A stretch of DNA of 64,000 nt. Source: Candidatus Zhuqueibacterota bacterium. GTDB lineage: Bacteria > Zhuqueibacterota > Zhuqueibacteria > Oceanimicrobiales > Oceanimicrobiaceae. The position numbers and the translations under genes were made by a program. Below the pieces are notes generated by a model. That model was not told where the DNA came from and did no database searches. It saw only the letters and a list, made by a program, of their open reading frames with translations. Within the stretch, counting starts at the first letter, position 1; each line of letters begins with the position of its first letter. Below, one piece after another: positions 1 to 64,000 of this stretch. The stretch lies in NCBI GenBank assembly GCA_029262005.1, contig JAJDAG010000149.1, positions 1 to 64,000 on the forward strand, read 5' to 3'.

Positions 1-25
1 TCTTTATCAATTCTATCATAGCTTT

Positions 26-325
26 TTATTCTGAATTTTTTACATTTGAAATGTACAATTGATATTCTCTGAATGTTGATTTTATCTTGACTTCATCGCC
101 GCTTTTTTTTATGCTTTTAAGCATATTGAAATCTTCCTGCTCGAAATAATCACCTTCCAGAGATACTTTTACCCCCCTTTCTTCGTCATACAAAATATAT
201 TCATACACAGGTGTTCTAAGCAGAATAAGGCTTCTTATCCCCAATGCCGAATCATCGATTGCAAATGAGACAATCAGATCTTTGGCACTTTTCTCAAGGC
301 CGATAAATTGAACATTCTCTTTCAT
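26..325 (-). CDS. Small hypothetical protein (99 aa)
   Basis: I do not recognise this family. The protein is soluble and acidic-mixed, with no signal peptide or membrane segment. It has alternating hydrophobic stretches (LIVSFAIDD, SLILLRTPVYEYILYDEERG) that suggest a small alpha/beta or all-beta fold. A GGGAG-like ribosome site lies about 11 bases before the ATG. It sits just downstream, on the same strand, of a decayed antitoxin/PIN-toxin relic, so it may belong to the same accessory patch. It could be a small DUF of the kind found beside toxin-antitoxin loci, but nothing in the sequence proves that. Confidence 0.6.
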   Translation of the reverse strand: MKENVQFIGLEKSAKDLIVSFAIDDSALGIRSLILLRTPVYEYILYDEERGVKVSLEGDYFEQEDFNMLKSIKKSGDEVKIKSTFREYQLYISNVKNSE

Positions 326-372
326 ATTTCAAATACTCCCTTCATCCAACGAGCCCTCCGAATATACAAGTG

Positions 373-624
373 TTATATTTGACTTATTCTCTGAACGGGA
401 TATTGACTGATTTGCTTGTCAGCAGTCACCAAAACTAAGCTATGTTCAAGCGCTTGATATATCAACAAACGGTCTGAGTTTTGAAGTACCCCGGTTAACG
501 GGTTTAATCTCAGTTATAGGTTTTCCAGCTTTCATGATTAGAGTACCTCTCCTGATTCGTCTCGCTTGAGGAACTTTGAGAAGTCGTGCTTCATCTCATC
601 GACACTAATTTGATTGCCAATCAT
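373..624 (-). pseudogene. Decayed Phd/YefM-type antitoxin fused to the C-terminal end of a PIN-domain (VapC) toxin
   Basis: Reading from the ATG at 624, the frame gives MIGNQISVDEMKHDFSKFLK and then DESGEVL, a typical Phd/YefM-family N-terminus, and hits TAA at 538-540. Moving one frame restores the family sequence (IMKAGKPITEIKPVNRG, then TSKLRPF), so one base appears lost near 540. At about 478-487 the sequence passes into another frame that reads DRLLIYQALEHSLVLVTADK and then QISQYPV, which is the last third of a PIN-domain toxin, ending at TAA 373-375. The antitoxin C-terminus and the first two thirds of the toxin are missing. The locus is dead: one frameshift plus one internal deletion. 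Family assignment is by motif recognition. Confidence 0.75.
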
Positions 625-937
625 TGCTCTGGAACTCAGTAGTATATTCAATATTAGTGGATGTAATAAATATGCAACAAATCTCTGACAATCGCAAATC
701 CAACAGCAAGATAAAGCCGAAGATAGGTTTGTCTTTTTGAGCCCAAGATTCATTCTGGGGTAACGGTTGGCCGAGTAAGCGACCGAGACTTTCTGCAAAA
801 AGTATGGCCTAAGGGCGCATGCCACCAAATATTGAGACTTTTCGACAGAACCGTTTCGGTTAGGCACGCGGCGCTAATGCTTTCATCCATTGGGGGAAGC
901 ATGCATGCATTTCTGAATCTTACAGCAGCAAGGGGCC
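625..937. other. Gene-poor stretch upstream of the antitoxin relic
   Basis: There is no convincing gene here. A minus-strand open frame runs through it into the antitoxin relic but has no family features, many Cys and Ser residues, and no ribosome site. The AT-rich part near 640-700 could hold the old promoter of the toxin-antitoxin pair. A CATGCATGCATG-like alternating purine-pyrimidine run sits near 898-910. Confidence 0.4.
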
Positions 938-1648
938 TCAGGCGTCGTCAACGCGAAGGCGAATCACCCCGTAATTGTCCTGAAGATATTTCATCAGCGC
1001 AAATGTAAAAATGATAGCACCCGCCATTTCAAGCGCTTCCTCGACCGTGGCGAGTATTTCCACTGTGAGATTTTCCCAACGGTACTTTTCGATATAGGCG
1101 CCGCTTATCATCTCAACGCCAAGAGCTCCGCTGCAGAACACTATTGCTGCCAGAAGAAACAACAGCCTAATCCTGGGTGGCAGATGTAGCCAGAACATGA
1201 AATAAGCCGCCGCAAACAATAATGTAAACCCGATACCGCCAATGACCCAGGAAAAATAGAAAAGTCCGCCTGTGTTGAAGCCCATGTGGACACTGATTAC
1301 CCGTGACAAAAGCTCGTGCAGAGACACAGCTTCATCGAGCGAAGCGACCAGGAAGATGACGGCCAATGCAACCCAATGAGAAACGTAGACCGCATGGTTT
1401 TTTTTCTTCAATGTCGCGATTACGCCTGTCAAAGTGGCGGCAAAAAAGAGCAACAGCGATGAGAAAAATGCAGGAATGTTGTATTCCATCTTTACATCGA
1501 AGAGACGGATGAGACTGTACATCTCGGCAACTTTCCAATATTTAATCAGTTGTCCCGCGAAGCTTAACAGCAAAAGTATCGCAGCTGCAATGCTTAAAAA
1601 TCGGGAGACGCTTTTGGGTCGTATTGAAATACTATTGAGGTCGGTCAT
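938..1648 (-). CDS. Polytopic membrane protein of unknown function (236 aa)
   Basis: About six hydrophobic segments are visible, the first near residues 17-34, others around 58-78, 88-106, 126-150, 158-178 and 208-225. Between or at the ends of segments are polar clusters that look conserved rather than random: DEAVSLHE near residue 105, GVEMISG near 177 and EEALEMAG near 202. Acidic and His residues placed at membrane borders like this occur in membrane hydrolases of the CREST type, but the match is only suggestive. A good ribosome site (GGAG) precedes the ATG. It is a single gene with no operon partner; the next gene starts about 280 bases away on the same strand. Confidence 0.7.
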   Translation of the reverse strand: MTDLNSISIRPKSVSRFLSIAAAILLLLSFAGQLIKYWKVAEMYSLIRLFDVKMEYNIPAFFSSLLLFFAATLTGVIATLKKKNHAVYVSHWVALAVIFLVASLDEAVSLHELLSRVISVHMGFNTGGLFYFSWVIGGIGFTLLFAAAYFMFWLHLPPRIRLLFLLAAIVFCSGALGVEMISGAYIEKYRWENLTVEILATVEEALEMAGAIIFTFALMKYLQDNYGVIRLRVDDA

Positions 1649-1931
1649 ATATCTCCTTTATTCTTAATTTCCTGCGACCGGTGAAGCAAGTTGTAATCGC
1701 TTAATGAACCTATCATTCGAAGTAATGATGGGCGTGGCGTACCCCCAGGCCCATCGCTGCTCGAATACTATTGAAGCCAAGAGAAACAAATTCTAAATTT
1801 TCTGCTTGTAAGGGATTTGCAGCCCCGTGCAGCGCTCAGCAGGTAATCCCACGCACATCAAATTGCATTTCCTCAAAACAGTCAAATCATTTGCAATAAA
1901 GAGAATGGAATCGTCGCCGGTTTTTCTCCTA

Positions 1932-3146
1932 CTACTCACTCCAATTTCGCTCTAAGGCGGTTACCTGCCACTGGGCTGCGGTCATTTTAAGACGAAGCGT
2001 AAAACCATGGCTTGTGCTTAACGGGCCGCGATAAGCTATTTCAATTTCAGCCTCATCCGGGCCAATGAACTCCGGCAAAGTCATGTGCAGGTTATCCGTG
2101 GGAAGAAAACTGTTTGACAGAATTCTGCACCTGTGATTCATAAACCACTGTACATTGCCATCGCCGGTCACCACGTTTATAACAGCCGTGCTATCTTGCA
2201 GAATTTCTTCAGGCATGGCAAACATCAGCGCCGCCTGCCTGACAAAGTCATCGCGGGAATGTAATTTGCGGTTATCGGCCAAAGGGTCCGAGTCCACACC
2301 ATCCAACAAGCCGTCGGCGTCAGTGTCTCGTTCATGCGGATTCTGGCCGAAATAGTGCTCGCGAATATCTTGCACACCGTCACCGTCGGAATCCGCTTTT
2401 AACTTCGCAACATCCAGCTTGATAAGCCCCGGGCCTTTCTCAAAATAAGAAAGCGCTAAAGATTGACGGTTGTTGTGAGCAATGTAAATATTTGCATCAA
2501 TATCAACGAGTAAAAATTGCTTTACCCCAAGTCGGCTGAGACCCGTAAAATAACGACGATTGTTGAGCCAGTCCATGACGAACAAATTCTGCAATGAATC
2601 AACCTCAAGTTCATAATGCGAAGATCGCGTGATCGAGAATTCCCGGCCCTGGGTTAAGCTAGTTGTTTCTTCAAACCTCTGGTAGAACTTTTTATTATTG
2701 ACAAGCACCCACTCATAGCCTATTCTGCCTCGGTAGGCCCAAATTGAGTCGTCGTCACCGGACGGAGCAGCCAGCACAATCGTCAGGTTGCCGTGTTTCA
2801 CTTCCAGTGCGAGGTGCCGGATCATCAAATCACCATCGCGGGTTGTGACAAGCCTGGGCACTTCCCAGTCGGCCAGAGTGGCGGATCTGGAAACAAAAAT
2901 GGAACTGTTGCCGGCTGTCTTGTTCGCTTGAACAAAAACGCAATAGGTGTCGCCACCGCCGGCGATGAAATACGCATCTGCGATATTCTCGCGCTGAGCA
3001 AACGGAAGTTGCAAATAACTGCCTTGCGCTATGGGAAAGGCCTCGGCCCGGCGAGTTAGCCTGACCTGGTCCGATTGTCTGGTTACGTTGGAACAACTGA
3101 GACAGCATAGTAAAATAAGGGTGCAGCGCAAGGTGTGTTTTTTCAT
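1932..3146 (-). CDS. Lipoprotein with thrombospondin type-3 (calcium-binding) repeat
   Basis: The N-terminus is a lipoprotein signal: KKH, a hydrophobic core, and a lipobox ending LSCS, so the mature protein would start at a Cys near residue 19. The middle part (about 40-240) has no recognisable domain but looks like a beta-propeller or lectin-like secreted region. Near residues 250-290 there is a TSP type-3 segment with DSDGDGVQD and DTDADGLLDGVDSDP, a series of Asp-rich calcium loops common in secreted and surface proteins of FCB bacteria. The C-terminal about 110 residues are of unknown fold. It is probably anchored in the outer or inner membrane facing the periplasm or surface. Confidence 0.75.
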   Translation of the reverse strand: MKKHTLRCTLILLCCLSCSNVTRQSDQVRLTRRAEAFPIAQGSYLQLPFAQRENIADAYFIAGGGDTYCVFVQANKTAGNSSIFVSRSATLADWEVPRLVTTRDGDLMIRHLALEVKHGNLTIVLAAPSGDDDSIWAYRGRIGYEWVLVNNKKFYQRFEETTSLTQGREFSITRSSHYELEVDSLQNLFVMDWLNNRRYFTGLSRLGVKQFLLVDIDANIYIAHNNRQSLALSYFEKGPGLIKLDVAKLKADSDGDGVQDIREHYFGQNPHERDTDADGLLDGVDSDPLADNRKLHSRDDFVRQAALMFAMPEEILQDSTAVINVVTGDGNVQWFMNHRCRILSNSFLPTDNLHMTLPEFIGPDEAEIEIAYRGPLSTSHGFTLRLKMTAAQWQVTALERNWSE

Positions 3147-3289
3147 TGAGATATTCTACCCAGCTATTGGCTGTTGGTGAAAGCAATCAATTAGCCCGAT
3201 TAATTCATAAACTTATAATTTAAGGTCAAAAGTCGTAAATCCGATTTTTACTCAAGAGGAGTTCTTGTGCATAACTGTTCAGTCTCGGA

Positions 3290-3425
3290 GGCCCAAAATT
3301 ATAAACGCAGTGGGCGTAAAGGACTCAGAGAAATGCGAAGTGTCTATTGTTAGATTTTCGTATTATTACATAACTTTTAAAATATTCGTGTTTAGATTTT
3401 CAATGTATAATTCAGAGTTCCGCAT
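3290..3425. repeat. Dispersed repeat, copy A (AACGCAG...AAAGGACTC type)
   Basis: The left arm reads AACGCAG, then GCGTAAAGGACTCAGAGAAA, then TGTCTATTGT, and further in TGTTTAGATTTTC. The same words in the same order occur at 59764-59912 (AACGCAG, CGCAAAGGACTCGGAGAAA, TATCTATTGT, TGTTTAGATTTTTC). It lies between divergently spaced genes and overlaps no gene. The right arm is eroded compared with the other copy. Function unknown; it looks like a non-autonomous palindromic element. Confidence 0.6.
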
Positions 3426-3529
3426 ACTGAAAAACGAGTTTGGAGTGACATTCTCTATGAAACCATTCTCTGGCTTTCGGTTAAGCTGGCAGTCTCACGG
3501 CCAACATCTGTATACTTTAAATGACGCAT

Positions 3530-4765
3530 TTATTGAAAAGACATACTGGCAAAAGTTACGATAGAATTCTGGTCATCAACTTCTGTTTTTGCGTAATCGA
3601 GAAGCTGGCCCTGCTCGGCCTCCATGGCCTTGAGCATGGTGTAAATGGAAGAGAATCCACAAACCCGGTATCGATCATCGCTGCTGGCGATGATATCACA
3701 GAATGTATTTGCATCCAAATTTTCGATGCTTTTAATCATGTTGTGGTCGAACGCTTTCATGTTCTTGATAAGAGTTTCATCAGGCCTAAACTCATCCCCG
3801 TAGCGCATGCCCACATGACAGAAATCTACGCTTGAAATCACACAGACCTGTTTGCCAAACTCAGAAATGGTTTTCTTTAACGCCCGGGAGAATTCTTCAA
3901 CAATGTCTTTTTCACGCGAAAACCGCGAGTCGGTCAAGGCATGATGGGAAAAAGAACAAAGCAGTGGCACAAACGTAAAATCACGTCCATCTTTATATAT
4001 GTGGTCATAAAGATATTTCAAGAAAACAACCTGAAATTCAATGACGTGTTCTAACTTATGGGGCAGGATTTCAGAATTGGCTATTTTCGGGTAATTACGC
4101 GTCAATTTCTCGATGAAATCGTGGTCACATTTTGCCGCACCAAAAGGCGTGGCAAAATCCTTTGAAATGACAGAATACAATTCACTCAGTCCTGCATGAC
4201 CGGTGCCAAGAATAACGAAACAATCAGCACCTTTCGATTCCGCCAGGGCTTTGTAAGCATGGGAGTAACAAGCACCGCCTGCGCGGATGTCAATGTGTGG
4301 GGCGACCAAGCCTTTCAGCAACTTACCATTGCTGCTATTGGGTGTGCCTGCTCCGGTTGGCGATTCGAAAAAAGTCCGCATCTGTTCAGCCAGTTTTTTC
4401 GGCTCGGCTTCGTAACTTTGGCCTGCATGCACTGCCGGCCGGAGTGGATTTTCAAGAAAGTCTTTTTCTATCTTGTTGATCCGATTGGTGTAATGTCCAT
4501 TATCCAGAAAAAGATGTTCATTCAAATTGTCGAGAATGCTTTGTAGCTGCTCCTCCGGCAAGCTTGCGCCAAGTGCCCGTGTGTACTCTGCCTGCAGATC
4601 GGTCATGGAGTGGCGGCCATCCAGGAACTGCAGCAGGTAAAAAACGTTCGGGGACATAATCAGAGTCTCGGTGGAAATGCCGCTGGGGTCGCGAAGTGCA
4701 AACATCTGACCATTTTCGGTTTCTACGGGAAAGGCATCAACATAGCGCAGTTTTGGATAATCCAT
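3530..4765 (-). CDS. AmmeMemoRadiSam system protein B-like (MEMO family) with N-terminal PqqD-like domain
   Basis: Residues about 115-411 are a MEMO domain: VAPHIDIRAGG with its metal-ligand-like His, then GTGHAGLSELY, and VDFCHVG near 315. MEMO proteins share their fold with class III extradiol dioxygenases, and in bacteria they are encoded with an AMMECR1 protein and a radical SAM enzyme (AmmeMemoRadiSam system); neither partner is in this window. The first about 95 residues form a separate winged-helix, PqqD-like module (LLQFLDGRHSMTDLQAEY) that resembles peptide-binding RRE domains. At 411 residues it is longer than a plain MEMO protein because of this module. Substrate unknown. The start has an AGGT ribosome site 6 bases upstream. 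Confidence 0.85.
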   Translation of the reverse strand: MDYPKLRYVDAFPVETENGQMFALRDPSGISTETLIMSPNVFYLLQFLDGRHSMTDLQAEYTRALGASLPEEQLQSILDNLNEHLFLDNGHYTNRINKIEKDFLENPLRPAVHAGQSYEAEPKKLAEQMRTFFESPTGAGTPNSSNGKLLKGLVAPHIDIRAGGACYSHAYKALAESKGADCFVILGTGHAGLSELYSVISKDFATPFGAAKCDHDFIEKLTRNYPKIANSEILPHKLEHVIEFQVVFLKYLYDHIYKDGRDFTFVPLLCSFSHHALTDSRFSREKDIVEEFSRALKKTISEFGKQVCVISSVDFCHVGMRYGDEFRPDETLIKNMKAFDHNMIKSIENLDANTFCDIIASSDDRYRVCGFSSIYTMLKAMEAEQGQLLDYAKTEVDDQNSIVTFASMSFQ

Positions 4766-5007
4766 ATCTTACCTGTTTCGTCGTCCGTTATAATTTGGGT
4801 GGTTCCACAAAGTTGCTGCCAATTGAGTCAATTTTAAAATACAGACTAAATAGCGTAATTTGCAGGATATCTTTCTCGCATAGCATAAAAAATATAGGTT
4901 CTCTGTTGATTTGTGTGGTACAGTTGTTAGCAATCAGCCGTCAAGATACGTATTCTCCACGAATTTTCACAGACAAACACCGAGTTTTGCTAATTTGAAT
5001 TTTTTAT

Positions 5008-5145
5008 AAACCGCAGAGAAAGCTGAGTTCACGGAGAGTAAAAAAACAAAGCAAGTAAACATCCTGTAATCTTTAAGCTAACTGTGTTTTAAATATAAGT
5101 ATCTTTAACTCTGCGTCCTTTGTGTTCTCCGCGGTTTAAAAAACT
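5008..5145. repeat. Palindromic dispersed repeat, copy B (ACCGCAGAG / CTCCGCGGTT ends)
   Basis: The left end reads AAACCGCAGAGAAAGCTGAG followed by TTCACGGAGAGTAAAAAA. The right end, read on the other strand, is TTTTTTAAACCGCGGAGAAC followed by ACAAAGGACGCAGAGTTAAA. The two ends are therefore diverged inverted copies of an ACCGCGGAGA-CAAAGGACGCAGAG word, separated by about 70 AT-rich bases. It would fold into one long imperfect hairpin. The same word family is seen at 6795-6955, 3290-3425 and 59757-59912. Confidence 0.65.
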
Positions 5146-5374
5146 GACGTTGGATTTGACTGAATGCCTAAGTGTCATAAATATAAAATATTACAGCAGA
5201 ATCATACTGGGTTTATAATTTGCCCAAGCTGAGAAACAAACCGTTTAAACTCGACTGTTTCTTTGCCGAAATTGATTTATGATCCTACTTTAATTCCCGT
5301 TGCTTTTAAACTCAGTGAGTAATTGTGGCTCCTTTTGCAGGGTGTAGTCATTAGCAATTTTAAGTTCATTCTAT

Positions 5375-5450
5375 CCGTGTTCCCGTCCGTGCCAATCCGT
5401 GGCTTTCTATTTCTTTCAACCTCACCCAGACAAAACCACATAGAGCCAAA
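5375..5450. repeat. Dispersed repeat, ATCCGTGTT...GCCAATCCGTGG type, copy 1
   Basis: ATCCGTGTTCCCGTCCGTGC continues to CAATCCGTGG, and about 35 bases later comes CACATAGAGCCAAAATAT. The region at 59935-60035 shows the same order of words: ATCTGTGTTTCATCTGTGGC, AATCCGTGG, CACGCAGATC, ACATAGAACCAAAAGAT. Both copies lie in non-coding gaps beside the palindromic family. No function is evident. Confidence 0.55.
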
Positions 5451-5506
5451 ATATATTTGCAGGGCTGAGCCCGTATTTATTTTGCGGCATAAACTAAATA
5501 CAGTAA

Positions 5507-6625
5507 TCAGACTACAAACGGCAACTTTACCAGCTCACCATTTATTTCTCCTGCTTTTGTATCAACGCAAACTGCGGCGCTTTCCTGAAAATGTCTTGTC
5601 TGAATATAGGCCAAAGCAATGCCCTTTTTCAGACCGGGAGAATAAACCGCGCTGGTCACAAACCCGGCTTCATTGCCATTGATAAAGATTTTGTCTTTTA
5701 ATGCTGGCAGCTCTTTTCCTTGCAAAACCAAACCCACGAGTCGTTTTTGAATTTTGTCGTAAGTATCGAGCCGGGCAATGACTTCCTGCCCAATGTAACA
5801 TCCCTTATTGAGGTTAATGTAGGGCGCCATTCCAGCTTCATGCGGATTGAATTGCTGGTCAAAATCAATTCCGTGAATCGGCCAGCCGGCCTCGATCCGC
5901 AGAATATTCAGGGCCGTTTCGCCAACAGGTGACACATCAAATTCAACGCCTTCGGCAAAAATTGTATCCCAAAGCGCGCCTAAGCCCGATTGCTTAATGA
6001 TGAGATTAAAAGCCGGCATCAGGAGTTCGCCTGAGCGGTGTACAATCACCTCATCGTCGCGCCAATGCGCCGGTTGAAAATGCCACTTCTCAAGCTCTGT
6101 TGGCTCGATGCTAAGAATTTTGCGCAAAAGTTCTGTCGCACGCGGGCCAATGAGTGTAAGCACGCCAAACTCATTCGCGAGATCAGTCACAGTCACATCC
6201 TCAATGAAGACGTACTTTTTTATCCACTCAGCAAGTATTGCGACGTTGCCGGCGCTTGGAATCAGCACGATTGAATCATTAAACTTCAGCAGGCAAACCC
6301 GGTCGACGATCCGCCCAATCTCATTCGGAAAGATATTTATTTGGCCATCTCCAGGCCGAAGATTGCGCAACTCATTACACGTAAGACGATGTAATAAGTC
6401 CGCATGGTCGGCACCGGTGACTTTCAGCCACCCCAGATATGGGCGTTCCAATACCGCCACGGCGTTTCTCATTGACTCATGCTCTGCCTTAATACTCGAA
6501 AAGACGCTGGGCACTTGCCACTTCTGCATTTGGCAAAACCGCGCGCCGAGGGCTTTGTATTTGTTGGTTTGACTTAATGAGGACATGCTCGCTACGGGCA
6601 CCTGTTTTTTAGAAGAAAGTGTCAT
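5507..6625 (-). CDS. ygfZ: YgfZ/GcvT-like folate-binding protein
   Basis: This is a GcvT-fold, tetrahydrofolate-binding protein of the YgfZ (COG0354) group, which in studied bacteria helps repair or assemble Fe-S clusters. The diagnostic KGCYIGQE motif with the conserved Cys is present near residue 275, followed by an RLVGL segment and a C-terminal barrel. The central TGADHADLLHRLTCNELRNL block matches the GcvT N-domain. At 372 residues it is slightly long; the first about 40 residues are weakly conserved and the true start could be the Met 13 codons in (6586). It has its own promoter (6683-6711). A true glycine-cleavage GcvT is encoded separately at 38611, so this one is the paralogue. Confidence 0.85.
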   Translation of the reverse strand: MTLSSKKQVPVASMSSLSQTNKYKALGARFCQMQKWQVPSVFSSIKAEHESMRNAVAVLERPYLGWLKVTGADHADLLHRLTCNELRNLRPGDGQINIFPNEIGRIVDRVCLLKFNDSIVLIPSAGNVAILAEWIKKYVFIEDVTVTDLANEFGVLTLIGPRATELLRKILSIEPTELEKWHFQPAHWRDDEVIVHRSGELLMPAFNLIIKQSGLGALWDTIFAEGVEFDVSPVGETALNILRIEAGWPIHGIDFDQQFNPHEAGMAPYINLNKGCYIGQEVIARLDTYDKIQKRLVGLVLQGKELPALKDKIFINGNEAGFVTSAVYSPGLKKGIALAYIQTRHFQESAAVCVDTKAGEINGELVKLPFVV

Positions 6626-6682
6626 TCAATTGTAATTTTCTCAAGCTGCAAACAGAATCAGGCTGTTTGAGAAATGATGCGA

Positions 6683-6711
6683 AAAATATTAATATAGAAA
6701 TCGAATGTCAA
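6683..6711 (-). promoter_or_regulatory. Sigma-70-like promoter of the ygfZ-like gene
   Basis: On the minus strand TTGACA (6711-6706) and TATTTT (6688-6683) are separated by exactly 17 bases. The expected transcript start, near 6676, is about 50 bases before the ATG at 6625. Confidence 0.6.
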
Positions 6712-6794
6712 GGGAAAGCGGAGAATGAAGGCAAACTGTCATGGTTGCCTTGCTGCAACAAGGTGGTCAGATAGAAAAAATGAAGATGCGGCAT

Positions 6795-6955
6795 CTCAGA
6801 AAAAAACTTCTCGCGCAAAGACGCAAAGGTTTCGCCGAGAGAAGAGCAGGTCATTCGTTTTAAGTCATTGTAAGGTTCTCCGACAAGGGTTGCAGAGGCA
6901 ACTTCAACTTAACTTATAGAAAAAATTGGCGTGTCTTTGGCATCACTGCGGGGGG
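6795..6955. repeat. Palindromic dispersed repeat, copy C (GCGCAAAGACGCAAAG type)
   Basis: The left end is CTTCTCGCGCAAAGACGCAA followed by AGGTTTCGCCGAGAGAAG. The right end reads TTGGCGTGTCTTTGGCATCA then CTGCGGGG, a diverged inverse of the left. It belongs to the same word family as 5008-5145. No gene is supported in the surrounding 6626-7237 gap. Confidence 0.5.
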
Positions 6956-7044
6956 CTTCTGCTTATCTCGATTGAATAATGATAGCTTATTGTGAGTTAC
7001 TTGATGAAATTAATGAGCAGTACAATCATGAACTTTTGGGTATC

Positions 7045-7078
7045 CTGTCAATCCTGTTAATCCCATCAAGAGCATTTA
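7045..7078. repeat. Short ATCCTGT-AATCCTGTTAATC repeat
   Basis: GTATCCTGTCAATCCTGTTA followed by ATCCCATC is an internally repeated ATCCTGT-x-AATC motif. I have the impression that similar motifs are common in non-coding DNA of uncultured FCB and related genomes, but only one copy is seen here, so this is a weak call. Confidence 0.35.
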
Positions 7079-7237
7079 TCTCCCACAGGAAACGTCCTGG
7101 AGGCTATTGTTGCATAACAACACTTCATGAAAAAATAATGACTATCGGGCACAAACAACCCCGTTAAACTCTGGGTGGCTCACTTTTTTCTCTTTAAGTG
7201 GGGTACTTATTGCAGACCAAACTCAGAAGAAGCAAAT

Positions 7238-7921
7238 TTAAAAAGCCCACCTGTTTGGCTGGTCGACTTCAAAGCGAACCGGGATTGCAACCCACACTTT
7301 CACAGCCTTCTCACGCTGTTGGGCTGGTTTCCACTTCAAATCTTTGATTGCACGAATTGCCGCCGCCTCGAAACCGACATCTTGTTTGGCCTTCTGCAGA
7401 ATGGTAATTTTTTCAGAGCGACCATCCTCATTGATTAGGATGCCCAGAACAACTTTTCCTTCGATTGCGTTGGACAATGCCTCCGGGGGATAGATGATGC
7501 GTTTTTGTATTGCCAGATAACCGGCCAATGGAATGGGCGGCAGTTCATGCGCGATAAACGTAAACTCGTCATATAAACTTGGTGCAACGGGTGCCGGAGG
7601 AATTTCCATAAGACTGAACTCTAAGTCAATTGGTATAACAATAGCATCCTCAGGCAACAAATCTGTTTCTGTGGGCACCGGAACATGCGGTTCCATTGGT
7701 GGAGGTGGCCGACGGAACTCTGTTGTTCTGGGAACATCTTCCACTTCGAATTCAGCCAGTTTGATTTCTCCCGGATGATCAAGAAAATGAATATCCGGCA
7801 TGGCATACAACACACTGATCACCAGTAAGAGTGATATGACCAGACTCAATTCGAATGTTTTTTTGTGCGCGGCTTTCACATCGTCCGTGATTCTTTGGTT
7901 GGCTTCCACTTCTCGCTCCAT
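7238..7921 (-). CDS. tonB: TonB family protein (energy transducer)
   Basis: The protein has the layout of TonB: a short cytoplasmic N-terminus, one transmembrane anchor at about residues 24-43 (LSLVISLLLVISVLYAM), a Pro-rich periplasmic spacer (RRPPPPMEPHVPVP), and a C-terminal TonB domain at about 135-222 with YPPEALSNAIEGKVVLGILI, DGRSEK, and AAIRAIKDLKWKPA. It would carry proton-motive energy from ExbB/ExbD to outer-membrane receptors; exbBD and receptors are not in this window, so its partner is unknown. It is transcribed away from the DASS transporter and shares an AT-rich 227-base intergenic region with it. Confidence 0.88.
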   Translation of the reverse strand: MEREVEANQRITDDVKAAHKKTFELSLVISLLLVISVLYAMPDIHFLDHPGEIKLAEFEVEDVPRTTEFRRPPPPMEPHVPVPTETDLLPEDAIVIPIDLEFSLMEIPPAPVAPSLYDEFTFIAHELPPIPLAGYLAIQKRIIYPPEALSNAIEGKVVLGILINEDGRSEKITILQKAKQDVGFEAAAIRAIKDLKWKPAQQREKAVKVWVAIPVRFEVDQPNRWAF

Positions 7922-8027
7922 GAGATTGTGGTGAAGAAAAGTTGTAGACTATATTTATTTTATCGTTTTTATAAAAAGGGACTTTATTTTTTCTTGAGAG
8001 ATTGTTGTTTTTTTAATAAAAAAATAC

Positions 8028-8056
8028 TTGATCAATAAAATTGATCACTTTATGAT
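8028..8056 (+). promoter_or_regulatory. Promoter with an embedded palindromic operator, upstream of the DASS symporter
   Basis: TTGATC (8028-8033) and TATGAT (8051-8056) are separated by 17 bases, a strong sigma-70-like promoter. Within it is a perfect inverted repeat, TGATCAAT-AAA-ATTGATCA (8029-8047), that covers the -35 box and most of the spacer. That position is typical of a repressor site. The half-site TTGAT is also the FNR/CRP-family half-site, but the spacing differs from the usual TTGAT-N4-ATCAA. Confidence 0.65.
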
Positions 8057-8148
8057 GTAAAAAAGCAAGTAGAACGTAACGTCGATTTACCCAGCCGACA
8101 TTTTACTTCTCAGCAAAGTGAAGCCTTACATACAAAATATAACATCTA

Positions 8149-9618
8149 ATGTCCAAGCAACGACTATGTTTGTTTCTCGGCCCTTCAGCCTTTCTTTTTG
8201 TACAGTTTCTCGCGCCTATGAGTCACGTGCCGGGCGCAGCAAACGCTGTATTAGCCTCTGCTCTCTGGATTGCCTGCTGGTGGATTACTGAGGCCGTTCC
8301 CATTCCTGTTACGTCTCTTCTACCAATTGTGCTCTTCCCGTTGTCCGGTGGTCTTGGCATTAAGGAGACAACTGCGGCTTATGGCAGTCCCTTGATTTTT
8401 CTATTCATAGGTGGCTTCATGTTGGCTATTGCCATTGAAAAGTGGAACTTGCATCGTCGTATCGCCATGAATATAATTCGCGCTCTGGGCACAAACTGTA
8501 GCCGAATAATATTAGGATTTATGCTGGCGACCGCCGGCCTGTCCATGTGGATTTCAAACACAGCTACAACCATGATGATGATGCCCATCGGCCTCGCCAT
8601 CATCCAACAAATGTCCGACGGTAGAGCAAACGAAACGAAAGAGCAGGTTGATGAAAAAAAACTCTTTGGCAAAGCGCTCATGCTTGCAATTGCCTATTCA
8701 GCCTCAATTGGCGGCATGGCAACGTTAATTGGCACACCGACCAATGTAATCTTTGCCGGAATTGTCAAAACACTTTTCAACATCGAGGTGACATTTGCCC
8801 AGTGGTTCTTATTTGGCCTGCCCATGACGCTGTTGCTTCTTGCCATTTCCTGGTTTTATCTGGTTCGCGTTGCTTTTTCTTTGCACACACGAAACTTGTC
8901 TGGCGGAGAAGACGAAATTAAAAAACAAATAGCAGCGCTGGGCCGTTTCGGTTGGGAGGAAAAGTGGGTTCTGGCTGTGTTTACCTTGACAGCCCTTGCC
9001 TGGATAACACGCTCTTTTCTTTTACAAAAGTTCATCCCGGGGCTTGATGATACCATTATTGCCATCATTGCCGCAAGTAGTCTTTTCGTCATTCCGGCAC
9101 GTTCAAAGCCTGATACCAGAATTCTCGATTGGAGCAGCGCGGCAAAACTGCCGTGGGGAATTATTCTTCTTTTTGGTGGCGGCCTGGCGCTCGCAGCCGG
9201 GTTTAAACAGTCAGGTTTAGCAGAGTTGGCAGGGAATCAAATGGGGGCCTTGCAAGGCGTGCCATTCATCGTACTGATGGCAGTGGTCGTAGCTACAGTG
9301 AATTTTCTTACTGAAATCACCTCAAACGTGGCAACGGCTTCGATGATTTTGCCGGTATTGGCTTCGCTATCTACTGCTATTGGTGTGCACCCATTGGGCT
9401 TAATGGTGGCGGCTACCGTTGCAGCTTCATGTGCGTTTATGCTGCCGGTGGCAACACCGCCCAATGCTGTTGTGTTTGGCTCGGGGCAATTGCGGATGCA
9501 GGATATGGTCAAAGCCGGATTTCGCATGAACCTGATTTCGATTTTGCTATTGGCTTTGTATGTTTATTACCTGCTACCGGTACTGTGGAATATTGAATTA
9601 ATTCCGGCAGGCGGTTAA
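8149..9618 (+). CDS. DASS/SLC13 family sodium:dicarboxylate (anion) symporter
   Basis: This is an inner-membrane carrier of the divalent anion:Na+ symporter family (SdcS/NaDC type), which imports C4-dicarboxylates, citrate or sulfate with sodium. It has about 11-12 hydrophobic segments. Two family signature regions are visible: SNTATTMMMMPIG near residue 140 (the SNT motif) followed by GTPTNVIFAG near 200, and the repeat-related TEITSNVATASMILP near 385 followed by ATPPNAVVFGSG near 435. The length (489) is normal. The start follows a promoter with a palindromic operator. It is convergent with the PiT gene. The exact substrate cannot be read from sequence. Confidence 0.88.
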   Translation: MSKQRLCLFLGPSAFLFVQFLAPMSHVPGAANAVLASALWIACWWITEAVPIPVTSLLPIVLFPLSGGLGIKETTAAYGSPLIFLFIGGFMLAIAIEKWNLHRRIAMNIIRALGTNCSRIILGFMLATAGLSMWISNTATTMMMMPIGLAIIQQMSDGRANETKEQVDEKKLFGKALMLAIAYSASIGGMATLIGTPTNVIFAGIVKTLFNIEVTFAQWFLFGLPMTLLLLAISWFYLVRVAFSLHTRNLSGGEDEIKKQIAALGRFGWEEKWVLAVFTLTALAWITRSFLLQKFIPGLDDTIIAIIAASSLFVIPARSKPDTRILDWSSAAKLPWGIILLFGGGLALAAGFKQSGLAELAGNQMGALQGVPFIVLMAVVVATVNFLTEITSNVATASMILPVLASLSTAIGVHPLGLMVAATVAASCAFMLPVATPPNAVVFGSGQLRMQDMVKAGFRMNLISILLLALYVYYLLPVLWNIELIPAGG

Positions 9619-9728
9619 GACATGCCTGGTTAATGCTTTTTTTGTAATGAGTGCCACCTGACAATGCCAAGGCGTATCCCTGCAAAATTAGTGATAAGGA
9701 TTCAACTCTAAGTCAGAGTGCAGATCTG

Positions 9729-10865
9729 CTAGTTCAAAAGTCTTGGGGCCAGAGAATAAATTCCCCAGGCCAAAACGCCTGCAATGGGTAAGGTCAGAAC
9801 CCAAGAGAGAAAAATTCCAGATAAAACCCCGGTATTGGCCTGCCTGGTCAGCAAACCAATTCCTGAAAGCGCTCCAACAGATACGTGCGTCGTTGAAACA
9901 GGCATGCCCATTCTGCTGGCAAAAATAACCAGAAAACCGGTTATCAGATTAGCGGTGAAGCCCTGACCGTGATTCAAGGAGGTGATCTTGTTACTCATTG
10001 TCTCGGCAACTTTGCGTGCATTGAGCAGTCCGCCAAGCGCCATTGCAATTCCGAGTGCAGCCACGCCCCAGCGCAGGTTCAAGGCATGAACCAACAACAT
10101 GAGCGCTGCTATTTTGGGTGTGTCATTCAAACCCCGGGCAAAACTAACCAGGCCGGCGGTTAGAAAATGTGCCTTGTCCAGCAAATCTTGCACAGGAATG
10201 CCTAAAAAACTGCCGGTGTACTGGCGAGCATATTTTTCATCTCGAATATCATTCAGGGGTTCTAACGCCACCCTGTGCAACGCATTAACTTTGTCCGCAG
10301 ACACAGGCGCAGCCGTCCGAACCAGCCCTGCCTGCTGGTCTACATAAAGCGTCCACTCCTCTGTTACCCCTAATTTCAACCTGAAAAACCGCAAAGTGAG
10401 GTAACTCAAACCGCTTAAAGTCATCGCCAAAACAGGGCTTAAGACTAAGGGTAGAAGGAACTTGTCCAGCAAAGCCGAAAAATGCATGCCCATGCCAACA
10501 GCGGCAAAGCCTGCACCAATCAGAGCGCCCGTGATACTGTGGGTTGTTGAAATGGGAAATCCAGTGAAAGTCGCCATAATGACAGTTAACGCTGCGCCAA
10601 GAGAAACGGACAGCAAAAAGACAGGCGATACCGTCAACTCATCGGGCACCAGTCCTTTTCCGGTAAAAGTTTTAACCAGTGCCGCAGCGAAGATAACTGA
10701 GCAGACGGAGCCGGCGAACGTAGTTACCGTTGCCCACTTAATGGCCACACCATAATTCGTAGTGCGGCTGCCAAACAAAGAAGCAACGCCTTTAAAGTTG
10801 TCATTTGCTCCATTGGCATAGGCCAAAAACAATGCAGCAAGAAATAGGAAAAAGGTCATAAACAT
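9729..10865 (-). CDS. pitA: PiT family inorganic phosphate transporter
   Basis: This is a low-affinity phosphate permease of the inner membrane, driven by cation symport. The two inverted PiT signatures are present: ANGANDNFKGVASLFGS near residue 18 and RGLNDTPKIAALML near 245. Two ISTTHSITGALIGAG-type repeats follow (GFPISTTHSITGALIG near 103; GMPVSTTHVSVGALSG near 320). About ten transmembrane segments are visible, with a short hydrophilic loop around 175-225. The length is typical of bacterial PiT. No PhoU-like gene is adjacent. A small membrane protein is encoded 94 bases upstream on the same strand and may be co-transcribed. Confidence 0.9.
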   Translation of the reverse strand: MFMTFFLFLAALFLAYANGANDNFKGVASLFGSRTTNYGVAIKWATVTTFAGSVCSVIFAAALVKTFTGKGLVPDELTVSPVFLLSVSLGAALTVIMATFTGFPISTTHSITGALIGAGFAAVGMGMHFSALLDKFLLPLVLSPVLAMTLSGLSYLTLRFFRLKLGVTEEWTLYVDQQAGLVRTAAPVSADKVNALHRVALEPLNDIRDEKYARQYTGSFLGIPVQDLLDKAHFLTAGLVSFARGLNDTPKIAALMLLVHALNLRWGVAALGIAMALGGLLNARKVAETMSNKITSLNHGQGFTANLITGFLVIFASRMGMPVSTTHVSVGALSGIGLLTRQANTGVLSGIFLSWVLTLPIAGVLAWGIYSLAPRLLN

Positions 10866-10959
10866 GGTAGGCTCGATTGTTTGTTGGTGTTTGGAAAATT
10901 AATCAATAAAACAGCCAAAGCTGCGCCAAAATTCCACAAATTAGGAGCGCATGGCTTGA

Positions 10960-11427
10960 TTAAGTTGCACTTACTAAAGAAAACGAAAGCAACAGGGCAT
11001 AAAGCAATAAAGCACCGCGCAAAGTCCATGCGAACGTGCGCAACAGGTTTGTTCTCATGAGTGAGCGGTGGGTTGGTTCCATGAATTGAGTTGCCAGGAC
11101 CTCATGACGCGGGGCTTGCAGAAACGCGGTAGAAAACCAAATAATCAATAACAAAGCCAGACCAATCCAGGCCATCAGAGGGGGGTAGGCTACCACGGGA
11201 CGCCACGCCAGGGCAGTCCCGGTAATGAGTTCGACAATCATCGGCGGCGCCACGACCCAGGTGGCCAGGCGCATTGGTGTGTCATCGTAGGCGCGTTTGC
11301 GGTACTGTGTTATTTCTCCGAGCAAAGGGTAGTGCACCAATTGAACAAACCACGACAACCCAAGCATAAAGAAAGTAGCGGCAAAATGTAGAATAAATAT
11401 CATGTTCATGCTGTTTAATATAGCCAT
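10960..11427 (-). CDS. Small four-helix membrane protein of unknown function (155 aa)
   Basis: Four hydrophobic segments are visible: residues about 10-28, 55-72, 80-98 and 128-148. Polar residues that look conserved are W and H in WFVQLVHYPLL, and TNLLRTFAWTLRG before the last helix. The size and topology resemble DUF1772/anthrone-oxygenase-like proteins, but I cannot assign it. I chose the ATG at 11427 (MAILNSMNMIF); an ATG six codons later (11409) is possible. The longer open frame extending to 11652 would overlap the DAHP synthase start and is Cys-rich, so it is unlikely. A weak TTGCCT-16-TACGCT promoter lies upstream, back to back with aroG. Confidence 0.65.
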   Translation of the reverse strand: MAILNSMNMIFILHFAATFFMLGLSWFVQLVHYPLLGEITQYRKRAYDDTPMRLATWVVAPPMIVELITGTALAWRPVVAYPPLMAWIGLALLLIIWFSTAFLQAPRHEVLATQFMEPTHRSLMRTNLLRTFAWTLRGALLLYALLLSFSLVSAT

Positions 11428-11529
11428 TCTTTTTGTTCGGTACAATGAGATAAAGGTTGAATTTAACCATGCAACTAGCGTACTTTGTTTTTTTAAACAG
11501 GCAAAACAGCACTGTAAATATTTGCATGT

Positions 11530-12645
11530 ATGCACAACAGAAAAAATGACAACCTGAACATCTGTTCGGAAAAAGCACTTCTGGCACCGGTCAAACTTAA
11601 GGAACAATATCCGCTCGGCAAGGCAGCATTGTCCACAGTGTTGCACGGACAAACCACGATTAAAAACATTTTGGCCCGCAACGACCCGAGATTGTTTATG
11701 GTTATTGGCCCTTGCTCAATTCATGATGTGGAGGCTGCCAGGGAATATGCACAGCGCCTAAAAAAACTCGCAGACGAAGTTCGGGAGACGCTCTTCCTGG
11801 TCATGCGTGTTTATTTTGAAAAACCACGTACGCGGGTTGGCTGGCAAGGTTTGATAAATGATCCGCATCTCGACAACTCCGGCCACATGGAAGCGGGGCT
11901 GCATCTGGCGCGAAAGCTGCTTGTGGACTTGGCAAACATGGGAATTCCGGTAGCTGGTGAAGCGCTCGATGTAATTTCTCCGCAGTATGTGCAGGACTTA
12001 TATACCTGGACCGCCATTGGCGCAAGAACAGCAGAATCTCAAACTCACAGAAGGATGGCCAGCGGCCTCTCCTCTGCAGTGGGCTTTAAAAATGGTACGG
12101 ACGGCAATCTTAGTGTGGCAATTAACGCCATGCACTCAGCAGCAAATCCCGCAAACTTCTTGAGTATCAATTCTGCCGGCCATGTGGCCATGATTCGCAC
12201 CAAAGGCAACTCAAGAACTCATATCGTTGTACGAGGAGGCGGAGGTCATTCAAATTATGATGCCGACAGTCTCGCCGCTTGCGAAAAATTGCTCGCTGAA
12301 GCGGGTTTTCCGCAGAACATCATGGTCGATTGCAGCCATGGCAATTCCCAGGGTGACCCGAGCCGGCAAGAGAATGTGTTAAAGGACGTTACAGAGCAAA
12401 TCATAGCAGGAAATCAATCCATTGTCGGACTCATGTTGGAAAGCAATCTTGAGCAAGGGAAACAGTCGATCCCAAAAGATTTGAGCAATCTGCGATATGG
12501 TGTGTCGGTTACAGACGCTTGCATCGATTGGAAAACGACAGAACGAGCCGTGCGGCAAGCAGATGAGCGGTTGCAAGATACCCTTTTATCTCGGCGCACA
12601 CGCAAACAAAATTCAATATCTACTACGGCTGAACCAGCGAAATAA
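11530..12645 (+). CDS. aroG: 3-deoxy-7-phosphoheptulonate synthase, class I (AroG type)
   Basis: The enzyme condenses phosphoenolpyruvate and erythrose-4-phosphate, the first step of aromatic amino-acid synthesis. The sequence carries the class I AroFGH signatures: MVIGPCSIHD near residue 57 (catalytic-metal Cys), RVYFEKPRTRVGWQGLINDP near 95, GEALD near 140, GARTAESQTHR near 160, SVGFKNGTDG near 180, and MVDCSHGNS near 265 with DCSH metal ligands. The length (371) is slightly over the 350 usual; the extra is a C-terminal Ser/Arg tail. In this class, feedback sensitivity resides in N-terminal contacts (here MHNRKNDNLNICSE). No ribosome site is obvious before the ATG. It is not in an aro operon. 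Confidence 0.93.
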   Translation: MHNRKNDNLNICSEKALLAPVKLKEQYPLGKAALSTVLHGQTTIKNILARNDPRLFMVIGPCSIHDVEAAREYAQRLKKLADEVRETLFLVMRVYFEKPRTRVGWQGLINDPHLDNSGHMEAGLHLARKLLVDLANMGIPVAGEALDVISPQYVQDLYTWTAIGARTAESQTHRRMASGLSSAVGFKNGTDGNLSVAINAMHSAANPANFLSINSAGHVAMIRTKGNSRTHIVVRGGGGHSNYDADSLAACEKLLAEAGFPQNIMVDCSHGNSQGDPSRQENVLKDVTEQIIAGNQSIVGLMLESNLEQGKQSIPKDLSNLRYGVSVTDACIDWKTTERAVRQADERLQDTLLSRRTRKQNSISTTAEPAK

Positions 12646-12679
12646 TTACGAAATTCACCCAAACATCTTACCCGCGACC

Positions 12680-12708
12680 TTGATTTTCAGGATAATTCTA
12701 CTTATTTT
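12680..12708 (+). promoter_or_regulatory. Possible promoter of the E1 gene
   Basis: TTGATT (12680-12685) and TATTTT (12703-12708) are 17 bases apart in the gap between aroG and the E1 gene. The predicted start lies about 45 bases before the ATG, which has a good AAGGAG site. Confidence 0.4.
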
Positions 12709-12763
12709 ATAAATCGTGTTATTACGGGATAGCACCAATCGATAGGGTGACAAGGAGAACCTT

Positions 12764-15223
12764 ATGGTCGTTTCAAAACAAGCAAAAAAAACTGCACAAA
12801 AAAATACTAAAACAGCCAACCAGAAAATAGACCTCCAATATACAAAACTGGGCTACGCACAGATCATCAAAGATTATCGTCTCGCTTTTCAAAGCAGACA
12901 AGCCAGCCTCATCGGTCGCAAAGAAGTTCTGAGTGGCAAAGCAAAATTTGGTATTTTCGGCGATGGCAAGGAAATCGCTCAACTCGCGCTGGCCAGAGCA
13001 TTCAAAAAAGGAGACTTTCGCTCCGGATATTATCGTGACCAGACCTTCATGTTTGCCACGGGCATGTCAAACATTCATGAATTCTTTGCACAGTTGTACG
13101 CCCACTCCGACCTGGAACATGATCCGGCTACCTCCGGCCGCGCCATGAACAACCATTTCGCCACACGCAGCCTCAACCCAGACGGAAGCTGGAAAGATTT
13201 GACCCAAACATTTAACTCATCTTCTGATATTTCGCCCACAGGTTCGCAAATGCCTCGCCTTGTTGGCCTGGCGTATGCCTCACGGTTGTACCGCGAGATT
13301 GAGGAATTAAAACAATTTAAGCAGTTCTCAAAAAATGGCAATGAAGTCGCCTTCGGCACCATCGGCAATGCCAGTTGTGCCGAAGGCATGTTTTGGGAAG
13401 CGATCAACGCCATTGGCGTTTTGAAATCTCCGGCTGTCATCTCAATATGGGATGACGAATATGGCATTTCTGTTTCGAATGAACACCAAATTACCAAAGA
13501 AAACCTCTCGACAGTTTTAGCCGGTTTTGGACGCGAGTCTTCCAGCGGCGGTGGCTTTCAAATTTTTACAGTGGCTGGCTGGAATTACACTGAACTGATA
13601 AAAACATATTTACAGGCTACAGAATTAGCCAGGAAAGAGCATGTTCCAGCCATTGTTCACGTTGTGGAACTTACTCAACCACAAGGACACTCTACTTCAG
13701 GCAGTCACGAGCGCTACAAATCCAAAGAACGGTTGGAGTGGGAGCACGATTTCGATTGCGTTCGTAAGATGCGTGAATGGATGCTCGATACGAAAATCGT
13801 CAGTGCCAGTCAGATTGATGACTATGAAACGGAAGACACAGAGCACGTGATAGCCATCCGCGATGAAGCATGGGAGGCCGTTCAGGCGCCCATTCGCAAT
13901 GAGCGCAAGCAAGTCGTCGCATTAATCGATGATATTGCCCGTCATTCTAACCACGCACAAAACTTGCATCAAGTCACAGCCCGCCTGCAAAGGCTTGCCT
14001 ACCCGGCGCGCAGGAACATTGTCTCGGCCGTTCGCGACACACTGATCACCGTCAAAGATGAAACCAACCCGGCAAGACAAAAACTGATCGACTGGAAGAA
14101 CGAATACAAACTACTCAATCAAGATAGATTCAGTTCACACCTTTACAGTCAGTCCTTAGAAGCAGCCCTGAAGGTCAAAGAGATTAAACCCATTTACTCC
14201 AAGAATTCCGCAACTGTAAATGGTTTCGAGTTGTTGAACGCCTGCTTTGATGCTGCATTTACCCGGGAGCCGCGCGTCATCGCTTTTGGCGAAGATGTTG
14301 GCTATCTGGGTGGTGTCAATCAGGGCTTTAAGGGCTTGCAGGCAAAATATGGTTCCCTGCGAATTTCCGACACCGGCATTCGTGAGTGCACGATTATGGG
14401 GCAAGCCATCGGCCTGGCTCTCAGAGGCCTCAAACCCATTGCAGAAATTCAATACCTTGATTACATGCTTTACGCTCTGCAAATTCTTTCAGATGATTTG
14501 GCGACGCTACATTGGCGCACCAAAGGCGGTCAAAAAGCCCCGGTCATTGTGCGGACACGCGGCCACCGTCTCGAAGGCATCTGGCATTCCGGCTCACCGA
14601 TGGCAGCGCTGGTTCATTTGCTAAGAGGCCTTCACATACTGGTGCCACGAAATATGACACAGGCAGCCGGCTTTTTCAACACGCTGCTCCAATCAGATGA
14701 TTCCGCCGTGATAATTGAAGTCTTAAACGGTTACCGGCTTAAAGAAGTTTTACCTGAAAATATTGGCGAATTCACCGTGCCACTCGGCGTTCCGGAAGTT
14801 CTGCGCCAGGGCAACGATATCACGATTGTGACATACGGCGCCACTTGCCACCTGGCACTTGAAGCAGCTAAACATTTGAGTCGTGTAGATGTGGATGCAG
14901 AAATTATTGATGTACAAAGCCTCTTACCTTTTGATATTCATAGCAAAATTCTTGAATCACTAAAAAAAACAAACCGCATTATTTTCCTGGATGAAGACGT
15001 GCCCGGCGGCGCAACGGCCTATATGATGCAAGAAGTTATAGAAAAACAGGGTGGTTTTAATTGGCTGGATTCAGAACCACGTACCATCGCTGCACAACCG
15101 CACCGGCCGGCATTTGGCTCAGATGGCGACTACTACTCAAAGCCCAATGTTGAACAGATATTTAGAGTAACCTATGAAGTAATGAACGAATACGATCCCG
15201 CACAATATCCAATTTTTTATTAA
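12764..15223 (+). CDS. Fused alpha/beta E1 component of a 2-oxoacid (branched-chain type) dehydrogenase
   Basis: One chain carries both halves of a thiamine-diphosphate E1 enzyme. The alpha half (about 30-440) has the substrate/TPP segment GRAMNNHFATRSL, TFNSSSDISPTGSQMPRLVG, and the TPP motif region GTIGNASCAEGMFWEAINA with WDDEYGISVSNEHQ. The beta half (about 480-819) has the E1-beta signature FGEDVGYLGGVNQGF, RISDTGIRECTIMGQAIG, and PRNMTQAAGFFNTLL. E1 decarboxylates the 2-oxo acid and acylates the lipoyl group of E2. E2 and E3 are not adjacent. Fused E1 proteins of this kind are known from Bacteroidota and relatives. It is followed after 18 bases by a SLOG-like gene, probably co-transcribed. 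A lipoate ligase is encoded at 33155. Confidence 0.88.
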   Translation: MVVSKQAKKTAQKNTKTANQKIDLQYTKLGYAQIIKDYRLAFQSRQASLIGRKEVLSGKAKFGIFGDGKEIAQLALARAFKKGDFRSGYYRDQTFMFATGMSNIHEFFAQLYAHSDLEHDPATSGRAMNNHFATRSLNPDGSWKDLTQTFNSSSDISPTGSQMPRLVGLAYASRLYREIEELKQFKQFSKNGNEVAFGTIGNASCAEGMFWEAINAIGVLKSPAVISIWDDEYGISVSNEHQITKENLSTVLAGFGRESSSGGGFQIFTVAGWNYTELIKTYLQATELARKEHVPAIVHVVELTQPQGHSTSGSHERYKSKERLEWEHDFDCVRKMREWMLDTKIVSASQIDDYETEDTEHVIAIRDEAWEAVQAPIRNERKQVVALIDDIARHSNHAQNLHQVTARLQRLAYPARRNIVSAVRDTLITVKDETNPARQKLIDWKNEYKLLNQDRFSSHLYSQSLEAALKVKEIKPIYSKNSATVNGFELLNACFDAAFTREPRVIAFGEDVGYLGGVNQGFKGLQAKYGSLRISDTGIRECTIMGQAIGLALRGLKPIAEIQYLDYMLYALQILSDDLATLHWRTKGGQKAPVIVRTRGHRLEGIWHSGSPMAALVHLLRGLHILVPRNMTQAAGFFNTLLQSDDSAVIIEVLNGYRLKEVLPENIGEFTVPLGVPEVLRQGNDITIVTYGATCHLALEAAKHLSRVDVDAEIIDVQSLLPFDIHSKILESLKKTNRIIFLDEDVPGGATAYMMQEVIEKQGGFNWLDSEPRTIAAQPHRPAFGSDGDYYSKPNVEQIFRVTYEVMNEYDPAQYPIFY

Positions 15224-15241
15224 CAAGGAGGAAGCAAAGCA

Positions 15242-15802
15242 ATGTTAGACGTATCGCAGTATACGCTGTATAGTGGGGGCCATGCCGGAGCCGAAGAACG
15301 GTTCGGAGTTTGTGCAGAGCGCTGGGGCTGCCAGGAGGTAAATTTTTCTTATGAGGGTCATAAAATCAGCCGAAACAGCAATATTATCAAACTTACAGAA
15401 GAGGAGTTATTGCAGGGTGATGTAAGCATGGAAATTGTTTCCCGTCACATGCGCCGCAACTACACGGAAATAAAAAAATTGCGACGGATATTTCGCCAAA
15501 TATACCACATTGTAATCAATGCGGACCACATATTTGCTGTCGGTTGGTTGCTCGCCAACGACACCGTCAAGGGTGGCACAGGCTGGGCAGTTGAGTTAGC
15601 TAAGTTTTTCAATCGAGCAGTAAGCGTTTACGACCAGGAGCGCAACCATTGGTTTACCTGGAAAGATAAAAAGTGGGTACAGGACAAACCAGTTATTTAT
15701 AACCAAACTTTTGCTGGAACAGGGACGCGGGATCTCACTGAGGAAGGTCGAAAGGCAATTTGTGAGTTGTTTGAAAGATCCTTTGGTTCAACACCGGAAT
15801 AA
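15242..15802 (+). CDS. SLOG/MoCo-carrier-like Rossmann nucleotide-binding protein
   Basis: Motifs match the SLOG superfamily (LOG/DprA/MoCo-carrier-like): an N-terminal YSGGHAGAEERFG loop, where other families have the GG-x-x-GaD phosphate loop, then INADHIFAVGWL in the middle and VKGGTGWAVELAKFFNRAVSV, the GG-T/G-G helix loop, at about 115-135. After this comes VYDQERNHWFTW, as in putative molybdenum-cofactor carrier-like proteins. SLOG proteins bind nucleotides or nucleotide-derived ligands. The gene lies 18 bases after the fused E1 with its own strong AAGGAGGAAG site, which implies one transcript. Whether it serves E1 or something else is unknown. Confidence 0.7.
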   Translation: MLDVSQYTLYSGGHAGAEERFGVCAERWGCQEVNFSYEGHKISRNSNIIKLTEEELLQGDVSMEIVSRHMRRNYTEIKKLRRIFRQIYHIVINADHIFAVGWLLANDTVKGGTGWAVELAKFFNRAVSVYDQERNHWFTWKDKKWVQDKPVIYNQTFAGTGTRDLTEEGRKAICELFERSFGSTPE

Positions 15803-15844
15803 AAGGACAAGTTAACAAGTTTGGGGCGATATGCTGGAAGAGGG

Positions 15845-16345
15845 TTACTCAAATCGTTTATATGTGACAAACCGATAACCCTCCCGCTGCTCGCACGCGA
15901 TCAGTGCAAACACCGAACCCAGCATGGCCTCATATTCCGGAAAAAAAGCATCGCCGGCAACCGTTTTTTCGATGATGGTTAGCTCCAGCCTGTTTGCTAG
16001 CGGCAACGCAGCGCGATACAGGCTGGCCCCACCGATAACAGCTACCTGAGAGGCATTCTTAATTTTGTCCAAAGCCGCCTCGAAAGAGTTACAGACCACA
16101 ACTTCCGGAAACTCCGGATATAGCCTGGTTGCAGTTAAAACTACATTGAGGCGGTCTGGAAGCGGTTTGCCGTTTCTAGCGAGAATCGAGTCAAACGTTT
16201 TGCGTCCCATGAGCACAGGATGACCGATTGTCAACTTTTTGAACCGGCGTAAATCTTCAGGAAGATGCCAGGGAAGTTTGTTGTCAACGCCAATAACCCG
16301 GTTGTGCGCAACTGCGGCGACAATTACAATCGCCGGCTTGCTCAT
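15845..16345 (-). CDS. folA: Dihydrofolate reductase
   Basis: It reduces dihydrofolate to tetrahydrofolate with NADPH, recycling the dihydrofolate made by thymidylate synthase. All key blocks are visible: VAAVAHNRVIG at the N-terminus, LPWHLPEDLRRFKKLT with the catalytic acidic position (E after LP), GHPVLMGRKTFDSI, and QVAVIGGASLYRAAL near 115. The length (166) is normal. Its ATG overlaps the thyA stop by 4 bases (ATGA), so the two are translationally coupled. Confidence 0.95.
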   Translation of the reverse strand: MSKPAIVIVAAVAHNRVIGVDNKLPWHLPEDLRRFKKLTIGHPVLMGRKTFDSILARNGKPLPDRLNVVLTATRLYPEFPEVVVCNSFEAALDKIKNASQVAVIGGASLYRAALPLANRLELTIIEKTVAGDAFFPEYEAMLGSVFALIACEQREGYRFVTYKRFE

Positions 16346-17202
16346 ACGGCAACCTCAAACTTTATCGGGTCGTGATGCTGGTAACCGACAAGTAGAAAAT
16401 CTTCAAACGCCAAATCGTTCAGTGGTTTTTCAGCGACTTCAAGCTTTGGCAGAGTAAGCGGTTTGCGCGTCAATTGTTTTTTGAGATTTTCAACATGATT
16501 TACATAAATATGCGCATCGATCAATGTGTGGGCAAATTCGCCAACTTGCAAACCGGCCTCACGCGCAATAATTTGAGTCAACAAAGCGTAACAGGCAAGA
16601 TTGAAAGGGACACCAAGGGCAATGTCTGCGCTTCTCTGGGTTAAATGACAATTAAGGTGACCATCCCCCCGCACATTTAGTACCCAAAACGCATGGCATG
16701 GGGGCAGCTTGCTGACAATTGCGTTGGCAGGGTGCCAGGCGTTGATCACAATTCGCCGAGAGTTTGGATTTGCCCTCAACTCATCAATAGCCCAACCGAT
16801 TTGATCGAAAGAGAGAGAACCATCCGCCTCACGGTGAACGTGCGGGTGCGATGCTTGTACAAAAACTTCAGAGCCTAATGCCGTACCATCGGCTGGAACA
16901 GGGTAGCGCCGCCAATAACGACCGTAGGCTGTTTCGAGATTGCCATTTTCATCGGCCCAGTCATCCCATATTTTTGTGTGCTTGCGCAACTCACGAATGT
17001 GGTCCGCGCCGGAAAGATACCAGAACACCTCATGCAACATAGCCTTAAAATTAACTTTCTTTGTGGTAATTAACGGATATCCGTCTGCCAAATCAACGCG
17101 ATAAAACTCGGCAAAAGTAGATATCGTGTCAACGCCGGTGCGATTTGTTTTTCGTGTGCCACATTTTAAGACACGGTCTACCAGGTCAAGATATTGTTGC
17201 AT
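16342..17202 (-). CDS. thyA: Thymidylate synthase (ThyA)
   Basis: It methylates dUMP to dTMP with methylene-tetrahydrofolate, leaving dihydrofolate for FolA encoded next to it. The sequence shows RTGVDTISTFAEFYRVDL near 20-37, the catalytic Cys in LPPCHAFW near 165, LTQRSADIALGVPFNLACYA near 183-202, and TLIDAHIYVNHVENLKKQL near 222. The length (286) is between the 264-residue E. coli type and the longer 313-residue type; a small insert (VFVQASHPHVHREADGS) lies near 115. A strong AGAAGGAG ribosome site precedes the ATG. It is first in a thyA-folA pair. Confidence 0.95.
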   Translation of the reverse strand: MQQYLDLVDRVLKCGTRKTNRTGVDTISTFAEFYRVDLADGYPLITTKKVNFKAMLHEVFWYLSGADHIRELRKHTKIWDDWADENGNLETAYGRYWRRYPVPADGTALGSEVFVQASHPHVHREADGSLSFDQIGWAIDELRANPNSRRIVINAWHPANAIVSKLPPCHAFWVLNVRGDGHLNCHLTQRSADIALGVPFNLACYALLTQIIAREAGLQVGEFAHTLIDAHIYVNHVENLKKQLTRKPLTLPKLEVAEKPLNDLAFEDFLLVGYQHHDPIKFEVAV

Positions 17203-17417
17203 CCATTTCTCCTTCTAAAGTTCAAAAAAGATAGCCGGAGCAGCTGTTATTGGAAAAACAATTCGCCACAATAGTCATCTAAAGCTTAGTATTGCTAAAG
17301 AAGCCGGCAGCTCAGTACATTCGAACTATGACGGCACAGATCGCTCATAATGAAAATCCCGGGCAAAATATAATGCATTGCACGTCGATTTGCAATCTAA
17401 AATGATCTTAACATATC

Positions 17418-17446
17418 TTGCAATAATAAAGATAGTTTAGCATATT
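17418..17446 (+). promoter_or_regulatory. Possible promoter of the M29 aminopeptidase gene
   Basis: TTGCAA (17418-17423) and CATATT (17441-17446) with a 17-base spacer lie 40 bases before the ATG at 17486, in an AT-rich gap. The ribosome site is AAGGAG. Confidence 0.35.
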
Positions 17447-17485
17447 TTCAATTAATCCGTATTTCCACGTTAAGGAGCCAAAGCA

Positions 17486-18619
17486 ATGCACGACTCAAGA
17501 ATCGACAAACTTGCCAAAGTACTCATAAATCATTCTACGAAAGTGCAACAAGATGAGTCTGTTCTTATTGAAGCAATTGATATTCCTGAAGAAATGGTTT
17601 TGGCAATGATTCGCCAGGTGCGTCAAGCCGGCGGCAGACCGATGGTTACGCTTAAATACAATCGAATTCAACGTGAATTGATTCAGGCTGCAGACAAAAA
17701 AAGCATGACGGAAATTGCAGATTATGAGGCATTCCGTATGCGCAAGGCGCAGGCCTATATCGGCTTGCGAGGCAGCCACAACATCAACGAAATGTCAGAT
17801 GTACCGACTGACGCGTTGAATTTATATCAACAATACTGGTTGAAGCCGGTTCATTTTGACATTCGCGTGCCAAACACAAAATGGGTGGTATTGCGTTGGC
17901 CAACTCCGTCAATGGCGCAACAAGCTCAAATGAGCACCGAAGCTTTTGAGGACTTCTATTTTGACGTCTGTACCATGGACTACACAAAAATGGAAACAGC
18001 AGCTCAGCCGTTGAAAAAACTGATGGAGACCACAGACTGGGTGCGCCTTGTTGGACCTGGTACGGATTTAAAGTTCAGTATCAAGGGGATTCCGGCTATC
18101 TCATGTGCAGGCAATCACAACATTCCTGACGGCGAATGCTTTACATCCCCGGTCCGGGACTCGGTTAACGGAACCATCAAATTTAACACGCGATCGATTT
18201 ACCAGGGAACAACATTCTCGGATGTTTGCTTAAGGTTGGAGCAAGGAAAAATTGTCGAAGCAACATCAAACAACAGCCAAAAGCTCAATAAAATACTTGA
18301 TGCAGATGAGGGCGCCCGCTACATCGGTGAATTTGCGCTTGGGTTTAACCCGCACATTAAACAGCCGATGCTCGATATCCTGTTTGACGAAAAAATTGGT
18401 GGCTCTTTTCATTTCACCCCCGGCAATGCATACGAAGATGCCGATAATGGCAATCGTTCAACAATCCACTGGGACATGGTGTTGATCCAAACACCTGAAT
18501 TTGGTGGTGGTGAAATTTACTTTGACAACACCCTGATTCGCAAAGATGGCCGGTTTGTCGTTGAAGAATTGAAAGGATTAAATCCGGAAAATTTGATGAA
18601 AAGTGCAGCAAAAAAATAA
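17486..18619 (+). CDS. M29 family metallo-aminopeptidase
   Basis: M29 (AmpS/AmpT/PepS) enzymes are cytosolic dimetal aminopeptidases that release N-terminal residues. The sequence fits over its whole length (377, against about 370-410 in the family): an N-terminal Rossmann-like part (LIEAIDIPEEMVLAMIRQVR), GPGTDLKFSIKG near 190, the metal-site region NIPDGECFTSPV near 212-223 (Glu ligand), EFALGFNPHIK near 285, and AYEDADNGNRSTIHWDMV near 315-332 with the His/Asp ligands. It ends 2 bases from the convergent TPR gene. No partner gene suggests a specific peptide substrate. Confidence 0.88.
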   Translation: MHDSRIDKLAKVLINHSTKVQQDESVLIEAIDIPEEMVLAMIRQVRQAGGRPMVTLKYNRIQRELIQAADKKSMTEIADYEAFRMRKAQAYIGLRGSHNINEMSDVPTDALNLYQQYWLKPVHFDIRVPNTKWVVLRWPTPSMAQQAQMSTEAFEDFYFDVCTMDYTKMETAAQPLKKLMETTDWVRLVGPGTDLKFSIKGIPAISCAGNHNIPDGECFTSPVRDSVNGTIKFNTRSIYQGTTFSDVCLRLEQGKIVEATSNNSQKLNKILDADEGARYIGEFALGFNPHIKQPMLDILFDEKIGGSFHFTPGNAYEDADNGNRSTIHWDMVLIQTPEFGGGEIYFDNTLIRKDGRFVVEELKGLNPENLMKSAAKK

Positions 18620-18621
18620 GG

Positions 18622-19776
18622 TTATTTCACTGTCTTAACCTTAAGTTCCTCAGCCTTCAGCAAGGCTTGTTCGCCCATTTTCTTCTGGCCGGTGTTAATA
18701 TAGGCAACACCAAGATTACGCCACTGATTCGGTTGGTTAGGATCTAAATCAACCGTCTTCTTCAGGTACGGAATTGAATTCCGGTAATGTTGAATTACCT
18801 GATCTCTTAATCTTTGTATTTCTTCAGCAGAATTAGCCGCACCCTTTAATGACCGCAACTTGTAACGAACCGCTTCGGCCATACTCAGGTGCGCGTTACC
18901 AATATTCGAGTTTGATTCAACGTCGTCAGGATCAAGAACCAGGACGTCTTTGAACAACTGAATAGCTGCCGGGTATTGCTTCCGTTTATAATGAAAAATC
19001 CCGAATAGAAAGACCAAATCCTTGTCCTGTGGATTGGCACTGACAGCCCTCTGATAGGCAGCAAATGCCTCCTCAGTATTGCCCAAAAAATCATAAGACA
19101 ACGCAATGTTTGCCAGTGCATCTCGATGGTCAGGCTCAATTTGTAAAACCCTCTTAAGCATCGGAATGACTTTGGAGTATTGTTGCTGACTGTAATACAA
19201 ATTCGCGGTTGAGGTAAGAAGATCGAGATCATTCGGATGCTTTTCCAGAAGCTTACTGTACAACTGTACCGCCTTCGCACCTTTGTCCATGCGTAAATAA
19301 GCAATAGCTAATTTCTTATAAGCTTCCGACCGTGTGGCATCAATATTCACTGCAGCCCGTAATAAGACTTCAGCCTTGGGATAATCCATGGCACGAAGCT
19401 TCGTTATTCCGGCGTTGTATTTTTCCACCCAGTACTTTTCCCGTTCCGAAGTAATATCCTGTTTGTATTTATTCGAAAGCATAAGGGAGAGTTCGAACTC
19501 GCGATTCATGTCTCTGAATTGGCCTGTACGCGCATATGTGCGGCCTAAAAGAAAGTGAGCCTCGGGGTTGTCCGGCTGCGATTGAACAGCCAATTCCAAC
19601 TGCGCCAGCGCTTTCTCCCATTGGTCTCCCTGGATATAAATCTTGGCAGAGGATATTTCTTTCTGCTGACAACCCATACATATCGCCACCACAACCATAA
19701 GAAATATTGCCGCCGTCTTTCTTAATTTGCCGGTTATGGTTTTGTAATCCTTCAATCTAACCTTGATTCGGTGCAT
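18622..19776 (-). CDS. TPR-repeat lipoprotein
   Basis: It starts with a basic n-region and hydrophobic core ending in a lipobox (AICMGC, Cys near 35), so it is exported and lipidated. The rest is at least seven tetratricopeptide repeats, seen as A-x-x-Y-x-A...P motifs: AHFLLGRTYARTGQF, AYKKLAIAYLRMDKGAKAV, ALANIALSYDFLGNTEEAF and QWRNLGVAYINTGQKK. Such proteins scaffold envelope complexes. The ATG lies 20 bases inside the end of mtnA; a TTG seven codons later has an AAGG site and may be the true start. Its position after mtnA on the same strand suggests co-transcription without a functional link. Confidence 0.8.
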   Translation of the reverse strand: MHRIKVRLKDYKTITGKLRKTAAIFLMVVVAICMGCQQKEISSAKIYIQGDQWEKALAQLELAVQSQPDNPEAHFLLGRTYARTGQFRDMNREFELSLMLSNKYKQDITSEREKYWVEKYNAGITKLRAMDYPKAEVLLRAAVNIDATRSEAYKKLAIAYLRMDKGAKAVQLYSKLLEKHPNDLDLLTSTANLYYSQQQYSKVIPMLKRVLQIEPDHRDALANIALSYDFLGNTEEAFAAYQRAVSANPQDKDLVFLFGIFHYKRKQYPAAIQLFKDVLVLDPDDVESNSNIGNAHLSMAEAVRYKLRSLKGAANSAEEIQRLRDQVIQHYRNSIPYLKKTVDLDPNQPNQWRNLGVAYINTGQKKMGEQALLKAEELKVKTVK

Positions 19777-20803
19777 TTTTTTTCAGATTTGTCAAAAAGG
19801 GTGGTCGAATCACACCCTCTTCAGTAATGATAGCAGAAATAAGTTCGTTTGGAGTGACATCAAATGCCGGGCTGTAAACGCTCGTATTAGCAGGTGCAGT
19901 CCGTCTGCCAAAGCCATTGGTCACTTCATCGGGATTCCGTTCCTCAATTGGTATCTGTGAGCCGTCTGTTAGGTTAAAATCGATAGTAGTGTACGGAGCT
20001 GCCACATAAAACGGTACATTATGTTTTTCGGCAATAACCGCTACATTATAAGTACCAATCTTATTTGCAGTATCGCCATTGGCAGTAATTCTGTCTGCCC
20101 CAAGAATTACACAATCTATCTTTCCCTGCTGCATCACAAATGCTGCTGTATTATCACATATGAGCGTCACAGCAATACCCTCATTCATCAATTCCCATGT
20201 GTTGAGTCGAGCGCCCTGCAACAAGGGACGCGTCTCATCAGCAAACACATGAACCTTTTTTCCCTGCTGGTGTGCTGTAAAAACGACGCCAAGGGCTGTG
20301 CCGTAGTCTGCGGTTGCCAATGCACCGGTATTGCAATGTGTCAAGACAGTGAAGTCGTTTTTTATGAGTTCTGCACCGTGTTTTCCGAGACGACGACATG
20401 TTTTCCTGTCTTCCTCCCAAATATTGACAGCCTCCTGCAGCAATCGTTGCTTCAATTCTGCAACGTCCAGTTGTCTGAACTGGTCGGCAACACGTTTCAT
20501 TCTGTTCAGTGCCCAGGACAGATTGACGGCTGTGGGGCGTGTGGCATTCAAGAAATCTGTGGTCTCATTCAAGCAGTTGAAGAAGACGTCTTTATCGCAC
20601 CCCTTAAAGTCTTGCAGACCTAACAAAACACCAAATGCACCAGCAATACCGATTGCAGGTGCACCCCTTACCCGCAATGACTTGATCGCTTCAGCCAGAA
20701 CATCCACTTCACGTATTTCCAAATGAAACAACTAACCGGTTAGCATGGTCTGATAGATCATTCTTACATGGTCGCCGCACCACTCTATCGTTGTTACAGG
20801 CAT
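19757..20803 (-). CDS. mtnA: Methylthioribose-1-phosphate isomerase, interrupted by an in-frame TAG at codon 24
   Basis: MtnA converts methylthioribose-1-phosphate to methylthioribulose-1-phosphate in methionine salvage. The body has the family signatures RVRGAPAIGIAGAFG, THCNTGALAT with the catalytic Cys, FADETRPLLQGARL, and GADRITANGDTANKIGTYN. An ATG at 20803 with a GGAGG site starts MPVTTIEWCGDHVRMIYQTM then LTG, which matches the normal N-terminus, but the next codon is TAG (20732-20734). The frame then continues as LFHLEIREVDVL. A single G-to-T or C-to-T change from GAG or CAG would explain it. Without readthrough, translation could restart at the TTG next to the stop, giving 324 residues lacking the N-terminal strands. 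Confidence 0.85.
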
Positions 20804-21115
20804 CTCGCCTCCAAAGATTTAAATAAAAGTACCGAAATGGAGTCACTCGCTCCTCAGGAGAGTGACCGCAATAACGACAAATGGAAAAGTGCTCCTGCGG
20901 GGCAATATGTTTATTTCGGGTATGAAACAGCAGATGCTATTCAAGCCGCGGGATCAACGAAAAAAAATAAACAAATGTGAGATGAAATTCAAGCTCTTTT
21001 TGGGAGAAAAGCAGCACACGTTCGATGCATAAATCAATTGACAAGAACACGTATACCGGAAAATGTTTGGGAAAAAAGACTTGGTCTGGGGGCCGGTGAA
21101 AAGAGCCACCAAGCG
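20804..21115. other. Intergenic region upstream of mtnA with a stem-loop and a terminator
   Basis: No supported gene. A stem-loop at 20842-20866 (GTCACT...AGTGAC with an inner CTCC/GGAG) lies about 40 bases before the mtnA start in the leader. A terminator of the upstream LytR_C gene lies at 21071-21114. A 70-codon plus-strand open frame exists here but has no ribosome site and runs into both structures. I see no SAM riboswitch consensus. Confidence 0.5.
21071..21114 (-). terminator. Intrinsic terminator of the LytR_C gene
   Basis: On the minus strand GCTTGGT and ACCAAG pair across a 22-base loop that itself contains GGC/GCC, followed directly by TCTTTTTTC. It lies 2 bases after the stop codon. 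Confidence 0.6.
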
Positions 21116-21703
21116 CTAATGACTATCGGCGAACATTCTCAGTTTCTTGTAGTCTTTGCCAATGAGCACGGTTACTTTTAATTGCAAAGAATCCTCAAGC
21201 TCAGGAATTATTTGCTTCTGACTCACGCCCAACGCCGAAGCAACCCGGGCAGCATTCTTACTATCCAGCGAAACACGGTCAAAAACAAGTGTACGATCAA
21301 GATTGTAACCGCCTCTGTAATTGTCAATATTGACAACATCAAAGTTTTTACTTCTGAGAAACTGCGTAACTTCATTGGCAAGTCCTTGAACGCCACAGGC
21401 ATTTAGAACTTCGACAGTAATGGGGTTCTCAATCGGCTCATCCGCAACCCCTGGAGATAGCCCGGCAGAAACCGGGGCTTCGTTGGGAGATGAAAAGAAA
21501 TTTGAAAGTAGGGAAAAAATAAGTGCCACATTAATTAAGCTTAAACCCCAAATGCCGGTCGTAAGCAAACGTTCTTTTAAACTTTTATTGGTTTTCTTGC
21601 TAACTGTGCGCTTTTGAGAGCCCTTTTTTCTTGTCTGCGAGCTGCGTGCATTGCGGCGTCTACGTACCATCCTCGTCCTCGGTGTAAAGTCCAGAGACAC
21701 CAT
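21116..21703 (-). CDS. Membrane-anchored LytR C-terminal domain protein
   Basis: A very basic cytoplasmic N-terminus (RRRRNARSSQTRKKGSQKR) is followed by one transmembrane segment at about 50-70 (LSLINVALIFSLLSNFF), a Pro/Gly-rich linker, and a LytR_C domain at about 95-190 (ITVEVLNACGVQGLANEVTQ, FLRSKNFDVVNIDNYRG). LytR_C domains occur at the end of LCP cell-wall ligases and also alone, as here, and their role is poorly known. An alternative start at 21670 (MVRRRR) has a GAGG site and may be the real one. It begins 16 bases after the small OMP gene and is probably co-transcribed with it. Confidence 0.75.
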   Translation of the reverse strand: MVSLDFTPRTRMVRRRRNARSSQTRKKGSQKRTVSKKTNKSLKERLLTTGIWGLSLINVALIFSLLSNFFSSPNEAPVSAGLSPGVADEPIENPITVEVLNACGVQGLANEVTQFLRSKNFDVVNIDNYRGGYNLDRTLVFDRVSLDSKNAARVASALGVSQKQIIPELEDSLQLKVTVLIGKDYKKLRMFADSH

Positions 21704-21718
21704 AGTCCCTGAGATGAT

Positions 21719-22225
21719 TTAGTCTTCGGTATTTATTTCCTGATCGAGCCAGGCACGATTGCGTGAGATTGGAGCACGAAATGGAGAACCATAAGACATG
21801 GAAGCCGGTGTTTGGCTATATTCAAAGTGCATGGAAAAATTGTCAAACGGCTTGTATTGCAGGCCTGCTCCAGAAACAAACATCTGGTTTTGCAAGGTCG
21901 TATTGCCAACCTTGTTTCCTAAAGGGTGATGTTGGACACCCACCTGAAAATAAAGCGTCAGTGGTTCTGAAAACTGGTAAGTCATCCTGTTCAAATATAA
22001 ACCGGAATTATATCCATGCCCGCCCATACTGCCAAAAGACAAGGAATAACTATGGTTCATGGAAAACTTCTGGGGATCCAGTCCAAGCAACGAAACAATA
22101 TTATTGACTTTGCTCGGCTTTAAGGCTTTTCCAATATCAACTTTTTGGTTACGAATTTGGGCGGAAGAAACAACCGGAAATATAAACAAACAGATCGTTA
22201 TCACAAATAAACGTTGAACACGCAT
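21719..22225 (-). CDS. Small secreted, probably outer-membrane-associated protein
   Basis: A clear signal peptide (RLFVITICLFIFPVVSSAQ, cleavage after SSA) precedes about 148 residues. The mature part is rich in alternating Tyr/Phe strands (YSLSFGSM, GLYLNRMTYQFSEPLTLYFQ, GAGLQYKPFDNFSMHFEYS), as in short beta-barrels. The family is not recognised; similar small proteins of unknown function occur in FCB genomes. It has a GAGGTG ribosome site and lies between the OmpA-like gene and the LytR_C gene, all on the minus strand, which suggests a cell-envelope role. Confidence 0.65.
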   Translation of the reverse strand: MRVQRLFVITICLFIFPVVSSAQIRNQKVDIGKALKPSKVNNIVSLLGLDPQKFSMNHSYSLSFGSMGGHGYNSGLYLNRMTYQFSEPLTLYFQVGVQHHPLGNKVGNTTLQNQMFVSGAGLQYKPFDNFSMHFEYSQTPASMSYGSPFRAPISRNRAWLDQEINTED

Positions 22226-22369
22226 TACGTCACCTCAAAGTTGATACAAGCACAAGATCAAAAAAACAGCCATGAAAAGCAATCACTTTCTTAAAGATTA
22301 AATCGGCTAGCTACTATTAAGTTCCACCCAAATTAATGAATATAATAATCAACCAACTGCGGCAACTGC

Positions 22370-23842
22370 TTAAAGTGTCTCTTGGGGTGAGGTGATAACA
22401 ATATCAATTCTCCGATTTTGTGCGCGGCCTTGCGCCGATTCGTTACTGGCAATTGGCCGTGTTTCACCGTATCCAAGGGCGGTAATTCTGCTGTCTTCCA
22501 ACCCCATATTTGCCAGCAAATATTGTTTGATTGCGTGTGCCCGCTCAAAAGAAAGGTTCTCGTTGTATCGGTCATCGCCCACCGCGTCTGTGTGTCCTTC
22601 GATTGTAAACGGCGCATTGGGAAATTTTCTCAGTGCGCGCTGAACAGTTGCCAGCAAACTGAAAAACTCAGGCTTTATTGTGGCATTGCCAGAAGGGAAT
22701 GTTAAACCTATCAGCCTGATAATGAAATCGTCGCCTTTGCGCAAGACAACAGCCACCTGACTTTCAAACATATTCTCAACAGAACGAATAAGTTCTTCTC
22801 GTTTGCGTTTTACCTCAAGCCGGTACTGCTTTTCCTGTAGCTCGGCTTGCAAGCCTGCTTCTTTTTCACGATATTTTTTTAAAGTCTCGTTCAATTGCTC
22901 TAGTTCGATATTTTTTTGTTGAACTTCTTCTGTCAGATTGCGCTTCTCGCGCTGCAGGATTTTTGCAATCTTGAGAATGCCCTTCAAAGGCCTGTCCATG
23001 CCTTCGTCAAAATGTGCGGCAAAGCCAAGTTCTTGTGCAATATCTTCGATGAAAATTTCACGATCCAAAATAAAGTTTTCCCATTCTCCCTGGTTCTTTC
23101 TCAAGCGCTTTATTTGACGGGTGAGAAAAATCGCATGCTTGGTCTCAATTTCAGCCTGTTCAGCCTTTTCTTTGGCGCTGGATTCTGAGCGGCGATTGCT
23201 ATTTAAGATGGACTCTGATTCATTCAATAACCTCAGCGCTGTCGCGTATGTAATAGGCGTATATTTATCGACTTCTTCATCCTTGGCCTGATGCATCAAG
23301 TTTCGAACATTGCCGATGACACTGACCTTAATTGCACTTAGCTCTGCCTGACGGTACAAACTATTGATGGTCTGAATCTTATTCTTAGCACCCTTCACAT
23401 CGTTTCGCTCGAGTTTCCTTGTAGCTGTAAGAAATTCTGACTCAGCCCGATCGTAAAGTTCTTTTGCATATTCGGGAGCGTTGGTTTTGAGGGCATCTTC
23501 TCGTGCCCGCAAGGCTGTTGCAAATGTGGTTTTCCCCGGCCCTGTTATTTTTAAACATTGGCTCAACAAAGATCTTACTTCGCCGAGTTTTTTTTCAATG
23601 TCACGAATGCGTTTGCCATCTGTAAATTCATTGACCGCCTGAGTGTATTTGTTAAGCGCCTTCTTGTAATTAGATGGTGAAAGAACATTTCCCTGTTCAG
23701 CCTGAACCTGAACCATTAGCTTATCGGTTTCACCGAAGAGGGATTCCTTTAATTCGCTGCCGCTTTGGGAAAATAGAGCAGTTGAAAGCACGCACGTTAT
23801 CACAAAAGTGCAAAAAGTCAGGGATGGTCTCACAGAAGTCAT
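22370..23842 (-). CDS. OmpA-family peptidoglycan-binding protein with a long coiled-coil region
   Basis: A signal peptide (TFVITCVLSTALFS) is followed by a long helical region at about 30-360 with many Lys/Glu heptads, including a DUF4398-like part near 90-250 (AREDALKTNAPEYAKELYDR) and a coiled coil near 300-355. The C-terminal OmpA domain at about 370-485 has GHTDAVGDDRYNENLSFERA and GYGETRPIASNESAQGRAQN then RRIDIVI, which holds the Asp and Arg that bind diaminopimelate in peptidoglycan. There is no beta-barrel, so it is probably periplasmic and tethers an envelope complex to the wall. A strong promoter lies about 220 bases upstream. Confidence 0.85.
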   Translation of the reverse strand: MTSVRPSLTFCTFVITCVLSTALFSQSGSELKESLFGETDKLMVQVQAEQGNVLSPSNYKKALNKYTQAVNEFTDGKRIRDIEKKLGEVRSLLSQCLKITGPGKTTFATALRAREDALKTNAPEYAKELYDRAESEFLTATRKLERNDVKGAKNKIQTINSLYRQAELSAIKVSVIGNVRNLMHQAKDEEVDKYTPITYATALRLLNESESILNSNRRSESSAKEKAEQAEIETKHAIFLTRQIKRLRKNQGEWENFILDREIFIEDIAQELGFAAHFDEGMDRPLKGILKIAKILQREKRNLTEEVQQKNIELEQLNETLKKYREKEAGLQAELQEKQYRLEVKRKREELIRSVENMFESQVAVVLRKGDDFIIRLIGLTFPSGNATIKPEFFSLLATVQRALRKFPNAPFTIEGHTDAVGDDRYNENLSFERAHAIKQYLLANMGLEDSRITALGYGETRPIASNESAQGRAQNRRIDIVITSPQETL

Positions 23843-24065
23843 TCTCTACTCCTTAAACAATCTACTTGGTTGTTGTAACGAATCAGTCAAGAGATATCCT
23901 CTCGGTGAGGGCCATCTCAACCGAAAAACTGCTTTACTGAATTTCGTTGCTTAAATCGTCGCTATCCTAAAGCTTGCATGCTGGCCGAGCCATCACATCG
24001 CATGTGGTGGGTGGATTTGCTCAACCTGACAAATTAATTGCTTTTTACGGCCAGTTTAACAGGCT

Positions 24066-24094
24066 ATAGTAACCATAATTTGTAGTTTTGTCAA
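24066..24094 (-). promoter_or_regulatory. Strong sigma-70-like promoter of the OmpA-family gene
   Basis: On the minus strand TTGACA (24094-24089) is followed after 17 bases by TACTAT (24071-24066). Transcription would start near 24059, leaving a leader of about 215 bases before the ATG. A long leader is a feature also known for ompA mRNAs. Confidence 0.65.
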
Positions 24095-24197
24095 GAACAA
24101 ACTGAATCCAACAAGGCCGAAACATTATTAGGCTCATCAGCGTGCAATCATCACGGACTTTCGGTCGCCCGGCATAGCAAGATTGGGGCTTTAAGTC

Positions 24198-24226
24198 TTG
24201 ACTTTCACCTGGGTTTAGATTACTTT
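24198..24226 (+). promoter_or_regulatory. Promoter of the uppS-tamB unit
   Basis: TTGACT (24198-24203), a 17-base spacer and TACTTT (24221-24226) precede the uppS ATG by 35 bases. Confidence 0.5.
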
Positions 24227-24260
24227 GAAGGTCTGTTAAGATTGAAAATGAGACACTTTA

Positions 24261-25040
24261 ATGGAAGCAACTGAGATAAAAAAACGAATCGTGGCGTGTG
24301 GAAACATTCCTGCGCATGTCGCAATCATTATGGATGGCAATGGCCGTTGGGCCAGGCAGCAAGACCTGCCTCGTGTGCGCGGTCATCAAGAAGGGATCAA
24401 TTCTGTTCGTGAAGTAGTTCGAGCATGCGGTGAAATCAATATTAAATATTTGACTCTATATACATTTTCTGCGGAAAACTGGAAACGACCGGCCAGTGAA
24501 GTTTCAGCCCTAATGAGCCTGCTCTTGCGAACCGTAAAATCTGAGTTCGACGATCTTAACAAAAACAATGTTCGCCTTGAAGTGTTAGGGAATTTGAGCG
24601 ATTTGCCACTTGCGGCGCGTAAGGGAATGGAAGGTGCTATTCGCCGTCTGCGAAACAACACTGGACTCACTCTCAACCTGGCCTTGAGTTATAGTAGTCG
24701 AACCGAAATCACCGACTCGCTGCGCAGCATTTTAGGGCAAATACAAGCCGGAAAATTGTCTGCGGACGAAGTTGATGAAGAGACTGTCTCGGACAATCTT
24801 TACACCCGCGCCATACCAGATCCGGATCTGCTCATTCGAACCAGCGGTGAATTCAGGATCAGTAATTTTTTGCTCTGGCAACTTGCCTACACCGAAATTT
24901 ATGTCTCGCCGGTATTTTGGCCGGATTTTCGCAAAAGAGAATTTTTTGAGGCAATTGATATCTATCAAAGTCGTGAACGGCGGTTCGGAAAAGTCAGCGA
25001 ACAAATCAAAATAGAAGGAAGCAATGGCTCTGCTGAATAG
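24261..25040 (+). CDS. uppS: Isoprenyl transferase (undecaprenyl diphosphate synthase type)
   Basis: This cis-prenyltransferase builds the C55 lipid carrier for peptidoglycan and surface glycans from isopentenyl and farnesyl diphosphate. Catalytic Asp25 lies in IMDGNGRWA, followed by RVRGHQEGINSVREVV, YLTLYTFSAENWKRP near 65-80, and the C-terminal PDLLIRTSGEFRISNFLLWQ then YTEIYVSPVFWPDF. In E. coli UppS the RTSGE-RISNF-W block binds the homoallylic substrate and magnesium. The length (259) is normal. It is followed after 5 bases by tamB, so the two are co-transcribed; the usual next gene, cdsA, is missing here. Confidence 0.95.
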   Translation: MEATEIKKRIVACGNIPAHVAIIMDGNGRWARQQDLPRVRGHQEGINSVREVVRACGEINIKYLTLYTFSAENWKRPASEVSALMSLLLRTVKSEFDDLNKNNVRLEVLGNLSDLPLAARKGMEGAIRRLRNNTGLTLNLALSYSSRTEITDSLRSILGQIQAGKLSADEVDEETVSDNLYTRAIPDPDLLIRTSGEFRISNFLLWQLAYTEIYVSPVFWPDFRKREFFEAIDIYQSRERRFGKVSEQIKIEGSNGSAE

Positions 25041-25045
25041 ATGCC

Positions 25046-28000
25046 ATGATTCGCAAGTTTTATCTAACAACTTCTGTCCTTATCATTTCTCTGGTGTTTG
25101 CGGTCTCCACAGGCTGGAAATATTTTCAGGTCAACCACGGCTTGAAGAGTATTATCATTTCCAAACTGCAGTCTGTTGCCGGAGAACGCTGTTCCATCGA
25201 CAACGTTTCAATGGGACTGGGCGCTATCAGCCTTAAAGGTGTTGCACTTGCCTTTGATAATGCGCCATACGAACTGTTCATTGATGAGCTGAAACTGGGG
25301 TACAGCATCGGTAGCTTGTTGCGCAGCGGTACCATCACTGCAAAAACCGCTGAATCAATAGCCGTCGTACGTCCGGTTCTTACCATAAAATACCAACCAA
25401 ACACCCAGCAAACTCAGGGTGGCGATTTCACCCTTGAACTGACCCCTGAAACCGAAGAAGCATACCGCGCCTTGATCAGAGAATATGGCTTTATAAAAAA
25501 AGTAGATATCTCTGATGGCATCGTCAAACTGAAGGAAGAAGGTTTAGAGCACGAGCATGAGCTGGCGACACATATAAGCGGTTGGGTCTATACCGACATA
25601 AAGAACAAAGCCTGGCTGCGTATGGCAGGACGGATTCTCAGTACCAACGAAAACAATTTAAATATTTACGGGCAACTGGATCTGGAACGCGGGGCCTTGG
25701 ATTACATGAATGTTGAGTTGAATGATTATCAACTGAACAACCCTAACCCACTACTGATTCCTGACTATTTTGCAGTAAAGGGCGGCACGGCCAACGGGCA
25801 TTTCACGATCACGGAACAGCCGAGCTCAGTACACGGCTTCAATATTGAGGGCTCATTGACTTTGCATGATGGTTCCTTCAAAGTGAAATCTGAAAACCTG
25901 TATTTCGAAGACGTAGAGCTTGATGCAGAACTGCAAAACTGGAATCTTGTCATTAATAATGCCACGCAAAATATCAATGGCTCAGAGACAGAGTTAACCG
26001 GAATTATCAAGAATATTCTGCATCCTGAACTCAACCTTAGATTGCATTCCTCGAAACTGAACGTTAAACAATTCCTGACACGTCTACTACCGCAAAAGGA
26101 ACTGCCATTTTCAGGCTTAACCGAAATTGATGTTACGATTGGCAACACTATTAACAATCCGGAAATTACCGGTAGACTTACCTCAACGAATCTCTCGTTT
26201 TACAAAAACAAACTGGACAGTGTTGCAGTAAAGTTAAAGCTTGACAAAACTTCTTTAACTTTCCCACAGCTTTTCGCTAATTTCGACCGCTCAGCCATTT
26301 CGGGTTTTGGCAAAATAGATTATTTGTTAGCGGAATACCCAATTGATTTTGAAATGGGAGTCGTCGGCGACTTTACCACACATCTTCATAACTTAGGATT
26401 TGGAGCCACTCAAAATTGCAGCGGTACCTCGAAAGTAAGGGTTTTCGGCCCTGTAATCAGCCCGGTTAGTACCGGAGAATTCAATATGAATATTGAAGGC
26501 AGGGATGCTGACCGGCTTGCTGTGGATGGGACTTTTCGTTACAGCGGTGGCCAGTTCAATTTACATACATCATCTGCGGATAATTCTTTGCAACTCACTG
26601 CTACGATCGATAGCATTTTTACGCGCAAAACGATTAACTTTGAGGCGAGTAATCTCCAGAGATTATTTGCATTCTCAAATAACCCCATCGTCCGTGTTAT
26701 AAAAAACAGATTTAAGTTCAACGTGGCGGCTGAAGGCCGGCCTGACAGCATGAGTGTGCAGCTCGCGGGTTACAAAAAACAAAACTATGAAAAAATCTTT
26801 CATGTGTCGAGCACCTATCTTCATAACTCCGAAGTTCATCAAGTAGAAAACAAAATCGCCTTGCTGCCAAACGCTGAAAACGTTGAAACTGGTGAGTTTA
26901 CGCTTACGCTTGAACCCACACGCACGAGACTTCAAAATCTAACTGTCGGGAATTGGTTGACCGGAGAGTTTGATTTTTGTAGTTCTAATGAGTTTATGCA
27001 CACAGGAAAATTAAATATTTCAGGCCTCAAACTTCCTCTTTTGCTATCTCTGTTGGGAGAATCAAAGCCCGGGCAGGCAGGCTTGCTTTACGGTCAGGTT
27101 ACTCTTGACGGTGACTGTGAAGAACCGCGGTTTTCAAGTAACCTCTGGCTCCTCAATGCTTTCTTAAACGATCTTGGTCCATTAAAAGGGCAATTCGAAT
27201 TTGACGCAACCCCTGCACATATTAAAGTGAAAAAATTCATACTTGAAGATGAGGAAGGGTTCAATCTGGTCGCGGCAGGGGATTACGATTTTCACACCAC
27301 CGAAGTGGACGCCAATATTGCCGGATCACATGTCCGGGTTGAAAAAGTGCTCGATTTATTCACAGAAACAGAAGGCATCGTTGGCGGAGACGCTATGATT
27401 CAGGTCGCTCTCAAAGGGAAGGCCCCTGAAATACCCATTTACGGCAGCGTTATTGTCTCAAACATGAATATTCTCATGCTCAAGTTTGATGAAGCCGTTC
27501 TTGATTTTGGGACTGAAATGCAAGCAAACGGCTCGTATGTTTCCTCCGGGTTTTGGAATGTTGGTAATGCAAAACTTTCAAAAGGTGATGACTTCAATTT
27601 AGAGGGAAGGGTAAATCTACCCCTTAACAACCAGTCAGATATTGACCTGGATTTGTCCGGGGAAGGCAATTTTCTGGCGCTGTTGCCTGACATTGCAGAG
27701 GTATTCGGTGAATCTCACAGTGAGGGTCAGCTCCAGGTGAAAATGGCAGGGCATTACACGAAGCCGAATTTTGCCGGCAGCAAACTCAGCATAACAAACG
27801 GTCAATTCTATCTTTCCGAAGTTACCGAGAAAATTGACAACATTGATGGGCGCTTTCATATTGTGGACGATGACTATTTTCTCGACATTGAAAAACTGAC
27901 TGCCACAATTGAAGACAAGCCCATAAAAATAAGCAACAGCAGAACGCCAGGAGATTCACTTCAAATAACTTACGACCCCCTAAGAGTAGCGGGCGATGAC

Positions 28001-29152
28001 CTTAATCTCGGGACACTCTTTATCGAAACACACCCCAATGGCGTGCCGTTGCAAATTCCCGGGCTCATGGACAAAGGAGACAAAGGCTGGTACGCTTTTG
28101 ATGGCTATGAACCGGGGGAAAATTTTTTCATCACGGGCCCCTGGCTCAGGCCGGTCGTACGCGGCAAAGTCAGTTTTCACCACGCTAATATTATGTTTCC
28201 ATTCGATGAAAGTGGTGAAGGCAACCCGGTTGTTATGAATATTATGAATAATATTAATTGGGATGTTTTTGTTGTGCCCGGAAAGGGTACTCGCTATGCC
28301 CGTCAATTTCCTACAGGAATGTATGTAAATATGGAAGTTGACATCAAGAACAGCAAACTAGATTTCAAAGGCGTCCTCAAAGATTCTACATTTAGTATTG
28401 GCGGCAAAGTGGAGTCAACACGCGGGGATATCGAATATCTTGATTTGAATTTCCGTGTTGAAAAAGTGGGTGCTGAGTTCTCTCGTTCGCTAGACCCACT
28501 TGTTTACGGCAAAGCCTGGACCGCTGTCCGGGACACTGCCACGAATGTGCCAAATGATGTTTTTCTGACTTTTGTTACCGTAGACAACCTGACAAATGAA
28601 GAGTCAAATAGTGGTCGTTGGGATCGTATCCAACTCAGATTGTCTTCTGAAAACCCAGCTTATGAGCAAACCGAAAGCGATTTGATGGCGTCATTGGGCT
28701 ATTCCTCAGACACCATTGATGAACAAGCGAAAAAAGTTGTCGGCTCAAGCACGGACAAACTTCTCTTCGGGCCACTCCTGCGCCCAATTGAACGACAGCT
28801 TGAGCGGCGACTCTCGTTAGATGTTGTACGATTCAGCTATGCCATTGCACAAAATTTTTTAGATTCCGGTCTTAATAGTGAATTAAACTCAAGGCTGGCT
28901 CTTCTCCGAAGCAGCCGCCTTATACTGGGTAAATATCTTAGTGAGGACCTCTACCTTTTATACACCGGGGAACTCAAAGCAGGTATCGGTTATCAGTACC
29001 AAAAACAGGGAGTTGGCCTTCAACATATCGTTGGCCTGGAGTACCGCCTGGGGCCGAAATGGCTTTTACAGATGGAATACGACTATAATACATTACTGGA
29101 AACACATAAAGATGACAAGAAGGTATGGCTCAGGCATTCGTTTCCCTTCTAA
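25046..29152 (+). CDS. tamB: TamB/AsmA-like translocation and assembly protein (1368 aa)
   Basis: It has an N-terminal membrane anchor (about residues 6-22) and then more than a thousand residues of repeating beta-strand segments typical of AsmA/TamB-type periplasm-spanning lipid-transfer proteins. The C-terminal about 400 residues form the TamB (DUF490) domain, with VESTRGDIEYLDLNFRVEKV and ENPAYEQTESDLMASLGYSS, ending in WLRHSFPF, which resembles the last strand of outer-membrane proteins. TamB-like proteins link the inner and outer membranes and are implicated in OMP assembly and phospholipid transport. The gene sits between uppS and bamA, with a 400-base gap before bamA. Confidence 0.88.
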   Translation: MIRKFYLTTSVLIISLVFAVSTGWKYFQVNHGLKSIIISKLQSVAGERCSIDNVSMGLGAISLKGVALAFDNAPYELFIDELKLGYSIGSLLRSGTITAKTAESIAVVRPVLTIKYQPNTQQTQGGDFTLELTPETEEAYRALIREYGFIKKVDISDGIVKLKEEGLEHEHELATHISGWVYTDIKNKAWLRMAGRILSTNENNLNIYGQLDLERGALDYMNVELNDYQLNNPNPLLIPDYFAVKGGTANGHFTITEQPSSVHGFNIEGSLTLHDGSFKVKSENLYFEDVELDAELQNWNLVINNATQNINGSETELTGIIKNILHPELNLRLHSSKLNVKQFLTRLLPQKELPFSGLTEIDVTIGNTINNPEITGRLTSTNLSFYKNKLDSVAVKLKLDKTSLTFPQLFANFDRSAISGFGKIDYLLAEYPIDFEMGVVGDFTTHLHNLGFGATQNCSGTSKVRVFGPVISPVSTGEFNMNIEGRDADRLAVDGTFRYSGGQFNLHTSSADNSLQLTATIDSIFTRKTINFEASNLQRLFAFSNNPIVRVIKNRFKFNVAAEGRPDSMSVQLAGYKKQNYEKIFHVSSTYLHNSEVHQVENKIALLPNAENVETGEFTLTLEPTRTRLQNLTVGNWLTGEFDFCSSNEFMHTGKLNISGLKLPLLLSLLGESKPGQAGLLYGQVTLDGDCEEPRFSSNLWLLNAFLNDLGPLKGQFEFDATPAHIKVKKFILEDEEGFNLVAAGDYDFHTTEVDANIAGSHVRVEKVLDLFTETEGIVGGDAMIQVALKGKAPEIPIYGSVIVSNMNILMLKFDEAVLDFGTEMQANGSYVSSGFWNVGNAKLSKGDDFNLEGRVNLPLNNQSDIDLDLSGEGNFLALLPDIAEVFGESHSEGQLQVKMAGHYTKPNFAGSKLSITNGQFYLSEVTEKIDNIDGRFHIVDDDYFLDIEKLTATIEDKPIKISNSRTPGDSLQITYDPLRVAGDDLNLGTLFIETHPNGVPLQIPGLMDKGDKGWYAFDGYEPGENFFITGPWLRPVVRGKVSFHHANIMFPFDESGEGNPVVMNIMNNINWDVFVVPGKGTRYARQFPTGMYVNMEVDIKNSKLDFKGVLKDSTFSIGGKVESTRGDIEYLDLNFRVEKVGAEFSRSLDPLVYGKAWTAVRDTATNVPNDVFLTFVTVDNLTNEESNSGRWDRIQLRLSSENPAYEQTESDLMASLGYSSDTIDEQAKKVVGSSTDKLLFGPLLRPIERQLERRLSLDVVRFSYAIAQNFLDSGLNSELNSRLALLRSSRLILGKYLSEDLYLLYTGELKAGIGYQYQKQGVGLQHIVGLEYRLGPKWLLQMEYDYNTLLETHKDDKKVWLRHSFPF

Positions 29153-29400
29153 AGGGTTGTTGGTTCCGGACATCAATCATTCAAGAAGTATGGCGCTGCG
29201 GCTTAACCGCACTATCCATAATTATATTGACCAAACAATAATCACATGATTTTGACACCAACCCCAGGGAAACAGGAGCGTATATGCAAAGAAGTTAGAA
29301 CAATTTTGAACTTTTTAAACTTGATCATGGTTAGATTTTTTGTTTATTTATGGTTCTCTGTAATTTGCGCAAAGGCAGTGGCGAAATTAAGCTGAGCGTA

Positions 29401-29429
29401 TTGCAGTCGGTTTTACACAAAATTATACT
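29401..29429 (+). promoter_or_regulatory. bamA promoter
   Basis: TTGCAG (29401-29406), a 17-base spacer and TATACT (29424-29429) give a predicted start near 29436. This means bamA-skp can be transcribed independently of uppS-tamB. Confidence 0.6.
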
Positions 29430-29441
29430 TATGAAAAGCAC

Positions 29442-29476
29442 GAGAAGATGATTAACACCGTTATCTTCTCCCTTTT
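29442..29476 (+). terminator. Hairpin with T-tail at the start of the bamA leader
   Basis: GAGAAGATGA pairs with TTATCTTCTC (one G-U pair) around a 9-base loop and is followed by CCTTTT. It begins only about 6 bases after the predicted bamA transcript start. It may terminate tamB readthrough, act as an attenuator, or protect the 5' end of the bamA mRNA. Confidence 0.45.
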
Positions 29477-29556
29477 AGCGTGTTTTTATGCGGTTTCATT
29501 CTTGGCTTCAAAACGATCAAACCAATGAGTGTGACTGCGCTACGGAGGCATCAAAG

Positions 29557-31905
29557 ATGTTGATTAGTGGTACAATAAAAAATTTCTTACACCTTTCAAT
29601 CATTCTGTTAATTATAGGAGCCTCTGTTAACCAGACGTTTGGTCAACAGGCTGGTGCAGCACAAGGCCGCCGCGCCATAAAAATAGCGGCTGTCTCCGTT
29701 CAAGGCAATGTAACCGCCGATCCAAACTTTATTACGCTCAACTCAGGCCTGACGGCCGGTCAACAAATTTCGGGTGAAGACATCCAGAGGGCAATTAAAC
29801 AGCTTTGGAGCTTAAACCTGTTCTCGGATATTCAGTTGCTGCTCGAAAAGGAAGTCGCGGGGTCTGTTTATATCACCATCAAAGTTGTCGAGTACCCACG
29901 GCTGGCCAAAGTTGAACTTGAGGGTAATAAAAAGCTCAAGAAAAAAGACATTGAAAAGGAGCTGAATTTTTACAAAGGCCAGGTTCTGAGCCCGCATGGC
30001 ATTAAAAATGCCGAAACCAAAATCACAAAACTTTATGAAGAAAAAGGCTACCTTCTTGCCGAAGTAGAATCCATAATTCGAAAAGACGCAAAAGCGGAGC
30101 GTCAAGTGTTACGCTTCAAAATTAAAGAAGGAAATAAAGTTGTTATCGAGGGAATTGCCTTTCATGACAACCGGAACTTTACCGACAAAAAATTAAGAAA
30201 GCAACTCAAGGACACAGAGGAGAACGGTTTTTGGTTTTTCGGTGGCGGTGATTTTGACGCTGAAAAATATGAAGAAGATCAAAAGAAGCTCGTTGAATTT
30301 TATCAAAAAGAAGGGTTTCGTGATGCCGAAGTAGTGCGTGACTCAATTTATTACGGCCCGGAAAAGAAGGAAATGTTTATCGATATTTGGATTGAAGAGG
30401 GCACACGATATTATTTCGGCGATATTTCCTGGGAAGGCAACGTACTTTATTCCTCCGAGCAATTAGTCAGTTATCTCGACTTTAAAAAAGGCGATGTTTA
30501 CAACAAAGAAAAAATTCAAACAGCCGTTTTTGAAAGGATTGGAAATCTCTATTATGATTCCGGTCATATTTATGCGGGTGTCACACCCAAGGAAACACCG
30601 GTTGCTCGTGACACCGTGGATGTGCTTTTCCGGGTTGTCGAAGGAAATGCGGTAAAGATTCGCAAAGTTCAGATTGCGGGCAATACCAAGACCAAAGAAA
30701 AAGTTATCCGGCGCTCACTGCGCATCCACCCTGGTGACACCTTCAGCAGAGAAGCGCTGGTTCGAAGTCAGCGCGAAATATTTGTGCTGAATTATTTTGC
30801 CGATGTTCGCCCCGACGTTCAGCCCGTCAGCGACAGCGAGGTCGATATCATGCTGGAAGTCGATGAAAAATCCACCGATACGGCCAATATGTCTGCGGGA
30901 TATAGCGAGCGCGACAAGCTGATCGGCAGTATTGGTGTGACCATGAACAATTTTCTTGGAAATGGCCAAACGCTTAGCTTCGACTGGAATTTTGGCCGCG
31001 CCTTCAGATCGCTGCAGCTCGGTTTCACAGAGCCCTGGTTTATGGACAGCCCGACTTTGGTCGGCCTCAGCTTGTTCGACATCAAACGTGACAGACGGTT
31101 TACCGGCTATGATCAACGCAGTCAGGGCGCCAGTCTCCGGCTTGGGCGCAGGTTACGCTGGCCGGACAACTTCTTCCGGGCAGACTGGATTTACAAAATA
31201 GATAAAACCAATTTGTCCAACTTCATAGAGGCATTGCAAAATTCCTCTGCGGCACGCCAAAATTGGCCCCTGACGAGCAGTAGTGTCACGCAAATTATTA
31301 CCCGAAACAGTCTCGATAGACCCGAGTTTCCATCTTCAGGTTCAAGGTTTTCATTTTCAACAGAATTGGCTGGAGGGCCGCTTGGTGGCAACGTGAACTT
31401 CCATAAGCATATTCTCCAAAGTGAGTGGTTTACACCCATCTTCTTGAATTTTGTTTTGTATAACAACTTGCATGCAGGTTATATTGAAGGGTTTGGGGAC
31501 GATCTTGAGAACATTCCCTTTCTGGAATTATTTTTTATGGGTGGAGAAGGTTTGTCGCGCTCAATACCGCTGCGCGGATATAACGACCCACTTACCAATA
31601 ACAGCCTGGGTGGTGAAGGCGGTAAAATCATGTTCAAGTACAGCACCGAGCTACGCGTGCCGATTTCACCAAACCCAACTATCTTCGGACTGGCATTTGC
31701 TGAAGCAGGAAATACCTGGAGCAATTTTGAAAGCACCGATGTGTTTGACCTGCGCCGTTCGGTTGGAGTTGGCTTGAGAGTATTTATGCCCATGTTGGGT
31801 ATTATCGGCTTCGATTATGCTTATGGTTTTGACAACTTTGACCCGGTAACGGGTGAGAAATTCGGCGACTGGAAGCCCCACTTTGTTTTTGGTCGTAGTT
31901 TTTGA
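29557..31905 (+). CDS. bamA: Outer membrane protein assembly factor BamA
   Basis: BamA is the Omp85 protein that inserts beta-barrels into the outer membrane. After a signal peptide (LSIILLIIGASVNQTFGQ) come five POTRA domains at about 35-400, seen as repeated VEGN/GNxxT motifs such as VQGNVTADPN, LEGNKKLKKKDI and IAGNTKTKEKVIRRSL. The 16-strand barrel domain follows at about 425-782, with RGYNDPL in the lid-loop (L6) and GFDYAYGFD near the end. I set the start at 29557, not 29488, because GGAGG lies 8 bases before this ATG and the signal peptide begins there. It is followed by skp, as in most diderms. Confidence 0.95.
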   Translation: MLISGTIKNFLHLSIILLIIGASVNQTFGQQAGAAQGRRAIKIAAVSVQGNVTADPNFITLNSGLTAGQQISGEDIQRAIKQLWSLNLFSDIQLLLEKEVAGSVYITIKVVEYPRLAKVELEGNKKLKKKDIEKELNFYKGQVLSPHGIKNAETKITKLYEEKGYLLAEVESIIRKDAKAERQVLRFKIKEGNKVVIEGIAFHDNRNFTDKKLRKQLKDTEENGFWFFGGGDFDAEKYEEDQKKLVEFYQKEGFRDAEVVRDSIYYGPEKKEMFIDIWIEEGTRYYFGDISWEGNVLYSSEQLVSYLDFKKGDVYNKEKIQTAVFERIGNLYYDSGHIYAGVTPKETPVARDTVDVLFRVVEGNAVKIRKVQIAGNTKTKEKVIRRSLRIHPGDTFSREALVRSQREIFVLNYFADVRPDVQPVSDSEVDIMLEVDEKSTDTANMSAGYSERDKLIGSIGVTMNNFLGNGQTLSFDWNFGRAFRSLQLGFTEPWFMDSPTLVGLSLFDIKRDRRFTGYDQRSQGASLRLGRRLRWPDNFFRADWIYKIDKTNLSNFIEALQNSSAARQNWPLTSSSVTQIITRNSLDRPEFPSSGSRFSFSTELAGGPLGGNVNFHKHILQSEWFTPIFLNFVLYNNLHAGYIEGFGDDLENIPFLELFFMGGEGLSRSIPLRGYNDPLTNNSLGGEGGKIMFKYSTELRVPISPNPTIFGLAFAEAGNTWSNFESTDVFDLRRSVGVGLRVFMPMLGIIGFDYAYGFDNFDPVTGEKFGDWKPHFVFGRSF

Positions 31906-31906
31906 T

Positions 31907-31936
31907 TTGTCATTTCCTGAATTAATAGTGCATAAT
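31907..31936 (+). promoter_or_regulatory. Possible extra promoter before skp/ompH
   Basis: TTGTCA (31907-31912) and CATAAT (31931-31936) with an 18-base spacer follow the bamA stop by two bases. Weak to moderate match. Confidence 0.35.
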
Positions 31937-32027
31937 ATCTGAGAATTTTTCTAATTCCAGTTGCCATGAAAGCACACATTATGAAGTTGCCTATAACATC
32001 ACTAAAATATCAATAACGGAGGTAAGC

Positions 32028-32591
32028 GTGAAATCTATTAAACTTGGTACTCTTGTCATCATTCTGGCATCATTGATGTTCGCTGGAGCAAAACCTGTTT
32101 CTGCTCAAGCACTAAAGATTGGTTACATCAACTCCAACAAAGTCTTGGAAACTTACAAAGAAGCCATTGATGTGCGGAAGCAGTTGGCGGAACTAAACAG
32201 CCAATGGGAACAGGAAGCCCGCGACAAACAAAAAGAAATCCAGGAATTGCAAGAACAACTGGAATCGCAAAGCCTGCTCTTAAGCGAGGAACGTAAAGCA
32301 GAGAAAGCAAAGCTGATTCAGACACAATACGCTGAATACCAACAATTCCTGCAGACAAAATGGAACCCGCAAGGTGGCGAGGCAGTGCAGAAAGAAGTTG
32401 AATTGATTCAGCCGGTTTACGACAAAATCAATATTTTTATCAAGAAAATCGGTGAAGAAGAGGGATACAGTTACATCTTCGACGTGGTAGCAGGAAACAT
32501 ATTGTATGCTTCAGAGGAGCAACCCGATCTAACAGAAAAACTCATCGAAAGATTGAACAAAGAGCTTGGCATAAAGCCAACGAAACAGTAA
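32028..32591 (+). CDS. ompH: Periplasmic chaperone Skp/OmpH
   Basis: Skp-like trimeric chaperones hold unfolded outer-membrane proteins on the way to BamA. A signal peptide (LVIILASLMFAGAKPVSAQ) is followed by the family start LKIGYINSNKVLETYKEA, a long charged coiled-coil arm at about 60-120 (QEARDKQKEIQELQEQLESQ), and the closing YSYIFDVVAGNILYASEE then DLTEKLIERL, the conserved OmpH tail. The start codon is GTG with a GGAGG site 5 bases upstream. A strong intrinsic terminator follows, ending the bamA-ompH unit. Confidence 0.93.
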   Translation: MKSIKLGTLVIILASLMFAGAKPVSAQALKIGYINSNKVLETYKEAIDVRKQLAELNSQWEQEARDKQKEIQELQEQLESQSLLLSEERKAEKAKLIQTQYAEYQQFLQTKWNPQGGEAVQKEVELIQPVYDKINIFIKKIGEEEGYSYIFDVVAGNILYASEEQPDLTEKLIERLNKELGIKPTKQ

Positions 32592-32618
32592 GTAAACAAG
32601 GAAAACTAACGTAGCAGG

Positions 32619-32665
32619 TTAGGTGTTATTACAGCTTCTGGGCTGAATAACACCTAATTTTGTTT
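32619..32665 (+). terminator. Strong intrinsic terminator between ompH and fabZ
   Basis: TTAGGTGTTATT and AATAACACCTAA form a perfect 12-bp stem, extended inward by CAGC/GCTG, followed by TTTTGTTT. It ends directly before the fabZ ribosome site, so fabZ needs readthrough or its own promoter. Confidence 0.85.
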
Positions 32666-32683
32666 GGAGAGGAGAGGATACGC

Positions 32684-33145
32684 ATGGGTGAACCTGACGT
32701 GCAAAAAAGGGGTATACTGGACACTGTGGCCATACAAGGCCTTCTGCCGCACCGCTATCCGTTTCTATTGGTCGATCGGATAATTGAACTTGAACCGATG
32801 AAACGAGTAATTGGTATTAAAAACGTCACCATAAATGAACCCTTTTTTGTCGGGCATTTCCCAGGGCATCCGGTTATGCCGGGCGTGTTAATTGTCGAAG
32901 CGATGGCGCAAACCGGTGGCATGATGGTGCTCGACTCTCAGGAAAAACCGCAAGCCAAGGTTGTATACTTTACCGGCATGAACAATGTGAAATTCAGGAA
33001 ACCAGTGGTACCAGGAGATCAATTACGGTTTGAAGTAGAACTGGTTAAATTTCGTCATTCAATATGCAAAATGCAGGGAAAAGCGTATGTAGATAACAAC
33101 TTGGTTTGTGAAGGAGATTTGTCTGCAACCATCGTAGACAAGTAA
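32684..33145 (+). CDS. fabZ: 3-hydroxyacyl-[acyl-carrier-protein] dehydratase FabZ
   Basis: FabZ dehydrates 3-hydroxyacyl-ACP in type II fatty-acid synthesis and balances membrane lipid against lipid A. The hot-dog fold signatures are present: LLPHRYPFLLVDRI, GHFPGHPVMPGVLIVEAMAQ with the catalytic His and Glu, and KFRKPVVPGDQLRFEVEL. The length (153) is normal. I use the ATG at 32684 because GGAGAGGAGAGG lies just upstream; a TTG at 32660 is in frame but lies inside that region. In many diderms fabZ stands with lpxD and lpxA after bamA-skp; these are absent here. The lipoate ligase gene follows after 9 bases. Confidence 0.94.
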   Translation: MGEPDVQKRGILDTVAIQGLLPHRYPFLLVDRIIELEPMKRVIGIKNVTINEPFFVGHFPGHPVMPGVLIVEAMAQTGGMMVLDSQEKPQAKVVYFTGMNNVKFRKPVVPGDQLRFEVELVKFRHSICKMQGKAYVDNNLVCEGDLSATIVDK

Positions 33146-33154
33146 TCTCCGGCT

Positions 33155-33985
33155 TTGGAAAACAATAACAGCAAGTGGCGTTTTCTCAACACAGGTGCCG
33201 GTAATGGGGCTTTTAATATGGCGGTCGATGAGGTCCTTGCCAATATTGTACCAACAACGATACCGGTGTTTCGGCTGTACTCGTGGCAGCAAAAAACCAT
33301 TTCAACCGGGTACCATCAGGGCGTTGCAGAAATTGATCGCCAGAAGTGCAAGGATGAGGGTGTCGACATTGTGCGTCGGCCAACAGGCGGACGCGCTATC
33401 TTTCATGATCAGGAAATAACCTACAGTGTCATTATACCGAGACAGCATGATCTCTATGATAAAAATGCACTCGATGTTTACAACTTGATAAGTGAGGCAT
33501 TAGTGCAGGGGCTGGCATTGTTGGCACCAGGCATTGCTCTAAAAAAAAGTAACCGTGAGAGTGCAGACTTCGCCGGTTACCGCAATGACTTTGCGTGCTT
33601 TGCCACTTCGGCGAAATACGAGATTCTCCATCAGGGCAGAAAGTTGGTAGGCAGTGCTCAACGGAAATTCAGAAACGGCTTGTTGCAACACGGGTCGATC
33701 CTGCTTGGGGACGCCCATTTAAATCTGCCCCGCTACCTTGTTAGCAATTCAGAAAGTCAGAGACAGTGTAAATCCGGCTCCTTGAAAAACAGACAGACAG
33801 AAGCATTAAATCAAAAGGCAGTTTCGCTGAATCAAGTCATGAACAGGGCCGTGACAGAAAGAGAACTCATTCCGCACTTGACGCGAGGTTTTGAGGAAGT
33901 ATTCTCTATCGGCCTTCATTGTGATGCCCTAACAACCCGCGAAGCAGAAGCGGTCAACAAACAAAAATTTAAACTTACAAACTAA
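33155..33985 (+). CDS. Lipoate-protein ligase/octanoyltransferase family protein
   Basis: It belongs to the BPL/LplA/LipM superfamily that attaches lipoate or octanoate to the lipoyl Lys of E2 and GcvH proteins. RRPTGGRAIFHDQEITYSVI is the signature loop. Later blocks DFAGYRNDFACFATSAKYEI and KLVGSAQRKFRNGLLQHGSI contain the conserved catalytic-type Cys/Lys region, as in LipM octanoyltransferases (Cys) or LplA (Lys). Which of the two reactions applies is open. The start is a TTG 9 bases after fabZ; no ATG fits, since the next Met is inside the conserved N-terminal block. Its clients could include the E2 of the fused E1 and the glycine-cleavage GcvH. Confidence 0.8.
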   Translation: MENNNSKWRFLNTGAGNGAFNMAVDEVLANIVPTTIPVFRLYSWQQKTISTGYHQGVAEIDRQKCKDEGVDIVRRPTGGRAIFHDQEITYSVIIPRQHDLYDKNALDVYNLISEALVQGLALLAPGIALKKSNRESADFAGYRNDFACFATSAKYEILHQGRKLVGSAQRKFRNGLLQHGSILLGDAHLNLPRYLVSNSESQRQCKSGSLKNRQTEALNQKAVSLNQVMNRAVTERELIPHLTRGFEEVFSIGLHCDALTTREAEAVNKQKFKLTN

Positions 33986-33996
33986 AGGAGGAAGGC

Positions 33997-34818
33997 ATGC
34001 ACAAAGGACTATTCGTTACAACAATCGTTGCGATTTGCCTCGGCCTGGCAGCACCCGCAGCACAGGCACAGTATTTCAAATTTGACAATTTGAGCCAGGA
34101 AGACATTGTTGATGGTGTTCCGCAACTCGAAGTAGAAGCTATTTTGAAGCTATTTGGTTCACTGGTTGGAAGCGGCCATTATCATACCGCCGACATGCAC
34201 AGTATCGGTGGTTTTGATATCGGCCTTCGTGGCGTTATTGCCAATGTTCCAGATGAATTTAAAGGGCTACCAGTGCTTATCGATGAAGATCGGGTTGGCC
34301 TTGCGTTTCTGCACGGCAGCATCGGGTTGCCGGCCAACTTCGAGTTAACCGGGCGTTTCTTTTACCTGCCGCTTGGCGCTGACGCTGATATGAATCTCAG
34401 CCCGCCAAGAGCAGCAGACAGTCGGGGTGGTGTAACTTTAATTGGCGGTGGGCTTAAGTACGGCTTGCTGCAGACAACAGGCATACCAAAAATCATGCTA
34501 ATGGGTACATACCACATGCTGCTCGTCCCGGAAGAATACGATTTCGGTTCGGTTGGCACCCTGAGTTTCAATGCTGTTGTCAGCCATTCTTTTGCCATTC
34601 TCTCTGCCTTTGCCGGCGTCGGCATTGATATTACAACGCTAAAGGTAAATGAAAATGTACCTATTCCAGGCTTTGGCGGTGAGCGTTTCACTGAAAATGC
34701 TTTACATTACACGGTGGGTGCAAGCGTTACACCTTTTCCATTAATTCGTGTAAACGGCGCTCTTAACTTTGGTGAATTCAACAGTTTTGATCTGGGTATT
34801 GGCATCAGCCTTCGCTAA
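33997..34818 (+). CDS. Secreted beta-barrel-like outer-membrane protein of unknown function
   Basis: A signal peptide (LFVTTIVAICLGLAAPAAQA) precedes about 250 residues with many short amphipathic strands (GFDIGLRGVI, FELTGRFFYLPLG, VTLIGGGLKYGLLQ) and a last strand ending FDLGIGISLR, typical of an outer-membrane barrel. The layout resembles the DUF6588 proteins of FCB bacteria, but I cannot confirm that. It has an AGGAGG site and follows the lipoate ligase by 11 bases, so it is probably the last gene of the fabZ unit, which ends in the terminator at 34828-34877. Confidence 0.7.
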   Translation: MHKGLFVTTIVAICLGLAAPAAQAQYFKFDNLSQEDIVDGVPQLEVEAILKLFGSLVGSGHYHTADMHSIGGFDIGLRGVIANVPDEFKGLPVLIDEDRVGLAFLHGSIGLPANFELTGRFFYLPLGADADMNLSPPRAADSRGGVTLIGGGLKYGLLQTTGIPKIMLMGTYHMLLVPEEYDFGSVGTLSFNAVVSHSFAILSAFAGVGIDITTLKVNENVPIPGFGGERFTENALHYTVGASVTPFPLIRVNGALNFGEFNSFDLGIGISLR

Positions 34819-34827
34819 AATTTCAAA

Positions 34828-34885
34828 ATGAGCAAAAGTGGATTCTGAACAATTCAGGAGAGACCACTTTTGCTCATCATGGATA
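34828..34885 (+). terminator. Strong intrinsic terminator before dxr
   Basis: ATGAGCAAAAGTGG and CCACTTTTGCTCAT form a perfect 14-bp stem with an inner CTGAA/TTCAG helix. A weak T-rich tail (ATATTTTTC) follows a few bases later. Confidence 0.7.
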
Positions 34886-34898
34886 TTTTTCTTCACTT

Positions 34899-36056
34899 AT
34901 GAAACGTATTTCAATTCTAGGATCGACCGGCTCAATTGGCAAAAATAGCCTTGATGTTGTCTCCAGACAGAAAGAGCGCTACTGTATTGCATATTTGACC
35001 GCCAATCGAAATCTGGAACGCTTGCTTGAGCAAGCAAAGCGCTTTCATCCGAAAGCAGTCGTCATCATCGACACCAATCGTGTTGCTGAATTCAAGCCAC
35101 AATTCCAGCAGATTGGTGTTGAACTCCTGTCTGGATTTGAGGGGCTTCTGGAAATCAGCGCCAGGGATGATGTTGACATTGTCATTAATGCACTTGTCGG
35201 TGCCGTTGGCCTGCGCCCAACGCTCAATGCCATCAAACCCGGATGTCGAATTGCTTTAGCAAACAAAGAAACATTAGTGCTTGGCGGCGAACTAGTTATG
35301 GCCAGATGCAAAGAACAGGGTGCTGAGCTCGTACCGATTGACAGCGAGCACAGCGCTCTGCTGCAATGTTTGCTAGGTGAAAGAACCGAAGATATCGAGC
35401 AACTCATCTTAACCGCTTCCGGCGGACCTTTTCGCAAAAAAGCCGTAGAGGAATTTCGTGAAGTAACGCTCGGTGAAGCGTTAAACCACCCGAACTGGAA
35501 CATGGGGCCCAAAATTACAATCGACTCGGCAACGTTGATGAATAAAGGATTGGAGGTTATCGAAGCCTTCTGGCTTTTTGGATTAGAGCTGTCGAAAATT
35601 AACGTCGTGATCCACCCTCAGTCCATTGTGCACAGTCTGGTCGAATTTGTCGATGGTTCAGTCAAGGCACAGTTGGGACTTCCAGATATGCGTGTACCGA
35701 TTCAATATGCTTTGACTTATCCAAAGAGGCTCTCTGCAACTTTCCCGAGACTGGATCTGGCCGAATGGCAAAAATTAACCTTTGAGGCGCCTGATCTGGA
35801 AAAATTCCGTTGTCTTAAACTTGCTTTTGCAGCCCTTGAGCAGGGCGGTGTAGCGCCGGCAATTTTGAACGCATCCAATGAAGAGGCCGTTAACTTGTTT
35901 TTGTCGGAACGCATTCGTTTTGACCAGATACCGGAGCTGGTTGAAAGTGCACTTAATAGTTGTGAAACAAATAGTTATCATGATATTGATGACCTTTTGC
36001 AGTATGACCAAATGGCCCGAAGCCATGTTATTGATAAATGTAAGTCGTCCTTTTAA
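34899..36056 (+). CDS. dxr: 1-deoxy-D-xylulose 5-phosphate reductoisomerase
   Basis: Dxr makes methylerythritol phosphate from DXP with NADPH, the committed step of the non-mevalonate isoprenoid pathway that supplies UppS. The NADPH site GSTGSIGKNSLDVV is at residues 7-20. IALANKETLVLGG, PIDSEHSALLQCL with metal-binding Asp and Glu, SGGPFR, NHPNWNMGPKITIDSATLMN and HPQSIVHSLVEF complete the set. The length (385) is normal. It starts soon after the terminator with no clear ribosome site. rseP follows after 16 bases, the usual order. Confidence 0.95.
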   Translation: MKRISILGSTGSIGKNSLDVVSRQKERYCIAYLTANRNLERLLEQAKRFHPKAVVIIDTNRVAEFKPQFQQIGVELLSGFEGLLEISARDDVDIVINALVGAVGLRPTLNAIKPGCRIALANKETLVLGGELVMARCKEQGAELVPIDSEHSALLQCLLGERTEDIEQLILTASGGPFRKKAVEEFREVTLGEALNHPNWNMGPKITIDSATLMNKGLEVIEAFWLFGLELSKINVVIHPQSIVHSLVEFVDGSVKAQLGLPDMRVPIQYALTYPKRLSATFPRLDLAEWQKLTFEAPDLEKFRCLKLAFAALEQGGVAPAILNASNEEAVNLFLSERIRFDQIPELVESALNSCETNSYHDIDDLLQYDQMARSHVIDKCKSSF

Positions 36057-36072
36057 AAATAAGAGGTAATTG

Positions 36073-37137
36073 ATGTTAACCACGCTACTTTCATTTGCGT
36101 TCGTGCTGGGTCTGCTGGTTTTTGTGCACGAACTCGGCCACTTTGTAACGGCCAAAATGGTCGGAATCAAAGTGGAACGTTTTTCTCTTGGCTTCCCACC
36201 ACGCGCTTTTGGTTTTCAGCGTGGTGACACTGACTACTGCGTCTCCTGGCTACCGCTGGGGGGCTACGTCAAGATGGCCGGCATGATCGATGAAAGCCTT
36301 GATGACAGTCTGACCGGTGCGCCGTGGGAGTTTGCATCCAAACCCGTTTGGCAACGGGTGATTGTTATCTCTGCAGGCTCGATCATGAATTTTGTGACAG
36401 CAACTGTGATTTATGCCGGTATTGTCTACGTTACAGGCATTGGCGACCAACCTGTCGGTGCCCTTGTAAATGATACACTTCCGGACACACCAGCCGCAAC
36501 TGCCGGTCTGATTTCAGGAGACATAATCGTCGCTATCGATGGCGATTCCATCACGATGGCCGAAGAGTTGATTGGTATCGTCAACTCCAATGCAGGAAAT
36601 GAGTTACTGTTTCGCTGGAAAAGAGATGGCCAAGATTATGAATCAACCATTATCCCCAAGCTGGACTCCGTTTCAAGCGTAGGACTAATCGGGATTCGAG
36701 TAGGAACAGAAGTGCTTTACAGAGATGCCGGTTTACTGGAATCAATTCAATTTGGTTGTCTTAATACATACAAATTTATTGTATTGACCGCAGATGCTCT
36801 AAAACAAATTCTATCCGGAAATGAATCTCTTAGAGACTCAGTCGGTGGACCTGTCATCATCGCAAAACTTGCCGGCGAAAGCGCCCGGCATGGTTTTCAA
36901 TCGCTACTCGCTTTTACGGCATTCATTAGCCTCAACCTTGGATTTTTCAATCTGCTCCCTTTCCCGGTTCTGGACGGTGGCCACCTGGTGATTTTACTCA
37001 TAGAAGGCGTTATGCGCAAACCAGTGCCTTTGAAGGCTCGAATCTTCATTCAAAAGCTTGGAATGTTGTTTTTGTTAGCCTTGATGGTTTTTATTTTGAT
37101 TAACGATTTCACCAGATTGGACAGATTTAATTTCTAA
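36073..37137 (+). CDS. rseP: Site-2 intramembrane zinc protease RseP
   Basis: RseP cuts anti-sigma factors inside the inner membrane during envelope stress. The zinc motif HELGH lies in the first transmembrane helix (VFVHELGHFVTAKMVG), followed by the G-x-G-type loop FSLGFPPRAFGF. One PDZ domain at about 125-205 (DTPAATAGLISGDIIVAIDG) and the third helix with NLLPFPVLDGGHL (Asp zinc ligand) are seen. It has one PDZ domain, where E. coli RseP has two. The ATG at 36073 has an AGAGGT site; a TTG directly before it is in frame. No sigma-E/anti-sigma pair is in the window. Confidence 0.93.
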   Translation: MLTTLLSFAFVLGLLVFVHELGHFVTAKMVGIKVERFSLGFPPRAFGFQRGDTDYCVSWLPLGGYVKMAGMIDESLDDSLTGAPWEFASKPVWQRVIVISAGSIMNFVTATVIYAGIVYVTGIGDQPVGALVNDTLPDTPAATAGLISGDIIVAIDGDSITMAEELIGIVNSNAGNELLFRWKRDGQDYESTIIPKLDSVSSVGLIGIRVGTEVLYRDAGLLESIQFGCLNTYKFIVLTADALKQILSGNESLRDSVGGPVIIAKLAGESARHGFQSLLAFTAFISLNLGFFNLLPFPVLDGGHLVILLIEGVMRKPVPLKARIFIQKLGMLFLLALMVFILINDFTRLDRFNF

Positions 37138-37203
37138 TCTTGCCGCCACCCGAAACGGCAAAATCGCTAATAGTGCGCAGAACCCTGAAAACACGCTACC
37201 CGC

Positions 37204-37246
37204 GTCTGGTGAAGGCGTTTCAGCTTTTGAAACCTCTTCACCAGAC
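37204..37246 (+). terminator. Stem-loop after rseP
   Basis: GTCTGGTGAAG and CTTCACCAGAC form a perfect 11-bp stem whose loop holds a second stem (GTTTCA/TGAAAC). There is no direct T-run, so it may be a factor-assisted terminator or a structured RNA element at the end of the dxr-rseP transcript. Confidence 0.5.
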
Positions 37247-37288
37247 AGTTTGCGCTATCCTCATCTTCCGTTTTTTGATTGACTCTCC

Positions 37289-37317
37289 TTGACTCTTCAG
37301 CATATTTTACTTATCTT
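37289..37317 (+). promoter_or_regulatory. Promoter region of the aminotransferase-gcvT-thiE-ftsK run
   Basis: TTGACT (37289-37294), 17 bases and TATCTT (37312-37317) form a good promoter. An overlapping second one is TTGACT (37279-37284), 18 bases and TATTTT (37303-37308). A third TTGACTCT copy lies near 37342, so the octamer-like word occurs three times in about 65 bases. Confidence 0.5.
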
Positions 37318-37383
37318 TTTTCTGTTTTAAGTCTTACAAAATTGACTCTTTAGCAAAGCATAAAAAAAATGGGAGTGGTGCCG

Positions 37384-38550
37384 ATGAACTTCGCACAAAG
37401 GATGTCTTATCTGGGTACGGAAACAGCCTTTGAGGTCATGGCAAAAGCCAAAGCGCTTGAGGCTCAGGGGAAAGATATTATTTATCTGCAAATTGGTGAA
37501 CCGGATTTCCCAACACCGAAACATATCATTGAGGCCGGCGTTGATGCCTTGCGTCGCGGAGAAACACACTATTCGCCTGCTGCAGGCATCATGCCTCTGC
37601 GGCAAGCGCTTGTTGAAGAAATTTACAACCGTCGTGGAATTCGACCTGACGTAGATGAAGTGATTATCACACCGGGTGCCAAGCCCATCATGTTCTATGT
37701 TATTCTTGCCTGTATTGAGGCTGGGGACGAAGTCATCTATCCGAATCCCGGATTTCCAATTTATGAATCAGTGATCAATTTTGTGGGCGGTACACCCATT
37801 CCACTGCCCCTGCTTGAGGAAAGAGATTTTCGTTTCGATCCGGACTATTTCCGCTCTCTTGTGACAAAAAAGACCAAATTGATTATCGTAAACACACCAG
37901 CGAATCCGACCGGAGGCATTCTCACAAAAAGCGATATTGAAATTATTGCAGAAGTGGCGCAGGAACGAGGCATTCTTGTTTTATCAGATGAAGTATACAA
38001 AAACATTATTTATGAAGGTGAACACCAGAGCCTGTACGCATTGCCGGGTATGCGTGAACAAACAGTGTTGCTCGATGGTTTCTCCAAGACCTATGCAATG
38101 ACAGGATGGCGCCTTGGCTGGGGTGTCATGCCAAAACCACTGGCTAAAAAGGTGGAGCAATTGATGATTAACAGCAATTCCTGCACAGCAACCTTCTCGC
38201 AACACGCAGCCATTGAAGCGCTACAAGGGCCCATGACTGAAGTCGATGCCATGGTTGAGAAATTCAGACAGCGGCGCGATTTCATTGTTGCGGGTTTAAA
38301 CAAAATACCCGGTATCACTTGTCGCATGCCCAAAGGCGCTTTTTATGTTTTCCCAAACATTAAAGACATCGGGCGGAGCTCTCAGGAATTGGAAGAATAT
38401 TTTCTGCACGAGGCCGGCGTGGCCGCATTGTCCGGCACAGCATTTGGTCAGCACGGTGATGGTTACTTGAGATTTTCGTACGCCAATTCGACCAAAAATA
38501 TCGGGCTTGCATTGGAGAAAATTAAGTTTGCTTTGGAAAAATTGACCTGA
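37384..38550 (+). CDS. Pyridoxal-phosphate aminotransferase, class I (aspartate-type)
   Basis: Fold-type I aminotransferase of the AspC/AlaA-like group. Visible are LQIGEPDFPTPKHI near residue 35, TPGAKPIMFYVILA for the cofactor phosphate site, NTPANPTGGILT near 175, LSDEVYKNIIYEGEHQS with the Asp and Tyr that hold the pyridine ring, and SFSKTYAMTGWRLGW-like DGFSKTYAMTGWRLGW with the catalytic Lys. The C-terminal Arg that binds the alpha-carboxylate is in YLRFSYANS. I prefer the ATG at 37384 (GGAG 8 bases upstream) over 37369. Substrate preference cannot be read. gcvT follows after 60 bases. Confidence 0.9.
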   Translation: MNFAQRMSYLGTETAFEVMAKAKALEAQGKDIIYLQIGEPDFPTPKHIIEAGVDALRRGETHYSPAAGIMPLRQALVEEIYNRRGIRPDVDEVIITPGAKPIMFYVILACIEAGDEVIYPNPGFPIYESVINFVGGTPIPLPLLEERDFRFDPDYFRSLVTKKTKLIIVNTPANPTGGILTKSDIEIIAEVAQERGILVLSDEVYKNIIYEGEHQSLYALPGMREQTVLLDGFSKTYAMTGWRLGWGVMPKPLAKKVEQLMINSNSCTATFSQHAAIEALQGPMTEVDAMVEKFRQRRDFIVAGLNKIPGITCRMPKGAFYVFPNIKDIGRSSQELEEYFLHEAGVAALSGTAFGQHGDGYLRFSYANSTKNIGLALEKIKFALEKLT

Positions 38551-38610
38551 GCGAATGCAGAATCCGGCAAATGCCGCACTTTTTATAACACACAAACGGA
38601 GCAAAAATAA

Positions 38611-39699
38611 TTGGACACAAAGAAAACGGCCCTTTACAACGCTCATGTAAAGTTAGGGGCCAGGATGGTTGAGTTTGGCGGTTACCTGATGCCTGTGCAA
38701 TATAAAGGCATTAAAGAAGAGCATCATGCTGTACGCAATTCCGTCGGAATCTTTGATGTCTCACACATGAGCGAATTTTTTGTCCGTGGCGATAAAGCAG
38801 TTGAATATTTGCAAAAAATATGCCTCAATGATATTAACAGCTTACGCAAATATCAAGCTCAGTACACCGCCATGTGTAACGATAACGGTGGCATCATCGA
38901 CGACTTGATTGTATATTCATATGGCGATGAATACATGGCAATTGTCAATGCCGCCAACAAGATAAAAGATTTCGAATGGATGCAAGCGCACCTTCCTGAT
39001 GGCGTTCAACTTGTTGATCGTAGTGATGAGATAAGTTTGTTCGCGGTGCAGGGGCGGAATGCCCTCTCTACATTGCAAAAAGTAACCAATTTGGATTTGT
39101 CCGGCATACGTTTCTACTGCTTTGGCGAGGATACCATTGCCGGTGAACAAGCATTTATTGCCCGTACCGGTTACACTGGTGAAGATGGTTTTGAAGTTGG
39201 TGTAAATACTTCAGTTAGCGAAAAAGTATGGAATGCTATTATGGAAGCAGGGGCCGAGTTTAACATCGAACCTATTGGCCTGGCAGCCCGCGATACCCTT
39301 CGTATGGAAATGAAGTACTGTCTTTATGGTAACGATATTGATGCAACCACCAATCCGCTCGAAGCAGGCCTTGGCTGGATCACTAAAACAGATAAAGGTG
39401 ATTTTATCGGCCGTGATGCCATCATGAAAATGAAAGAAAACGGTGCCGGCAGAAAACTTGTTGGCTTTGTACTCAAAGACCGGGCCGTGCCCAGACAAGG
39501 CTACAAAATCATGAAAGATGGCAGTGAAGTTGGCGTTGTAACCAGTGGCACATTTTCACCCAGTCTTGAAAAGAGCATCGGTATAGCTTATATTAACGTT
39601 CCACACAACAAAACCGGCACAGAAGTACATTTGTCAATTCGTGGTAAACTTATGCAGGCTGAAGTGGTGAAGACGCCATTTTACAGCCGTCCTTATTAA
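38611..39699 (+). CDS. gcvT: Aminomethyltransferase (glycine cleavage T protein)
   Basis: GcvT passes the aminomethyl carbon from GcvH-lipoate to tetrahydrofolate in glycine cleavage. Typical blocks are LGARMVEFGGYLMPVQYKGI, VGIFDVSHMSE, GGIIDDLIVY with the Asp that activates folate, ARTGYTGEDGFEVGV, and GLAARDTLRMEMKYCLYGND. The length (362) is typical. The start is TTG with a GGAGC site 8 bases upstream; the sequence that follows (DTKKTALYNAHV) aligns with the family N-terminus, so this is right. gcvH and gcvP are not nearby. thiE follows 9 bases later. Confidence 0.94.
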   Translation: MDTKKTALYNAHVKLGARMVEFGGYLMPVQYKGIKEEHHAVRNSVGIFDVSHMSEFFVRGDKAVEYLQKICLNDINSLRKYQAQYTAMCNDNGGIIDDLIVYSYGDEYMAIVNAANKIKDFEWMQAHLPDGVQLVDRSDEISLFAVQGRNALSTLQKVTNLDLSGIRFYCFGEDTIAGEQAFIARTGYTGEDGFEVGVNTSVSEKVWNAIMEAGAEFNIEPIGLAARDTLRMEMKYCLYGNDIDATTNPLEAGLGWITKTDKGDFIGRDAIMKMKENGAGRKLVGFVLKDRAVPRQGYKIMKDGSEVGVVTSGTFSPSLEKSIGIAYINVPHNKTGTEVHLSIRGKLMQAEVVKTPFYSRPY

Positions 39700-39708
39700 A
39701 AAAAGCTT

Positions 39709-40371
39709 GTGCCTAATCTGTTCGATATTTCACAAATAGATTGGCGTTTATACGCTATAATCGACCGGGAATATCTCGGCGACCGCCCAATAACGACAGT
39801 TGCTGAACAACTACTGGAAGGCGGAGCGGGCGTCATCCAATTGAGGAACAAAACGAGCGACATCAAACAGTTTTTTATTGATGCGGTAGAGTTGAGTCAA
39901 CTTACAAAGCACTATGGTGTTCCGTTAATCATAAATGATCGGGCTGATGTCGCCATTGCGGCAGGTGCCGATGGCGTTCATATTGGTCAGGAGGACATCC
40001 CTTTATCAGCGCTAAAACGTATTTTAAATGAAGACAAACTGATTGGTGTGTCTGTGCACAATGTGGAAGAATTTAAGAGAGTTGCCGCTGAAAAACCTGA
40101 CTATTTTGGCGTTGGTACGATTTACAAAACCAGCACAAAGTCGCACTTGGCGGCCACTGGCCTGGATGTTCTGAAAACGGTCAGGCGCATGACTCAGTGT
40201 CCACTGGTTGCAATTGGCGGGATTACCACAGAGAATCTGGCATCTGTTTTTAAGTCAGGCGCTGATGGCATTGCCGTCATTTCAGCGCTTCTCTCTGCAA
40301 AAAATGTCAAAAGCCGAACGCGAGATTTCCAGGCCAAAATCAACAAAATAGGACCAGGCAAGTCTCTGTAA
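39709..40371 (+). CDS. thiE: Thiamine-phosphate synthase
   Basis: ThiE joins the pyrimidine diphosphate and thiazole phosphate halves of thiamine, the cofactor used by the fused E1. The TIM-barrel signatures are VIQLRNKTSD, VPLIINDRADVAIAAGADGV followed by HIGQEDIP, IGVSVHNVEE, YFGVGTIYKTSTK and PLVAIGGITTENL then ADGIAVISAL. The length (220) is normal. The start is GTG, 9 bases after gcvT, with little ribosome site, so it is probably translated by coupling. No TPP riboswitch is visible and no other thi gene is present. Confidence 0.93.
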   Translation: MPNLFDISQIDWRLYAIIDREYLGDRPITTVAEQLLEGGAGVIQLRNKTSDIKQFFIDAVELSQLTKHYGVPLIINDRADVAIAAGADGVHIGQEDIPLSALKRILNEDKLIGVSVHNVEEFKRVAAEKPDYFGVGTIYKTSTKSHLAATGLDVLKTVRRMTQCPLVAIGGITTENLASVFKSGADGIAVISALLSAKNVKSRTRDFQAKINKIGPGKSL

Positions 40372-40398
40372 TTTTCAATACCGAAGGTAATAAATTTC

Positions 40399-42708
40399 AT
40401 GGCTCGTAAGAAAATTGCGCACTCGAGAAAAGAAGAAATCCTGGGCATTTTGCTCATGGCATTGGCATTATTGATATTTATCAGTCTCGTTTCCTTCGAC
40501 CCGCAGGAGCAGCCAGGCAATATTAACCACGGCAGCACCCACAACAGTCTTGGCGTGGCCGGAGTCTACATATCGCATTTTTTGATTCACTATTGTATAG
40601 GCTATCCATCGTTTGTTTTTCCACTCATCATTTTTGTGGTTGGCTTTAATTTGTTATTCAAAAACCCATTCATAAAATCTCTGCGAACGATGGGCTACCT
40701 GCTCGCTTTCGCACTTTACACCTCAGTTATTCTGGCCATACCAGAGGTAACCTCCGCAGGCGACAGTACCATTGGATTTTCTCTTTCCGGCCTCGTGGGC
40801 GGTATCATAGCCAAATCTCTGTTTGGCTTTATGGGCATCGCAGGCAGCGTGGTTATACTCCTGTCTTTGATAATGATAACCTTCATAGGCGCAACCAAAA
40901 TCAGCCTGTCTCAGTTCCTGACCAATATCTCTGAAGAAGCTGCCTATTTATATGAACGGGTCAGGGATAGCATTAAGGACCTTCGTGAACGCAAAAAAGT
41001 GAAACCAAAACGGCCACCAAAGAATTTGGCAAAAGACTTTGACTGGGATGCCGACGAAACCAGTTCTCCTATCAACGAAGTAGAATTGGCTGACGAGGCC
41101 AACACTGAATTCAACAGCAGCAAAATTCCAATCAAACAAATGCAGCTTTCGATGGACGATGAACTTGCCAGCGAATCCGGGAATAAGAAAGGGAAAGCAG
41201 CAGAAGTGCCAAAAGGACTGTATGCGCCGCCTGCTATAGAACTTCTGAACGCGCCAAATGCTGAGGCACCCTCTTTCTCCGAAGACGAACTCAACCTGAA
41301 TGCACAAATATTAGAAGATCGCTTACTTGAATTTAATGTCCAGGGAAAAGTCACGGAAATCAATCCCGGGCCAGTCATAACGCGTTATGACGTTGAACCG
41401 GCGGCCGGCGTCAAAATTAGCCGAATCGTTGGCCTGGCAGATGATCTGGCTTTGGCCATGCGTGCAAAACGCATCCGGATTGTTGCACCAGTACCAGGCA
41501 AAGGCGCTGTTGGTATAGAGATTCCAAATCGCGATCAGGCAACAGTTTATTTGCGCGAAATTTTGAACACGAAAGCATTTAGAGACTCTGAATCACCCTT
41601 AACAATCGCACTGGGAAAAAGTATTTCCGGAGAGCCGTTTGTAACAACACTTGAAAAAATGCCGCATTTGCTGATTGCCGGAGCCACCGGATCAGGTAAA
41701 AGCATTTGCCTGAACAGCATTATCGCCAGCATTCTCTACAAAGCACACCCGACGCAAGTGCAGTTTGTTATGGTCGATCCCAAACGTCTGGAGCTGACGG
41801 TCTACAATGATCTGCGGCACCACCATTTGACCTACAAGGAAGATCTGAACGAAGAAGTTGTGACTTCCGCAGATAATGCAATTTCCGTACTAAAAAGCTT
41901 GATCGTGCTCATGAATCGCCGATATGAAATTCTTGCGCGTGCCGGTGTTCGCAACATTGCCGATTACAACAAAAAGCTGCAGGATGGCCGGCTGCAGCAT
42001 CTCGAGCATGAAGAACCATACGAATCATTGCCATATATCGTCGTCATTATTGACGAGCTTGCCGATTTAATGTTAACATCTGCTCGGGAAATCGAAGAGC
42101 CAATTGCACGACTGGCGCAAATGGCCAGAGCAATCGGTATCCACCTGATCGTTGCCACACAGCGTCCATCTGTTAATGTTATTACCGGCGTTATAAAAGC
42201 GAATTTTCCAGCACGAATCGCCTTCCAGGTAGCCTCAAAAACAGACTCAAGGACCATCCTGGATTTAAACGGTGCCGAAAAATTATTGGGCCGCGGCGAC
42301 ATGCTGTTTATCCCCCAGGGCAGCCCTGAACCCAGGCGCGTACACGGCGCTTTTGTATCTATAGAAGAAATCGAAGGCATTATCGGCCACATTCGCAGAC
42401 AGCCGAAATATCCGAAACAAACACTGCCGGTTGAACAGGAAGTGATTCCGGGCATGCGAGGAGAACCAGGTGGCCTGAACGATGTCGGTCAACGCGACGC
42501 TTTGTTCGGCTCGGCGCTTAAATTGATCGTTCGGCATCAGCAAGGCTCGATATCGCTCATTCAACGACGACTCAGCATCGGCTACGCCCGTGCCGCTCGG
42601 CTCATCGACCAACTGGAGGCTGCCGGTGTGGTGGGACCTTACGATGGAAGCAAAGCGCGTGAGGTTTTAATCGATGAAGAGGAACTGGAGCAAATGGATC
42701 TGGGTTAG
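40399..42708 (+). CDS. ftsK: DNA translocase FtsK/SpoIIIE
   Basis: FtsK is anchored at the division septum and pumps chromosomal DNA so that termini segregate before closure. About four transmembrane helices fill residues 15-175. A short variable linker follows (about 190-290), much shorter than in E. coli. The motor has VTEINPGPVITRYDVEPAAG (alpha domain), Walker A GATGSGKSICLNSI near 432, Walker B VVIIDELADLM near 555, and ATQRPSVNVITGVIKANFPA. The C-terminal winged-helix gamma domain (ISLIQRRLSIGYARAARLID) reads polar KOPS DNA. The length (769) is typical of compact FtsK proteins. Confidence 0.95.
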   Translation: MARKKIAHSRKEEILGILLMALALLIFISLVSFDPQEQPGNINHGSTHNSLGVAGVYISHFLIHYCIGYPSFVFPLIIFVVGFNLLFKNPFIKSLRTMGYLLAFALYTSVILAIPEVTSAGDSTIGFSLSGLVGGIIAKSLFGFMGIAGSVVILLSLIMITFIGATKISLSQFLTNISEEAAYLYERVRDSIKDLRERKKVKPKRPPKNLAKDFDWDADETSSPINEVELADEANTEFNSSKIPIKQMQLSMDDELASESGNKKGKAAEVPKGLYAPPAIELLNAPNAEAPSFSEDELNLNAQILEDRLLEFNVQGKVTEINPGPVITRYDVEPAAGVKISRIVGLADDLALAMRAKRIRIVAPVPGKGAVGIEIPNRDQATVYLREILNTKAFRDSESPLTIALGKSISGEPFVTTLEKMPHLLIAGATGSGKSICLNSIIASILYKAHPTQVQFVMVDPKRLELTVYNDLRHHHLTYKEDLNEEVVTSADNAISVLKSLIVLMNRRYEILARAGVRNIADYNKKLQDGRLQHLEHEEPYESLPYIVVIIDELADLMLTSAREIEEPIARLAQMARAIGIHLIVATQRPSVNVITGVIKANFPARIAFQVASKTDSRTILDLNGAEKLLGRGDMLFIPQGSPEPRRVHGAFVSIEEIEGIIGHIRRQPKYPKQTLPVEQEVIPGMRGEPGGLNDVGQRDALFGSALKLIVRHQQGSISLIQRRLSIGYARAARLIDQLEAAGVVGPYDGSKAREVLIDEEELEQMDLG

Positions 42709-42803
42709 AACAACATAACTTTTGATGGTTGAGCACCGTACGTGAAGTTAAAGCGAGCAACTTCACATTTCCATTTGCAAAATATGAATTAAGGACTACC
42801 AAA

Positions 42804-43457
42804 ATGAAGCAACATATACGAATCGCAATCATAGCCCTGTCGCTAGTGATGGCCCAGAACGCCCTGGCTTTGGGTATGAGCGCAAAGGACATCATAAAAA
42901 AAGTCAACCAAAAATACAAAATGCTAAAAACACTTCAGGCGGATTTCCAGCAGACTTTCAAGTGGGAACTTGCCGGTGAAACACAAACAATCGAAGGCAG
43001 CATCTACCTGATGGAGTCCAGTCATTATCGAATTGAAACCGCCACCCAGGCGATTGTCACTGACGGCGCGACAGTGTGGACATACTCCAAACAGGCAGAA
43101 CAGGTCATTATCGATCGCCTCGGAAACTCTGATGAAAGCCAACTGCCCAAAAATCTGCTGTTCAAGTATTCAAAGGATTACAAGCCCTCGCTGTTGCGCG
43201 AGGAGAAACTCGATGGCAGAAAAATTTACGTTCTTGAGCTCATACCCAAGGATGAAGAAGCTTTCATCAAATCTATGACTATCTGGGTAGATGCAGACAA
43301 ATGGTTTACCAGAAAAATCGAACAAGTCGATATCAATGACAATTTGAACACCTACATCTTATCCAACATTCGGGAGGATGTTGAACTCACGCCTGATGTC
43401 TTTCAATTCGAGATCCCCAAAGAAGCTGAGATAGTCGATCTGCGCGAAGGCGAATAA
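42804..43457 (+). CDS. lolA: Outer-membrane lipoprotein carrier LolA-like
   Basis: LolA shuttles lipoproteins across the periplasm from LolCDE to the outer membrane. A signal peptide (IAIIALSLVMAQNALA) precedes an N-terminal MLKTLQADFQQTFKWELAGE, the LolA hallmark, and an 11-strand half-barrel with SSHYRIETATQAIVTDGATV then WTYSKQAEQ. VFQFEIPKEAEIVDL closes the domain. I start at the ATG at 42804 (AAGGA 8 bases upstream), which begins the signal peptide. It follows ftsK as in many bacteria. A stem-loop at 43506-43540 follows. Confidence 0.92.
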   Translation: MKQHIRIAIIALSLVMAQNALALGMSAKDIIKKVNQKYKMLKTLQADFQQTFKWELAGETQTIEGSIYLMESSHYRIETATQAIVTDGATVWTYSKQAEQVIIDRLGNSDESQLPKNLLFKYSKDYKPSLLREEKLDGRKIYVLELIPKDEEAFIKSMTIWVDADKWFTRKIEQVDINDNLNTYILSNIREDVELTPDVFQFEIPKEAEIVDLREGE

Positions 43458-43874
43458 ATTCTGCAGAGCCAAACTCAATCCAACCTCAATAGCATCAACT
43501 GCATTTGGGAGCACGCTCACTCAGTGTTGCTGTGCTCCCATACTCAAAAGCTTCCACCAGGAATGTAACAGCTCCAGCATAGACACGTAAACCTACCGCT
43601 TTAACTGTCGATGATTGGACAGTTCCGCTATCGCCACATTTTCAACCTTTTTCAAATGAAGATTTGACTCACAACTGTCGAAATAGAATCAGTGGGTTAG
43701 GCCTTATTGCGAAATACGCAGACCGGATTGAATCAGCAGGCACTCACTGATATTAACAGCATTCTTAATAAATTAACTGATCCGTTGCAGCCATGAGTTC
43801 AGTTTACCTGAGTCGGGTATGAGTCACGAGTCAAAACATCCGTCACAAAAGTACTTGCCGGTTTCAGTCTGCTT
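43458..43874. other. Intergenic region before the signalling island, with a stem-loop
   Basis: No gene. A perfect 9-bp stem, TGGGAGCAC/GTGCTCCCA (43506-43514 and 43532-43540), probably ends the lolA transcript although no T-run follows. The last 60 bases before 43875 read as a kinase-like N-terminus (VTKVLAGFSLL) in the kinase frame, but that frame has TGA and no start codon upstream. Confidence 0.5.
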
Positions 43875-45674
43875 ATGACGATACTATTGGGAGTGTCCGT
43901 TCTACTTCTGCTTGCTTTAGCAGTGACGATCGCAAAATTATGCCGGAATACAGCTGCATTTCAGCATGAAAAAACTGAGCTTGAGCGAGAAAATAGCGAC
44001 TTGAAGAAAAAGGTCAGAAAGAGAACCGTTCAATATCATGATGCTAATTTGCAGCTCAGACAAGAAATAATTGACAGGACTGTGGTTGAGGGACGGCTTC
44101 GTGTGCGCAGTGCGGCTTTGGAGGCAGAGTTTAACGCAATTGTAATAACAGACCAGAAGGGCGTGATTCTCTGGGTTAACCCTGCATTTACAAAATTGTC
44201 CGGCTACACAAAGGACGATGTAAAAGGCCAAACGCCACGATTACTTAAATCGGGAAGAAATGGTAAATCGTTTTACAAAACCCTGTGGACGACAATTTTG
44301 TCAGGGGAGGTTTGGCAGGGAGAAATTACGAACAAGAGGAAAGACGGATGCTTATATGAGGAAGAAATGACCATCACGCCAGTACTTGACACCTCAAATA
44401 GAATTACGCATTTCGTATCAATTAAGCGCGATATTACAGATAGAAAAAATGCAGAAAACGCGCTCGAGGAAGCGTATGCGGAAACTGAACAACTTCTCGC
44501 ATCCATATCCTCCATCCTGATAGGCGTTGGCCCTGATGATCGGATTACCCGCTGGAACAAAGCCGCCAATGAAACTTTTGGTATCCCTGCGCAGAAAGTG
44601 ATTGGCATTCCTTTTGTGGATTGCGGCATTGATTGGGACTGGGATGTTGCGCTAAAGAATATTTCCCATTGTCGGGACCATGAGCAACCAACCCGGCTTG
44701 AGGACATTCGCTATGTACGACCGGATGGCAAAGAAGGATTTCTTGGTATTACTATTAATCCCATAGTAAGAGAGACGGATGAGCATACCGGTTATGTCCT
44801 TCTGGGTGTAGATGTTACGGAGCGCAAAACCATTGAACAACAACTGGCGCACGCACAGAAGTTAGAGTCTATTGGCCAGTTAGCAGCAGGCATTGCACAT
44901 GAAATCAATACACCACTTCAGTATGTTGGTGATAATACACGTTTCCTGCAGAATGCTTTTGATGAGTTGGGGGAAGTTCTCGTTGTTAATAAACAGGAGC
45001 TGGAAAGCGCCAAAAAAGTAAAGAATGTTCCGAACAAAGGTGCCGAAGAGTCAGAACTGGATTACTTGATTGATGAGATTCCCAGTGCCATTGAACAAAC
45101 GCTGCAAGGCGTTGAGCGTGTGACCGACATTGTTCGGGCGATGAAAGAGTTTTCCCACCCGGGGGTAGGAGAAAAAATCCTTACCAACATCAATAAGGCC
45201 ATTGAAAATACTGTCACTGTTACCAGAAACGAGTGGAAATACGTAGCGGACTTGGTGTTAAATCTGGATCCGGCATTGCCATTGGTGCCCTGTCTTCCGG
45301 GGGAAATCAATCAGGCTCTATTGAATATTATTATGAACGCAGCCCAGGCTATTTCCACTTCTCGCCTCAAGGGGGATGCACCAAACGGAACCATCACAAT
45401 AAGTACTAAAAACAAAGAGGGGTGGGTTGAAATTCGAATCACGGATACTGGTCCGGGTATTCCTGAGTCAATACGTCAGAAAATCTATGACCCGTTTTTT
45501 ACTACCAAGGAAATTGGTAACGGCTCGGGGCAGGGCCTGTGCATTTGCCATGCGGCGATTGTCGATAAACACGGTGGCACCCTGGACATGGAAACGGCGG
45601 TTGGCAAGGGAACGACATTCATAGTCAGGCTGCCTGGAGATGCAATTTCTGCCAGCAAAGGTGTGGCCTCATGA
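43875..45674 (+). CDS. PAS-domain sensor histidine kinase
   Basis: One membrane segment at the extreme N-terminus (LLGVSVLLLLALAVTIA) leads into a cytoplasmic coiled coil at about 30-70, two PAS domains at about 75-190 (AIVITDQKGVILWVNPAFTK) and 195-320, then a HisKA domain with phospho-acceptor His in IAHEINTPLQYVGD near 345, and a HATPase_c domain with NIIMNAAQAI, ITDTGPGIP and GSGQGLCICHAAIV. Upstream of this ATG the same frame continues with a membrane-like sequence but lacks a start codon; an ATG at 43819 is in another frame. The stop overlaps the next gene by 4 bases (ATGA). Confidence 0.88.
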   Translation: MTILLGVSVLLLLALAVTIAKLCRNTAAFQHEKTELERENSDLKKKVRKRTVQYHDANLQLRQEIIDRTVVEGRLRVRSAALEAEFNAIVITDQKGVILWVNPAFTKLSGYTKDDVKGQTPRLLKSGRNGKSFYKTLWTTILSGEVWQGEITNKRKDGCLYEEEMTITPVLDTSNRITHFVSIKRDITDRKNAENALEEAYAETEQLLASISSILIGVGPDDRITRWNKAANETFGIPAQKVIGIPFVDCGIDWDWDVALKNISHCRDHEQPTRLEDIRYVRPDGKEGFLGITINPIVRETDEHTGYVLLGVDVTERKTIEQQLAHAQKLESIGQLAAGIAHEINTPLQYVGDNTRFLQNAFDELGEVLVVNKQELESAKKVKNVPNKGAEESELDYLIDEIPSAIEQTLQGVERVTDIVRAMKEFSHPGVGEKILTNINKAIENTVTVTRNEWKYVADLVLNLDPALPLVPCLPGEINQALLNIIMNAAQAISTSRLKGDAPNGTITISTKNKEGWVEIRITDTGPGIPESIRQKIYDPFFTTKEIGNGSGQGLCICHAAIVDKHGGTLDMETAVGKGTTFIVRLPGDAISASKGVAS

Positions 45675-46885
45675 AAAAGAGAGTCCTGTTTGTCGATGAT
45701 GAAGTAATTGTTCTTTATGGGCTTCGCAGAGTATTACGGTGCTTAGAGCCGGAGTGGGATTTATGTTTTGCCACCAGTGGCCGGGAAGCATTGGAAGTCA
45801 TGGCATCGTCGCCAGTGGATGTTGTTGTCACAGACATGCGCATGCCTGGTATGGATGGTGCTGAGTTGCTTTTAACGGTTAAAGAGCGATATCCGGATGT
45901 AGTTAGAATCATTCTTTCGGGCTATTCCGACCCCCACTTGATTTTTAAGTCGATAGGCAGTACCCATCAGTTTCTGGCCAAGCCGTGTGATCCGGAGACA
46001 GTGCGGAAGACCATTTCGAATGCCGTGGGGCTCAGGTCTATCCTTAGCGACGAGAAACTGATGCGGGTGGTCTCGCAACTCACCACGCTCCCTAGTCTGC
46101 CGAACCTGTATCTTGAGGTGCTGCAACAGCTCCAATCTCCGGATGTCACTTTGACGAAAATAGGTGAACTTATATCCAAAGATATTGGTATGACCGCGAA
46201 GATATTACAACTTGTGAACTCTGCTTTTTTTGGTCTGAGTAAGCATGTCACCAGCCCTGTTCAGGCTGCGAGGCTACTCGGCCTGGACACAATTAGTACG
46301 TTGATACTGTCGGTACATATCTTCTCTAAATTCAGTCATGTCAAAATGCCTGGCCGCTCCCTCAAGCAAATCGTAAAGCACAGTTTTGCAGTTGGCACAC
46401 TTGCCAAAGCAATTCTTCAGAGTGCAGATCAGTCAAGAAAGAATTGCGATGACGGGTTTATGGCCGGCATGCTGCATGACATCGGTATATTGGTTCTTGT
46501 TGAGAATTTACCGGAGCAATATAATCAGGCCGTTGTTTTGGCCGAGGAACAAAAGTTATCCTTTTTTGAGGCCGAGCAGCAAATCCTCGGAACCACGCAT
46601 GCGGCAATTGGCGGTTATTTGCTAGGTCTTTGGGGATTGCCTGACGCAATTGTAGAAGCTGTGGCATTTCATCATGCACCTTCAGTCTGCACAAATCTGG
46701 ATATAAGCTCTTTGACGGCCGTCCATGTTGCCAATGTTCAAGAGCTTTTGATGCACGATGCCGATTACCCTGTTGCCGAAACTACTTTTGATTTGGATTA
46801 TTTACAAAGAATAGGCGCTTTAAGTCAACTCCCAAAATGGGAAGAAATCTGTAGAAACACTAAAACCACAGAAGTAGAATTATGA
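45671..46885 (+). CDS. Response regulator with HDOD output domain
   Basis: The receiver domain at residues 1-120 has VDDE, the phospho-acceptor Asp in VVVTDMRMPGMDG (near 55), LSGYSD and the Lys in FLAKPCDPE. An HDOD domain follows at about 135-330: LTTLPSLPNLYLEVLQQLQS, IGMTAKILQLVNSAFFGLSK, ARLLGLDTISTLIL and GFMAGMLHDIGILVL. HDOD domains are non-catalytic HD relatives used in signalling. The gene overlaps both neighbours by 4 bases, so the kinase at 43875 is almost certainly its partner. Confidence 0.9.
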   Translation: MKKRVLFVDDEVIVLYGLRRVLRCLEPEWDLCFATSGREALEVMASSPVDVVVTDMRMPGMDGAELLLTVKERYPDVVRIILSGYSDPHLIFKSIGSTHQFLAKPCDPETVRKTISNAVGLRSILSDEKLMRVVSQLTTLPSLPNLYLEVLQQLQSPDVTLTKIGELISKDIGMTAKILQLVNSAFFGLSKHVTSPVQAARLLGLDTISTLILSVHIFSKFSHVKMPGRSLKQIVKHSFAVGTLAKAILQSADQSRKNCDDGFMAGMLHDIGILVLVENLPEQYNQAVVLAEEQKLSFFEAEQQILGTTHAAIGGYLLGLWGLPDAIVEAVAFHHAPSVCTNLDISSLTAVHVANVQELLMHDADYPVAETTFDLDYLQRIGALSQLPKWEEICRNTKTTEVEL

Positions 46886-48039
46886 AAGATAAAATCCTTA
46901 TTGTTGATGATGATGAAAATATCCTGACAGGATATAAACGGAGCCTGCAACGGCAGTTCAAAGTTGAAACAGCACAAGGCGGTGAAGAGGGTCTGAAAAT
47001 GATTTCTGAGGTTGGCCCGTATGCGGTGGTTATTTCAGATATGCGAATGCCCGGCATGGATGGAACGAGTTTCTTTGCGCAAGTCAGGGAACGTTTTCCT
47101 GAAAGCGTGCGAATATTGTTGACCGGTCAGGCGAACATGGCAGATGCTGTTAAAGTGGTTAATGAGGGAGATATTTTCCGTTTTTTGACAAAACCCTGCA
47201 CAGTTGAACACTTGTCGCAAGCCATCACGGATGGACTTGACTTTTACGGTCTCAGGATGTCTGAAAAAGAAGTGCTGAATCAGACTCTTAAAGGCATAAT
47301 AAAACTTCTCATCGATATGATGTCGCTTGTAAATCCATGGGTCTTTAACCGCTCAATTCGTGTTCGCAAAGTAGCTGGAAAGGTTGCGTCCCGCTTGAAT
47401 CTAAAAGATCTCTGGCAGGTGGATGTTGCCGCTTTACTTTCACAAATCGGCTGCCTGACACTTCCCAAAGAGTTACTGAAAAGGAAGTTCGACGGTTTGG
47501 TTCTTTCTAAAGAGGAGGAAGAATTGTATAACAAACGCCTTCGGGTTGGCGGTGACCTTCTGACCAATATTCCTCGTCTTGAAGAGATTGCTGAGGGGAT
47601 TGCTTATCAAGAAAAGAAGTTTGACGGCGGTGGTTTGCCCAGAGACGCTGTACGTGGTAATAAAATTCCATTTCTTGGTCGACTCCTGTTCGCCGTGCAT
47701 CAGTATGATGAACTGGTTGAGGCGGGCAATTCGCCGGAGAATGCTGTTGAAAAGATGTATGAGGATATAGCATGGTACGACCCAGATATTCTGGCTGCGC
47801 TCAACGCCGAGGTAATGCGCGTTAAAGAAGGGTTTCTTATACGAGAAATAAATGCCGGAGATATTAAGGTAGGTATGGTTCTGGCAGATGACATACGGAC
47901 GAAAACCGATTTGCTGCTGGTCGCCAAGGACCAGGAAATTTCTAATACGCTACGAATGTGCGTACTGAATTTTGTAGAAAAGGAAAATGTGATCGAACCG
48001 ATTAAAATATTGGATTGGGTTCGCGTTGATTCTGCGTGA
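46882..48039 (+). CDS. Response regulator with degenerate HD-GYP-like domain
   Basis: The receiver domain (residues 1-120) is intact: VDDDE, VVISDMRMPGMDG, LTGQANM and RFLTKPC. The C-terminal part (about 150-310) aligns with HD-GYP c-di-GMP phosphodiesterases, but the metal and signature residues are replaced: the HD motif region reads AALLSQIGCLTLP (SQ for HD), the usual HHE is YQE, GYP is GLP, and the later Asp is gone (AVHQYDEL). So it is probably non-catalytic and may bind ligand or protein instead. The gene overlaps the HDOD regulator by 4 bases (ATGA), the third member of the operon. Confidence 0.85.
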   Translation: MKDKILIVDDDENILTGYKRSLQRQFKVETAQGGEEGLKMISEVGPYAVVISDMRMPGMDGTSFFAQVRERFPESVRILLTGQANMADAVKVVNEGDIFRFLTKPCTVEHLSQAITDGLDFYGLRMSEKEVLNQTLKGIIKLLIDMMSLVNPWVFNRSIRVRKVAGKVASRLNLKDLWQVDVAALLSQIGCLTLPKELLKRKFDGLVLSKEEEELYNKRLRVGGDLLTNIPRLEEIAEGIAYQEKKFDGGGLPRDAVRGNKIPFLGRLLFAVHQYDELVEAGNSPENAVEKMYEDIAWYDPDILAALNAEVMRVKEGFLIREINAGDIKVGMVLADDIRTKTDLLLVAKDQEISNTLRMCVLNFVEKENVIEPIKILDWVRVDSA

Positions 48040-48407
48040 AAGTGAGCAGGGAAATTTTTCAACTGTGGCCTTCTATCCAAAGCATGCCCCCCTATCGTTG
48101 AATGAGGCGTTTCACTATGCCAACCTCAGGCCAATACCACCAAGCTATTGGGCCTCCAGTTATCTTAACTAAATTCAGTTGCAATTTAGATTTTTTCCTA
48201 TAAATTGTTTTCACTGGTGCAAATGTTCTGTGTAATTTTTTAAATGGTTCTGCGCATCCGTGTGTTCGCTGTTATTCTTATCTATGTAATAGCATGCCCA
48301 GGATCACTTTTTTTCAGTGCAATTCCGAGTGAGAGATGATAACAACCTGTAATGCATGCTGAATAATGCACATTACTTTACTCACCTAATTTTACTTCCG
48401 TTTGCTT
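48040..48407. other. Gap between the two signalling operons
   Basis: No gene. A GGCCAATA/TATTGGGCC partial stem near 48132-48157 may mark the end of the first signalling transcript. A weak TTGCAA-16-TAAATT promoter (48179-48206) may start the second. AT-rich otherwise. Confidence 0.4.
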
Positions 48408-50315
48408 ATGAATTTCAAGTCAAAGAATTTTCCGTTAAGTCTGTTAAGGCTTAGGGCGATCTTTTCAATCCTCTTGCTTCTTGTTATAATAGGTGAATTG
48501 TTTCGCTTTTTTACTTTGCGCAGTACTCATAGCCTGATCGAAGAAGTTTTGTGGGAAAACTTCAGTTCTTTTTCTCAGTCAGTTGCCGGTTTCACGGCTC
48601 CTTCTCTGGCCAGGGGCGATATGCCGGAATTGCAACAATATTTGGATATTGCATTTAAGAAACAGGATATGCTCTTTGTTGTGGTCAGAAATCTGGATCA
48701 GGAGGTTGTAGCACAGGCTGGCAGTTTGGCAAAGTATACACCGTTCGAAATTCATGAAAATATTTTTGAAAGTGTATCGACTCGTGTGCAGGAAATTGGT
48801 ATTGAGCCGCACGGGCTTTTTCATTTGTCAGGGCATACGTTTCTGATCACATCCTTTTTAGTGCATGATGGGCGTGATGTTGGCACATTGCAGATGGCGG
48901 TTAATTCGGCTTCCGCGAATCAACGAATGGCAAATATCAGTTTTTGGGGATTGCTGATTGGCATTGCAGTTGTTGCTTTGGGGGTCGCTCTGCTTATTTT
49001 TGTCAACCGGCGGATTAAAAGCAATATTCTTCGTTTGATTCAATTTACACGGGGCATGGCAACCGGTGATTTTTCCCAACGGGTTGAAATTAATACTGGC
49101 GATGAAATTGAGCATCTGGGTGAAACTGTTAATATGATGGCTGAGGCGGTCAAAAAAAACAAGACCCAACTTGGGCGCCTGGTTGAGCTACGGACCAGTG
49201 AACTTGAAAACGAAAAAAATAAATTGCAACTGATCCTAGATAATGTACCCAGTGCTTTTCTTATGTTGGACAAAGAGTTGCGAGTGGAATCTGTTAGTTC
49301 GCAATTCGAGAGTGTGTTAAACAAAACCAGAAATGATGTTCTCGGAAAAAAGTATGCCCTGGCTGACATTTTGTATCAAACACGCACACTTTCTCCCAGT
49401 CAGAAGGCTATTGAAACCGGAGAAATCCAGTCAGGCGATGCACACATTGTCGATCCATCCGGAGAAGATAAGTTCTTAGAGCACATGGCAATCCCGATTC
49501 ACCATAACGGCAAAAGCGGTCAAGTTCTTGAAATTGTCTCGGACATCACTGCTCGCAAGCGTTTTGAAGCACAACTTGTCCGGACAGAAAAACTATCGGC
49601 AACAGGAGAAATGGCTGCGATTATCGCGCATGAAATGAGGAATTCCCTGTCATCTGTAAACCTGATTCTGCAATGCATGACGGATAAAGAAAATCGTGAC
49701 CAGGAGGAAGGAGAGTCGATAGAAGTCGCCATTCAAGCAGTAAATAGAATGGAAACCATTGTTAGTCAATTGTTGGAATTTGCCAGGCCCAGCCAATTAA
49801 ATTATCAACAAATGAGTATTAACGAGGCCATCGATCAGAGCCTGCTGTTTTGCAAGTATCAATTGCAAAGAAAACAAATTGTGCTTAAAAAAAATCTTGC
49901 TGCCGACCTGCCACTTTTAGAACTTGATGTGGAAATAATTCGGCAAGTTTTGATAAATCTCATACTAAATGCCAAAGATGCTGTGGACAGCAAAGGTTCG
50001 CTTTCTATTGAGGCAGTTTCCTCAACTTTAAAAACCCGACTGTATGACAACTACGAACACAAATCAGTAACACTCAAAGCAGGCCAGGGCGTAGTTGAGT
50101 TGCGCGTTACCGATAACGGCTGCGGGATTTTGTCTGAGAATTTTGAACGAGTTTTTGACCCGTTTTACACCAGCAAGACCAATGGCACCGGCCTTGGTTT
50201 GACCATGGCCAGGCGGGCCATTGCCGAACACGGGGGCATTATCCTGGTTGAGAGTGAAGTTGGGCATGGCAGCACCTTCACCATTGTTTTACCAATAGCA
50301 CAAGAAAAATCTTAA
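48408..50315 (+). CDS. Membrane sensor histidine kinase with periplasmic domain, HAMP and PAS (NtrB/AtoS-like)
   Basis: Transmembrane helices at about 15-37 and 178-200 enclose a periplasmic sensor of about 140 residues with no Cys or haem motif. HAMP follows (FTRGMATGDFSQRVEI), then PAS at about 265-385 (LILDNVPSAFLMLDKELRV), HisKA with His in IIAHEMRNSLSSVN near 408, and HATPase_c with LINLILNAKDAVDSKG, VTDNGCGI and TNGTGLGLTMARRAI. The NtrB-type HExRN motif fits a partner of NtrC-type regulators, and exactly such a gene starts 19 bases after. The signal is unknown. I use the ATG at 48408; a TTG two codons earlier is in frame. Confidence 0.92.
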   Translation: MNFKSKNFPLSLLRLRAIFSILLLLVIIGELFRFFTLRSTHSLIEEVLWENFSSFSQSVAGFTAPSLARGDMPELQQYLDIAFKKQDMLFVVVRNLDQEVVAQAGSLAKYTPFEIHENIFESVSTRVQEIGIEPHGLFHLSGHTFLITSFLVHDGRDVGTLQMAVNSASANQRMANISFWGLLIGIAVVALGVALLIFVNRRIKSNILRLIQFTRGMATGDFSQRVEINTGDEIEHLGETVNMMAEAVKKNKTQLGRLVELRTSELENEKNKLQLILDNVPSAFLMLDKELRVESVSSQFESVLNKTRNDVLGKKYALADILYQTRTLSPSQKAIETGEIQSGDAHIVDPSGEDKFLEHMAIPIHHNGKSGQVLEIVSDITARKRFEAQLVRTEKLSATGEMAAIIAHEMRNSLSSVNLILQCMTDKENRDQEEGESIEVAIQAVNRMETIVSQLLEFARPSQLNYQQMSINEAIDQSLLFCKYQLQRKQIVLKKNLAADLPLLELDVEIIRQVLINLILNAKDAVDSKGSLSIEAVSSTLKTRLYDNYEHKSVTLKAGQGVVELRVTDNGCGILSENFERVFDPFYTSKTNGTGLGLTMARRAIAEHGGIILVESEVGHGSTFTIVLPIAQEKS

Positions 50316-50334
50316 GCGAGTTTGGTGCAGGTTG

Positions 50335-51723
50335 ATGAAAAAAACAAAAATAATGATCGTAGATGATGACCCGGGTATCCTCTACTCGCTCAGTCTCACT
50401 TTAAGAAAAGAGGGCTATGAAGTGGTCACCGCTGCGGATGGCAAAGAGTGTTTGCAGCTTATCAAGAAAGAAGATCCGCAAGTTGTATATATGGATATCG
50501 CCATGCCGGAAGTCAACGGTCTTGAGGCCTTGCAACAGCTTAAGGAGCAGGGAATAGATATTCCTGTGATCGTGATGACGGGACATGGCACAATGCAAAA
50601 TGCCATCCGTGCCGTGCAGTTGGGGGTTTATGAGTATGTTACAAAGCCGCTGGATCGAGAGAAAATAAAGCTGACCACCAAGCGGGCCCTTGAGACTTTA
50701 ACACTCAAGCGTGAAGTTACCGACCTGCAATCCCGACTGGGTGTTGATGATGAAATAGGCGAAATTGTCGGCCAGAGTCCTTCAATGCAAGAAGTGTATA
50801 AAGCCATTGGCTCCATTACGGCATCTTCCAATTTAACAACTGTTCTTCTTGAAGGCGAAAGCGGTACTGGAAAAGAATTGGTGGCAAAAGCAATACACGA
50901 TCATGGGCCGAACGCAAAGGAGCCGTTTGTTGCCATTAATTGTACTGTCCTGCCGGAAGCTTTGCTTGCCAGTGAATTATACGGCCATGAAAAAGGTACT
51001 TTTACGGGAGCGATTGAGCGTCGAATCGGCAAGCTCGAATTCGCCAATGCAGGCACCGTTTTCCTGGATGAAATTGGTGACATGAGCCTGGACTTGCAAA
51101 AAAAATTTTTAAGGGTTTTGCAAGAACGCCAATTTCAGCGCATGGGCAGCAACCAGACGCTGGGCGTAAATGCACGCTTCGTTACAGCCACAAACAAAAC
51201 TCTCAAAGACGAAATTGAAAAAGGTCACTTCCGTGAAGATCTTTACTATCGCTTGAATGTGGTGAATATAAAACTGCCGTCGTTGCGCGAACGTCGGGAT
51301 GATATTCCCTTGTTGATTGACCATTTTTTAAGACTACATACGCGGCATTTAGCCCAGAGTGTGAAAGCTATTTCTGACGAGGCCATGACTTGTTTGATGC
51401 GTTACACATGGCCCGGAAATGTACGTGAATTGGGAAATGTGATCCATAGCAGCGTGACGCTGGAGCAGGGTGACATCATCCACCCATCATCGCTGCCCGC
51501 TCATGTTCGAGAAACAGAAATGTCTTACCCGTATCATGCGCGAATGACAAACCTGAATCTTGAGGCAGCACGGAAACAGTTCACAGAAATGTTCGAAAAA
51601 CAGTATATTCACAATCTTTACCAGGTTGCTGAAGGGAATGTTGCCAAAGCAGCGGATATCGCCGGCGTCACGGTAAGAAGCATTCAAAGACTCTTGCAAA
51701 AATATGGCATCCGTGAAAATTAA
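50335..51723 (+). CDS. NtrC-type sigma-54-dependent response regulator
   Basis: The receiver (1-120) has VDDDPG, YMDIAMPEVNG and TKPLDRE. The AAA+ sigma-54 activation domain (about 145-310) has Walker A GESGTGKELVAKAIH, the sigma-54 contact loop GTFTGA, Walker B TVFLDEIGDM and the R-finger block RFVTATNK then EKGHFREDLYYRLNVV. The C-terminal Fis-type helix-turn-helix ends the protein (KAADIAGVTVRSIQRLLQKY). The contact loop has T in place of the usual A. It is partner of the kinase just upstream. I use the ATG at 50335. Its targets are not evident: I found no sigma-54 promoter (GG-N10-GC) before the cytochrome or hyp genes. Confidence 0.95.
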   Translation: MKKTKIMIVDDDPGILYSLSLTLRKEGYEVVTAADGKECLQLIKKEDPQVVYMDIAMPEVNGLEALQQLKEQGIDIPVIVMTGHGTMQNAIRAVQLGVYEYVTKPLDREKIKLTTKRALETLTLKREVTDLQSRLGVDDEIGEIVGQSPSMQEVYKAIGSITASSNLTTVLLEGESGTGKELVAKAIHDHGPNAKEPFVAINCTVLPEALLASELYGHEKGTFTGAIERRIGKLEFANAGTVFLDEIGDMSLDLQKKFLRVLQERQFQRMGSNQTLGVNARFVTATNKTLKDEIEKGHFREDLYYRLNVVNIKLPSLRERRDDIPLLIDHFLRLHTRHLAQSVKAISDEAMTCLMRYTWPGNVRELGNVIHSSVTLEQGDIIHPSSLPAHVRETEMSYPYHARMTNLNLEAARKQFTEMFEKQYIHNLYQVAEGNVAKAADIAGVTVRSIQRLLQKYGIREN

Positions 51724-51756
51724 CCCTGGAAGAAACACGTTAGAAACGCCGCAGGT

Positions 51757-51789
51757 TTATAGCCAGCGGCCTGCTATAACTTTTTTTAT
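51757..51789 (+). terminator. Intrinsic terminator of the NtrC-type gene
   Basis: TTATAGC and GCTATAA form a perfect 7-bp stem around CAGCGGCCT and are followed by CTTTTTTTATT. It ends the kinase-regulator pair. Confidence 0.75.
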
Positions 51790-52421
51790 TTGTGGCCATT
51801 ATAGAACGGGGTGTCTAAAACCTAACCGAAAACGACAATGGATTTCGCCTTTGCGACATTGGGTGTCGCAAAACATTTTTAGTTGTCAGCTTTGCTTTCC
51901 TTCCTTCCTTTTTGTTAAAATCCCGCAATTTATTAAGTTTTAAACGGTTACGATATTGCCGCAAGTGATGCTTCGGTAACTTACCCATTATGGCGTGAAA
52001 ATTGTTAGAATAAAATTGCTTTACATGCCTTGCACTTTCCAAACGACGGTTCAACTTTTTTCCCTTTGTCCGACGTAGAGTCATAAAACTCTTCTGAGTG
52101 CAATCCAGCGCGAAATCACCCAAAAAGGTTTGGATTTCTGGATTTGGGCCATTTGCCACGATAGTGGCAAACAGCGGTTCAGTTTGAATTTATTCGGCTT
52201 TGGGTTGAAAGACTAACTGCAATCATTCCGCCGATCTTTACAATATTTTTTGGATAAGAACAGCGTTACATCAATGTCGTTTCAATAGAAGATAAAGCAA
52301 CATTCGCCAAACATCAGAAACTTCATTTCTTCACGAAAGGGGGGGAGCTATTGCACACAAATTGACTACATGTTACATCACACACGAACCGAATCTGCTT
52401 AACAAGAAACAGGAGGAAAGA
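51790..52421. other. Long intergenic region upstream of the porin-cytochrome genes, with two palindromes
   Basis: A hairpin TTGCGACA-TTGGG-TGTCGCAA lies at 51851-51871. A perfect palindrome TTTGCCAC-GATA-GTGGCAAA lies at 52152-52171. A 114-codon Lys/Arg-rich minus-strand open frame spans 51815-52159 but starts with GTG inside the palindrome and has no family features, so it is doubtful; it could be a decayed gene. A weak TTGCAC-17-TACATC promoter near 52351 precedes the porin-like gene, whose ATG has a strong AGGAGGAAAG site. Confidence 0.45.
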
Positions 52422-53834
52422 ATGTCTAAGAGGCTTTTCAAAGCACCGGGGCTGCAACTTGGCCCAATTATGTTTTTGCTGTTTATTTTATTCGCGTTCA
52501 GTGCGCCCAACGATGCTGCGGCATTGCCGGCTTACGCTCGCAAATATAATCTCCGGTGTAACGTCTGTCATACCAGGGAGCCGCGTTTAAACCCGTTCGG
52601 GGAAAAGTTTATGGAAAATGGCTATCAGCTTCCGGGGACGGAAGATGGCGGTTTGACCGGTAAGATTAATCTAGGCCCGGTTTCACTGGATCCGACGCGT
52701 TATATTATGGCTGTGCGTATGCGCGCCCAGGCATTAGAGTGGTTCAAATTTACTGACAAAGGAAGCGGAGAAGAGTTTGAGAACCAGCTTAATATTGCAG
52801 CTCCGGATATTCTTAATATTTTATTTGCCGGTACTCTTAAGAAAAATATCAGTTATTTCTTTGAGTTAGAAGGCAATGTAAGGCATGAAGAATTTGGCCT
52901 TGAACGAGGGTTCTTTATATTAAATAACCTTGGTGGTTACAATATCGCCGGCCTCCGGGTCGGAAAGTTTGATCCGTCACCGTATTTTTCTTATCCGACT
53001 CATCGTCAGTTCTTGCTGCCAATTCAGCCTAAAGTTGAAGAGGGTGAGGCATTACCTGGCGCCCTGAAAAGAGCCCCCCTAGTTCCAAATGCATTTGCTG
53101 TGAAATTTTTTGGACTGTTTGATGGTGAAGGCAATGGTTTGCTTCCGCTTTTGCCTTTTTTCTTCAACAGCCCTGCTGAATTGGGTATTGATCTACATGG
53201 CAGACCGTTTGGGCCTGCGTTTCTCTATCAAGTTGGTATGTTGCAAGGCGGTGGTGCCGATGTCGAAGATTTCAACCAGGAAAAAGATTTTTATTTTATG
53301 GGTCGAGTTGACCTGGGGAGCTCAAATTTTCTTTCCGGCAGCGTATCGGCTTTTTATTACATGGCAAACAGCAGCGTTCGGGTGCCGGGGATGGTCATGA
53401 ACCCGGACACAGGTATGATGCAAATGGGCCCGGGCGAGTTTGGTGATGTTACGCGTTGGGGGATTGGCGCGAATGTACGCTGGAAAATGTTGGATTTGTA
53501 CGGCGCTTACATCGCTGACAAGGTAGAAAGTACTGACAAAATTCCAATGATGATGCGGCCGAATTTTGACGAAGATGCCTGGGGTTTAACGGTGGAATTA
53601 GATATTCTTGCCCGCGAATGGCTGATGCTTTCTACCCGCTTTGATCACATGAATGCAGGTGGAATGAAGGCGGTAAAAGCCAACAATACCGTGCTTGGCC
53701 TACAGGCAAAATTTTATCCGGTTGACAACTTTGGGTTTATTATTCGCAATGACATTAACCTTGAAGATGATGGCGTGCACCCGTTACAGCGCACACGAAA
53801 TTCGTTTATGGTTGGTGCTGAGTTTGCACTATAA
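52422..53834 (+). CDS. Outer-membrane porin-like protein with a single N-terminal haem-binding CxxCH motif
   Basis: A signal peptide (IMFLLFILFAFSAPNDAAA) is followed at once by ARKYNLRCNVCHTREPRLNP, one c-type haem motif, and then GEKFMENGYQLPG. The remaining about 400 residues are a series of amphipathic strands with aromatic girdles ending EFAL, like a porin (about 16-18 strands). Monohaem c-type porin-like proteins of this kind are known beside cytochromes in metal-reducing and denitrifying bacteria. The haem would sit at the periplasmic mouth. I use the ATG at 52422 because it has the ribosome site and begins the signal peptide. A dihaem cytochrome follows 23 bases later. Confidence 0.8.
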   Translation: MSKRLFKAPGLQLGPIMFLLFILFAFSAPNDAAALPAYARKYNLRCNVCHTREPRLNPFGEKFMENGYQLPGTEDGGLTGKINLGPVSLDPTRYIMAVRMRAQALEWFKFTDKGSGEEFENQLNIAAPDILNILFAGTLKKNISYFFELEGNVRHEEFGLERGFFILNNLGGYNIAGLRVGKFDPSPYFSYPTHRQFLLPIQPKVEEGEALPGALKRAPLVPNAFAVKFFGLFDGEGNGLLPLLPFFFNSPAELGIDLHGRPFGPAFLYQVGMLQGGGADVEDFNQEKDFYFMGRVDLGSSNFLSGSVSAFYYMANSSVRVPGMVMNPDTGMMQMGPGEFGDVTRWGIGANVRWKMLDLYGAYIADKVESTDKIPMMMRPNFDEDAWGLTVELDILAREWLMLSTRFDHMNAGGMKAVKANNTVLGLQAKFYPVDNFGFIIRNDINLEDDGVHPLQRTRNSFMVGAEFAL

Positions 53835-53857
53835 CCGCACTTGGAGGAAAGTAAATT

Positions 53858-54631
53858 ATGCTTAAATTTATCAGTTCTTTTGTTGTTTGCCTGACGGCTG
53901 TTGTTTTTTGCACCAATCTTGGTTTAGCAGAAAAGCCGCAAAGCACTGAAGATGCACTTGCTGCCGGAAAAAGTATTTACGACAAAGTGTGTTACATTTG
54001 TCATGGTTCAGAGGGTAAAGGAGACGGTCCGTCTGCGTTTTTTATGGCTGCCTACCTCGCACCCCGACCAAGGGATTTTACCGTTGGAACGTACAAGTTT
54101 CGTACAACTCCAACTGGGGAAATGCCTTCTGACGAGGATTTGTTTCGCACAGTAACAAACGGCGTGCCCGGGTTTATGCCGAGTTTTCAAGGTCTGTCGG
54201 AATCTGAAAGGTGGGAGGTTATTTTCTACATAAAAAGTATGTCTTCGGCATTTGCAGAAACGCCGGCGGTGGACCCTATTGTTATCGACAATCGCCCGGC
54301 ACCGACTGCTTCGAGCATTCAACGCGGCAGGGAAGTCTATAAAGAGTTAAAGTGTTGGGACTGCCATGGCCACAACGGTTTGGGTGATGGCCCATCTACC
54401 AACAACATGTTTGATGATTTGAAAATGAAAATGTTTGCTCAGGATCTGACCAAGCCGTTTACTTTTCGCGGTGGCGATACACCTGAGGACATTTATCGCA
54501 CTTTCATGACCGGTCTTAATGGCACACCCATGCCATCTTACGCAAAATCTCTTGAGGGCCGTGAGAAAGATGCCTGGCACATGGTGAATTATATTTTGTC
54601 GCTCGCCAGACCAAAGCGTCCTACTCCGTAA
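53858..54631 (+). CDS. Dihaem cytochrome c
   Basis: A signal peptide (SSFVVCLTAVVFCTNLGLA) precedes two class I cytochrome c domains. The first has CYICH near residue 46 and the distal Met in GVPGFMPSF near 107. The second has CWDCH near 165 and GTPMPSYAKSL near 225. Both have the SEGKGDGPSA/NGLGDGPST loop after the haem motif. The protein is soluble periplasmic and would take electrons to or from the monohaem porin encoded just before it. The long terminator at 54639-54722 closes the two-gene unit. Confidence 0.92.
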   Translation: MLKFISSFVVCLTAVVFCTNLGLAEKPQSTEDALAAGKSIYDKVCYICHGSEGKGDGPSAFFMAAYLAPRPRDFTVGTYKFRTTPTGEMPSDEDLFRTVTNGVPGFMPSFQGLSESERWEVIFYIKSMSSAFAETPAVDPIVIDNRPAPTASSIQRGREVYKELKCWDCHGHNGLGDGPSTNNMFDDLKMKMFAQDLTKPFTFRGGDTPEDIYRTFMTGLNGTPMPSYAKSLEGREKDAWHMVNYILSLARPKRPTP

Positions 54632-54638
54632 AACAAGA

Positions 54639-54722
54639 ATTGGCAGCGAATTGTGGATTGATGGAATGCCGGGCAAGAACTGCCTGCCGGACCATCAATC
54701 CATCAATTCTGCCAAATTTTCT
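54639..54722 (+). terminator. Long hairpin terminator of the porin-cytochrome unit
   Basis: GGCAG-GAATTG-TGGATTGATGG on the left pairs with CCATCAATCCA-TCAATTC-CTGCC on the right, an imperfect stem of about 22 pairs with a GC-rich top (CCGG). AAATTTTCTT follows. Confidence 0.65.
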
Positions 54723-54833
54723 TATGTGCCGCAAAAGCAGCTTTTTGTAAAATTTCATTTCGTTTAATTCGACATATCTTCCGCGTATATTTGAGAGACT
54801 CACTCAGGGATTTTTCGGCATGACAGTCCATGC

Positions 54834-54862
54834 TTGATTTTTTCATTTTCATTTCTTAAAAT
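54834..54862 (+). promoter_or_regulatory. Promoter of the hyp operon
   Basis: TTGATT (54834-54839), 17 bases and TAAAAT (54857-54862) lie about 95 bases before the hypA ATG. Predicted start near 54869. No sigma-54-type GG-N10-GC box was seen here. Confidence 0.55.
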
Positions 54863-54955
54863 GTACCATCAGTCATTTCAGAGCAGACACCAAGTTTAGT
54901 CACCGGTGTGAGCTGCCACAGAGGCTTATCGTATTTCCCGGGAGCGGGAGTGTTT

Positions 54956-55318
54956 ATGCATGAACTCGCCATCGCCAATTCTATATTTCAAACAGTTCTC
55001 AATGAAGTGGCCCTGAAAAAATTGCCACCGGTCACTTTAATCGCACTGCGCATCGGCGCTTTAAGTGACGTTGTTCCAGAGGCGCTTGAGTTCAATTTTT
55101 CGATTATCTGTCGGGACTCTCCACTTGAGCGGGCAAAACTTGAGATCGAACGAGTGCCCCTAAATGGAAAGTGCCAGGCCTGCGAACATGAATTTGCTGT
55201 AGAAAAATATGTCTTCGTCTGTCCAACTTGCAAGTCAGGACAAATAACCGTGACACAAGGTGAAGAGCTTGACATCGCGTACATTGAAGTTGAGGATAAT
55301 GTTGAGAATGAAACCTGA
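54956..55318 (+). CDS. hypA: Hydrogenase nickel-insertion protein HypA
   Basis: HypA delivers nickel to the large subunit of [NiFe] hydrogenase together with HypB. The nickel-binding N-terminus MHE is present, as are the zinc-ribbon cysteines in CQACEHEF and CPTCKSG, near 74 and 93. The length (120) is normal. An open frame extends 16 codons upstream, but MHELAIANSI must be the start because the second residue His binds Ni, and GGGAG lies 5 bases upstream. It is the first gene of hypABFCD. Confidence 0.94.
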   Translation: MHELAIANSIFQTVLNEVALKKLPPVTLIALRIGALSDVVPEALEFNFSIICRDSPLERAKLEIERVPLNGKCQACEHEFAVEKYVFVCPTCKSGQITVTQGEELDIAYIEVEDNVENET

Positions 55319-55363
55319 GTTTGATGTTTTCTGGTGAAACCCAAAAGTGAAAGGGAGCAATTT

Positions 55364-56038
55364 ATGTCGCAAAAGGTTAATTTGGAGAAAAAAGTACTTT
55401 CGGAAAATGATCTTCTGGCAGCCTCAATTCGCCAGGAGTTGGAAGCAAAAGGAATCGCATCTCTCAACATGGTCAGTTCTCCAGGCTCTGGAAAAACCAG
55501 TTTGCTTGAGAAGACCCTTGCCGAGCTAAACAATGAGTTGCGCATCGGGCTTATTGCCGGAGATGTGCAAACTGAAAATGACGCAAACAGGCTCATCCGT
55601 GCGGGCGGAAAAATTGTACGGCCGCTGGTAACCGGCGGTGCCTGCCATCTCGATGCGAGAATGATCTCCCGTGTTCTTCCTGAAATGAATCTCGATAACC
55701 TCGATCTGCTCATCGTGGAGAATGTGGGAAATCTTGTTTGCCCATCTTCTTTTGATCTGGGCGAGGATATGAAAGTGGTCCTTATCAGTACAACTGAAGG
55801 CGATGATAAACCACTGAAATACCCCGCCATGTTCAGGCGTTCATCCATTATGGTTATTAACAAAATTGACCTGCTTGGCACTTCTGAGTTTACAGTGAAG
55901 CGTGTCAAAGAAAATGCCCTGCAGATAAATGCCAACCTTAAAGTCTTTGAAGTTTCTTGCCGCACCGGCATTGGGCTTGATGCGTGGTGTGACTGGGTGA
56001 AGCAACTGGTGGCTGAAAAGCAGGGAGTGAGCGCGTAA
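55364..56038 (+). CDS. hypB: Hydrogenase nickel-insertion GTPase HypB
   Basis: HypB is a SIMIBI-class GTPase that powers nickel insertion. It has the Walker A loop SSPGSGKTSLLEKT near 37, GDVQTENDANRL, GGACHLDARM with Cys and His of the G-domain metal site, NVGNLVCPSSFDLGE with another metal-site Cys, and NKIDLL. It lacks the His-rich N-terminal nickel-storage stretch and CxxCGC motif of some HypB proteins, so storage must come from elsewhere. I use the ATG at 55364 (GGGAG site). It follows hypA by 45 bases. Confidence 0.94.
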   Translation: MSQKVNLEKKVLSENDLLAASIRQELEAKGIASLNMVSSPGSGKTSLLEKTLAELNNELRIGLIAGDVQTENDANRLIRAGGKIVRPLVTGGACHLDARMISRVLPEMNLDNLDLLIVENVGNLVCPSSFDLGEDMKVVLISTTEGDDKPLKYPAMFRRSSIMVINKIDLLGTSEFTVKRVKENALQINANLKVFEVSCRTGIGLDAWCDWVKQLVAEKQGVSA

Positions 56039-56054
56039 ACTCCTCTCGGCAAAC

Positions 56055-58331
56055 ATGAAGACACTTCGCCACAAAATTCAAATTCAGGGCATTGTACAGG
56101 GCGTTGGATTTCGACCCTTTGTCTACAGGTTGGCGCGGGAGTGTCATCTCGGTGGCTTTGTCAACAATAATAGTAACGGCGTGCTGATCGAGGTTGAAGG
56201 CGTCGAAGACAGGTTGTTGACTTTCCGCAGCCGCTTGCACCGGGAAGCCCCGCCTCTTTCAAAAATAATTGACTGCACAATTGAGGTGATTCAACCTGAA
56301 CGCCAAAATGAATTCAGGATTGAGCAGAGTCATAAGACAGCCAGATCAGCGGTCATGATTGCACCCGACATCAGTGTTTGTGACGATTGTTTGCGCGAAC
56401 TGTTCTCGCCTGAAGATCGGCGACACCGCTATCCTTTTATCAACTGCACAAACTGCGGCCCCAGATACACAATTGTTGAAGGCATTCCTTACGATCGGCC
56501 TCTCACCTCCATGAAAATTTTTTCACTGTGCGCTGCCTGTTCAGAAGAATATCATGATCCTGGTAACCGGCGTTTTCATGCACAGCCGAATGCTTGTCCT
56601 GATTGTGGGCCGAAATTGCGCTTACTCGATAATTCTGGAAATGTCGTCACCACGGATGACCCCATCGAGGCAGCGGTTTCTTTGTTGAAATCAGGCAAGA
56701 TAGGCGCCCTGCGCGGCATCGGAGGGTTTCATCTGGCTGTTGATGCTCACAATTCTTTGGCTGTTCGGGAGTTGCGGCAGCGCAAAGGCCGTGCGGAAAA
56801 ACCGTTTGCACTCATGGCGCTTGATTTGGCTGCCGTCGAGAACTACTGCACTGTCTCAAAAACTGAGGCGGAGGTGCTGTCCGGGCCAACGCGGCCAATT
56901 GTGCTGCTGCGCTCAAAAAACACTCCCACGCTGGCGCCAGAGGTCGTGCCGCGCAACCGTTACCTTGGGTTCATGTTGCCGTACACACCGTTTCACTATC
57001 TTCTCCTGAAGGATAATTTTGCAGCATTGGTTATGACCAGCGGCAATTATTCTGAAGAGCCTATTGTTATCGGCAATGAAGAGGCGCTTGCACGGCTAAA
57101 GTCTCTGGCAGATTTTTTCCTGTTGCACGACCGGGAAATTCTGCAGCGTTGTGATGATTCAGTCGTGAGAGTAGCCGGCTCTCAACTACAGTTCACCCGG
57201 CGCTCTCGGGGATATGTGCCGACCCCGGTACTTCTGGCCTCGGCAACGAACAAGCCGATTCTTGCTTGTGGTGGTGAGTTGAAAAACAGCATTGCTATTT
57301 CCCGTGATAATGCCGTTTTCATGAGCCAACACATCGGCGATCTCGACAACCCGGCAACCCTGGATTTTTTTCAAAACAGCATCGAACATTTGCAGAATAT
57401 TCTTGAAATAAAACCGGACTTTATTGCGCACGACCTGCATCCGGAATATCTTTCAACCAAGTGGGCAATAGAGCAGAACGAATTGCCAACGGTCGCCGTT
57501 CAGCATCACCATGCACATCTCGCCGCCGTCATGGCAGAAAATCAAATTGATGCAACAACCATTGGCCTTATTCTTGATGGCACTGGTTACGGCATTGATG
57601 GCACAATTTGGGGCGGAGAAGTGCTCATTGGCGATTTTCGATCTTTCGAGCGATTTGCCTGGTTGCAGCCACTGCCTTTGCCGGGTGGCAGTGCTGCCAT
57701 TCAGCAGCCGTGGCGCATGGCTGTAAGCGCTTTGTATCACGCCTACGGGGAAGAAATAGTTGAATTGAATTTGCCGTTTATGGCCGGTCTGAAACAGGAC
57801 AGGCTTAACATGATTCTACAAATGATCGACAAGCAGGTTAACTCGCCTCTGACATCAAGTTGTGGCAGACTGTTCGATGCCATTTCAGCTTTGCTTGCAA
57901 TTCGCACAGAAATAAACTACGAAGCTCAGGCTGCCATTGAGCTGGAAATGGCCATTGATGAATCGGTGCGGGAAAGCTACTTTAACCTGGTTTCCGCGGG
58001 CAAGCTGCATGGCGCGCTGGCAGTGAAATCGCTTATCCGCTGCGTTGTGGATGATTTGCAAAACAACGTGCCGGTCGGCACCATTTCAGCCCGTTTTCAC
58101 CGTACTTTGGCTGAGGTGTTTGTGCAGGCGGCTGTGGCAGCGCGCAGCAAATGTGGTGTCAACCGCGTCGGGCTTAGCGGCGGTGTTTTTCAGAATCAGT
58201 ATTTCTTTTTACATATCAAGAAACTGCTGGCTGAGGAAGGATTTGAGCTGCTGACCCACAAACAAGTCCCTGCAAACGACGGCGGGCTTGCCTTGGGTCA
58301 GATAGTGGTTGCAAATGCGTCTATTCAATAG
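56055..58331 (+). CDS. hypF: Carbamoyltransferase HypF
   Basis: HypF makes the thiocyanate-type precursor of the CN ligands from carbamoyl phosphate and passes it to HypE. The domains follow in order: acylphosphatase (IQGIVQGVGFRPFVYRLA, residues 8-90), two zinc fingers with CDDCLRELF and CAACSEEY/CPDCG (about 105-190), a YrdC-like part (GKIGALRGIGGFHLAVDAHN, 205-380), and a Kae1-like kinase/HSP70 fold with HHHAHLAAVMAE near 475 and GVFQNQYFFLHI near 700. The length (758) is normal. It overlaps nothing and lies 16 bases after hypB. Confidence 0.96.
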   Translation: MKTLRHKIQIQGIVQGVGFRPFVYRLARECHLGGFVNNNSNGVLIEVEGVEDRLLTFRSRLHREAPPLSKIIDCTIEVIQPERQNEFRIEQSHKTARSAVMIAPDISVCDDCLRELFSPEDRRHRYPFINCTNCGPRYTIVEGIPYDRPLTSMKIFSLCAACSEEYHDPGNRRFHAQPNACPDCGPKLRLLDNSGNVVTTDDPIEAAVSLLKSGKIGALRGIGGFHLAVDAHNSLAVRELRQRKGRAEKPFALMALDLAAVENYCTVSKTEAEVLSGPTRPIVLLRSKNTPTLAPEVVPRNRYLGFMLPYTPFHYLLLKDNFAALVMTSGNYSEEPIVIGNEEALARLKSLADFFLLHDREILQRCDDSVVRVAGSQLQFTRRSRGYVPTPVLLASATNKPILACGGELKNSIAISRDNAVFMSQHIGDLDNPATLDFFQNSIEHLQNILEIKPDFIAHDLHPEYLSTKWAIEQNELPTVAVQHHHAHLAAVMAENQIDATTIGLILDGTGYGIDGTIWGGEVLIGDFRSFERFAWLQPLPLPGGSAAIQQPWRMAVSALYHAYGEEIVELNLPFMAGLKQDRLNMILQMIDKQVNSPLTSSCGRLFDAISALLAIRTEINYEAQAAIELEMAIDESVRESYFNLVSAGKLHGALAVKSLIRCVVDDLQNNVPVGTISARFHRTLAEVFVQAAVAARSKCGVNRVGLSGGVFQNQYFFLHIKKLLAEEGFELLTHKQVPANDGGLALGQIVVANASIQ

Positions 58332-58346
58332 TAAAGGAGGCAGAAT

Positions 58347-58655
58347 ATGTGTCTGGCAATCCCGGGAAAAGTTCTCGAAGTTTATGAAGAAAATGGTTTG
58401 AAAATGGGACGCATTGATTACGCGGGTACTGTGAACGTAGCCTGCCTGAGCTACGTACCGGATGTGGAAATCGGCCAATATGCCATTGTCCATGCCGGTT
58501 TTGCCATCAGTGTAATCGATGAAGAAGAGGCTCAGAAAACCTACGAAGTGTGGGACGCGTTGGTGGAAGCAGCGGCAGAGGAGGGCACGGATATTTTCGG
58601 CATGCCTTTAGAAAACAGCGAACCTGACAAGGAAACCGGTGGAGGCAAATCATGA
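58347..58655 (+). CDS. hypC: Hydrogenase assembly chaperone HypC/HupF
   Basis: HypC carries the Fe(CN)2CO unit with HypD and binds the large-subunit precursor. It begins MCLAIPGKV with the essential Cys2, followed by [20 protein letters not shown] then [13 protein letters not shown]. It is a little longer than most (102 against 75-90), owing to an acidic C-terminal extension ([18 protein letters not shown]). GGAGG lies 8 bases upstream. Its end overlaps the hypD start by 4 bases. Confidence 0.95.
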
Positions 58656-59746
58656 AATATTTGGATGAATATCGCAATCCCGGAATTGCCCGCCGCATCC
58701 TTGCTGAAATAAAGTCTGTGACCAGGAATCCCTGGGTTATTATGGAAATCTGTGGTGGGCAAACACATTCAATCATTAAGAATGGTATTGACCAGCTACT
58801 GCCAAAAGAAATAGAGCTTGTTCACGGGCCCGGTTGTCCTGTTTGCGTGACGCCGCTTGAGCAAATCGACAAGGCGCTTGTGATCGCCGCTCAACCGGAT
58901 GTTATTTTTGCATCTTTTGGTGATATGCTGCGGGTGCCCGGCTCAGAAAAAGATCTTTTTATGGTTAAGTCGGAAGGCGGCGATGTGAGGATTGTCTATT
59001 CGCCGCTTGATGCCGTGAAAATCGCACGCGAAAATCCGGAAAAGAAGGTGGTTTTCTTTGCTGTCGGTTTTGAAACCACGGCGCCCAATAATGCCATGGC
59101 TGTTTGGCAGGCACACCGGGAAGGGCTGAAAAATTTCTCTATTCTCGTGTCGCATGTGCTTGTGCCGCCCGCTATGCGAGCGCTTCTTTCTTCATCGCAA
59201 AATAGAGTGCAAGGTTATCTTGCTGCCGGGCATGTTTGTACCATCATGGGGTGCGAGGAGTACGAACCCATTGCGCATGAGTTCAAAGTGCCCATCGTGG
59301 TGACAGGTTTTGAGCCGGTTGATATTCTAGAAGGCGTTTTGATGGTGGTAAAACAGTTGGAAGCTGGTACTGTGGCAGTGGAGAATCAATACGCACGGGT
59401 TGTGCGCAGGGAGGGCAACCGTCCTGCCCAGGAGTTGATTAAAAAGGTTATGCAGGTCTCAGATCGAAAGTGGCGGGGCATTGGCGAAATTCCCGCGAGT
59501 GGCCTGAGTTTGCGGCCGGAATTTTCCGACCACGATGCTGAAGTTGTTTTCCAGGTTGGGGATATTCAGGTTGAGGAACCGGAGGAATGTATCAGCGGCC
59601 TGGTACTCCAGGGGTTGAAGAAGCCGTTTGAATGCGCGGCTTTTGGCAAACAGTGTAATCCACAAACACCGCTCGGCGCAACCATGGTTTCAACCGAAGG
59701 TGCTTGTTCGGCGTATTACGCTTACAGTCGGCATCAGTTGGCTTAA
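58652..59746 (+). CDS. hypD: Hydrogenase formation protein HypD
   Basis: HypD is the Fe-S scaffold on which Fe(CN)2CO is built. [14 protein letters not shown] (redox-active Cys), [11 protein letters not shown] near 67, [18 protein letters not shown] and the Fe-S region [20 protein letters not shown] then TEGACSAYY near 335-355 are all visible. The length (364) is normal. Start overlaps hypC by 4 bases (ATGA). A repeat-rich gap of 320 bases separates it from hypE, so hypE may be transcribed apart. Confidence 0.96.
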
Positions 59747-59756
59747 CCTGAAAAAT

Positions 59757-59912
59757 ATATTTTTAACGCAGAAGCCGCAAAGGACTCGGAGAAAGACGAG
59801 ATATCTATTGTAAGACTTTCACATAAACACTGAATTCTTACAAATTAGCTGTTTAGATTTTTCTCTGCGGGATTCAGTATTCTCGGCGAGCTCTGTGTTC
59901 AATTTTTTAATG
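59757..59912. repeat. Palindromic dispersed repeat, copy D, between hypD and hypE
   Basis: The left arm has AACGCAGAAGCCGCAAAGGA, then CTCGGAGAAA. The right arm, on the other strand, reads AACACAGAGCTCGCCGAGAA, then CCCGCAGAGAAAA, an inverted and diverged form. The centre has TATCTATTGT and TGTTTAGATTTTTC, shared with 3290-3425. It lies inside what would normally be one hyp operon. Confidence 0.65.
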
Positions 59913-59934
59913 CGTAATTCAGGTTAGCAAAAAT

Positions 59935-60035
59935 CTGTGTTTCATCTGTGGCAATCCGTGGGGAATATTTATTCTGGCGTATGATTGATGGCAATTGTAG
60001 CCACGCAGATCAACATAGAACCAAAAGATTTGTTT
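59935..60035. repeat. ATCTGTG...AATCCGTGG repeat, copy 2
   Basis: ATCTGTGTTTCATCTGTGGC with AATCCGTGG and, further on, CCACGCAGATC and ACATAGAACCAAAAGAT matches the arrangement at 5375-5450. The ATCTGTGG...CCACGCAGAT ends are inverted to each other, so this too is a palindromic element. Confidence 0.55.
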
Positions 60036-60069
60036 CAAGCGAAACTTCACTAATTTAAGCAGGAAGCAA

Positions 60070-61134
60070 ATGAAAGAGAATGTAACTCGGGGATTTGTCG
60101 GCCAATGCCCTTTGCCGATAAATTCTCACGACACGGTTCAGCTCAGTCACGGCAGTGGCGGTAAAATGATGAACGATTTGATCAGTAAGCTCTTTCTATG
60201 GGCCTTTGATAATGAGCATCTGAACAAACTGGATGATCAAGCTGTGCTCAATGTCAACGGTCAGCGTTTTGCTTTTAGCACCGACTCATTTGTTGTGGAC
60301 CCTATCTTTTTTCCAGGTGGCGACATCGGTGATCTGGCAGTAAACGGCACGGTGAATGATGTTTGTATGAGCGGTGCGCGGCCTTTGTTTCTCAGTGCAG
60401 GATTTATTATTGAGGAAGGCTTTGCCCTTGCAGAATTGCAGCGGATTGTTGAGTCGATGAAAGCGGCTGCCGACCGCGCCGGCGTTATGATCGTGACCGG
60501 AGACACGAAAGTGGTTAACAGGGGCAAAGGCGACAAGATTTTCATTAATACGGCCGGGATCGGCCTTATAGAGCACGATTATGTTGTTAGCTCAAAGAGT
60601 CTTGTTTCGGGCGATATGATTTTACTCAGCGGCAGCCTTGCTGATCACGGAATGGCCATTCTTTCGAAACGCGAGGGTCTTGCTTTTGATGCGCCAATCG
60701 AAAGCGACACAGCGGCCCTGAACGGTTTGGTGGATGAAATACTCAAAGCGGGTGGCGAGGCTGTTCATGCACTGCGCGATCCTACTCGCGGCGGCCTCGC
60801 AGCTACTTTGAACGAATTTGCCGCAGCCTCATCCGTTGGCATTCGCATAAAACAAGACCGGCTGCCAATCAACGCGCCGGTTGCCGGCGCCTGCGAAATA
60901 CTTGGATTGGATCCGCTTTACGTGGCCAATGAGGGCAAGTTGGTCGCAGTGGTTGCCCGCGACAAATCTGAGGAAGTTTTGGCTGCCATGCGGGCGCATC
61001 CACTGGGTGCCGAGGCTGTTATTATTGGCGATGTTGTTTCAGAGAGACCGGGCCTGGTGACCATGCAAACCGGTATCGGTGGCTGGCGTATTGTTGATAT
61101 GCTGGTTGGCGAGCAGTTGCCACGAATTTGCTGA
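60070..61134 (+). CDS. hypE: Hydrogenase expression/formation protein HypE
   Basis: HypE dehydrates the thiocarboxamide on its own C-terminal Cys to a cyanide ligand. LSHGSGGKMMNDLISKLF, FSTDSFVVDPIFFPGGDIGD and LAVNGTVNDVCMSGARPLFL form the PurM-like ATP site. DPTRGGLAATLNEFA lies near 237. The chain ends PRIC, the canonical substrate-bearing Cys. The length (354) is normal. It is separated from hypD by repeats, unlike most hyp operons. A putative nickel permease follows. Confidence 0.96.
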   Translation: MKENVTRGFVGQCPLPINSHDTVQLSHGSGGKMMNDLISKLFLWAFDNEHLNKLDDQAVLNVNGQRFAFSTDSFVVDPIFFPGGDIGDLAVNGTVNDVCMSGARPLFLSAGFIIEEGFALAELQRIVESMKAAADRAGVMIVTGDTKVVNRGKGDKIFINTAGIGLIEHDYVVSSKSLVSGDMILLSGSLADHGMAILSKREGLAFDAPIESDTAALNGLVDEILKAGGEAVHALRDPTRGGLAATLNEFAAASSVGIRIKQDRLPINAPVAGACEILGLDPLYVANEGKLVAVVARDKSEEVLAAMRAHPLGAEAVIIGDVVSERPGLVTMQTGIGGWRIVDMLVGEQLPRIC

Positions 61135-61167
61135 GATGAATTTATTTTACTCAAATTGGAGATAGCG

Positions 61168-61800
61168 GTGACTACTGCCCCTTCGTTATCGGTGCTACTC
61201 GTTTCAACTTTTACAATCGCTGTGGTGCATGCCCTGGCACCCGACCATTGGCTGCCTTTTGTCAGCCTGGCAAAGGCCCGCGGTTGGTCAAAAACCAGGC
61301 TGGCCTGGATAACTTTTCTTTGTGGACTCGGCCATGTTGGCTCGTCTATTGCAATCGGTTCTGTGGGCTTGCTTCTAGGCTTCAAGCTCACGAGTCTCAG
61401 TAATATGGAGTCAGGCAGGGCTGAAGTGGCCGGACTCCTCTTGATTGGCTTTGGCCTGGCATACTCTGTCTGGGGGCTGAAACGAATGCGTGATCACCAC
61501 CACCATGTCGATGCAGATCGTGCAACTACTTTTTGGGCATTGTTTGTTGTCTTCCTGCTGGGTCCTTGCGAGCCACTGATTCCATTGATGTTTGTTGGCG
61601 CGGCACAAGGGTGGTCCGCCGTGCTCCTAACCTCAGCGCTTTTTGCGGTTGTAACGCTTTTTATGATGGTCGGTCAGACATTGTTGGGATTTATCGGGCT
61701 CAGTTTTATTCGGTTCAAAAAAGTGGAGCATTTTGGTCATATTGCCGCAGGGCTGATCATCGCGTTGACAGGCGGCATGGTCATGTTCCTCGGCATTTAG
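61168..61800 (+). CDS. NicO/UreH-like membrane protein, putative nickel permease
   Basis: Six hydrophobic segments are seen. The first contains AVVHALAPDHWLPFVSLAKA, with the H-x4-DH pattern that marks NiCoT/NicO/UreH nickel and cobalt transporters. GLGHVGSSIAIG follows, then a cytoplasmic His stretch (RDHHHHVD) near 110 and LGPCEPLIPLMF near 130. Family members import or export Ni2+/Co2+, and some resemble TauE/CcdA-type proteins, so the role is not certain. The position right after hypE fits nickel supply for hydrogenase. The start is GTG with GGAG 6 bases upstream; a TTG four codons earlier is in frame. Confidence 0.75.
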   Translation: MTTAPSLSVLLVSTFTIAVVHALAPDHWLPFVSLAKARGWSKTRLAWITFLCGLGHVGSSIAIGSVGLLLGFKLTSLSNMESGRAEVAGLLLIGFGLAYSVWGLKRMRDHHHHVDADRATTFWALFVVFLLGPCEPLIPLMFVGAAQGWSAVLLTSALFAVVTLFMMVGQTLLGFIGLSFIRFKKVEHFGHIAAGLIIALTGGMVMFLGI

Positions 61801-61821
61801 CTACTTCGATAAATATCTCGT

Positions 61822-61840
61822 TCCGACGGTCTCCGTCGGA
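61822..61840. repeat. REP-like palindrome TCCGACGG-TCT-CCGTCGGA
   Basis: A perfect 8-bp stem with a 3-base loop sits between two convergent genes (NicO-like and the FG-GAP gene). It has no T-run. The sequence and position fit a REP-like extragenic palindrome or a bidirectional terminator. Confidence 0.5.
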
Positions 61841-61914
61841 TGCAGCATAAGGCGCTCCTCGTCGTGTTGTTTTATCACAAGTCCGGGAAAATGCTCGAAC
61901 GCGGCATCCGCCGC

Positions 61915-64000
61915 TTACTTTATCAGTAATAATTTTTTAGAATAGCTCATTCCCTCAATTCGAAGCCTGTAAATATAAAGACCTGAAGGGAAACCGGCTG
62001 CATTCCACTCAACCTCGTGACCTCCAGCATTCATTTTTCTGCTTATCACTGTGTCAACAAGTTGTCCTTTGATATTGTAAATTGTCAGGGATGTAAGAGC
62101 GTCCCGCGCTAGCGCAAAAGTTATCTTGGTGGCAGGATTAAACGGGTTAGGGTAGTTTTGGCTTAGTGAATGCAATTGAGGCAAATTATTTCCCGGCTTC
62201 ACTTCTACATGGACAATGGTCTGGTTTTCGTAGTAATAAAGAAAGCCGGCTTTGTTGCCAATAATTAAATCCAGGTCGGTATCATTGTCGATATCTCCAA
62301 ACACTGGCGCCGCATTTTCTCCAACGTCCAAACCGTCAAACACGGAGTCAGATTTTTGCCAGCGCGGTTGAGTATCGTTGCCAGGATTTTCGTAATAATC
62401 AAGCGTGCCATCCCGGTTACCAAACACCAAGTCCGGATCAGAATCATCATCGAAATCTACAAAGGTTAAATGATGCCGCTGAAGATTTTCAACGCCGCTG
62501 AGTAATTCAGGGGCCTCCTGCCAATCGGGCGCCGCGACTGTACCCGTCATTTGATAAGCTGTAAAAGAGGAGTCTCTTTTTATAACCACTTCCAGGTCAA
62601 TATCCTGATCCAGGTTTACCAGGCAGGGCAAACTGAACTTCAAGTCAGAATTGTCAAAGAAAGCGAGGTAGGCTGAATCTGCTATCCAGGTGGTTTGCGT
62701 GCTGTCAGGGCTCATGTTGAAGAATTCAACTCTGTATTCTCCAACGGTTTGGCCGTAATCTTTGCGAAGATGGGAAACAGCCACCCCTGTTTGGGCAGTC
62801 AAAGGATTGATACTAAAATTTATGAAATAATCCAGCTTATTCCCATAGGGATATTCCGGTACCAGCCATGTGCTAAGTTCATCCCAATCATGACTCAGAC
62901 TGTCCATTGAGCCGAATGTTCTGAGCCGCCCCGAGGTATAGAAAAAACCAAACTGGTGACTATAAATGTTTTCAAAATTTTCGCTGACAATGAGTTGTTG
63001 CGTGGCTTGCCCTTCCTGCGTAAAAAGAAAAGGTGTTGCTTCTGCCTCTACATTCAATCGCCCGACAAATTTTTTGTTTCCAGCAAAAGATGGCTCGTTT
63101 GCGACGGTCGATTGATTTTCCAATATTTCCAAATTGCGATTGGGCGCGCTGAAAATATAATCCTCACGACCGTCTCCGTTCATATCATAAAACCGGCCAT
63201 GCCTTTCGAAGAATATATAAAGTCCGTCTAACGAAACAGGCCAGGTGGTTTCGTAATTATTATCCCAATTCGGAGTTGAATTGTCTCCCCGGTTAATATG
63301 AACAAGAAAATAATATCCGGTGGATGCGTCATTTCCGGATGCCTGATCAACCATCTGCAGAAGATCAAAATCACCGTCATTCTCAAAGTCAGCTATGTTG
63401 TGGAATACGGTCGAGTAGTTCTCGAAATTGACAGAATTAAAAACAGAATCAATATGGTTCCAGGAGTCTAAACTATCCGAATATAAAAACAATTGCGGCG
63501 TTGGTCTCGACCGCGATGGTGAGTTTGTAGAAAAATAGTTGGCAACAATATCCGGTTTGTCATCGCCATTAAAATCAAGAAAGCGCAGGTTGAAAAACAT
63601 TTTGACACTGTCACCGGAAATGACCGCAGGTTGAATTCTGTCATACAAATGTTTGTCATGAGTAACCCAGTCCGGCGATTCGTTTGTCCCGACATTTTTA
63701 TGAAAATAGAGTGAGTCGGAAACAATGTCCCAATCACCGTCACGGTCAACATCTGCAACATCAAAATTAGAGCTGACCACAGGGAAAAACTCATTGCTAT
63801 CCCAGGTCTTTATTGCCGGAAGATTAATGTTCTTTTGCTGCCAGGACAAGCTATTCCCACCCGTATGCTCATAATAATTCAGCTTATTTTTTTCGTGAAT
63901 TATAATGTCGGGGTAAGTATCATGGTTCCAATCGATGATCTTAAACCGGTAGTTGAAAGAGTTAATCTCAACGCCACTCGGATTAAATAGCGCCAGGTTT
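61915..64000 (-). CDS. Large secreted FG-GAP/VCBS repeat protein with type IX-like sorting domain (partial)
   Basis: The reading frame stays open to the right edge of the window, so the N-terminus and signal peptide are missing; the visible part is about 695 residues. It has many FG-GAP/VCBS-type repeats, seen as D-x-D-x-D-G-x-x-D motifs (DVDRDGDWDIV, DFNGDDKPDIV, DFENDGDFDLL, DFDDDSDPDLVFG, DIDNDTDLDLIIG), each probably a calcium-binding propeller blade. The last about 85 residues are a Por-secretion-type domain: LSQNYPNPFNPATKI, LTIYNIKGQLVDTV, GGHEVEWNAAGFPSGLYIYR, KKLLLIK. The product would cross the outer membrane by a type IX system and stay on the surface. Confidence 0.85.
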   Translation of the reverse strand, partial: NLALFNPSGVEINSFNYRFKIIDWNHDTYPDIIIHEKNKLNYYEHTGGNSLSWQQKNINLPAIKTWDSNEFFPVVSSNFDVADVDRDGDWDIVSDSLYFHKNVGTNESPDWVTHDKHLYDRIQPAVISGDSVKMFFNLRFLDFNGDDKPDIVANYFSTNSPSRSRPTPQLFLYSDSLDSWNHIDSVFNSVNFENYSTVFHNIADFENDGDFDLLQMVDQASGNDASTGYYFLVHINRGDNSTPNWDNNYETTWPVSLDGLYIFFERHGRFYDMNGDGREDYIFSAPNRNLEILENQSTVANEPSFAGNKKFVGRLNVEAEATPFLFTQEGQATQQLIVSENFENIYSHQFGFFYTSGRLRTFGSMDSLSHDWDELSTWLVPEYPYGNKLDYFINFSINPLTAQTGVAVSHLRKDYGQTVGEYRVEFFNMSPDSTQTTWIADSAYLAFFDNSDLKFSLPCLVNLDQDIDLEVVIKRDSSFTAYQMTGTVAAPDWQEAPELLSGVENLQRHHLTFVDFDDDSDPDLVFGNRDGTLDYYENPGNDTQPRWQKSDSVFDGLDVGENAAPVFGDIDNDTDLDLIIGNKAGFLYYYENQTIVHVEVKPGNNLPQLHSLSQNYPNPFNPATKITFALARDALTSLTIYNIKGQLVDTVISRKMNAGGHEVEWNAAGFPSGLYIYRLRIEGMSYSKKLLLIK

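Follow-up and report, generated by a model that had tools for sequence, protein, structure and literature searches.

Do two adjacent genes of a Candidatus Zhuqueibacterota bacterium encode a route for electrons across the outer membrane, and is its design a new one? The genes lie at positions 52422-54631 of the window, the whole 64,000-nucleotide stretch analysed here (contig JAJDAG010000149.1, GenBank assembly GCA_029262005.1). A sequence-only reading had described them as coding for a monohaem porin and, 23 bases further on, a dihaem cytochrome c of the periplasm, which together might form a minimal electron conduit. Their coordinates and the gap of 23 bases (53835-53857) are as described there.

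A monohaem cytochrome-porin of the Cyc2 family

The first gene, ORF1, has the following features:

52422..53834, forward strand: ORF1, Cyc2-type fused monohaem cytochrome-porin of 470 amino acids, assigned by the published Cyc2 criteria, full-length relatives, tree and structure
52422..52523, forward strand: likely signal peptide, residues 1-34, judged by eye from a basic start, a hydrophobic stretch and AAA before LPAYARKY
52524..52670, forward strand: cytochrome segment, around ALPAYARKY-NLR-CNVCH-TRE-PRL-NPFG, from conservation and pLDDT
52557..52571, forward strand: haem-binding motif CNVCH, residues 46-50, the sole CXXCH of ORF1, invariant in the family
52707..53828, forward strand: 16-stranded β-barrel, residues 96-469, from AlphaFold2 and Foldseek matches to Omp32, OmpF and OprP

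The ATG at 52422 is preceded by AGGAGGAAA, a strong ribosome site. As the sequence-only reading had noticed, the haem motif comes soon after the signal peptide, about 11 residues past the likely cleavage site; it is kept by each of the 32 sequences aligned for the family and is therefore not a chance occurrence. Among 95 sequences of the family, P36, R40, C46, C49, H50, P54, L56 and G60 are invariant. Besides His50, the family alignment holds no conserved histidine and no methionine above 81% conservation; Lys41 and Lys81 are invariant within the close family.

ORF1 has no match among the Pfam and NCBIfam models, and its sequence has none among the PDB chains. Its AlphaFold2 model, computed from 95 sequences, has a mean pLDDT of 88 and 16 long strands from residue 96 onwards, and its Foldseek matches are 16-stranded porins, including OprP (2o4v), Omp32 and OmpF. 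The haem segment, which was unresolved in a first model from 32 sequences, is resolved in this one, with a pLDDT of 84-89 for residues 41-70. The barrel that had been guessed from the letters is thus confidently predicted, and the barrel-free fold that would have spoken against the earlier reading did not arise.

The fusion of a porin with a single-haem cytochrome defines Cyc2, for which the published criteria comprise the signature AXPXFAR[Q/K][T/Y], a CXXCH motif, PXL four residues on, a length of at least 365 amino acids and a porin (PMC8406198). With 470 residues and a signal peptide recognised by eye, ORF1 exceeds the minimum length; its single CXXCH, CNVCH at residues 46-50, is near the N-terminus, and PRL follows four residues past it (CNVCH-TRE-PRL). 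The 16-stranded barrel of the model has matches of the OprP and OmpF type, OprP being the porin on which Cyc2 was modelled (PMC8406198). The upstream signature, ALPAYARKY, fits the pattern save for a conservative change from Phe to Tyr at residue 38; most of the closest relatives have AIPAFARKY. ORF1 belongs to the Cyc2 family, with this one Phe-to-Tyr change as its departure from the tested criteria. The single-haem porin design is real, yet already known as Cyc2, and the idea of a new 'minimal design', which had been drawn from a comparison with MtrCAB and multihaem conduits only, finds no support. In MtrCAB, MtoAB and PioAB complexes, the porin and the multihaem cytochrome are separate proteins, whereas in the pair described here one haem is fused to the porin and two reside in its partner. 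Compared by the published criteria, ORF1 shares with the iron-oxidising Cyc2 proteins of Mariprofundus and Acidithiobacillus the layout, the PXL, the OprP-like 16-stranded barrel and, Tyr38 aside, the signature motif; for ORF1 itself, iron is a putative substrate.

A genome scan returned 28 relatives of ORF1 over most or all of its length, at 34-42% identity; overall, the closest full-length relatives are at 34-43% and are mainly Cyc2 proteins from Nitrospira and Ca. Troglogloeales. All of these but two, which are from Gammaproteobacteria, are titled Nitrospirota, Nitrospirae, Nitrospirales, Nitrospira, Nitrospiraceae or Troglogloeales (26/28); the remaining 52 loci are weak matches, mainly to the N-terminal third. 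In a tree, ORF1 is nested in the clade of these relatives (38 rows, SH-aLRT 99; inner nodes 88 and 85), where it joins a subclade holding a Troglogloeales sequence (SH-aLRT 85). Matches at an E-value of 1e-25 or better occur in 19 of 246 Nitrospirota genomes, and in the 82 genomes of the host's own phylum (its own included) the next best match after ORF1 itself has an E-value of 2.7e-20. The common monohaem porin homologues of this phylum are about 400 amino acids long and usually preceded by a multihaem cytochrome. We thus find a Nitrospira-type Cyc2 with a linked dihaem carrier placed in a lineage whose other 81 searched genomes have distant monohaem porins or none detected.

Cyc2 homologues have been published in Nitrospirales and Troglogloeales (PMC9040806) as well as in KSB1, Calditrichota and others (PMC9769843). 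Those of Nitrospira (Ca. N. defluvii, L042) and Ca. Troglogloeales (L057) resemble ORF1 in full length, in size, in a single CXXCH after the signal peptide and in a dihaem cytochrome directly downstream, but they differ in sequence (34-43% identity; Y38 of ORF1 in place of F38), their host is Nitrospirota, which that of ORF1 is not, and no cupredoxin gene adjoins ORF1 in the window. By base composition, recent foreign DNA was discarded as an explanation, since the GC content of ORF1 and ORF2 (46-47%) matches that of the window.

Other monohaem proteins were seen along the way. In most of the host-phylum loci read (L003-L031), a monohaem porin of about 400 amino acids comes after a cytochrome with four to five haems. 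The host's own contig 141 encodes a 120-residue protein (L002:1384-1746, minus strand) with a Cyc2-like cytochrome segment; it lacks a barrel and was therefore set aside.

The dihaem cytochrome and the conserved pair

The second gene, ORF2, has these features:

53858..54631, forward strand: ORF2, exported dihaem class-I cytochrome c of 257 amino acids, assigned by Pfam, its best PDB match and conserved distal Met
53990..54004, forward strand: first haem site, CYICH
54353..54367, forward strand: second haem site, CWDCH

Its ATG at 53858 is preceded by GGAGGAA. Pfam recognises Cytochrome_CBB3/Cytochrom_C twice in ORF2 (E-value 1e-20), and the two haem sites bear out the earlier description as a dihaem cytochrome. 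The distal methionine is conserved at both haems (Met107 in 100%, Met225 in 97%), which is typical of high-potential carriers and suggests a high potential for ORF2 as well. The best solved relative is chain B of PDB entry 6h5l, which we take to be kustc0457 of Kuenenia; it aligns over the whole length, including both haem sites (E-value 4e-56). No cytochrome c4 entry is found among the PDB or NCBIfam matches, and by sequence ORF2 groups with the anammox protein kustc0457, not with cytochrome c4. According to PMC6423088, kustc0457 is a dihaem protein that acts as redox partner to an octahaem enzyme; this enzyme is HAO-like, in contrast to the porin that accompanies ORF2.

In 45 of 49 loci, the homologue of ORF1 has one of ORF2 directly behind it in the same orientation, and we therefore regard ORF1 and ORF2 as a conserved unit; some genomes were reached twice, by separate searches, so that the 49 loci are not all independent. 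The four exceptions are two loci of Gammaproteobacteria, one at a contig end (L059) and L134. Within a pair, the genes mostly lie no more than a few tens of bases apart or seem to overlap by no more than that, as measured on stop-to-stop frames, which overstates overlaps. The distances within the two families correlate (Mantel r 0.83, 32 rows), with a contribution of shared host ancestry. The co-occurrence that the sequence-only reading had proposed to look for is thus found, conserved in Nitrospirota. Given the pairing, ORF2 is also a concrete candidate for the protein to which Cyc2 of this group first passes its electron in the periplasm.

It is very unlikely that ORF1 is an ordinary substrate porin with a haem that is structural or tunes its gating, and that ORF2 serves another enzyme. 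Relatives of ORF2 do work with other enzymes, kustc0457 with an octahaem reductase and others as dihaem subunits of bd-like clusters; against this, the gene adjacency is strict (45/49 loci) and the haem motif invariant. Neither a nitrite nor a sulfur oxidoreductase, to which the pair might have been tied, flanks it in the window.

Most Nitrospira loci of the pair additionally have a cupredoxin-like protein of about 260 amino acids and a histidine kinase. A similar order is known from Acidithiobacillus, where Cyc1 is a dihaem protein. There, cyc2 lies directly before cyc1, which encodes a c4-type cytochrome (PMC10654088). The rus operon of this genus (cyc2-cyc1-cup-cox-rus) is alike in that a cytochrome-porin gene is followed by one for a periplasmic two-haem cytochrome c, and its cup has a counterpart in the cupredoxin-like gene that follows in most Nitrospira relatives. 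It differs in that ORF2 is not recognised as a cytochrome c4 and that the ORF1/ORF2 cluster is without oxidase genes.

The proposed electron path and its donor

Electron transfer across the outer membrane, the part of the earlier interpretation that stands apart from the new minimal design, is the best-supported reading of the pair, and the physiology sketched for it is plausible. In our view, the pair is probably a Cyc2-type electron-uptake unit, in which a dissolved donor, with Fe(II) as the likeliest, would give electrons to the haem of ORF1, from where they would pass to ORF2 and then to an oxidase. Its Cyc2 layout and barrel, the mainly Nitrospirota relatives, the conserved pairing, the cyc2-cyc1 order of Acidithiobacillus, the distal methionines of ORF2 and the oxidases of the host speak for this reading, as do the proposal of metal oxidation by Cyc2 of Ca. 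Manganitrophaceae (PMC9040806) and the cupredoxin or FeoB-like genes next to monohaem porins in related genomes. The computation bears out family, fold, conservation of the pair, carrier type and oxidases, whereas haem position, substrate, direction, docking and regulation are predictions. ORF1 would sit in the outer membrane as a porin whose single c-type haem, held by the small N-terminal segment, is expected to lie towards the periplasm. The haem of Cyc2 is thought to plug the periplasmic mouth of the pore, so that a dissolved donor must enter the pore to reach it (PMC8406198). A one-electron donor, most likely Fe(II), would do so in ORF1 and reduce the haem; ORF2, in the periplasm, would dock, accept the electron and carry it to the inner membrane.

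The host encodes oxidases that could receive it. Two aa3-type subunits I are present, and one of them, on contig C142, is located beside NrfD and ActD genes of an alternative complex III and a COX2 fused to cytochrome c, which identifies this oxidase as the caa3 type. Contig 57 (C57; L204:4372-10031) holds a cluster in which a bd-like oxidase subunit is accompanied by cytochromes c and by a protein that joins a dihaem domain similar to ORF2 (46%) to an ethylbenzene-dehydrogenase-type (EB_dh) domain; in its domain content, it resembles the TO_1 complex of Nitrospirota (PMC9040806). The terminal acceptor may be either the ACIII/caa3 chain or this TO_1-like, bd-like complex. One could go further and regard the Nitrospira-type Cyc2 with its fixed kustc0457-type dihaem partner as a functional subclass of its own. 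The two genes would have entered an unrelated lineage together, where their products would feed a bd-like terminal oxidase with the same dihaem domain in one subunit; outside Nitrospirota, this would make a compact chain for the oxidation of Fe(II) or Mn(II). We consider this extension rather improbable.

Fe(II) is favoured as the donor; it is what the Cyc2 proteins listed as tested in PMC8406198 oxidise. Against this reading stand the Tyr at residue 38 and the caution of Keffer et al. that confidence depends on the closeness to a tested Cyc2. In Nitrospira, moreover, Fe(II) is not an obvious donor, because those with the pair live on nitrite or ammonia. With the same architecture and direction, the donor could also be Mn(II), an organic reductant or some other dissolved compound, which we judge to be rather unlikely. 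Cyc2 of Ca. Manganitrophaceae (Nitrospirota) has been proposed for metal oxidation and, together with TO_1, for that of Mn(II) (PMC9040806), and the grouping of ORF1 with a subclade that includes a Troglogloeales sequence points in the same direction. The family-specific candidate of the Mn(II) oxidisers, however, is PCC_1, with Cyc2 being common to other Nitrospirota (PMC9040806), and the activity of the tested Cyc2 proteins argues for Fe(II).

Regulators, hairpin and neighbouring genes

The surroundings of the pair contain the following features:

48402..50315, forward strand: sensor histidine kinase (HAMP, PAS, HisKA and HATPase_c by Pfam), possible regulator of the pair
50332..51723, forward strand: NtrC-type response regulator by sequence, possible regulator of the pair
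52152..52171, no strand assigned: perfect inverted repeat TTTGCCAC-GATA-GTGGCAAA, with 8-base arms and a 4-base gap, possible regulator site (a lead only)
about 54635..54722, forward strand: long hairpin, at which transcription of the pair probably ends

The adjoining kinase and regulator may turn the pair on. Their orthologues in G004, a genome of the same family (57% identity for the kinase; 72% for the regulator, which is directly before the porin), lie ahead of another type of monohaem porin (YPWFARRLVDNCNKCHV) and of a cupredoxin-like protein (contig 234, L160:7482-9822), as if the same regulators served different porin types there and in the window. The inverted repeat is absent upstream of the G004 porin and was rejected as a shared regulator site. 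A sigma-54 promoter before ORF1 was also rejected, with the best site no better than chance at the 5% level; the bare GG-N10-GC pattern is as frequent in shuffled sequences. In G002 and G001 (L161, L162, L200), a monohaem porin, a cupredoxin-like protein, a histidine kinase and an NtrC regulator form clusters; close to that of G002 there are also a dihaem cytochrome and another small candidate for a monohaem barrel. An ORF2 homologue is found about 10 kb from the monohaem porin cluster, on the same contig, in G002 and G004.

The regulators also bear on the possibility that the pair functions in iron handling, sensing or protection, by external oxidation of Fe(II) without energy gain, or in outward electron flow. 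We think this improbable, more so than a different donor. Two-component regulators adjoin the pair, and many presumed heterotrophs have Cyc2 homologues (PMC9769843). Monohaem porins of another clade adjoin an FeoB-like gene (Gate, FeoB_C) in G027 and G052 (L164:6006-9055; L166:4518-7285), which hints at a link with ferrous iron. Against electron export, the His/Met-type haems of ORF2 are better suited to accepting from high-potential donors, and no multihaem partner adjoins the pair in the window.

The sequence-only reading had the pair closed by one long terminator. The hairpin is there (-43.9 kcal/mol, z -6.15 against shuffles), but a simple terminator scan did not flag it, so that its role as a terminator is our inference. 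A dispersed repeat was rejected as an explanation, since a genome search with the hairpin gave no significant match besides its own other strand.

Directly downstream follow hypA, B, F, C, D and E (the hyp operon), which might suggest that the pair is part of the hydrogenase system that these genes mature. This is extremely improbable: the strong hairpin separates the pair from the hyp genes, no hyp gene was identified among the conserved neighbours of the pair in its relatives, the hyp genes of G004 are on a contig without a monohaem porin, and the structural hydrogenase genes of the host itself are located on a different contig, C86.
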